From a virus, in IMG/VR virus record IMGVR_UViG_3300025131_004497, positions 1 through 23,250 of that record: a DNA stretch of 23,250 bases; one strand, 5' to 3'. Every line of letters begins with the position of its first letter. Position 1 is the stretch's first letter. The translations under genes were made by a program, and so were the position numbers. Positions 1-23,250 of this stretch are shown here, piece by piece. Below the pieces are notes generated by a model. That model was not told where the DNA came from. It ran no database searches and saw only the letters and a list, made by a program, of their open reading frames with translations.

Positions 1-125
1 ATGACTGGAAAGGTTATTTAGAGGATAGAAGACCAGCAAGTAATGCTAATCCATATGATATTGCAAAAGAGATAGTAAGTGTGTTGAATAGGGTGAATGT
101 CCCTATTTATATCAACGGAGCGTAA
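1..125 (+). CDS. Glutamine synthetase, C-terminal end (partial)
   Basis: The frame beginning at base 3 is open from the window edge to TAA at 123-125, so only about 40 C-terminal residues are visible. They contain KGYLEDRRPASNANPY, very close to the C-terminal KGY(F/L)EDRRP(A/S)(S/A)N.DP(Y/F) signature of type II glutamine synthetases (ATP-dependent ligation of ammonia to glutamate), where the arginines lie by the active site. The tail then reads IYINGA and stops. The stop codon lies within an inverted copy of the dispersed hairpin repeat (115-160), so the extreme C-terminus may have been altered by that repeat. A phage-encoded glutamine synthetase could raise glutamine for nucleotide synthesis; that role is inference. 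The rest of the gene is outside the window. Confidence 0.65.
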   Translation, partial: DWKGYLEDRRPASNANPYDIAKEIVSVLNRVNVPIYINGA

Positions 126-160
126 AACCCACGGGTCTTTAGCAAATGGGTAGTTCACAA
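115..160 (-). repeat. Dispersed hairpin repeat, copy f (minus orientation)
   Basis: Read on the minus strand it runs GTGAACTACCCA, a short loop region, then TGGGTTTTACGCTCCGTTGA. It shares both ends with the copies at 4059, 9131 and 18249. The ACCCA/TGGGT arms can pair. It overlaps the stop codon of the glutamine synthetase gene. Confidence 0.7.
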
Positions 161-172
161 TTAAACACTACT

Positions 173-283
173 ATGGTTAATTTCGATGAGTTTGATGGAA
201 TGTACAACGAAGATGGTACATTTAACTACAACAATTTAGGTGACCCCGATGAGATACATGAGTTCGAGTTATCAAGCATTTAA
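173..283 (+). CDS. Small acidic protein, unknown
   Basis: ATG at 173 to TAA at 281-283 gives 36 residues, MVNFDEFDGMYNEDG..., rich in Asp, Glu and Asn. An in-frame ATG at 146 would add nine residues but lies in the hairpin repeat, so 173 is preferred. No recognisable domain. It sits between the glutamine synthetase gene and a host-like promoter at 315. It is short enough that it may not be a real gene, although its amino-acid composition (acidic, few rare residues) is protein-like. Confidence 0.35.
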   Translation: MVNFDEFDGMYNEDGTFNYNNLGDPDEIHEFELSSI

Positions 284-314
284 CAACTAATTTCAAAAAA
301 GTTTCACTAAAAGC

Positions 315-345
315 TTGCATTATCCAAAAAGATATGGTATATTTG
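315..345 (+). promoter_or_regulatory. Bacteroidetes-type promoter
   Basis: TTGCAT (315-320), 17 bases, TATATTTG (338-345): an exact fit to the Bacteroidetes primary-sigma -33/-7 pattern TTG-n-TAnnTTTG. It reads toward the short ORF at 405 and the terminator at 530. Confidence 0.75.
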
Positions 346-404
346 TACTCCAATTAAGAAATGAAAATTTGCACTTTTTATTAAGTGCCACATATTTAAA
401 AGAA

Positions 405-494
405 ATGGAAAACGTTTATACGACATATCAGGGAAAACAGCAACCGCAAGGCACGAAGCCGAGCGCACTGGATTTGTCGTATCTAGTTTTCTAA
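405..494 (+). CDS. Very short ORF downstream of a promoter, unknown
   Basis: ATG at 405 to TAA at 492-494 gives 29 residues (MENVYTTYQGKQQPQG...). It is the only credible reading frame in a compact transcription unit bounded by the promoter at 315-345 and the terminator at 530-562. The transcript could instead be a small non-coding RNA of about 200 nt. No domain is recognised. Confidence 0.35.
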   Translation: MENVYTTYQGKQQPQGTKPSALDLSYLVF

Positions 495-529
495 CTTTAT
501 AGAGATAAAAAACACACATAGATATTGCG

Positions 530-562
530 AAAGCCTCAGTGGAAACACTAGAGGCTTTTTTT
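530..562 (+). terminator. Rho-independent terminator
   Basis: The arms AAGCCTC-AGTG and CACT-A-GAGGCTT pair around a GAAA loop with one bulged base, followed immediately by a run of seven T. It closes the 315-494 transcription unit. Confidence 0.85.
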
Positions 563-632
563 GTTGCTTGTATTTTGACAACACTAAAAATAAAATACGG
601 TTCTTTGATATCGTGGTAATTGAAAAATAAAT

Positions 633-705
633 TGAGAGGTAGCTTAAACTACAAAGCCCCATCCGTTGAGGATGGTGTATGAAGGTGTGAACCCTTCCCT
701 TTCAA
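633..705 (+). tRNA. tRNA-Gln-like (anticodon TTG), degenerate
   Basis: A 73-nt sequence folds into a full cloverleaf. Acceptor TGAGAGG/CCTTTCA (one G-T), D stem GCTT/AAGC, anticodon stem CCATC/GATGG, five-base variable loop, T stem GAAGG/CCTTC. The anticodon position reads TTG (Gln), and a first pair of T-A is typical of tRNA-Gln. Conserved loop bases are missing, however: position 33 is G rather than T, the D loop has no GG, and the T loop is TGTGAAC rather than TTCnAnY. The stems are better preserved than chance, but the molecule may be a decayed or highly specialised tRNA. Confidence 0.45.
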
Positions 706-712
706 CTAATAT

Positions 713-785
713 AGTGTAGTATATCAATTGGAAGATTACACCGTTTGGGACGGTGAGGTTGCTGGTTCGAGTCCAGTCTACGCTA
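713..785 (+). tRNA. tRNA-Pro (TGG)
   Basis: Canonical 73-nt cloverleaf: acceptor AGTGTAG/CTACGCT with discriminator A785, D loop containing GG, anticodon stem CACCG/CGGTG around loop TTTGGGA (T33 present, anticodon TGG, G37 as usual for Pro), variable AGGTT, T arm GCTGG-TTCGAGT-CCAGT. CCA is not encoded. It lies eight bases after the Gln-like sequence. Confidence 0.88.
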
Positions 786-807
786 CTATGAATAACAAAT
801 AATATAA

Positions 808-884
808 CGGGTGGTTATGCAGATGGATATACAACGGTACCTTGGAAGTGTCGGGTGAGCCAGATTCGAATCTGGCTCACCCGA
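808..884 (+). tRNA. tRNA-like sequence, possible Pro(TGG), overlaps a palindrome
   Basis: Acceptor CGGGTGG (808-814) pairs with TCACCCG (877-883). Anticodon stem GGTAC/GTGTC (two wobble pairs) encloses CTTGGAA, anticodon position TGG. The D region contains GATGGAT. The T stem GCCAG/CTGGC is perfect, but the T loop ATTCGAAT has eight bases instead of seven. The whole 3' half is part of the 44-bp palindrome at 846-889. It could be a tRNA whose 3' half was remodelled, or a coincidental fold. Confidence 0.35.
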
Positions 885-889
885 CACTT
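846..889. repeat. 44-bp perfect palindrome
   Basis: Bases 846-867 are the exact reverse complement of 868-889, with the centre in TTCGAA. As RNA it would form a ~20-bp hairpin with a T-loop-like apex, resembling a tRNA acceptor/T-arm minihelix. It is followed at once by TTGACA, the -33 element of the next promoter, and by five T at 895-899, so it may also act as a terminator or insulator. Confidence 0.9.
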
Positions 890-922
890 GACATTTTTGT
901 ACTTTAAGCTTATATTTATATG
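888..922 (+). promoter_or_regulatory. Promoter of GIY-YIG gene 1 (hybrid motif)
   Basis: TTGACA (888-893), 17 bases, TATATTTA (911-918), which runs into TATG just before the ATG at 924. It combines the host-like -33 spacing with the ATTTATATG motif found directly upstream of several other genes here, and predicts an almost leaderless mRNA. Confidence 0.55.
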
Positions 923-923
923 T

Positions 924-1556
924 ATGAGGAAAGAACGAAAATACAATTACATCTACAAGACCACTTGTAACGTAACTGGTAGATATTACATTGGTATGCA
1001 TAGTACTGATGACCTGAATGATGGATATATGGGTTCAGGTAAACGCCTGTGGAATTCATTTAACTATCATGGAAAGGATAACCACTCAATGGAAATTCTT
1101 GAGTATCTACCGACCAGAAAGGAGCTTAAGAAGCGAGAAGCTGAGTTGGTCAATGAGGATACGTTGAAGGATGAGATGTGTATGAACTTGATGACTGGTG
1201 GTCAGGGTGGTCATGGGTTTTGGCATGAAGAACATAGGACAAATTTCATTAAGGCTGGTGCTAAAGCTTTTAGTGATAAATTTAAAAATGATATTGACTT
1301 TAGAGAGAAGAGATTGAAAATGTTAGCTAATAATAGTAAGGTTAATGTAGAAGAAGGTAAAATGGTACCACCAGACTGGACTGGTAAGAAACATACCGAA
1401 GAGACTAAAGAGAAAATGAGGAAGTCTAAGAACGTAGGTAAAGCCAACTCTCAATATGGTACTTGTTGGATAACCAGAGATGGTTCCAATAAGAAGATAA
1501 AGAAAGAAGACCTAGATGAATACCTAGAAATGGGTTGGATTAGAGGAAGAAAGTAG
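924..1556 (+). CDS. GIY-YIG homing endonuclease 1
   Basis: 210 residues. The N-terminal GIY-YIG nuclease domain shows YIY (residues 9-11), YYIG (21-24), then GSGKRLW and a conserved Glu/Asn region (MNLMTGG). It is followed by a NUMOD3-type DNA-binding repeat (TGKKHTEETKEKMRKSK) and a C-terminal QYGTCWI...NKKIKKEDLDEYLEMGW segment common in phage GIY-YIG proteins. Such enzymes nick or cut a specific site and spread their own gene by repair. The ATG at 924 is chosen because the nuclease domain begins right after it and it sits just 3' of the promoter motif; an upstream in-frame GTG at 855 lies inside the palindrome. The gene is embedded in a tRNA-like region rather than between ordinary genes. 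Confidence 0.9.
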   Translation: MRKERKYNYIYKTTCNVTGRYYIGMHSTDDLNDGYMGSGKRLWNSFNYHGKDNHSMEILEYLPTRKELKKREAELVNEDTLKDEMCMNLMTGGQGGHGFWHEEHRTNFIKAGAKAFSDKFKNDIDFREKRLKMLANNSKVNVEEGKMVPPDWTGKKHTEETKEKMRKSKNVGKANSQYGTCWITRDGSNKKIKKEDLDEYLEMGWIRGRK

Positions 1557-1557
1557 A

Positions 1558-1586
1558 TACGGCAATTAGTTGTCGTAACTGCCGTA
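1558..1586 (+). terminator. Hairpin after GIY-YIG gene 1
   Basis: TACGGCA (1558-1564) and TGCCGTA (1580-1586) form a 7-bp stem starting one base after the endonuclease stop codon. It is followed by an A-rich rather than a T-rich tract, so it may act as an mRNA 3' end or be a weak terminator. Confidence 0.45.
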
Positions 1587-1745
1587 GAAAATGCGGCAAA
1601 AAATATAAAGGATGATTACAGCAAACAAAAAAATTTGACTCTTAATCAAAAAGTGATATGCAAATTGGCAAGCGACCAGACTTTTAATTCTATTATTTAC
1701 CATTTACTTGAATTTCAAATATTTGGGTTTATATTCAGGATGGTC

Positions 1746-1758
1746 TATATTTATTAGT
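1746..1758 (+). promoter_or_regulatory. ATTTAT-type start-proximal motif
   Basis: TATATTTATTAG ends one base before the ATG at 1759. It is a close variant of the ATTTATATG motif seen before other starts in this window. Confidence 0.4.
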
Positions 1759-2178
1759 ATGAGCATCAAACGGAAATTAAAGTCCTTACTAATAGAGAAT
1801 GATATTAATACGTCACTTAGACGCATTGGTGACCAAGTGGCATCAAAACTGAAGTGCGACTCTAGAGGTTCATGTATTCATTTCGCTGAATTGTTCATTC
1901 AAGAAGTTGAAAAAATAAATCCAGACCTATTAAACCATTTCAATGTGATTGAAGGGTATGTATCCGAATTGGATTACCCGCAAGAACATACGTGGATAGA
2001 GTTACCCAACGGGGATACCATAGACCCAACCATAGCTCAATTTGGTAAAGACCATGAAGGGCATACCGATAGAATAGTTTATAGAGGTACTGGTATGGAT
2101 TATTTAACCAACTACATGGCTCACGATGATACCTATGAAAAGGAGCGTGAGAACTTCCCAACAAAATATTTCAAATAA
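1759..2178 (+). CDS. Unknown protein with Cys/His/Asp triad-like motifs
   Basis: 139 residues from the ATG at 1759, which directly follows the motif at 1746; an upstream in-frame ATG at 1708 would add residues encoded across that motif. Conserved-looking residues are spaced as in papain/transglutaminase-like folds: GSCIHFAELF (Cys39), EHTWIELPNG (His77) and IDPT (Asp89). This Cys...HxW...(I)DPT pattern occurs in many uncharacterised phage proteins. A thiol-peptidase or transglutaminase-like activity is possible but not shown; the fold assignment is inference from the motif. It lies between the first endonuclease and degenerate tRNA-like sequence. Confidence 0.6.
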   Translation: MSIKRKLKSLLIENDINTSLRRIGDQVASKLKCDSRGSCIHFAELFIQEVEKINPDLLNHFNVIEGYVSELDYPQEHTWIELPNGDTIDPTIAQFGKDHEGHTDRIVYRGTGMDYLTNYMAHDDTYEKERENFPTKYFK

Positions 2179-2556
2179 GTGAATATCGTATTTGGGTGCC
2201 GATGAAATATTTCGGTAACCCCTACTCACGAAACATTTACTGGATGATGCCCTAGTTTGTACCTAGGAGAAGGCGGCTCGATTCCAACCTACCCGACACT
2301 TGACTTTTCGTCTCGTTTACGTATATTCGTATTATGGAAGCTACATCAGAGGAACGTTGTTAAAATAAATGGGTATGCTTGGGGTGTGTGAATCCCGCCT
2401 GACAGAGAGTCGGGTACTTAAAAGGTTAAGGTACAGAAAGTTCACAGTATCACTGAAACTTCGAAGATGGGTGATATGAATGCGAGTAAGATACTGTTAA
2501 TGTTATCGATGACAAAGATAGTAAGGTTCGAACCCTCCCATACCACAATTAAATAT
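2179..2556 (+). other. Non-coding stretch with tRNA-like fragments
   Basis: No credible gene. It contains a tRNA-Thr-like 3' two-thirds at 2241-2296: anticodon stem CCTAG/CTAGG around TTTGTAC (TGT), a T-loop-like CTCGATT, and a 3' end in ACCCGACACTTGAC, but no matching 5' acceptor strand. A host-like promoter TTGACT-16-TATATTCG (2300-2329) follows. Further tRNA-like pieces are GGTTCGAACC (2525-2534) followed by CCATACCA, and the possible partner GGGTATG at 2371, too far away for an ordinary tRNA. It reads as a decayed or rearranged tRNA cluster, or as a structured RNA I do not recognise. Confidence 0.4.
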
Positions 2557-2632
2557 GCGATTGTAGTTTAACACTAGTAGTAAAACAACACCACTCCAGG
2601 TGTAGATGTTGATGCAAGCTCAACCAATCGCT
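2557..2632 (+). tRNA. tRNA-Gly-like (TCC) with abnormal anticodon loop
   Basis: Acceptor GCGATTG/CAATCGC is a perfect 7 bp with discriminator T2632; GCG start and U73 are both typical of tRNA-Gly. D stem GTTT/AAAC has a long 13-nt loop. T stem GTTGA/TCAAC is perfect with loop TGCAAGC. The anticodon arm pairs as ACACC/GGTGT with a 6-nt loop ACTCCA, or as ACAC/GTGT with an 8-nt loop CACTCCAG; no standard 7-nt loop is possible. TCC (Gly) is at the apex. It may be a functional unusual tRNA or a decaying one. Confidence 0.5.
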
Positions 2633-2687
2633 CAACTCAAACATTCAGTATGGAAGAGTTCGTGTGAAAATTTAATCTATGAAACAG

Positions 2688-2729
2688 GAAGCCCATCCCA
2701 TCGCCTATGGCGTGGGTGGGTAGTTCACC
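2688..2729 (-). repeat. Dispersed hairpin repeat, copy e (minus orientation)
   Basis: On the minus strand it begins GTGAACTACCCACCCAC, then GCCATAGGC and GATGGGATGGGCTTC. It is the same family as copies a (7235) and b (9131), whose 3' half also reads GGGCTTC. It separates the tRNA-Gly-like sequence from a degraded reading frame. Confidence 0.75.
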
Positions 2730-2797
2730 TTCAACAATATATTAATGGCGGTGTATTTCCCCAGTCTTCATATTCTATTATTTCCAAATTTGATTGA

Positions 2798-2890
2798 ACG
2801 GTATCAATAATACAGAGGTTAGAAGGTAGTGGTCTGAATATGTCAGATTACATTCGTGACTTGATTGCTCGTGATTTACTGAATAATTGA
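2798..2890 (+). pseudogene. Possible remnant of a small DNA-binding protein
   Basis: The frame after the TGA at 2795 reads about 30 residues ending RLEGSGLNMSDYIRDLIARD then LLNN and TGA at 2888-2890. LN.SDYIR.LI is reminiscent of ribbon-helix-helix proteins. There is no suitable start codon except an internal ATG leaving 16 residues. The same frame upstream of the TGA is open but crosses the tRNA-like sequence and the hairpin repeat, so this is best seen as a relic. Confidence 0.25.
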
Positions 2891-2892
2891 AC

Positions 2893-2903
2893 TATTTATA
2901 TGT
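2893..2903 (+). promoter_or_regulatory. ATTTATATG motif before GP88
   Basis: TATTTATATGT ends at the base before the ATG at 2904. No TTG element is found at the host-type spacing, so this is the phage-specific class of start-proximal motif. Confidence 0.5.
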
Positions 2904-3986
2904 ATGGACAAGTTAAGTAGATTAGTTAGGGAAGCTTTAGCCTTTGAAGGTGAGATAAATGAAGTCGATTGGGAAGATACCTTTCAGGACGTGCAGAAAC
3001 GTTGTATGGCACCAGATGTTGTGGTGGACTACCTTAATAGGGTAAGAGCTAACGCAGGTAAAGGGTATGGAGAAAGAGAGAAGTTCGACAAAGGACAACC
3101 TTATGTACACGCTAAATCTTCATTCTACAAGAAAGAAGATACGGAAGTAGATATCGACCACTTCATCAAGAAAATGACAGAACCACCAATTAACGTGGTT
3201 AATACAAATGAAAAAATTCTCAAAAGTGGTGGACACCACGAATACATCTACAAAACAGGAATCCCAGCATTCCGTGGTATCGCCTACGACATTGCTAAGG
3301 ACAAGTTTTATAGTATCAATACTTGTCCAGGTGCTGGTAGTTGTGTTGCTATCTGTTACGCAATGAAAGGTAGGTACCTGATGTACCCAAATTCATATGA
3401 CAGCATGACCAGAAGATTGAATTATCTTCTGAATTACCCAGACAAATACGAAGCTCAAATGTACACTGAGTTAAAGGCTAAGTGTACGGAACATAAGGCT
3501 TTAGAAGGTTATAAATCTAAGGTGTTATTACGTTGGAACGACTCTGGCGACTTCTTTGCTAAGAGGTATGTCAAGATGGCTGAAGATGTTATTGCTAAGT
3601 TAAAGGCTGAAGGCTACAATGTTGACAGTTACGCTTATACAAAGGTTGCAGATGTTGCGGCTGATAGTGACGTTGCTTCTACTTTCTCAGCAGGTGCCAA
3701 CAAGAAACAGTCAAAACAAGTGAAATCAAAGCAGAAAATGTCATTGGTTATTCCTAGAAAAGTTTTCCAAGGTTTGGACTTCATGAAAACGGGTGATGAA
3801 GCCGAATTGAAAGATAGGGTTGCAACCTTCTTCAACTTTAAAATAGAGGATGTTATTACTTATGATGAGTTGATGACAACACCAAAACAAGGTGACCCAA
3901 AATGGCATGTTATTGTAACACCAAATGATGGTGACGATGCAGCCTTCCGACCAGACGTTAAGAGCGTTCTACTTACACAACATTAA
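2904..3986 (+). CDS. GP88-family protein (Cys-motif, radical-SAM-like)
   Basis: 360 residues. The region INTCPGAGSCVAICYAMKG carries C141-x5-C147-x3-C151, followed by Y..SM.RR.NYLL and LLRWNDSGDFF (R210, GDF 215-217). This layout identifies the phage gene-product-88 family. The cysteine cluster and the LR....GDF strand resemble the iron-sulfur and SAM-binding segments of radical-SAM-type barrels, though the cysteine spacing is not the classical CxxxCxxC. The biochemical role of the family is not established to my knowledge. The N-terminal ~100 residues are charged and not recognised. The start at 2904 is supported by the motif immediately upstream. The C-terminal part after residue ~250 is rich in Lys/Asp and may be an accessory domain. 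Confidence 0.7.
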   Translation: MDKLSRLVREALAFEGEINEVDWEDTFQDVQKRCMAPDVVVDYLNRVRANAGKGYGEREKFDKGQPYVHAKSSFYKKEDTEVDIDHFIKKMTEPPINVVNTNEKILKSGGHHEYIYKTGIPAFRGIAYDIAKDKFYSINTCPGAGSCVAICYAMKGRYLMYPNSYDSMTRRLNYLLNYPDKYEAQMYTELKAKCTEHKALEGYKSKVLLRWNDSGDFFAKRYVKMAEDVIAKLKAEGYNVDSYAYTKVADVAADSDVASTFSAGANKKQSKQVKSKQKMSLVIPRKVFQGLDFMKTGDEAELKDRVATFFNFKIEDVITYDELMTTPKQGDPKWHVIVTPNDGDDAAFRPDVKSVLLTQH

Positions 3987-3994
3987 GATTAGGG

Positions 3995-4025
3995 TTGAAA
4001 TTCTTATAGCTCTGTAGTATGTTTG
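3995..4025 (+). promoter_or_regulatory. Bacteroidetes-type promoter
   Basis: TTGAAA (3995-4000), 17 bases, TATGTTTG (4018-4025). It is five bases from an ATG at 4030 and drives the 4030-4428 unit. Confidence 0.7.
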
Positions 4026-4029
4026 TATT

Positions 4030-4062
4030 ATGGAAAAAAATCTATTTAGTAAGGTGTGGTGA
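4030..4062 (+). pseudogene. 10-codon leader or gene cut short by a repeat
   Basis: ATG GAA AAA AAT ... GTG TGG TGA: ten codons, ending on the TGA that is part of the hairpin repeat's own GTGAAC start. Its ATG lies five bases after a good promoter. It could be a leader peptide, or the surviving 5' end of a gene replaced by repeat copy c. Confidence 0.35.
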
Positions 4063-4110
4063 ACTACCCACCCATCTTCAGTGGTTGGGTTTACGCTCCG
4101 TTATATAAAA
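4059..4110 (+). repeat. Dispersed hairpin repeat, copy c
   Basis: GTGAACTACCCACCCATC, TTCAGTGG, TTGGGTTTACGCTCCGTTAT: the arms CCCACC/GGTTGGG pair, and the 3' tail ACGCTCCGTTATATAAAA is identical to copy d at 18249. It lies between the promoter at 3995 and the gene at 4132. Confidence 0.8.
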
Positions 4111-4131
4111 CAAACAATAAACAACAAGAAT

Positions 4132-4428
4132 ATGAAAAATGTAGTAATAGTAGACATTGATACTGACAGAGAACAAGCAGTACAAATTATGAAGCCATCA
4201 GGTGGTGGTGTTCCATCAAATGCTGAGGAAGCTCAAAACATGGTAGCAATGGATATTAGGTCATTGACCGAAGGTTTGGTAACATTGGTTATTGGCTCCC
4301 ATTTGAATGACTACAGCAGCAAGGAAGACAATTTTGCTGACATTGTAGACCATTTAAGAGGTGGGCTTACCCTTGACGAAAATGGTATTGAAATAACAGA
4401 CGAAGAAGTTGGGAAAAACGGGGGGTAA
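4132..4428 (+). CDS. Unknown 98-residue protein
   Basis: Starts MKNVVIVDIDTDREQAVQIM and continues with a short alpha/beta-looking sequence and an acidic C-terminus ending EEVGKNGG. The ATG at 4132 follows an A-rich leader (AACAACAAGAAT). An in-frame upstream GTG at 4081 lies inside the hairpin repeat and is rejected. It is transcribed from the promoter at 3995 through the repeat, whose hairpin would lie in its 5' UTR. No family is recognised. Confidence 0.7.
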   Translation: MKNVVIVDIDTDREQAVQIMKPSGGGVPSNAEEAQNMVAMDIRSLTEGLVTLVIGSHLNDYSSKEDNFADIVDHLRGGLTLDENGIEITDEEVGKNGG

Positions 4429-4446
4429 ATGTTGCGAATTGTGTGA

Positions 4447-4624
4447 GTGAGAATAAGAGTGGACGAAATACTTATAATTGGTTACGAACATGACTATGTG
4501 AAGAAATCAGTTCACCACGTTTTAGATGAAGAAGGGTCAAATCAGTGATGAAATGAAGGCAGACCTGTCTGATGACGAAGCTTTGTATGACCCATATTTA
4601 CTTACATGGGTTTTATGTCTTTAG
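4447..4624 (+). pseudogene. Small gene with a +1 frame change, unknown
   Basis: The GTG frame from 4447 (or 4459) reads DEILIIGYEHDYVKKSVHHV then LDEEG and reaches TGA at 4546-4548. The +1 frame from the GAA GAA GGG T run near 4537 continues GQISDEMKADLSDDEALYDP and stops at 4622-4624. Joined at the glycine codon they give one ~58-residue protein. It could be a frameshift mutation, a sequencing indel in GGG, or two separate mini-ORFs. Its end overlaps the start of the PrsW-like gene, as expected for a real operon member. Confidence 0.4.
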
Positions 4625-5418
4625 TATTTTTTTCGATTATTGCAGGGTTAATTTACTCTGGGATAATATATGTCACAGTACCATATAAAATTATAGACCT
4701 TAAGGTAGCCTTTGGTTACTTATTAGGTGGTTCATTAGCGGTTGCAGGTGTTATGGGTGTACATGAGTTATTCCCATGGTGGTTAAGTTTGGGTCACGAC
4801 TTAACAGTCTACCTATTCGATTGGTCACCAATCATCAATCTATTCAAACTACAATTAGAGAACTTTATACAAGTTGGTTTCCTTGAGGAATTCATGAAGT
4901 TAGGTGTGTTCACCTTGTATGGGTTTGTCAGGACAGAGAAAGGTGACCACCCAGTCGCTACCATGTTCTACATGATGATGATTAGTATGGGTTTCGCTTT
5001 GATTGAAAATTACGCTTATGCTATTGGTGCTTTTGGTAGTAATGCTGAATACCCATATCAGACGTTGATAATCAGGTCATTCACTGCAACGTTAGGTCAT
5101 ATGATATTTGGACTCATCACTGGATTCTGGCTAGCCTTGGGTAGAATACCAATTGGTACATACAGTAGGTCTTGGTTTGATGTTGTAGTTAATAAAACAC
5201 CAACAATCAGGAGATGGATATTTATCGTAATAGGGTTAGTGGGCGCTACCTTATTTCATGGTCTATACAACTTCAATTTTGATACATTCGGTGGTGCTGT
5301 TATGGGTATCATATACTTACAATTGACAGTCGGGTTATTGGCTACTAGTTGGTGTTTCAAACACATAAATGACACATTTAGGAAATCCAAGAAAAAAAAG
5401 TTGACAGTCTCGAAATAA
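4606..5418 (+). CDS. PrsW-like intramembrane metalloprotease
   Basis: 270 residues with about seven hydrophobic segments. The PrsW/CAAX-protease-type motifs are all visible: GFLEEFMK (Glu94, Glu95, Lys98), GFALIENYAYA (Glu134, Asn135), LGHMIFG (His165) and LFHGLYN (His218). These residues bind the catalytic zinc within the membrane in this superfamily. PrsW proteins cut membrane anti-sigma factors in Bacillus. In a phage genome with two sigma factors a similar regulatory cut is conceivable, but attack on a host membrane protein is equally possible. The start could be ATG 4606 or the internal ATG 4615. The basic tail KSKKKK after the last membrane segment suggests a cytoplasmic C-terminus. Confidence 0.82.
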   Translation: MGFMSLVFFSIIAGLIYSGIIYVTVPYKIIDLKVAFGYLLGGSLAVAGVMGVHELFPWWLSLGHDLTVYLFDWSPIINLFKLQLENFIQVGFLEEFMKLGVFTLYGFVRTEKGDHPVATMFYMMMISMGFALIENYAYAIGAFGSNAEYPYQTLIIRSFTATLGHMIFGLITGFWLALGRIPIGTYSRSWFDVVVNKTPTIRRWIFIVIGLVGATLFHGLYNFNFDTFGGAVMGIIYLQLTVGLLATSWCFKHINDTFRKSKKKKLTVSK

Positions 5419-5435
5419 TTCGGTTATTTTGTTTC

Positions 5436-5512
5436 ATGGATTTAATATCAACACACGTAGTAAAACATTAGACTTAGGTGTACATGGAAATCTCTTCGGG
5501 GGTAGAATGTTT
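5436..5512 (+). pseudogene. Broken 5' end of an acyl-CoA thioesterase gene
   Basis: ATG at 5436 reads MDLISTHVVKH then TAG. With a one-base frame change it continues DLGVHGNLFGGRMF. This aligns over its whole length with the start of the intact thioesterase at 6252 (MKLISTFVVKASDLGLHGNL, then FGGRML), with many synonymous differences, so it is a diverged homologue rather than a fresh duplication. Homology ends at GGRM, in the hotdog active-site helix region, and the sequence then runs into the leader of the GIY-YIG gene. It sits 17 bases after the PrsW stop, where a complete gene would be expected. Confidence 0.75.
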
Positions 5513-5528
5513 TTTAGGTTTACCGACA

Positions 5529-5539
5529 TATTTATATGT
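5529..5539 (+). promoter_or_regulatory. ATTTATATG motif before GIY-YIG gene 2
   Basis: TATTTATATGT at 5529-5539, 11 bases before the ATG at 5551. The intervening AAAGGTAA could serve as a ribosome-binding site. Confidence 0.5.
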
Positions 5540-5550
5540 AAAGGTAAATT

Positions 5551-6255
5551 ATGTACGTATACGAAACAACTAATTTAGTTAATGGAAAAAAGTACATCGG
5601 TGTTTGTGTAAACAGTGATGAAGGTAAAAGAAGGCGATATTTAGGTTCTGGTAAATTATTAAAATTAGCCATTAAGAAATATGGTAAGGAAAATTTTAGT
5701 AAAAGGATATTGAAAGAATTTGACGATAAGGTTAGTGCTAGAGCATATGAAAGAGAGTTAATTGAAGAGTTAGACGCTATAGACGACCCAACCTATTATA
5801 ATTTAGTTGCTGGTGGTTTTGGTGGGAGCATTAAAGGTGGTAAACTAACTGATGAGACGAAGAAAAAGATTAGTAAAGCGTTAACTGGTCGGAAACGTAG
5901 TAAGGAAACCATTAAAAAAGTTACTGAAAAGTTAAAGGGTTATGAGTGGACGGAAGAAGATATTGAGAAAAGGCGACAAGGATTAATTAAGTACCATCAA
6001 GAAATGACGGATGAAGCCAAAGCTCAACGAGGGTTGAATATTTCTAATGGTTTGAAGGGTAAAGAAGTAAAAGATAGTACTAAGATTAAACTGTCTAAAC
6101 GTAGTGCTAAGTTGAGTGAGGATGAGGTTAGAACCATTTTTTTAGATAGAGACGCTGGCATGTCAGGCAAAGAGTTATCGGTTAAATATGGGGTTGGAAT
6201 TAGTTCTATAAGTGAAATTTTAAATAGAAAAACGTATAAATGGGTGGAGATATGA
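5551..6255 (+). CDS. GIY-YIG homing endonuclease 2
   Basis: 234 residues. MYVYETTNLVNGKKYIGV gives the GIY-YIG pair at the very N-terminus, with YLGSGK and a long helix containing ERELIEE, then YNLVAGGFGG. The middle carries NUMOD3-type repeats (TDETKKKISKALTGRKRSKE). The C-terminus (KLSEDEVRTIFL...GVGISSISEILNRKTYKWV) is a helix-turn-helix DNA-binding module. The gene separates a broken from an intact copy of the thioesterase 5' end, and its TGA (6253-6255) overlaps the intact gene's ATG (6252). The endonuclease's last codons (GGGTGGAGAT) therefore supply the thioesterase's ribosome-binding site and start. Confidence 0.92.
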   Translation: MYVYETTNLVNGKKYIGVCVNSDEGKRRRYLGSGKLLKLAIKKYGKENFSKRILKEFDDKVSARAYERELIEELDAIDDPTYYNLVAGGFGGSIKGGKLTDETKKKISKALTGRKRSKETIKKVTEKLKGYEWTEEDIEKRRQGLIKYHQEMTDEAKAQRGLNISNGLKGKEVKDSTKIKLSKRSAKLSEDEVRTIFLDRDAGMSGKELSVKYGVGISSISEILNRKTYKWVEI

Positions 6256-6629
6256 AATTAATAAGTACCTTTGTAGTTAAAGCTAGTGACTTGGGGCTAC
6301 ATGGTAATTTGTTTGGTGGGCGAATGTTAGCCAAAGCAGATGAGGCTGGTGCAGCATTTGCATCTGAAGCCGCAAGGTCAACCATGCTTGTAACTGTATC
6401 CTTCGGTTCGGTAGAATTCAAGAGACCAGTCAAGTTGGGTCGAATAGTAAAGATGTATGGTGAAACGACAAAAATTGGTACATCATCCATATCAATCAAC
6501 TTAGAAGCTAGGTCATTCAACACATTTACAGGTAAAGAAACGCCAGTATTCTCAACAGATGCGGTATTCGTAAGAATAGATGACGAAGGTTCACCAATTC
6601 CAATAGATAAAACTAAGATAGATGGGTAA
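6252..6629 (+). CDS. Hotdog-fold acyl-CoA thioesterase (YciA-like)
   Basis: 125 residues, the usual size for a single-hotdog YciA/acyl-CoA hydrolase. The N-terminal LHGNLFGGRMLAKADEAGA (residues 16-34) is the family's G.LFGG.ML...DEAG active-site helix, with Asp30 as the likely catalytic acid. VTVSFGSVEFKRPVKLG and GTSSISINLEA follow in the expected order. It would hydrolyse acyl-CoA thioesters in the cytoplasm; substrate unknown. The start is inside the end of the endonuclease gene (ATGA overlap), implying translational coupling to it. The first ~25 codons appear to be a replacement for the broken copy at 5436-5512, so the protein may be a chimera. Confidence 0.85.
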   Translation: MKLISTFVVKASDLGLHGNLFGGRMLAKADEAGAAFASEAARSTMLVTVSFGSVEFKRPVKLGRIVKMYGETTKIGTSSISINLEARSFNTFTGKETPVFSTDAVFVRIDDEGSPIPIDKTKIDG

Positions 6630-7296
6630 GAAAGAATTAACGAAAGAAGAGTTAGAGCTTAAAACTAAAGCGCAATCTCTGACATCTGCGTTAAAGGTGT
6701 TATTAAATGATAGTCTCATGAGTTATGGCAGTTACAGGGAGTTAATTACCCCATTACTAAATAACTATAGGTTTGATATCACCAACCATATTAGTGACTA
6801 TGATACTAATCGTATCATGACTGAGAAGGGTTATGCATCCAGATATCAATTAGAGGAAGAGATAGAGGAAGAGATGCGTAAGGATATGGAAGCCAAAGAC
6901 TTGAATGAAGTGTTCGTTAACGAACTATTAGCCCAAGTGAAAACCAAGTACGATTACCTACCACATCTGGAGAAAGCCCTTGGTGCCAAGTTGGTGGCTG
7001 AGGTAAGAGGTGAGGAATACGTTAGTGATGAGCTTACTGCCGAGGAAACCGTTAATGATGCAAACGCTAACTGCTATTGTAACAAGGTTGTCGGTGCTGA
7101 AGCGTATGAGATTGACGATTGTTGTCGAATGAACGGTAAACAGTCATCTCAACAATGGGTTGGTCACAACAGTAAAGGTGAATTTTATGTTGAGACATGC
7201 TCATGTGGTATGATTTCAAAACCATATTTAGCTGGTGAACTACCCACCCACAGCAGAGCTGATGGGTTGGGCTTCAAGGGTCGCAGACTCACCTAA
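6622..7296 (+). CDS. Unknown Cys-rich protein with repeat-derived C-terminus
   Basis: 224 residues, overlapping the thioesterase by eight bases. The N-terminal 120 residues are strongly helical and charged (EELELKTKAQ, QLEEEIEEEMRKDME). A cysteine cluster follows (NCYCNK, DDCCRM, TCSCGM), plausibly metal binding. The last ~20 residues (GELPTHSRADGLGFKGRRLT) are encoded by hairpin repeat copy a, and the stop lies just beyond the repeat. The natural C-terminus was therefore probably lost or extended by the repeat. No known family. Confidence 0.7.
   Translation: MGKKELTKEELELKTKAQSLTSALKVLLNDSLMSYGSYRELITPLLNNYRFDITNHISDYDTNRIMTEKGYASRYQLEEEIEEEMRKDMEAKDLNEVFVNELLAQVKTKYDYLPHLEKALGAKLVAEVRGEEYVSDELTAEETVNDANANCYCNKVVGAEAYEIDDCCRMNGKQSSQQWVGHNSKGEFYVETCSCGMISKPYLAGELPTHSRADGLGFKGRRLT
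7235..7282 (+). repeat. Dispersed hairpin repeat, copy a (inside a coding end)
   Basis: GTGAACTACCCACCCACAGC...GGTTGGGCTTCAAGGGTC; identical to copy b at 9131-9178 except for one base (CTG versus CCG). It is read through in frame by the upstream gene. Confidence 0.85.
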
Positions 7297-7306
7297 TATA
7301 AATATT

Positions 7307-7337
7307 TTGCAACTGTCGAATATATTTCGTACCTTTG
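7307..7337 (+). promoter_or_regulatory. Bacteroidetes-type promoter
   Basis: TTGCAA (7307-7312), 17 bases, TACCTTTG (7330-7337), 19 bases before the YqeY start. CTAAAGGA lies in between as a possible ribosome-binding site. Confidence 0.75.
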
Positions 7338-7356
7338 CCATCTAAAGGACGTAAAA

Positions 7357-7749
7357 ATGCTATTAGAACAAATTACAGAAGACATTAAGACTGCTATGAA
7401 AAGCAAAGAACCAGCCAAGGTTCTAGTTCTTAGAACACTAAAGGGTGAAATCCAACGAGAAGCTTCAACACCAGATGACGCTAAAATCGTTGCATTGATT
7501 AAGAAGACCGTCAACACCATCAAGGAAACAACTAATGATGTTGAAGAAATTGGTATTCTTGAGGTTTATCTACCAACACAACTATCTTCAGTAGATTTAG
7601 GTGGTTTAGCTTACGAATATATCACTGAAAACAAGCTTGAAGGTGTGGCTGGTCTAGGTAAGACTATGGGACACTTCAAGGCGACCTATGGTGGTCAATA
7701 CGATGGTGGTGAATTAAGTAAAATCGTAAAAGGACACTTAGGGGTATGA
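7357..7749 (+). CDS. YqeY-like (GatB/YqeY domain) protein
   Basis: 130 residues; host YqeY proteins are ~148. The order of motifs matches the family: DIKTAMKSKEPAKVLVLRTL (9-28), the KK..NTIKE helix, EIGILEVYLPTQLS, and the C-terminal GLGKTMGHFKATYGGQYDGG that corresponds to the MG..M......G..DG segment. The domain is shared with the tail of the tRNA amidotransferase subunit GatB and is thought to contact tRNA; standalone YqeY is of uncertain function. A phage copy next to tRNA and IF3 genes suggests a role around translation, which is inference. It has its own promoter, and its TGA overlaps the start of the AAA ATPase. Confidence 0.82.
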   Translation: MLLEQITEDIKTAMKSKEPAKVLVLRTLKGEIQREASTPDDAKIVALIKKTVNTIKETTNDVEEIGILEVYLPTQLSSVDLGGLAYEYITENKLEGVAGLGKTMGHFKATYGGQYDGGELSKIVKGHLGV

Positions 7750-9098
7750 TTGGGATGGGAAAGGAAATGAAGAACGAGGAAATGATGGAAGACGCGGTGG
7801 TAAAGATTACGGAGATTCTTGTCGAAAGAGATGGGGTGTTACCTGACGAAGGGATAGCTGAACCTGAATTGACTGAAAGTGAAGACAAAGAGTCTGAAAG
7901 TAAGGAAAAGAAGGCTACCAACTTCAGTAATGTTTTTAACGTAACGCCAGTTGAAATGGCAATCATAAACCAATACCTATTTGACACACATTGTTCTGGA
8001 TTAGGTGATATGGATGTACCAAATTATGGTCATATCGGTGCAGATGGTAGAGTTAAGTTTGGTGGTTCGTTTGACCACAGTGGTGGATGGTGGTTTAACG
8101 TTAGTTTAACTGGCGTTGAGCACAAGTTGGTTATCCAGACTGTAACATATAAAGATAACTACGATAGACATCACACCCACGTGAACATAACAAGTTCAAG
8201 TCCAATGACATTCGACTCATTTACTGAGGTGTTCGATAACACTAAAAAGTTGGCTTTCAATAACTCCAGATTCAAAGGTAAATGCATTGAGGTCATTATC
8301 GATATGGGCGCTTTCCAAGGTATTAGAAACGTACCAATCAAAGAAGTTGTTGGTGACCTTGTATTGAACCGCACACAAAGGCGATTCATCCAACACTTTA
8401 TAAATCGTGTTAAACGAGGTAGCACAGCAAGGGTGATGTTCAACGGAGTTCCAGGTACTGGTAAGACTGAGAGCATCAGAAAAATCATCAAAGAGTTGAC
8501 ACCAACGTCAACATTCATTATACCAGTATTCAGTACTGTAAGTGACCTTAAGATGATTCTTGAGTGCTGTGAGATATTCGATGATGGTGTTGTTATTATG
8601 GATGACATCGACCTTTACATCGGTTCCAGAGACACAGGTGGTGGAAGTGCTAATCTATTGGGTGAGTTCCTTGCATTCTTCGATGGGGTTAAGAAACGTA
8701 AAATCAACCTATTAGCCTCAACCAACGATAAGAGTTTGGTGGATAAAGCCGCAGAAAGACCAGGTCGTTTTAGCTTTGTTATAGACTTTGATTACTTGGA
8801 AGATGAGCAAGTGATTGAAATTTGCAAACTACATTTGGACAAGAAATGGCAAGTACAGGAAGTGTACGATAAATTAACTGGTAACGTAAACGGTGAGCAG
8901 GTTAAAGTAACTGGTGCGTTTATAGCTAACCTATCAAATAACATCAACGAGATGGCTTTGGACGCTAACGAAGATGAAGACATCGATGCTTGGACGTTAG
9001 AAGATACAGTTAACTTGATTGAGTCACTATACAAAGGGTTCTACCAAAGTCAAACAAGTACGGAAGGGGTGTTAGGGTTTCAATTCGGTAACAAATAA
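7746..9098 (+). CDS. AAA+ ATPase (BCS1/FtsH-like module)
   Basis: 450 residues. An acidic, low-complexity N-terminus (residues 1-58, LTESEDKESESKEKK) precedes a ~170-residue domain of unknown type (GGSFDHSGGWWFNV). An AAA+ core follows: Walker A GVPGTGKT (234-241), Walker B GVVIMDDID (281-289), sensor 1 NLLASTND (N327) and arginine fingers ERPGRF (R338/R341). The lid region ends near residue 425. Such ATPases remodel proteins or complexes; the partner is unknown. Translation is probably coupled to YqeY by the ATGA overlap at 7746. In T4-like phages AAA ATPases serve as clamp loaders or helicases, but this core looks more like the classic AAA subgroup of protein remodellers. Confidence 0.85.
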   Translation: MIGMGKEMKNEEMMEDAVVKITEILVERDGVLPDEGIAEPELTESEDKESESKEKKATNFSNVFNVTPVEMAIINQYLFDTHCSGLGDMDVPNYGHIGADGRVKFGGSFDHSGGWWFNVSLTGVEHKLVIQTVTYKDNYDRHHTHVNITSSSPMTFDSFTEVFDNTKKLAFNNSRFKGKCIEVIIDMGAFQGIRNVPIKEVVGDLVLNRTQRRFIQHFINRVKRGSTARVMFNGVPGTGKTESIRKIIKELTPTSTFIIPVFSTVSDLKMILECCEIFDDGVVIMDDIDLYIGSRDTGGGSANLLGEFLAFFDGVKKRKINLLASTNDKSLVDKAAERPGRFSFVIDFDYLEDEQVIEICKLHLDKKWQVQEVYDKLTGNVNGEQVKVTGAFIANLSNNINEMALDANEDEDIDAWTLEDTVNLIESLYKGFYQSQTSTEGVLGFQFGNK

Positions 9099-9102
9099 CG
9101 AT

Positions 9103-9195
9103 ATGGAAAGAGTGTGCAAAACATGTGGGTGTGAACTACCCACCCACAGCAGAGCCGATGGGTTGGGCTTCAAGGGTCAACGCTCCGTCACATAA
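9103..9195 (+). CDS. Short ORF truncated by a repeat (zinc-knuckle start)
   Basis: ATG at 9103 reads MERVCKTCGC and then runs in frame through hairpin repeat copy b (ELPTHSRADGLGFKG) to TAA at 9193-9195, 30 residues in all. CxxCGC looks like the beginning of a zinc finger whose remainder was replaced by the repeat. The tail is nearly identical to that of the protein ending at 7296 because both are repeat encoded. Confidence 0.35.
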   Translation: MERVCKTCGCELPTHSRADGLGFKGQRSVT

Positions 9196-9196
9196 A
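9131..9196 (+). repeat. Dispersed hairpin repeat, copy b
   Basis: It combines the GTGAACTACCCACCCACAGC...GGGCTTCAAGGGTC body of copy a with the ACGCTCCGTCACATAAAA tail seen in copies c and d. This shows that all copies belong to one family with a body of ~48 bp and a tail of ~18 bp. Confidence 0.85.
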
Positions 9197-9202
9197 ATAA
9201 AT

Positions 9203-9233
9203 TTGGTGGTTTGGAAATAAACCGCTATATTTG
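9203..9233 (+). promoter_or_regulatory. Bacteroidetes-type promoter
   Basis: TTGGTG (9203-9208), 17 bases, TATATTTG (9226-9233), followed by AAGAGGATAAAATGG containing the start at 9257. Confidence 0.72.
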
Positions 9234-9256
9234 CAGTATCAAACTAAGAGGATAAA

Positions 9257-9533
9257 ATGGTAAACTTAAAAACGGAGTACAACCCAGAAGATTATACGGT
9301 AGGTGTACTGGTGGGAAGTTCCATCATTCAAGAAGTCTAAGCAAGGGATGCCTAAGTTGGTTAAGAACGATGATGGTACTTACCGAACAGTTACTAGTCA
9401 CATGCCTGAATTCGACTCTGTTGAAGATGAGCTTGTAACGGTGTTTGAAAATGGTAACATCTTGGTTGATTACACTTTCGAAGAAATTAGAGAAAGAGCG
9501 AGTATTCACGAAGAAACTCTGGAATTAGTATAA
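9257..9533 (+). pseudogene. Small gene with early +1 frame change, unknown
   Basis: The ATG at 9257 is well placed after a promoter and an AGAGGA ribosome-binding site and reads MVNLKTEYNPEDYTVG. In that frame the protein then loses sense and stops at 9341. The +1 frame, blocked upstream by a TAG at 9300, continues from GTG 9303 as YWWEVPSFKKSKQGMPKLVK and runs to TAA at 9531-9533. Joining at the glycine codon (GTA GGT GTA C) gives a continuous ~90-residue protein. Alternatives are independent initiation at GTG 9303, an indel mutation, or a sequencing error. No family is recognised; the C-terminal part is acidic (DSVEDELVTVFENG). Confidence 0.55.
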
Positions 9534-9534
9534 C

Positions 9535-9552
9535 TGGTGTTCAAAAACACCA
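9535..9552 (+). promoter_or_regulatory. Hairpin upstream of a start codon
   Basis: TGGTGTT (9535-9541) and AACACCA (9546-9552) form a perfect 7-bp stem with loop CAAA. It starts just after the stop at 9533 and ends five bases before the ATG at 9558, so it may shape translation initiation or mark an mRNA end; there is no T tract. Confidence 0.45.
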
Positions 9553-9557
9553 CACAT

Positions 9558-9704
9558 ATGGAGTTAGTGAAGAAGAATAAAGGGGTAATCGACCCACACT
9601 TCTCCAAAGATGGTAAGTTCATATCACCATATGCCAGATTTGAACCTACCAGTGAAGGATGGATAATGGCGTTGAAATTTTGTAAATTATTAGATGATGA
9701 GTGA
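9558..9704 (+). CDS. Unknown 48-residue protein
   Basis: ATG at 9558 to TGA at 9702-9704. The sequence begins MELVKKNKGVIDPHFSKDGK and ends LKFCKLLDDE, with a mixed basic and aromatic composition. It overlaps the next gene by 11 bases, the usual spacing here, which supports it being real. No domain is recognised. Confidence 0.55.
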   Translation: MELVKKNKGVIDPHFSKDGKFISPYARFEPTSEGWIMALKFCKLLDDE

Positions 9705-9921
9705 GAATGTAAATGAAGCTAAATGGATTGATGTTACGACACCAGCAAGATTGATTAAAACTTTCAGACTTGGTGAGTACCCAGAGTTGATTCATATTAT
9801 CAGGACTGGGTTTAATGATAAGTATATCGTGGTTTACGAGGATGCTTATGAACTACATACTGGGAAAACTGAAATGATGAACAAGGCGCAAGTGGAAGAA
9901 AAGTTTGGGATAACATTATGA
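9694..9921 (+). CDS. Unknown 75-residue protein
   Basis: Two consecutive ATG codons (9694, 9697) are possible starts. The protein contains ARLIKTFRLGEYPELIHIIR and a C-terminal helix AQVEEKFGITL. Its stop overlaps (ATGA at 9918) the start codon of a broken gene copy. This shows that the original downstream neighbour was a HAD-like hydrolase gene translated by coupling. Confidence 0.65.
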   Translation: MMSENVNEAKWIDVTTPARLIKTFRLGEYPELIHIIRTGFNDKYIVVYEDAYELHTGKTEMMNKAQVEEKFGITL

Positions 9922-10004
9922 GTCTATTAAAATCATTTGATAACGCCTATGCTGATGCTATCCGAAAAGGGTGGGATTACATCTATGTATTCATGCATAA
10001 ATAA
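9918..10004 (+). pseudogene. Broken 5' end of a HAD-like hydrolase gene
   Basis: ATG at 9918 reads MSLLKSFDNAYADAIRKGWD then YIYVFMHK and TAA. It aligns with the start of the intact gene at 10977 (MITRAFENAFRLKGEREWSY then IYVFIDLHST): same length, same F(D/E)NA and W(D/S)YIYVF landmarks, but well diverged. Homology ends at the HAD motif I strand (YVFID), the catalytic aspartate itself being lost. The ATGA overlap with the preceding gene marks it as the original start. The LAGLIDADG gene begins 45 bases downstream. Confidence 0.75.
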
Positions 10005-10025
10005 GAAGTTTTCAAGGTTACCCCA

Positions 10026-10036
10026 CATTTATATGT
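10026..10036 (+). promoter_or_regulatory. ATTTATATG motif before the LAGLIDADG gene
   Basis: CATTTATATGT at 10026-10036, 12 bases upstream of the ATG at 10049; the same motif and similar spacing as before GIY-YIG gene 2. Confidence 0.5.
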
Positions 10037-10048
10037 AAACGTAATAAT

Positions 10049-10996
10049 ATGGGAAAGGTAAAACAATGGACTAAAGAAGATGAGTCTTGGTTAATTAATA
10101 ATTATGGTACGGTTAATTTTGGGGAAATCCTTATTAAGTTAGGGAGAACTAAAAAAAGTGTGGTAGTTAAGTTAAGTCGTTTGGGTGTCACTAAGAGGTT
10201 TTGGACTAAAGAAAAGGAAGGGGTGTTAATTGATAATTATCATCTAGGTAGGGTTCATTGCGCTAATCTGTTAAATATAACCCCAACGCGAGTAAGTACC
10301 AAGGTAAGGCACTTGGGCTTATTTGTTCGCAACGTGGTTGATATTGATGAATATAAAAGTGAGGTGGGTTCTTACATTTTGGGGTTATTATGGGCTGATG
10401 GGTATGTGAATAAAATAAACAATTATATTGCGTTAACAGTGACTAAGGAGGATGGGTTGAATCTTAAAGACCTATTTCTTAACCTTGGGGATAATTGGAA
10501 GATATATGAGAATGATAGAACCAAATACAAAGGGAAAAATTCTATTACAATTGGATTAACAAGCCCAGAATTAAGTGAATTCTTGAAGCGCATGGATTAT
10601 GCAAATAAATCTACAGTTGGGGCTGATAAAATATTAGAATTTTTACCTAAAAATTCTCACCCCCACTTTTTTAGGGGGTTGATTGATGGTGACGGTTGTT
10701 TCTATTTTAATAGTAGGAATAGTTGTAGACAATTTACAATAGCATCTTCATACGACCAAGATTGGGGATATTTAGAGCGATGGTTAGTAGGTTTGGGGGT
10801 TAAATATACCGTGAATAGGTATAAAAAAAGGAATAAAAATACTGGTAAGATTAATGCGTACTCCACTGTACGAGTTTTGGGTGGAGAAATACTAAAATTG
10901 GGACTGATTTACGACCAATATGATAATATAGGGCTTAAACGTAAGTATGATAAATTTATAGAAATTGAAGAAAGTTATGATAACAAGAGCCTTTGA
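10049..10996 (+). CDS. LAGLIDADG homing endonuclease with N-terminal HTH repeats
   Basis: 315 residues. Two tandem Myb/HTH-like repeats open the protein (QWTKEDESWLINNYG...LGRTKKSVVVKLSRLGV and FWTKEKEGVLIDNYH...VSTKVRHLGL). The nuclease carries two LAGLIDADG helices, YILGLLWADGYV (~residues 109-120) and FFRGLIDGDGCF (~206-217), as in single-chain enzymes. The acidic residues that end each helix bind the metal for double-strand cleavage of a long target. The gene lies between a broken and an intact 5' end of the HAD-like gene. Its last seven codons (10977-10996) also encode the start of that gene in another frame. Confidence 0.92.
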   Translation: MGKVKQWTKEDESWLINNYGTVNFGEILIKLGRTKKSVVVKLSRLGVTKRFWTKEKEGVLIDNYHLGRVHCANLLNITPTRVSTKVRHLGLFVRNVVDIDEYKSEVGSYILGLLWADGYVNKINNYIALTVTKEDGLNLKDLFLNLGDNWKIYENDRTKYKGKNSITIGLTSPELSEFLKRMDYANKSTVGADKILEFLPKNSHPHFFRGLIDGDGCFYFNSRNSCRQFTIASSYDQDWGYLERWLVGLGVKYTVNRYKKRNKNTGKINAYSTVRVLGGEILKLGLIYDQYDNIGLKRKYDKFIEIEESYDNKSL

Positions 10997-11594
10997 AAAT
11001 GCGTTTAGATTGAAAGGTGAACGTGAATGGTCATACATTTATGTGTTTATTGATTTACATAGTACTCTAATCAAGCCGAACTACAAAGCTGGTGAAATCC
11101 TAATGGAGTTCTACGATGGTGCCTTAGAGGGGCTTAAAATACTTAATGACGCAAAGGACACTAAGATTATCATGTACACCTGTAGTCACCCTCACGAGAT
11201 TGAGGAATATAAACAACTATTCGCAACACATGGTGTGAAATTTGACTTTGTGAATGAGAACCCAGAAGTAACAACAACCCCACAAGGTTATGGTTGCTAT
11301 GATATGAAGCCTTACTTCAACGTATTGATTGATGATAAGGCGTCCTTTAATCCAGAAACCGAGTGGGATGAATTATTGGAATACCTTCATGGTAGATACG
11401 GTGCGCAGGTTAAAACCCCTGAAGACTGGTATAACACCACAAGTAAGAAAGCTGGTATAACCATTTTAGACCCTGATGGTTGGAGAAATGGTAGGTATGA
11501 ATTTGAGTGGTATGAAGAGTTGGTCACATACGAAGAGTATGAGAATAGACTAGCTCAATGCACCTGTATGTGGAAACCAATTGAACGTGTTTAA
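10977..11594 (+). CDS. HAD-like hydrolase (variant motif I)
   Basis: 205 residues from ATG 10977. IYVFIDLHSTLIKPNYK gives a HAD motif I of form DxHxT (Asp26, His28, Thr30) instead of the common DxDxT. IIMYTCS (Thr67 region) is motif II. YDMKPYFNVLIDDKASF supplies the motif III lysine (Lys111) and motif IV aspartates (Asp119, Asp120). The fold is that of phosphatases or nucleotidases; the His at the acid/base position may change the chemistry or the substrate. The gene starts inside the endonuclease gene and is preceded by a broken copy of its own 5' end. Its start overlaps the endonuclease by 20 bases, and its end overlaps the next gene. Confidence 0.72.
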   Translation: MITRAFENAFRLKGEREWSYIYVFIDLHSTLIKPNYKAGEILMEFYDGALEGLKILNDAKDTKIIMYTCSHPHEIEEYKQLFATHGVKFDFVNENPEVTTTPQGYGCYDMKPYFNVLIDDKASFNPETEWDELLEYLHGRYGAQVKTPEDWYNTTSKKAGITILDPDGWRNGRYEFEWYEELVTYEEYENRLAQCTCMWKPIERV

Positions 11595-11940
11595 AGTAAT
11601 CATAGCTGGTACCAGAACGTTCAACGATTATGACCTATTGGTTGAGTCTTGTGATAAGTTACTGGTCAACAAACACCCAAATATTGAGATAGTGAATGGT
11701 GGTGCTCGTGGAGCTGATAGGCTTGGTGGTAAGTATGCTATACAAAAGGGGTATAAAATGAAGAAGTTCGCTGCTGATTGGGACGAATATGGGCGCTCTA
11801 GTGGGTATATTCGTAACGAAGAAATGGCGCAATACGCAGACGCCCTAATTTGTTTTTGGGATGGGCATTCCAAAGGTAGTGGGCATATGATTAACTTGGC
11901 ACGTGAATATAAACTTAAGGTAAGGGTAGTTAAATATTAA
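11581..11940 (+). CDS. DUF2493 / YspA-like SLOG-superfamily protein
   Basis: About 119 residues. FKVIIAGTRTFNDYDLL (4-20), IEIVNGGARGADRLGGKYAI (35-54), ADWDEYGRSSGYIRNEEMA and ADALICFWDGHSKGSGHMI match the DUF2493 pattern throughout. It is a Rossmann-like SLOG fold predicted to bind a nucleotide-derived ligand, common in phages. The start is either TTG 11581 or GTG 11587; both overlap the upstream gene's stop at 11592-11594. No partner nuclease or effector domain is fused to it. Confidence 0.82.
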   Translation: MNVFKVIIAGTRTFNDYDLLVESCDKLLVNKHPNIEIVNGGARGADRLGGKYAIQKGYKMKKFAADWDEYGRSSGYIRNEEMAQYADALICFWDGHSKGSGHMINLAREYKLKVRVVKY

Positions 11941-11969
11941 CATTTCCAGCATCTTTTCCACATAACATA

Positions 11970-12017
11970 ATAAAAGACTTAAAAGAACAAATCGCCCCCC
12001 CCCCATATAAAAGACTT
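11970..12017. repeat. Poly-C tract between 11-bp direct repeats
   Basis: ATAAAAGACTT occurs at 11970-11980 and again at 12007-12017, flanking a run of ten C (11995-12004). The second copy runs into the -33 element of the next promoter. Confidence 0.85.
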
Positions 12018-12046
12018 GCTTTATCGAAAATAATTCAGTATCTTTG
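12016..12046 (+). promoter_or_regulatory. Bacteroidetes-type promoter plus ATTTATATG motif
   Basis: TTGCTT (12016-12021), 17 bases, TATCTTTG (12039-12046). Nine bases on, TATTTATATG (12055-12064) contains the start ATG at 12062. This is the one place where both motif classes serve one gene. Confidence 0.7.
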
Positions 12047-12061
12047 TTTAAAATTATTTAT

Positions 12062-12454
12062 ATGTCTAATATTAAAGTAGAAATAACAGAAGACCACATT
12101 AAGTTGGCAAGGCAGTTAATATTCAGCAGTCTAGAAAACGTGATATTTGCTGCCGAGGAAGAGAACGGTTCACAATTCGGTGGTGATGACCTATTACGAG
12201 ATATTGAGGTAATATTAGAAGGTGTTCCAGAAGGTGGAATTGACCCATTTGATGATGTTCCTGAAATAACTGAAGAGAAGAAAGAGTATTACGAGAAATT
12301 GTATGCTGAACTACCAACAGTACTTGAGATTATCTTAGGGTTGGCTACGTTTGAAACTGGTCACTACAAGAGACGTTTCCATATCCGTAGAGGTAGTTGG
12401 AAGAAGTACACACCAAAGGCAGACGACATATACACCAGAAAATTAGTTGACTAA
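12062..12454 (+). CDS. Unknown 130-residue protein
   Basis: Begins MSNIKVEITEDHIKLARQLI. The central part is acidic (DPFDDVPEITEEKKEYYEKL) and the last third basic (YKRRFHIRRGSWKKYTPK). ATG 12062 is preferred over the in-frame ATG at 12044 because the latter lies in the promoter region at 12039-12046. It heads a cluster of small overlapping genes running to 13136. No family is recognised. Confidence 0.7.
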   Translation: MSNIKVEITEDHIKLARQLIFSSLENVIFAAEEENGSQFGGDDLLRDIEVILEGVPEGGIDPFDDVPEITEEKKEYYEKLYAELPTVLEIILGLATFETGHYKRRFHIRRGSWKKYTPKADDIYTRKLVD

Positions 12455-12693
12455 TGGACTTAAAGAGTAAGTATTACGCATATGGTAGTGGTGGCATTGG
12501 TGTAGCCGCCGCAGAAGCTATTGTATTTGAAATTATGGCTGACTTTACTGACAGACGAGGTTTAAGACAAGAGTGGGATAACATAGATGATGACATACAG
12601 AATGAAATCATACAAAAATGGGTTTCGATAGCGGCAGCTAAAACAACTGACACCTACGACCCAACATCAAACGTACAAGAATCAAATGTCTAA
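12454..12693 (+). CDS. Unknown 79-residue protein
   Basis: ATG overlaps the previous stop (TAATG). Contains MDLKSKYYAYGSGGIGVAAA and an acidic helical middle (EWDNIDDDIQNEIIQKWV). It overlaps the following gene by eight bases. The glycine-rich start is not a nucleotide-binding loop that I recognise. Confidence 0.65.
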   Translation: MDLKSKYYAYGSGGIGVAAAEAIVFEIMADFTDRRGLRQEWDNIDDDIQNEIIQKWVSIAAAKTTDTYDPTSNVQESNV

Positions 12694-12883
12694 GAGAAAA
12701 ACATCATACGTAATAGTAAAGGATTACATCAATTCCAAAAATATAACAATCCCAACGATTATAGTTAATAACGTGAGTGAAATCATGGAGTTTGAAGATG
12801 AGACATCGGCTATCAAAACTGCTGCCATGTTTGAAGCTAATTCAGATTCTGGTTGGAAATACACAGTTAGAAAGATAGGGTGA
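12686..12883 (+). CDS. Unknown 65-residue protein
   Basis: Begins MSKRKTSYVIVKDYINSKNI and ends KYTVRKIG before TGA. The strand-helix-strand pattern (YVIVKDY...SEIMEFEDETSAIKTAAMFE) resembles small domains in which a query residue pair is followed by an A-rich helix. It sits in an overlapping cluster; its stop GGGTGA overlaps a GTG that may start the next gene. Confidence 0.6.
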   Translation: MSKRKTSYVIVKDYINSKNITIPTIIVNNVSEIMEFEDETSAIKTAAMFEANSDSGWKYTVRKIG

Positions 12884-12920
12884 GCGAAGACGAAACCCAC
12901 TAAGAGACCAACTTACCGAA

Positions 12921-13136
12921 ATGGTTGCATATTTGTTGGCTAGTGTGCGAACCACAGACCAAGAAACCATTGAGAGTTACACAGACTCAATCTGGAATGG
13001 ATTGTTTTTTGATATTACTAAGGAATGGTCTGAATACAAGAAATTCCTTCAAGAAAAGTACCCAGCACCAGAGGGTGAGGAATGGGGATTCACCTGTGAG
13101 CACCATAAGAAAATAGATTCGTTATTAAATAGATAA
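12921..13136 (+). CDS. Unknown 71-residue protein, start uncertain
   Basis: From ATG 12921 it reads MVAYLLASVRTTDQETIESY and ends HHKKIDSLLNR. Sensible coding continues upstream in the same frame (RDQLTE before the Met) but is closed by a TAG at 12876. A GTG at 12880 overlapping the previous stop gives MSEDETH and then a stop in another frame, so the true N-terminus may be MSEDETH + LRDQLTE with a one-base frame change near 12899. The alternative is simple initiation at 12921. Confidence 0.55.
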   Translation: MVAYLLASVRTTDQETIESYTDSIWNGLFFDITKEWSEYKKFLQEKYPAPEGEEWGFTCEHHKKIDSLLNR

Positions 13137-13141
13137 TAAGT

Positions 13142-13172
13142 TTGGTTATCTCAAACAAATCCCGTATATTTG
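13142..13172 (+). promoter_or_regulatory. Bacteroidetes-type promoter
   Basis: TTGGTT (13142-13147), 17 bases, TATATTTG (13165-13172), 20 bases before the PRPP synthetase ATG. Confidence 0.78.
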
Positions 13173-13192
13173 TGGTGAATTAAAAACGGTAG

Positions 13193-14170
13193 ATGGACAA
13201 TAAATCAATTATTTTTTCTGTAGATGGAAACCTAGCCTTACGTGATGAGGTTGTTAACTTTATCAGAACAAACTTGAAAGAGATTGATAAAGGGCAGATG
13301 AACAATAGGGTGTTCAAAGATGGTGAGGTGAATGTTGATTTCGCTGATACCGTTAGGGGTAAACGAGTTTACCTTTTGAGTTCACCCAATACTGCCGAAG
13401 AAAGAGAGAAACTAGAGTTCGCCATTGATGCGGCTCGTAGGGCATCAGCCAAGGAAGTGATACCAATCCTTCCATATTTCCCATATGCTAGACAGGATAA
13501 GAAAGACCAACATCGTGGCGCTATCGGTGCCAAGGTGTTTGCTAGAATTCTGGAAATGGTGGGCGCTACCAAGGTTATCACTTTGGAGTTACATGCCGAG
13601 CAAATTGAGGGGTTCTTCGAGATTCCAGTAACCAACATTAAAGGTCAATACCTATTCACCAACTATATTGGTGACATTGCTAAAGAGCATAAGGGTAATA
13701 TAGTACTGGCATCTGCTGATGCAGGTGGTGGTAAACGATTGGAGAAGATGGCTGGAAGCCTATTGAGAAATCATAAGATTGATATACCGTTGGTATTTGC
13801 CCATAAGACAAGGGTTAAGGATAACGAGGTTGCCGAGATGAGAATTATCGGCGATGTTGAGGGAATGTACGTCATCTTTTTAGATGACCTTCTTGACACA
13901 GGTGGTACGTTGTGTAAAGCGGCAGAAGCTGTCATGGCTAATGGTGCTATTGGGTGTGAAGGTATCGTAACCCACATCGTGGGTAGTGGTAACGCAGTTG
14001 AAAATATTGCGAAATCACCACTCAAACTTATCATGGGTTCTACTTCATTGGTAGCACCAGACCACGTTAAGTTTAAAACGTTGACCATAGCAGAAGAGAT
14101 TGCCAAGGTTATTATTGCTGAAGATTATCACATAAGTTTAAGAAGAATACAGGAGAAATTGGGGAACTAG
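13193..14170 (+). CDS. prs: Ribose-phosphate pyrophosphokinase (PRPP synthetase family)
   Basis: 325 residues, the normal length. Recognisable in order: FKDGEVNV (41-48), PYFPYARQDKKDQHRGAIG (94-112, the ATP-binding flexible loop region), the catalytic LELHAEQIEGFFEIP (His134), ASADAGGGKR (173-182) and the PRPP-binding loop FLDDLLDTGGTL (229-240). The classical enzyme makes PRPP from ribose-5-phosphate and ATP for nucleotide and NAD synthesis. Homologues in some phages instead pyrophosphorylate ADP-ribose as part of an NAD-rebuilding pathway, and sequence alone does not separate the two here. HRGAIGAK and SADAGGGKR differ from the usual bacterial R.PISAK and SPDxGGxxR. It has its own promoter, and a sigma factor gene follows after one base. 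Confidence 0.88.
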   Translation: MDNKSIIFSVDGNLALRDEVVNFIRTNLKEIDKGQMNNRVFKDGEVNVDFADTVRGKRVYLLSSPNTAEEREKLEFAIDAARRASAKEVIPILPYFPYARQDKKDQHRGAIGAKVFARILEMVGATKVITLELHAEQIEGFFEIPVTNIKGQYLFTNYIGDIAKEHKGNIVLASADAGGGKRLEKMAGSLLRNHKIDIPLVFAHKTRVKDNEVAEMRIIGDVEGMYVIFLDDLLDTGGTLCKAAEAVMANGAIGCEGIVTHIVGSGNAVENIAKSPLKLIMGSTSLVAPDHVKFKTLTIAEEIAKVIIAEDYHISLRRIQEKLGN

Positions 14171-14171
14171 G

Positions 14172-14783
14172 ATGAAGGACTATTTGTTTACAAAGGAATT
14201 GGTGGATAAAGCCCACAATGGTGATTTAAGCGCACAAACTGAAATGTATCATAAGTTACGTACTGTTATGCTACCAATAGCTAGATACTACTTTGGTAAT
14301 AATATTATCGTGAGTGAGATGATACAGGACGCAAATATCAAGATACTCAAAAGACTTGATAAAATTCACCACAAAGCGTTAATTGCTTATGCAAAACTAA
14401 CCGTTAGGAACGGTTGCATCGATTGGCTTAGGTCAAGTGGTTCTAAGGTAAAACGATTTGTATATCTTGACAGTGAGTTTGGGGGTGAGGGTGACTATTT
14501 AACCCCACTTGACAGATTAATAGCACCCCAAGAAGCGGATGATGATGACGAGGATGGTATACTTTATGACCCAAATTTGGTTTGGGATAAGTTACATAAA
14601 GCGATTAATAACTTATCACCAGTATATCAGAAGGTATTCAAAATGTATTACCTTGATGAGATGCCCGTAAAAGAAATTGCTAATGAATTGGGTACTCACA
14701 AAGGTAGTACGAAGTCCAATTTGTTCAAAGCTAGGGCAAACATGAAAGAGAAGTTAGGCTCATACGATACGGTTATGGGGTGA
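14172..14783 (+). CDS. ECF-like (two-domain) sigma factor
   Basis: 203 residues. Region 2 spans about residues 20-85 (AQTEMYHKLRTVMLPIARYY...MIQDANIKILKRL...AYAKLTVRNGCIDWLR), with the conserved RNGCIDWLR helix. An acidic linker (EADDDDEDG) is followed by region 4 at ~145-195 (LSPVYQKVFKMYYLDEMPVKEIANELG..KGSTKSNLFKARANMKEKL), which has the -35-binding helix-turn-helix. Regions 1 and 3 are absent, as in ECF sigmas. It would redirect host RNA polymerase to phage promoters; no anti-sigma is adjacent. It is probably cotranscribed with the PRPP synthetase. Confidence 0.85.
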   Translation: MKDYLFTKELVDKAHNGDLSAQTEMYHKLRTVMLPIARYYFGNNIIVSEMIQDANIKILKRLDKIHHKALIAYAKLTVRNGCIDWLRSSGSKVKRFVYLDSEFGGEGDYLTPLDRLIAPQEADDDDEDGILYDPNLVWDKLHKAINNLSPVYQKVFKMYYLDEMPVKEIANELGTHKGSTKSNLFKARANMKEKLGSYDTVMG

Positions 14784-14797
14784 AACCGCATATAATG

Positions 14798-14828
14798 TTG
14801 CAATTACCAAAACTATTCGGTATGTTTG
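14798..14828 (+). promoter_or_regulatory. Bacteroidetes-type promoter
   Basis: TTGCAA (14798-14803), 17 bases, TATGTTTG (14821-14828), 43 bases upstream of the next gene. The leader contains AACAACAACAACAAC repeats. Confidence 0.75.
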
Positions 14829-14871
14829 CTTCATTAGTCTTCGGACATAACAATACAACAACAACAACAAC

Positions 14872-16437
14872 ATGAGGTTTAAAAAATTAACTGAAGAGCA
14901 AATTCAGTACATTACAGAGGTGTTCACCACTGGTGATATGTCTTGGGACGAGAGAATCGATACGATTAAAGCGTTTGCTGATATAACCGAAAGGACTACA
15001 AGAAAATGGTTAGTCAAATTAGGTTTGTCCAAAACTAAGGAACCTGTTTCACCACAATATGAAGCAGCCAAGAAAAAGAAGATTAACAAGAAGGTTAAAC
15101 GCTTTCTCATTACATGGGGTCAATGCGATACGCAACCACATGAGCAGTTCATTGACAATTTGGAAGCTTATGCCAAGGAACTTGGCGCTGATATTCACGT
15201 TATTGCTGGTAGATACAAAAGCCCGAATAGCTTAAAAACATCAGCTAAAATAAAAGCTACGGAATCTTGGCATTCTAGGTTGGTTCCATATCTGGATGCC
15301 AACAGACACAACCTACATAAGTATTTATCAATCTTATCTGATGTTAAGACACAACCAACGGCTGTGAATCCATTAACCTCATTAGAGTCGTTAACGACTG
15401 GAGAGTCTGGAATTGTGGGACACCCAAGAGTTCACCTAAAAACGTTACCCGTTTTAGATTCAACCAAACCTAGAATTATGATGACAACTGGTGCGTGTAC
15501 GGTTAAGAACTATACAGACAGCAAGGCGGGTAAGAAAGGTGAATTCCACCATACATTAGGTTTCGTAGTTGTGGAGGTCAAAAATAAAGAAGAATTTTTT
15601 ATCAGACAAGTAACGGCTGAGGATAAGACTGGTAATTTTATCGATTTGTATTATGAGGTCAATGAAGGTAAGGTTACTAAGATTAAAGAATGTTTGGCAT
15701 TAGTTAAGGGTGATATTCACTACGGTAATCATGACCCAAAAATTTTGAAGTCGTCATTCAAAAAATTAGTCCCTAAAATAAATCCAAGAAAAATTATATT
15801 ACACGATGTGTTTGATGGTTATAGTATAAACCATCACGAATCTAAAAATTTCGTTAGACAATATCAAAATGAGGTGAATTGTACAAATTCTTTAAAGGTC
15901 GAAATTGATAATTTAATGAGTTGGTTGGGTACCATTAAACACCTTAATATCGTGATTGTTTTTTCAAACCACGATGACTTTCTGACCAGATTTATTATCA
16001 ACGGTGACCCCAAAAAGAATGTTAAAAATGCGTTAGAGTATATGAGGTACGCTAAAATACTTTTAGAGGGTGAGGCTGAAAACGGGGTAATACCATACAT
16101 CATTAATGATAGGTTTGGTAATATTAAATGTCTGGGTAGAAACGAGAGTTTTAAATTAGGTGGTTGGGAATTAGGCATTCATGGAATGGATGGTGTTAAT
16201 GGTTCTAGAGGTGGGATACAGCAATACAAACGACTAAACTCCAAAGTCATTACCGCACACTCTCACTCGCCAGCAAGGTTCGATGGGGCTTTAGCCGTTG
16301 GTTGCAATACTGCATTAAGAATGGGATATAACAACGGAATAAGCACCTGGGCACATAGTGATGTTATCATCCATAAAAATGAGAAAGCGCAACACATTTT
16401 TTATAATTCGGAAGGTGAGTTTACAACGTTTAAGTGA
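14872..16437 (+). CDS. Metallophosphoesterase-like protein, possibly phage T5 A1-like
   Basis: 521 residues. An N-terminal helix-turn-helix-like segment (ITERTTRKWLVKLGLSK, 38-54) is followed by a basic linker. The C-terminal half carries calcineurin-type metal motifs in order: GDIHYGNHDP (280-289), HDVFDG (311-316), SNHDDF (365-370), IHGMDG (436-441) and AHSHSP (462-467). Together they would bind two divalent metals for phosphodiester hydrolysis. From memory the layout and size fit the A1 protein of phage T5, which is needed early in infection for host DNA breakdown; I cannot check the match. Its own host-type promoter suggests early expression, consistent with that role. The motifs support a nuclease or phosphatase; A1 identity is less sure. 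Confidence 0.65.
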   Translation: MRFKKLTEEQIQYITEVFTTGDMSWDERIDTIKAFADITERTTRKWLVKLGLSKTKEPVSPQYEAAKKKKINKKVKRFLITWGQCDTQPHEQFIDNLEAYAKELGADIHVIAGRYKSPNSLKTSAKIKATESWHSRLVPYLDANRHNLHKYLSILSDVKTQPTAVNPLTSLESLTTGESGIVGHPRVHLKTLPVLDSTKPRIMMTTGACTVKNYTDSKAGKKGEFHHTLGFVVVEVKNKEEFFIRQVTAEDKTGNFIDLYYEVNEGKVTKIKECLALVKGDIHYGNHDPKILKSSFKKLVPKINPRKIILHDVFDGYSINHHESKNFVRQYQNEVNCTNSLKVEIDNLMSWLGTIKHLNIVIVFSNHDDFLTRFIINGDPKKNVKNALEYMRYAKILLEGEAENGVIPYIINDRFGNIKCLGRNESFKLGGWELGIHGMDGVNGSRGGIQQYKRLNSKVITAHSHSPARFDGALAVGCNTALRMGYNNGISTWAHSDVIIHKNEKAQHIFYNSEGEFTTFK

Positions 16438-16629
16438 GAATCGATAAAACCAAAGAGTCTCTTCAGAAGTTAAAGGATAAGGGGCGCTGAAATTTCAGTT
16501 GTAGCGCATTGCCGACAAGAAGAGTTTACACTAAGCTACGGTAGTTCGGAAGGTGTGACTAAAGAAACTTGTGAAACGGTTAGTCTATACGTAGACCGAT
16601 TATGCACAAACGAACAAGCAAATAAATAA
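16434..16629 (+). pseudogene. Small gene with early +1 frame change, unknown
   Basis: GTG at 16434 overlaps the upstream TGA and reads VRIDKTKESLQKLKDKG, then hits TGA at 16488. The +1 frame from the GGGG run (16481-16484) continues AEISVVAHCRQEEFTLSYGS to TAA at 16627-16629. Joined at the glycine codon they make a ~64-residue protein with plausible strand-helix content. As elsewhere, an extra G in a G run, a real mutation or recoding would explain it. Confidence 0.5.
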
Positions 16630-16650
16630 TCAACATAAAAATTAAACAAG

Positions 16651-16860
16651 ATGAGTAAAAAAGACGTAACATTTGTAAGAGTAGAAGAAATGATTGAATT
16701 GTTATCTGAGTACAATCCAAAAGCTAGAATTTATATGCTTGACGATAACGCAAAGCGTGACCGCCATTTTGGTTTGGCTCAGGTGGGTCTTGGAAGTAAA
16801 ATGGAAGTTAAAGAACTTGCTTTAATGTTTGAACCAGAAGGTGTATTAGAAGACGCATAA
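16651..16860 (+). CDS. Unknown 69-residue protein
   Basis: Reads MSKKDVTFVRVEEMIELLSE and ends FEPEGVLEDA. The VEEMIELLSEYNPKARIYML pattern resembles the many small phage proteins in which a helix ending in P.A.I precedes a beta strand. The same theme recurs in the minus-strand gene at 21495 (IDELEAFKELNGDLIVV). The stop overlaps the Nudix ATG. Function unknown. Confidence 0.65.
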   Translation: MSKKDVTFVRVEEMIELLSEYNPKARIYMLDDNAKRDRHFGLAQVGLGSKMEVKELALMFEPEGVLEDA

Positions 16861-17345
16861 TGGCGATAGTGAGAACATGTGGTTTATTCGTTATCAATGA
16901 CGAGGATGAGGTGGTGTGCTTGCACCCTACCTATCACGCTATTGATTTCTGGTCAATACCAAAGGGTGTGTTAGATGAAGGTGAAACTGAACTGGAAGCA
17001 GCCATACGAGAAACGTATGAGGAATGCAACATCAATTTCGACATCAACAACTTGGTAGTTAGAGAGTTAACACCGCAGAGATACAAGCATGGTAAGAAGA
17101 AACTATGTTCATTTGCGGTACTACAACGAGACAATCCTGACATTGATTTCAGTGAGTTTAAGTTGAGGTGTAATTCGAATGTACCTAAAGAGCGAGGAAA
17201 TTTCCCTGAAGTAGACGCATTTGGTTGGGTACCGATTAAGAAGGCTAAATTGTTCTTACATTACCCACAAGTATTAGCATTAAAAGAGTTGTATATGGAT
17301 AAATTGTTGCAACCAATAAAATTTTGTGGTAGTTTTGTAGAATAA
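16860..17345 (+). CDS. Nudix hydrolase
   Basis: 161 residues with a complete Nudix box at 36-57: G36-x5-E42-x7-R50-E51-T52-x-E54-E55-C56, with Cys in place of the usual Gly after EE, a tolerated variant. These enzymes hydrolyse nucleoside diphosphates linked to another group, such as dNTPs, ADP-ribose, NADH or RNA caps; nothing in the flanking sequence fixes the substrate. The FWSIPKG entry strand is typical of the MutT/Ap4A-like groups. It is cotranslated with neighbours through TAATGG overlaps on both sides, directly before IF3. Confidence 0.88.
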   Translation: MAIVRTCGLFVINDEDEVVCLHPTYHAIDFWSIPKGVLDEGETELEAAIRETYEECNINFDINNLVVRELTPQRYKHGKKKLCSFAVLQRDNPDIDFSEFKLRCNSNVPKERGNFPEVDAFGWVPIKKAKLFLHYPQVLALKELYMDKLLQPIKFCGSFVE

Positions 17346-17866
17346 TGGCTAATAAGCGAAGAGAAATACAAAAGAAGAATAAGCTTAACAACCAAATCCG
17401 ATGTAGTGAGGTTAGGTTAGTTGGTGATAACGTTGATGCAGGTAAAGTAGTTACCTTAGAGGAAGCTAAAGAGCTTTCCATGAAGTTAGGTCTGGACTTG
17501 GTGTTAGTGAACGAGAAATCGGAACCCTACATCTGTAAGATTATGGACTATAATAAGTTCCTATTCGATGCAAGTAAGAAACCATCTCAACCCAAACCAA
17601 AGCCAATCAAGGAAATGCGGTATACACCAAATACCGATGACCATGATTTTGACTTTAAGTTGAGGCATGTAAAGAGTTTCCTTAGTAAGGGACATAAGGT
17701 GAAAGCCTTTGTATTCTTCAAAGGTCGTGAGTTAGATTACAAGGATAAGGGTGAAGCGATGTTGCTGAGATTATCAGTAGCAGTTGAGGGTGAAGGTGTG
17801 CCAGAGAGTATGCCAAAATTTGAAGGTAGGAAATGTACTATAATATTAAAGCCGAATAAGAAGTAA
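17345..17866 (+). CDS. infC: Translation initiation factor IF-3
   Basis: 173 residues, full length compared with bacterial IF-3. The N-terminal domain shows NNQIRCSEVRLVGDNVDAGKVVTLEEAK and LDLVLVNEKSEPYICKIMDYNKFLF, the classical IF3-N signature. A linker rich in K and P follows. The C-terminal domain has IKEMRYTPNTDDHDFDFKLRH, SFLSKGHKVKAFVFFKGRE and a MPKFEGRKCTIILKPNK end, corresponding to the 30S-binding domain. It would bind the small ribosomal subunit and bias start-site selection. A phage-encoded IF-3 is known from very large phage genomes and could favour phage mRNAs. The ATG overlaps the Nudix stop and the stop overlaps the next ATG. Confidence 0.93.
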   Translation: MANKRREIQKKNKLNNQIRCSEVRLVGDNVDAGKVVTLEEAKELSMKLGLDLVLVNEKSEPYICKIMDYNKFLFDASKKPSQPKPKPIKEMRYTPNTDDHDFDFKLRHVKSFLSKGHKVKAFVFFKGRELDYKDKGEAMLLRLSVAVEGEGVPESMPKFEGRKCTIILKPNKK

Positions 17867-18252
17867 TGAAAAATAAGAGGATGGCGGTCAAAACTGAGCG
17901 TCTTAAAAAGAGTAAGAGGTACCCAAAGTATTGGAAGTACGCAATTGATATTATGGAAGTAGATGGGACTATCCACACTACTCCAGCATATGGTACAGAT
18001 TTAGAGGACGCACTGACATCGGTTCATCTAATTGAGAAGAGAATGTGGTTAATGAGGTTCTTCAACAAGGTACCACAATGGGTAGCCTTTGTGGTTGGTG
18101 GTATCCTTATGATTGGTGCCGCAATATTATCTGAATATTTCTCAAGTCCTAGTTGGGTCATTGGGGTACTTGGTTCCATATGTTTAATTGGTGGTGGCTT
18201 ATACTACGTTAATGGTAAGATTGAGAAGCATATGGTTAATATGAACGAGTGA
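17866..18252 (+). CDS. Unknown two-helix membrane protein
   Basis: 128 residues. A basic cytoplasmic-looking N-terminus (MKNKRMAVKTERLKKSKRYP) and ~60 soluble residues precede two hydrophobic segments, WVAFVVGGILMIGAAILSEY (~83-102) and WVIGVLGSICLIGGGLYYV. The final codon is followed by TGA that belongs to hairpin repeat copy d, so the original 3' end was probably replaced or trimmed there. No family is recognised. Confidence 0.65.
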   Translation: MKNKRMAVKTERLKKSKRYPKYWKYAIDIMEVDGTIHTTPAYGTDLEDALTSVHLIEKRMWLMRFFNKVPQWVAFVVGGILMIGAAILSEYFSSPSWVIGVLGSICLIGGGLYYVNGKIEKHMVNMNE

Positions 18253-18300
18253 ACTACCCAACCACTGAAGATGGGTGGGTTTTACGCTCCGTTATATAAA
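18249..18300 (+). repeat. Dispersed hairpin repeat, copy d
   Basis: GTGAACTACCCAACC, ACTGAAGAT, GGGTGGGTTTTACGCTCCGT: the arms CCCAACC/GGGTGGG pair across a short loop. It supplies the stop codon of the membrane-protein gene, and its tail (GTTATATAAAAA) leads into the next gene's start at 18307. Confidence 0.85.
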
Positions 18301-18306
18301 AAAAAT

Positions 18307-18870
18307 ATGACTGACATAGATGCAATAATGGATACGATTGACACTGTAATAGAAACCAGAGAACAAGAATATCTGGACAATCTATTAATGAAGAAGGGGT
18401 CTATAATGACCTCAACTGGTAAGTACATCAACTTCACAGACATTAACCCTGACGACATATGTATTGAAGACATTTCGCATGCTTTGAGTATGCAGTGTCG
18501 ATTTGGTGGTCACTTACCTAAGTTTTATTCGGTAGCCCAACACAGTGTTCTCTGTTCCCATCTGGTAAGTGAACCTTATGAGTTGGAGGCGCTGATGCAT
18601 GATGCTTCTGAAGCATACATGTTGGACATACCAAAACCATTGAAGAATCTATTGCCAGATTACGAAGCATTAGAGGAAACGATGATGGATGTTATATCCA
18701 AGAAATATAATATTTCACACCCATTGGATAAGCAAGTCAAAGTTGTAGATGCGCTTATGCTAAGGGTTGAATTTAAGTCCATTATGATGGGTGCTGACAT
18801 CTTTGAGGTTTGGTCACAAGAAGAGGCTAAACGAAGATTCACAGAGCGATACATCGAGTTAACGAAATGA
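18307..18870 (+). CDS. HD-domain phosphohydrolase (YfbR/5'-nucleotidase-like)
   Basis: 187 residues from ATG 18307; an in-frame upstream start at 18271 lies within the repeat and is rejected. Motifs FYSVAQHSVLCSH (His79), EALMHDASEAYMLDIPKPLK (His98-Asp99) and VVDALMLRVEFK (Asp148) fit the H...HD...D metal site, and the EAY..DIP.PLK stretch is characteristic of YfbR-like dNMP phosphohydrolases. Such an enzyme removes phosphate from deoxynucleoside monophosphates, so it could alter the dNTP pool, either for salvage of host DNA or to protect modified phage DNA synthesis. It lies downstream of hairpin repeat d. Confidence 0.83.
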   Translation: MTDIDAIMDTIDTVIETREQEYLDNLLMKKGSIMTSTGKYINFTDINPDDICIEDISHALSMQCRFGGHLPKFYSVAQHSVLCSHLVSEPYELEALMHDASEAYMLDIPKPLKNLLPDYEALEETMMDVISKKYNISHPLDKQVKVVDALMLRVEFKSIMMGADIFEVWSQEEAKRRFTERYIELTK

Positions 18871-18886
18871 GTGAGTATTTACATAT

Positions 18887-19252
18887 ATGTTCGATAAAGT
18901 TAAGACGAGAAGAGGGAAATTAGAAGATGGGTTGAAGGGTATTTTACCTGAAGAAATAGAGGATGTTGATGCAATATTGGACTTGGTGGATATCTATGAA
19001 CAGGACAACTTAGATACCATTGGTAAATGCAAACGTGATAAGAGTCTGGAATTAAAGAGAATCAACGGAGCGTTGAAGCAATCTATAGATGCTCACGGTC
19101 CTATCAATAAAGTATTAATCGGTTCAACTTCCAAGCGAATTTACGGAGCTTTACTTTTAATTGAAGAAAAAAAGATACCTAACGCTTATCTTAGCGTTAG
19201 GTATGTTGTAATAGGGTTGGTGATTGGATTCCTGATTGGGTTGATATTCTAA
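18887..19252 (+). CDS. Unknown protein with C-terminal membrane anchor
   Basis: 121 residues from ATG 18887, preceded by GTATTTACATAT, a variant of the start-proximal motif. The body is helical and charged (LEDGLKGILPEEIEDVDAIL). The last ~18 residues (YVVIGLVIGFLIGLIF) form a membrane helix with G-x3-G packing, so it is tail anchored. The coding sequence includes a perfect 12-bp hairpin at 19175-19204. Function unknown. Confidence 0.65.
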   Translation: MFDKVKTRRGKLEDGLKGILPEEIEDVDAILDLVDIYEQDNLDTIGKCKRDKSLELKRINGALKQSIDAHGPINKVLIGSTSKRIYGALLLIEEKKIPNAYLSVRYVVIGLVIGFLIGLIF

Positions 19253-19304
19253 CTTTACATTTATAATCGTTTCATTAATATTAAACTACTCAAAACCAAA
19301 GTAC

Positions 19305-20195
19305 GTGAAATTAACCCCATTTAAAGTAACTAATCGGTATACTGACAGAAGCACTGGCTCTATAAACAAGTACCTTGCAGACATCTCGAACGTTGGGATG
19401 TTCGAATCAGCAGATGCTGAATACGAGGTTGCTGTGAGAGCTATGGAAGGTGATGTGGGCGCTCAAGATGAGTTGGTGAACCGTAATCTACGTTTTGTAG
19501 TAAGTGTTGCTAAATCTTATCTTAGAGAAGGGGTTTCATTGGGTGATTTAATAAACGAAGGTAACATCGGTCTTATAGAAGCGGCTAAACGCTTTGACCC
19601 AACCAAAGGTAACAGATTCATATCATATGCTGTATGGTGGGTAAGACGAAATATTATGAGTTTCTTGGGTAATACATCTACAACCATCCGTATACCAATT
19701 AATAAGCGTGATGCTATTGCAAGGGTTAATAAGCGTTTGGCTCTGGTAGAACAAGAGTTAAGTAGGGCAGTAACCTATGAAGACCTTATTGGTGAGACTG
19801 TTGAGGATAGTAGAGACTCTTTGGAGAACTTGAATGATATAGCCCAATTGAAGGTTTCATCAATGGATAAACCATTGGATTTGGGTGATGGTACTGGGTC
19901 AATGTATGACGTGATTGCCGATGATTCATTTGGTGGTGCTGATTCATTATTGGTTGAGAATGATACCACCGAAATGGTTGCTAAGGTGTTGAATTCACTT
20001 AATGAAATCGATAGGGTGGTACTGGTCAAACGATTTGGTTTGGATGGTGAACCTGCGTTGACTTTAGCTGAGTGTGGTAAACTACCTAACGTGAACATAT
20101 CAAGAGAACGAGTAAGACAAATTGAAGCGAGAGCATTGAGAACCATTGAAAGGAAAATGCCTCATATCGCAGATTATTTATACGTAAATGGTTAA
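19305..20195 (+). CDS. RpoD-like sigma-70 factor
   Basis: 296 residues from GTG 19305, close to the ~290 residues of Bacteroidetes primary sigma, which also lacks region 1.1. It opens with VTNRYTDRSTGSINKYLADI (region 1.2), then NLRFVVSVAKSYLREGVSLG and DLINEGNIGLIEAAKRFDP (region 2.1-2.2), FISYAVWWVRRNI (2.3-2.4, melting and -7 recognition) and RIPINKRDAIARVNKRLALVE (region 3). Region 4 is LTLAECGKLPNVNISRERVR then QIEARALRTI. Phage sigma factors reprogramme host polymerase. The very host-like region 2 suggests it may recognise TAnnTTTG-type or the related ATTTATATG sites. The loop GKLPNVNIS in region 4 is longer than usual. Confidence 0.92.
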   Translation: MKLTPFKVTNRYTDRSTGSINKYLADISNVGMFESADAEYEVAVRAMEGDVGAQDELVNRNLRFVVSVAKSYLREGVSLGDLINEGNIGLIEAAKRFDPTKGNRFISYAVWWVRRNIMSFLGNTSTTIRIPINKRDAIARVNKRLALVEQELSRAVTYEDLIGETVEDSRDSLENLNDIAQLKVSSMDKPLDLGDGTGSMYDVIADDSFGGADSLLVENDTTEMVAKVLNSLNEIDRVVLVKRFGLDGEPALTLAECGKLPNVNISRERVRQIEARALRTIERKMPHIADYLYVNG

Positions 20196-20388
20196 GAAAG
20201 AACAAGTACCTGTTAGATTCCCTAACGAATCATACGCAATTGAGATTCCATTAGATTGGGATGACATTGAATTTGAGAAGGTTTTCGATGACGTTAGCTT
20301 TGGTTGGTTTGGTGGTCAAGAGGGTGGTATCTGGGTTAACATAGAAAACAAGTATATACCCAAAGAGAAGTTCCCACCAGTAGAGTGA
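20188..20388 (+). CDS. Unknown 66-residue protein
   Basis: ATG overlaps the end of the sigma gene by eight bases, suggesting coupled translation. The sequence MVKKEQVPVRFPNESYAIEI then PLDWDDIEFEKVFDD is acidic with several aromatic residues. A small sigma partner or anti-sigma role is possible from position only; there is no motif to support it. Confidence 0.6.
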   Translation: MVKKEQVPVRFPNESYAIEIPLDWDDIEFEKVFDDVSFGWFGGQEGGIWVNIENKYIPKEKFPPVE

Positions 20389-20407
20389 GTTTTACCAGTT
20401 TGTTTCA

Positions 20408-20417
20408 TATTTATATG
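20408..20417 (+). promoter_or_regulatory. ATTTATATG motif
   Basis: TATTTATATG, 17 bases before the ATG at 20435. No TTG element at the host spacing. This copy has room for a short untranslated leader, which supports reading the motif as a promoter element. Confidence 0.5.
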
Positions 20418-20434
20418 CGTATAATACGACTAAA

Positions 20435-20800
20435 ATGGCAAACGACAAGAATTTCATCAAAAGTGTACTGAGAGAAGGGTTCGGGATAACCGAAGAACCT
20501 AAAGCGCCTGAAGAGGGTGAAACTAATAGTGATGGTGAGGAAATGGCATCTGATGGTGACTATGATAGGGTTAACGGTATCCTTAAGAATGACCTTATTA
20601 ATCACGCTGGCGTAATTAATCTATTGTGGGGCAGTAAGAATGCTACAATGAGAAGTAAGTTCAGAAAGATGCTTTTGCAAGAACCTAATGACTCTGGCGG
20701 TACATACGCATTCACCAAGGTTGACATGAGTAAATTGATTTCCATCTTGGATAACTTGCAGAAAGAAGTTCATACGAACATTAAAAAAGGTGATTACTAA
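20435..20800 (+). CDS. Unknown acidic 121-residue protein
   Basis: Starts MANDKNFIKSVLREGFGITE. Residues 20-45 are almost entirely E, G, D, N and S (EEGETNSDGEEMASDGD), a likely disordered linker. The C-terminal 70 residues look like a compact helical domain (ILKNDLINHAGVINLLWGSK ... MSKLISILDNLQKEVHTNI). The N-terminal KSVLREGFG is typical of short phage proteins beginning with an amphipathic helix. It ends 33 bases before a terminator. Confidence 0.7.
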   Translation: MANDKNFIKSVLREGFGITEEPKAPEEGETNSDGEEMASDGDYDRVNGILKNDLINHAGVINLLWGSKNATMRSKFRKMLLQEPNDSGGTYAFTKVDMSKLISILDNLQKEVHTNIKKGDY

Positions 20801-20833
20801 GCACAAAAGATAAAGATACAACAATTGGAAAAT

Positions 20834-20864
20834 GCTTACATCTAATGGTGTGAGCTTTTTTTTT
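20834..20864 (+). terminator. Rho-independent terminator
   Basis: GCTTACA (20834-20840) pairs with TGTGAGC (one G-T) across TCTAATGG, followed by nine T (20856-20864). It ends the sigma-70 operon and precedes a new promoter. Confidence 0.85.
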
Positions 20865-20873
20865 ACCTAAAAG

Positions 20874-20904
20874 TTGTATAACTCAAATTAAATGCTTATA
20901 TTTG
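20874..20904 (+). promoter_or_regulatory. Bacteroidetes-type promoter, probably leaderless mRNA
   Basis: TTGTAT (20874-20879), 17 bases, TATATTTG (20897-20904). The ATG at 20909 is only four bases from the -7 box, so the transcript would start at or very near the start codon. Confidence 0.78.
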
Positions 20905-20908
20905 TTCT

Positions 20909-21211
20909 ATGAAACAACAATGGTTATGGGCGAAATTGCACGAGAGTGAAGAATGGGACGAGTATCCACTTGGAATCCTATACAATTATTACGAACGATT
21001 GTTATTGTTCGACACTATCAGTAAGCGTAATTTGGATGAATGTACGGTAAGTGGTATAACCATTTATGTTGGCAATCACAAAGCTGACCTCTTAACTAAG
21101 ATGAGGGCGATTGTTACACACAATCTCACAGCCTTAGAGATTTCAATTGCAGGTAAAGAAAACGATATTTCAGAATGTGTATTCGGTGACGAATCTTACT
21201 TTTTAAACTAA
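20909..21211 (+). CDS. Unknown 100-residue protein
   Basis: Starts MKQQWLWAKLHESEEWDEYP, strongly aromatic and acidic, followed by hydrophobic strands (GITIYVGNH) and helices (KMRAIVTHNLTALEISIAG). It is first in a short unit with the next gene. No family is recognised. Confidence 0.65.
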   Translation: MKQQWLWAKLHESEEWDEYPLGILYNYYERLLLFDTISKRNLDECTVSGITIYVGNHKADLLTKMRAIVTHNLTALEISIAGKENDISECVFGDESYFLN

Positions 21212-21216
21212 ACCCA

Positions 21217-21429
21217 ATGAAAAAGACGTTCATTAATAATTCACTGGCTAATAGCCACAAACAACTCATTTCAGAAACACCTACTATAGCCCCAGTTAAG
21301 GGTGATATCGGTGGGTTTTCAATTGAATTCACGACTGGTACCGACACGGTTAGTCATGAATCAATCACATATCGTGATGAACTGAGTAGAGATGCAGACC
21401 TTGAACAACTACTTAAATTATTGTCGTAA
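21217..21429 (+). CDS. Unknown 70-residue protein
   Basis: Five bases after the previous stop, in the same unit. Reads MKKTFINNSLANSHKQLISE and ends LEQLLKLLS. The Thr/Ser-rich middle (IEFTTGTDTVSHESITYRDE) looks beta-like. Its stop TAATG overlaps the ATG of a short broken frame at 21429. Confidence 0.6.
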   Translation: MKKTFINNSLANSHKQLISETPTIAPVKGDIGGFSIEFTTGTDTVSHESITYRDELSRDADLEQLLKLLS

Positions 21430-21530
21430 TGGATAATATCGCTTGGGGCGATAAGGGTGTATGACCCTAATTACAATCCTAAATGGTTTTATGGTTACGT
21501 TGAGCATATCATGTTACCAACTGCCAATAC
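21429..21530 (+). pseudogene. Short frame with early +1 change, unknown
   Basis: ATG 21429 reads MDNIAWGDKG then V and TGA at 21462-21464. The +1 frame continues YDPNYNPKWFYGYVEHI, protein-like for about 17 residues, and then becomes antisense to the converging minus-strand gene that ends at 21495. The real 3' end, if any, is unclear; the end coordinate is approximate. It has the same kind of glycine-codon frame change as the frames at 4447, 9257 and 16434. Confidence 0.35.
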
Positions 21531-21803
21531 TGCAACCGAAACTTGTGGGTCTTCAGCATCCAACCTATCATGGTCACCATCCCAATCTGGGAATAACTCA
21601 GTAATCATTTCATCGGTTACCATACCACCCTCGCCACCATGGGCTACCTCGTAACCACCAACATTTTCTGTTTCCTCACAAATACCAGCAGATGCACAAA
21701 TAGCGTACCCACCGAAACCATCTTCTTTGGATACTACAATCAGGTCACCGTTTAACTCTTTAAAAGCTTCTAGCTCGTCAATTAAATTGCTTATTCTTAT
21801 CAT
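21495..21803 (-). CDS. Unknown 102-residue protein (minus strand)
   Basis: ATG at 21803 reads MIRISNLIDELEAFKELNGD, then LIVVSKEDGFGGYAI, an Ala/Cys/Gly segment and an acidic GGMVTDEMITELFPDWDGDH. Helix, ELNGDLIVV strand, then EDGFGGY is a common arrangement in small phage proteins of unknown role. Longer in-frame starts would run into the TnpB right end and are rejected. The gene is 32 bases downstream of the end of the TnpB element and codirectional with it, so insertion may have replaced its promoter. Confidence 0.65.
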   Translation of the reverse strand: MIRISNLIDELEAFKELNGDLIVVSKEDGFGGYAICASAGICEETENVGGYEVAHGGEGGMVTDEMITELFPDWDGDHDRLDAEDPQVSVAVLAVGNMICST

Positions 21804-21834
21804 TTCATTAGTTTGTTTACAATAAAGTTTTAAT

Positions 21835-21878
21835 GTCAACCACCCATCCACGCTAAAGCGATGAATGGGCTTGCAAGG
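21835..21878 (+). repeat. Hairpin repeat copy at the TnpB right end
   Basis: GTCAACCACCCATCCACGCT...GATGAATGGGCTTGCAAGG aligns end to end with GTGAACTACCCACCCACAGC...GATGGGTTGGGCTTCAAGG of copies a and b. This links the dispersed repeats to the TnpB element. Confidence 0.75.
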
Positions 21879-21960
21879 CACCTTGCGGTGACTGACATGC
21901 GATTGGGTGGTTGACAACACCCTGCCCATCAAGCAAGCTTCCTTGCGAGATGGGGTGTTT
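21835..21960 (-). ncRNA. Candidate omega (guide) RNA region / right end of TnpB element
   Basis: The tnpB 3' end and the sequence just past its stop are heavily palindromic. GTCAACCACCCA (21835-21846) is the exact inverse of 21904-21915. CCCATC...GATGGG with ACACC/GGTGT pair at 21918-21959. In IS605/IS1341-type elements this position encodes the omegaRNA scaffold, with the guide lying just outside the element. Here the guide would begin at 21834 and read leftward (ATTAAAACTTTATTGTAAAC on the minus strand, approximate). The element boundary is inferred from the similarity of 21835-21878 to the dispersed repeats. Confidence 0.55.
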
Positions 21961-23010
21961 GCTCCTTCGAGCTATATTAATTGCAGCATTTATGTCTGCA
22001 TCATACACGACACCACTTTTAGCGTAAAATCTAATCCCCTTTCGGGTACCCTCTTTTATGCCCGTTACGGAGTCTATCTGTGATGTATATGCTGGTGAAA
22101 CTAAACAAATATGTTTTCCCATATTCTCAGCCTTATAGGTCAATATCCTTCTTAACTCAAAGAGGGGGACTTGACTTATACCATTTTTATTTTGATTCTT
22201 ATACTTTTTTGCTTTGATTCCTTTTAGATTTTCTAAAGAAATAATATTAGCATTTGTCTTTAATATTTCATTAGCAACCAAATGTGTTTGGTTCTTATTT
22301 TTATTTCTTTCTTTCCTTCTTATCTTTTTTAAACGTTTTTTAGCACTTTTAGTGCCTTTAGATTGTAAACATCTCTTAAGGTAACGTAGTTTACGTTTTT
22401 CTTTATTAAACTTTTTATCTATGATAAGTCTACCATCGGAACATGTTGCCACTCTTCTAATACCTAAATCAACACCTAGACATAAATTCATCCTTTGTTT
22501 TTCTTTAGGTGTTACATCGAACGTGAGTGAGATGTAAAACTCACCATCCCTAACAAATATTAATGGGTCTGAATAATCGTATTGTTTCATAAGTTCATCT
22601 AATTTAGGATAATTCTCTATCCTAAATAACTTACGTTTATCGGTGGTGATGATATTAATGATATACTTATCTTTGGTTCTAGAATAAATTCTCTTATCTA
22701 ACCTAAGTGATAGATTATGTTTAACAAATGGTTTAGATAATTTATGTTTATTAGACCGTATGGTTTTATAAGTTGCGAGACATTCTTGTTCCGATTTAAT
22801 AACCACCTGTGACGGAACGTCAGGGTATTCACCTCTAACTTTATAATAGAATTCATTGTGAAGTGATTTAATATTACTAAGACCTTTAAGGTCACCGAAT
22901 TGCAATTTTGAAGCCTTATTAACCAATATGCGTTGCTGTTCCAACAGCAACATTAATAGGTTATCATCTCCACTATTGACTGGTTTTATTTTAGCATTAT
23001 ACGTTATCAT
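21853..23010 (-). CDS. tnpB: TnpB RNA-guided nuclease (IS605/IS1341 type), zinc ribbon degenerate
   Basis: 385 residues, normal length. RuvC motifs: LCLGVDLGIRRVATCSDG (Asp181), NIISLENLKGIK (Glu260) and YDADINAAINIA (Asp337/Asp339), all acidic residues present. VSPAYTSQIDSVTG (305-317) and IRFYAKSG (326-333) occupy the place of the family's zinc ribbon YTSQ.C..CG...F.C..CG, but all four cysteines are replaced (Asp313, Thr316, Tyr329, Ser332). TnpB cuts DNA next to a short TAM using the element's omegaRNA. No TnpA transposase is present. The last ~40 residues are encoded by the palindromic right end. Upstream, TATTTATATAATG precedes the start, the same motif class as the homing endonucleases. 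Target and activity unknown. Confidence 0.88.
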   Translation of the reverse strand: MITYNAKIKPVNSGDDNLLMLLLEQQRILVNKASKLQFGDLKGLSNIKSLHNEFYYKVRGEYPDVPSQVVIKSEQECLATYKTIRSNKHKLSKPFVKHNLSLRLDKRIYSRTKDKYIINIITTDKRKLFRIENYPKLDELMKQYDYSDPLIFVRDGEFYISLTFDVTPKEKQRMNLCLGVDLGIRRVATCSDGRLIIDKKFNKEKRKLRYLKRCLQSKGTKSAKKRLKKIRRKERNKNKNQTHLVANEILKTNANIISLENLKGIKAKKYKNQNKNGISQVPLFELRRILTYKAENMGKHICLVSPAYTSQIDSVTGIKEGTRKGIRFYAKSGVVYDADINAAINIARRSKHPISQGSLLDGQGVVNHPIACQSPQGALQAHSSL

Positions 23011-23064
23011 TAACTTCTTTTAATCTATTACATTATATAAATACAGTAAAAAAATAGAAAGGGC

Positions 23065-23095
23065 TTGTATATTTCAGAATAATTTAGTATATTTG
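23065..23095 (+). promoter_or_regulatory. Bacteroidetes-type promoter
   Basis: TTGTAT (23065-23070), 17 bases, TATATTTG (23088-23095), directed away from tnpB. No gene starts in the next 120 bases. The transcript would contain the hairpin repeat at 23121 and the small hairpin TACTACA/TGTAGTA (23161-23179), so it may be an untranslated leader or a small RNA. Confidence 0.72.
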
Positions 23096-23120
23096 CATTA
23101 ATTAAGGGGTTGGCTGCTTT

Positions 23121-23160
23121 CCTCCCACCCACAGCAAAGCTGATGAGTGGGTTTCCGCAG
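23121..23160 (+). repeat. Hairpin repeat related to the dispersed family, upstream of tnpB
   Basis: CCTCCCACCCACAGCAAAGC, TGATGAGTGGGTTTCCGCAG: the CCCACCCACAGCAAAGCTGATG core is shared with copies a and b, but the GTGAACTA start is replaced. It lies about 110 bp beyond the tnpB start and may be the element's left end or another solitary copy. Confidence 0.65.
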
Positions 23161-23181
23161 TACTACAATGAATGTAGTAAC

Positions 23182-23212
23182 TTGCATGGTAACGATTAAA
23201 CCAGTATATTTG
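23182..23212 (+). promoter_or_regulatory. Bacteroidetes-type promoter, probably leaderless mRNA
   Basis: TTGCAT (23182-23187), 17 bases, TATATTTG (23205-23212); the ATG at 23217 follows after four bases. Same -33/-7 sequence and spacing as the promoter at 315-345. Confidence 0.8.
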
Positions 23213-23216
23213 TAAA

Positions 23217-23250
23217 ATGACACCAGTAACATATAAAGGCGTTGTGGTTG
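23217..23250 (+). CDS. Start of an unknown gene (partial)
   Basis: ATG at 23217 reads MTPVTYKGVVV to the window edge. It is called because it sits immediately after a perfect host-type promoter. Too short to identify. Confidence 0.5.
   Translation, partial: MTPVTYKGVVV

Follow-up and report, generated by a model that had tools for sequence, protein, structure and literature searches.

A perfect 44-bp palindrome within a phage tRNA-Pro gene is most likely the scar of a template-switch mutation

Template switching is documented to make perfect RNA hairpins in one step (Monttinen & Loytynoja 2022, PMC8794818), and SegB-type endonucleases have already been reported in association with tRNAs of many different isotypes (PMC13096335). 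Here, we analyzed a 23,250-base virus record (the window, referring to the whole stretch of DNA) in which a perfect 44-bp palindrome lies within a tRNA-Pro(UGG) gene and is followed by a gene for a GIY-YIG homing endonuclease. The best explanation of the palindrome was found to be a quasi-palindrome-to-palindrome template-switch mutation in a redundant phage tRNA-Pro gene, to which we assign a probability of about 0.75. Similar to the published template switches (PMC8794818), the event proposed here would generate a perfect reverse-complement stem in one step, affect an RNA gene, insert a base opposite an unpaired base and use short homology at the return point. Unlike the published cases, the copy would continue 13 nt beyond the 5-bp T stem already present and rewrite another part of the tRNA, such that the cloverleaf is disrupted and not repaired; in addition, the gene is a phage tRNA, and its presumed ancestral state is deduced from distant homologues.

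The palindrome (846-889, no strand assigned) was identified by a repeat search and a palindrome scan. Its two arms (846-867 and 868-889) are each 22 nt in length, 100% complementary and separated by a spacer of 0 nt (22/22 matches), in agreement with a sequence-only reading that had described the palindrome as free of mismatches and its left half as an exact inverse of the right. Palindromes with 22-bp arms are expected by chance at ~5e-9 in the window at its base composition, and the runner-up perfect palindromes across all 23,250 bases have arms of only 7 bp. Of the 22 pairs, a tRNA T arm by itself would account for about 8 (5 stem pairs and the self-complementary TTCGAA) and would leave 14 unaccounted for. 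The predicted hairpin is very stable (z -6.6). The exact 44-mer had 0 matches in viral contigs, in a search that may omit records very near the window, and the palindrome is thus known from one record only; a distant DNA search of 790-900 against phage records returned nothing meaningful (best E 4). Matches of the hairpin to Rfam microRNA models were all sub-threshold and were rejected, as any perfect hairpin would attract such models. Another perfect palindrome, of 42 bp and different sequence, was noted on a second phage contig (L073, 7904-7945), where it is apparently intergenic and possibly a terminator.

Two tRNA-Pro(UGG) genes were called by ARAGORN on the plus strand (713-786 and 808-885), so the tRNA cluster that the sequence-only reading had suggested was right in kind. 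Only the first gene was recognized by Rfam (tRNA model, 52.9 bits), whereas the second, which carries the palindrome, had no match to this model up to an E-value of 10. Both flanks of the palindrome are parts of this single second gene, a placement that the sequence-only reading had missed. The 5′ acceptor strand CGGGTGG (808-814) forms a 7-bp stem with TCACCCG (877-883) of the right arm, the anticodon is at 843-845 and A73 is at 884. The right arm (868-889, plus strand) comprises the end of the T loop, the 3′ strand of the T stem (872-876), the 3′ acceptor strand, A73 and the downstream junction CACTT, and the earlier view of this half as a tRNA T arm plus 3′ acceptor strand was borne out by the acceptor pairing and by the match to canonical tRNA-Pro 3′ ends in three other phage contigs. 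The left arm (846-867, plus strand) occupies the place of the 3′ strand of the anticodon stem, the variable loop and the 5′ strand of the T stem, with GTGTC (848-852) standing where the 3′ anticodon strand would be, GCCAG (859-863) serving as the 5′ strand of the T stem and an extra A at 864. The resulting T arm reads GCCAG-A-TTCGAAT-CTGGC and has an 8-nt loop, one A above the usual 7 nt; this A gives T60 a partner and renders the center exactly palindromic.

When RNA folding was predicted for this gene, the 20-bp hairpin was found to have an energy of -42.2 kcal/mol compared with -23.2 kcal/mol when the cloverleaf stems were forced. The RNA should therefore form the hairpin instead of the cloverleaf, and the gene (808-884) is probably a tRNA pseudogene that has lost its function. 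GTGTC, the rewritten anticodon strand, can still pair with GGTAC by means of two G-U pairs, whether by luck or because some tRNA function was kept. The D arm is also poor, and the tRNA may thus have been decaying already before the event. A pseudogene at this position would be tolerated because an intact tRNA-Pro(UGG) gene, the likely backup copy, remains upstream (713-785, plus strand). No further RNA genes were detected within 1-3000 by ARAGORN with introns allowed or by a tmRNA search.

Comparison with homologous tRNAs was used to deduce the state of the gene before the palindrome arose. Three tRNA-Pro genes in other phage contigs (L062, L070 and L096) share the same acceptor, CGGGTGG...TCACCCGA. 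The palindrome is absent from these distant homologues, which have only a 5-bp T stem with a 7-nt loop; in L096 this region reads GCCAG-TTCGATT-CTGGC-TCACCCGA (acceptor TCACCCG), with the T stem and acceptor in common with the window tRNA. The distance from the anticodon to TTCGA is 17 nt in all three homologues versus 19 nt in the window, with the L096 value counted by eye on the printed sequence, the script having misplaced its anticodon. The window tRNA is accordingly 2 bases longer than its homologues. One of the extra bases is the A opposite T60, as self-templating of a hairpin predicts, and the near-equal lengths suggest that the left arm replaced a segment of almost matching size. The fetched loci contain 447 distinct tRNAs, among which the perfect hairpin of the 3′ half reaches 20 bp in the present gene and 9 bp in the next best case; thus, the palindrome is a lone outlier and no feature of the family. 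Searches for unmutated versions of the gene gave 3 matches with GGTACCTTGGAAGTACC, a guess at the ancestral anticodon arm, none of them with a tRNA; 0 matches with the 5′ half of the tRNA; one useful homologue, L096, with the 3′ half; and 20 matches with CACCCGACACTTGAC, none with an evident tRNA context when each surrounding sequence was read. As no close relative with an unmutated gene was found, the ancestral left arm was deduced from the distant homologues. The left arm is plausibly a recent inverted copy, the possibility for which the sequence-only reading had advised a comparison with relatives.

We infer both the mutational event and its direction as follows. The starting state would have been a normal T arm, GCCAG-TTCGANT-CTGGC, which is already a near-palindrome. 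With the bottom strand growing leftwards in replication, a nascent strand, having just passed from 889 to 868 on its template, would fold back at the self-complementary TTCGAA and copy itself for 22 nt. This self-copying would add the A opposite T60, restore the T stem and continue through the 3′ acceptor strand and CACTT, until the strand returned to its true template at an AAGT/ACTT microhomology next to the anticodon. Both AAGT (846-849) and ACTT (886-889) are present today at the proposed return point, where AAGT is presumed to be ancestral. In a single event, ~20 nt would be exchanged for 22 nt to yield the perfect palindrome; the product RNA would carry a 20-bp hairpin in place of the cloverleaf, and the tRNA, probably dead, would be tolerated thanks to the intact copy at 713-785. 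Two observations point to the right arm as the template: it agrees with canonical tRNA-Pro 3′ ends, and CACTTGAC recurs at the tRNA/endonuclease junctions of L027 and L031. Two marks of a template switch were found at the locus: the new segment and a nearby source are exact reverse complements (22/22, spacer 0), and homologues without the copy, here the distant L062, L070 and L096, carry a shorter, imperfect inverted repeat.

The gene immediately downstream (924-1556, plus strand) was classed as a free-standing GIY-YIG homing endonuclease by family profiles (phrog_314, E-value 5.5e-35; NUMOD3) and by its position between other genes, with the Pfam GIY-YIG model itself not reached; in bacterial genomes, it had one distant match, in a metagenome-assembled genome. 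It is preceded by a promoter-like block, TTGACA-17-TATATT (888-916, plus strand; promoter scan 11/12), which is conserved upstream of related endonucleases and shares the final two bases of the palindrome. In the window (886-1556) and in loci L025-L072, this GIY-YIG family is fused with the conserved block (TTGACtTTTTTGTACTTT..TATATTTATA) behind a tRNA of nearly any isotype. A tRNA-type T arm was detected within 120 nt upstream of related endonucleases in 47 of 56 distinct contexts (window included) versus 18% of stretches drawn at random from these loci. Of the 26 cases in which the distance could be measured, 25 have a block like TTGACtTTTTTGTACTTT that begins 22-24 nt past T54 of the tRNA upstream. 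When up to 3 substitutions were allowed, such blocks occurred 41 times on the plus strands of the fetched loci, all before this endonuclease, although the endonuclease itself was the ground for fetching many of the loci, such that 41/41 shows linkage within those loci only; at 4 substitutions, extra scattered matches appeared elsewhere. Overall, the endonuclease and its block apparently form a mobile module that sits at the 3′ ends of tRNAs. Like SegB-type free-standing GIY-YIG endonucleases (PMC13096335, PMC2988022), the gene lies directly beside phage tRNAs of many isotypes; compared with these systems, the association is tighter here, given the conserved block 22-24 nt after T54. The palindrome is no part of this association.

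Related arrangements were also observed. Most of L029, L033, L043, L049, L050 and L056 carry AAACATGTAGAA...GGTTCGATTCCC..CTCCACC instead of a tRNA just upstream of the endonuclease. This sequence looks like a putative tmRNA 3′ end, and the same module may thus also stand behind phage tmRNA genes. Within the window, a second, decayed tRNA 3′ end with a promoter-like block (TCGATTCCAACCTACCCGACACTTGACTTTT...TATATT) and without a palindrome is found at 2278-2330. At 2372-2548, GGTATG...GGTTCGAACCCTCCCATACCA resembles the two ends of a tRNA-like RNA ~175 nt apart, with no RNA gene called there by ARAGORN (introns allowed) or the tmRNA search.

The hairpin was also considered as an intrinsic terminator or insulator under selection, set between the transcript of the tRNA and the promoter of the endonuclease, in which the 20-bp stem followed by GACATTTTTG would stop tRNA transcription or protect the 3′ end. 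A pattern scan scored 846-889 as terminator-like with a T-rich tail, and the 42-bp palindrome of L073 may be a terminator as well. However, the T run begins 4 nt past the stem and belongs to the promoter-like block, which occurs without any palindrome in related loci; furthermore, the hairpin overlaps the tRNA body and has no equivalent in any other tRNA of the set. A selected function of this type is therefore unlikely, and of the sequence-only suggestion of a terminator or insulator there remains a possible role that would be incidental, in that the hairpin could influence transcription in passing. A functional minihelix-like or double-stranded small RNA, likewise raised before, would be in keeping with the stability of the hairpin and with a 3′ half that includes the acceptor strand and A73 of tRNA-Pro, yet the hairpin is not conserved, its Rfam matches are confined to the sub-threshold microRNA models and no evidence of a functional minihelix was found, which leaves this reading barely credible. 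An assembly or amplification artefact, in which the inverted half was made by the assembler or as a chimeric amplification product, would account for the presence of the palindrome in a single record and for the lack of other copies of the 44-mer among the viral contigs searched. Against this, the flanks are colinear within one tRNA gene. A chimera formed by fold-back should carry inverted flanks as well, and a misjoin would hardly come within 2 nt of the length of the tRNA segment that was replaced; we regard an artefact as quite improbable. The right arm belongs to one gene with the left flank (808-845), an arrangement that also speaks against the proposed recombination product of two tRNA 3′ ends, which can be set aside.

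The adjacent endonuclease offers a further route to the palindrome, in which this GIY-YIG enzyme or a relative cut the tRNA close to its T arm and the palindrome resulted from fold-back repair, perhaps with destruction of the cut site. The T-arm contexts upstream of related endonucleases, which lie directly behind tRNA 3′ ends, make tRNA 3′ regions plausible targets; the center of the palindrome falls in the T loop; and segB of T4 lies between tRNA genes and targets the intergenic region of the tRNAs (PMC2988022). Nonetheless, no such scar or comparable hairpin was found in other tRNAs adjoining related endonucleases, and replication-error templating suffices without a break, so a cut scar is very improbable. 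The broader version, that the palindrome is the footprint of repair after the endonuclease cut a T arm conserved in any tRNA gene, and of resistance to that cut, is highly doubtful; if true, the endonuclease gene module could insert at any tRNA 3′ end. The idea that the palindrome is itself a recognition site for the neighboring enzyme was not supported and was rejected as a family feature, with relatives of the endonuclease sitting behind ordinary tRNAs.

The phage background of the locus was examined as well. An A1-like DNA transfer protein of the window is closest (~42% identity) to proteins of Maribacter and Flavobacterium phages, and the host is therefore probably a member of the Bacteroidota. 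The sister contig L003, the only near-identical contig, matches window positions 1-127 and 1546-9983 at 99.98-100% and is without the whole of 128-1545, including the tRNA-Pro, palindrome and endonuclease (junction at L003 4642/4643). As L003 retains the last endonuclease codons, it probably arose by deletion, apparently a recent one. An OrfB_IS605/TnpB-type gene with a Cas12f1-like TNB domain was noted on the minus strand at 21853-23172; by its start, 23096-23172 and L003 1710-1786 have identical sequences and make up a short repeat at two places of near-identical phages.

Taken together, the palindrome is real, and instead of being a new element it is most likely a clean and unusual scar that a known mutational process left in a redundant tRNA; a perfect palindrome within a tRNA cluster is not necessarily a functional element. 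The tight fusion of the endonuclease module to the tRNA 3′ end may merit separate study. As a template switch, the locus would be a clean case from nature in which a single copying error rewrote one section of a tRNA gene while over-running its starting helix, and would show that tRNA T arms are able to seed palindromes in phage tRNA arrays.
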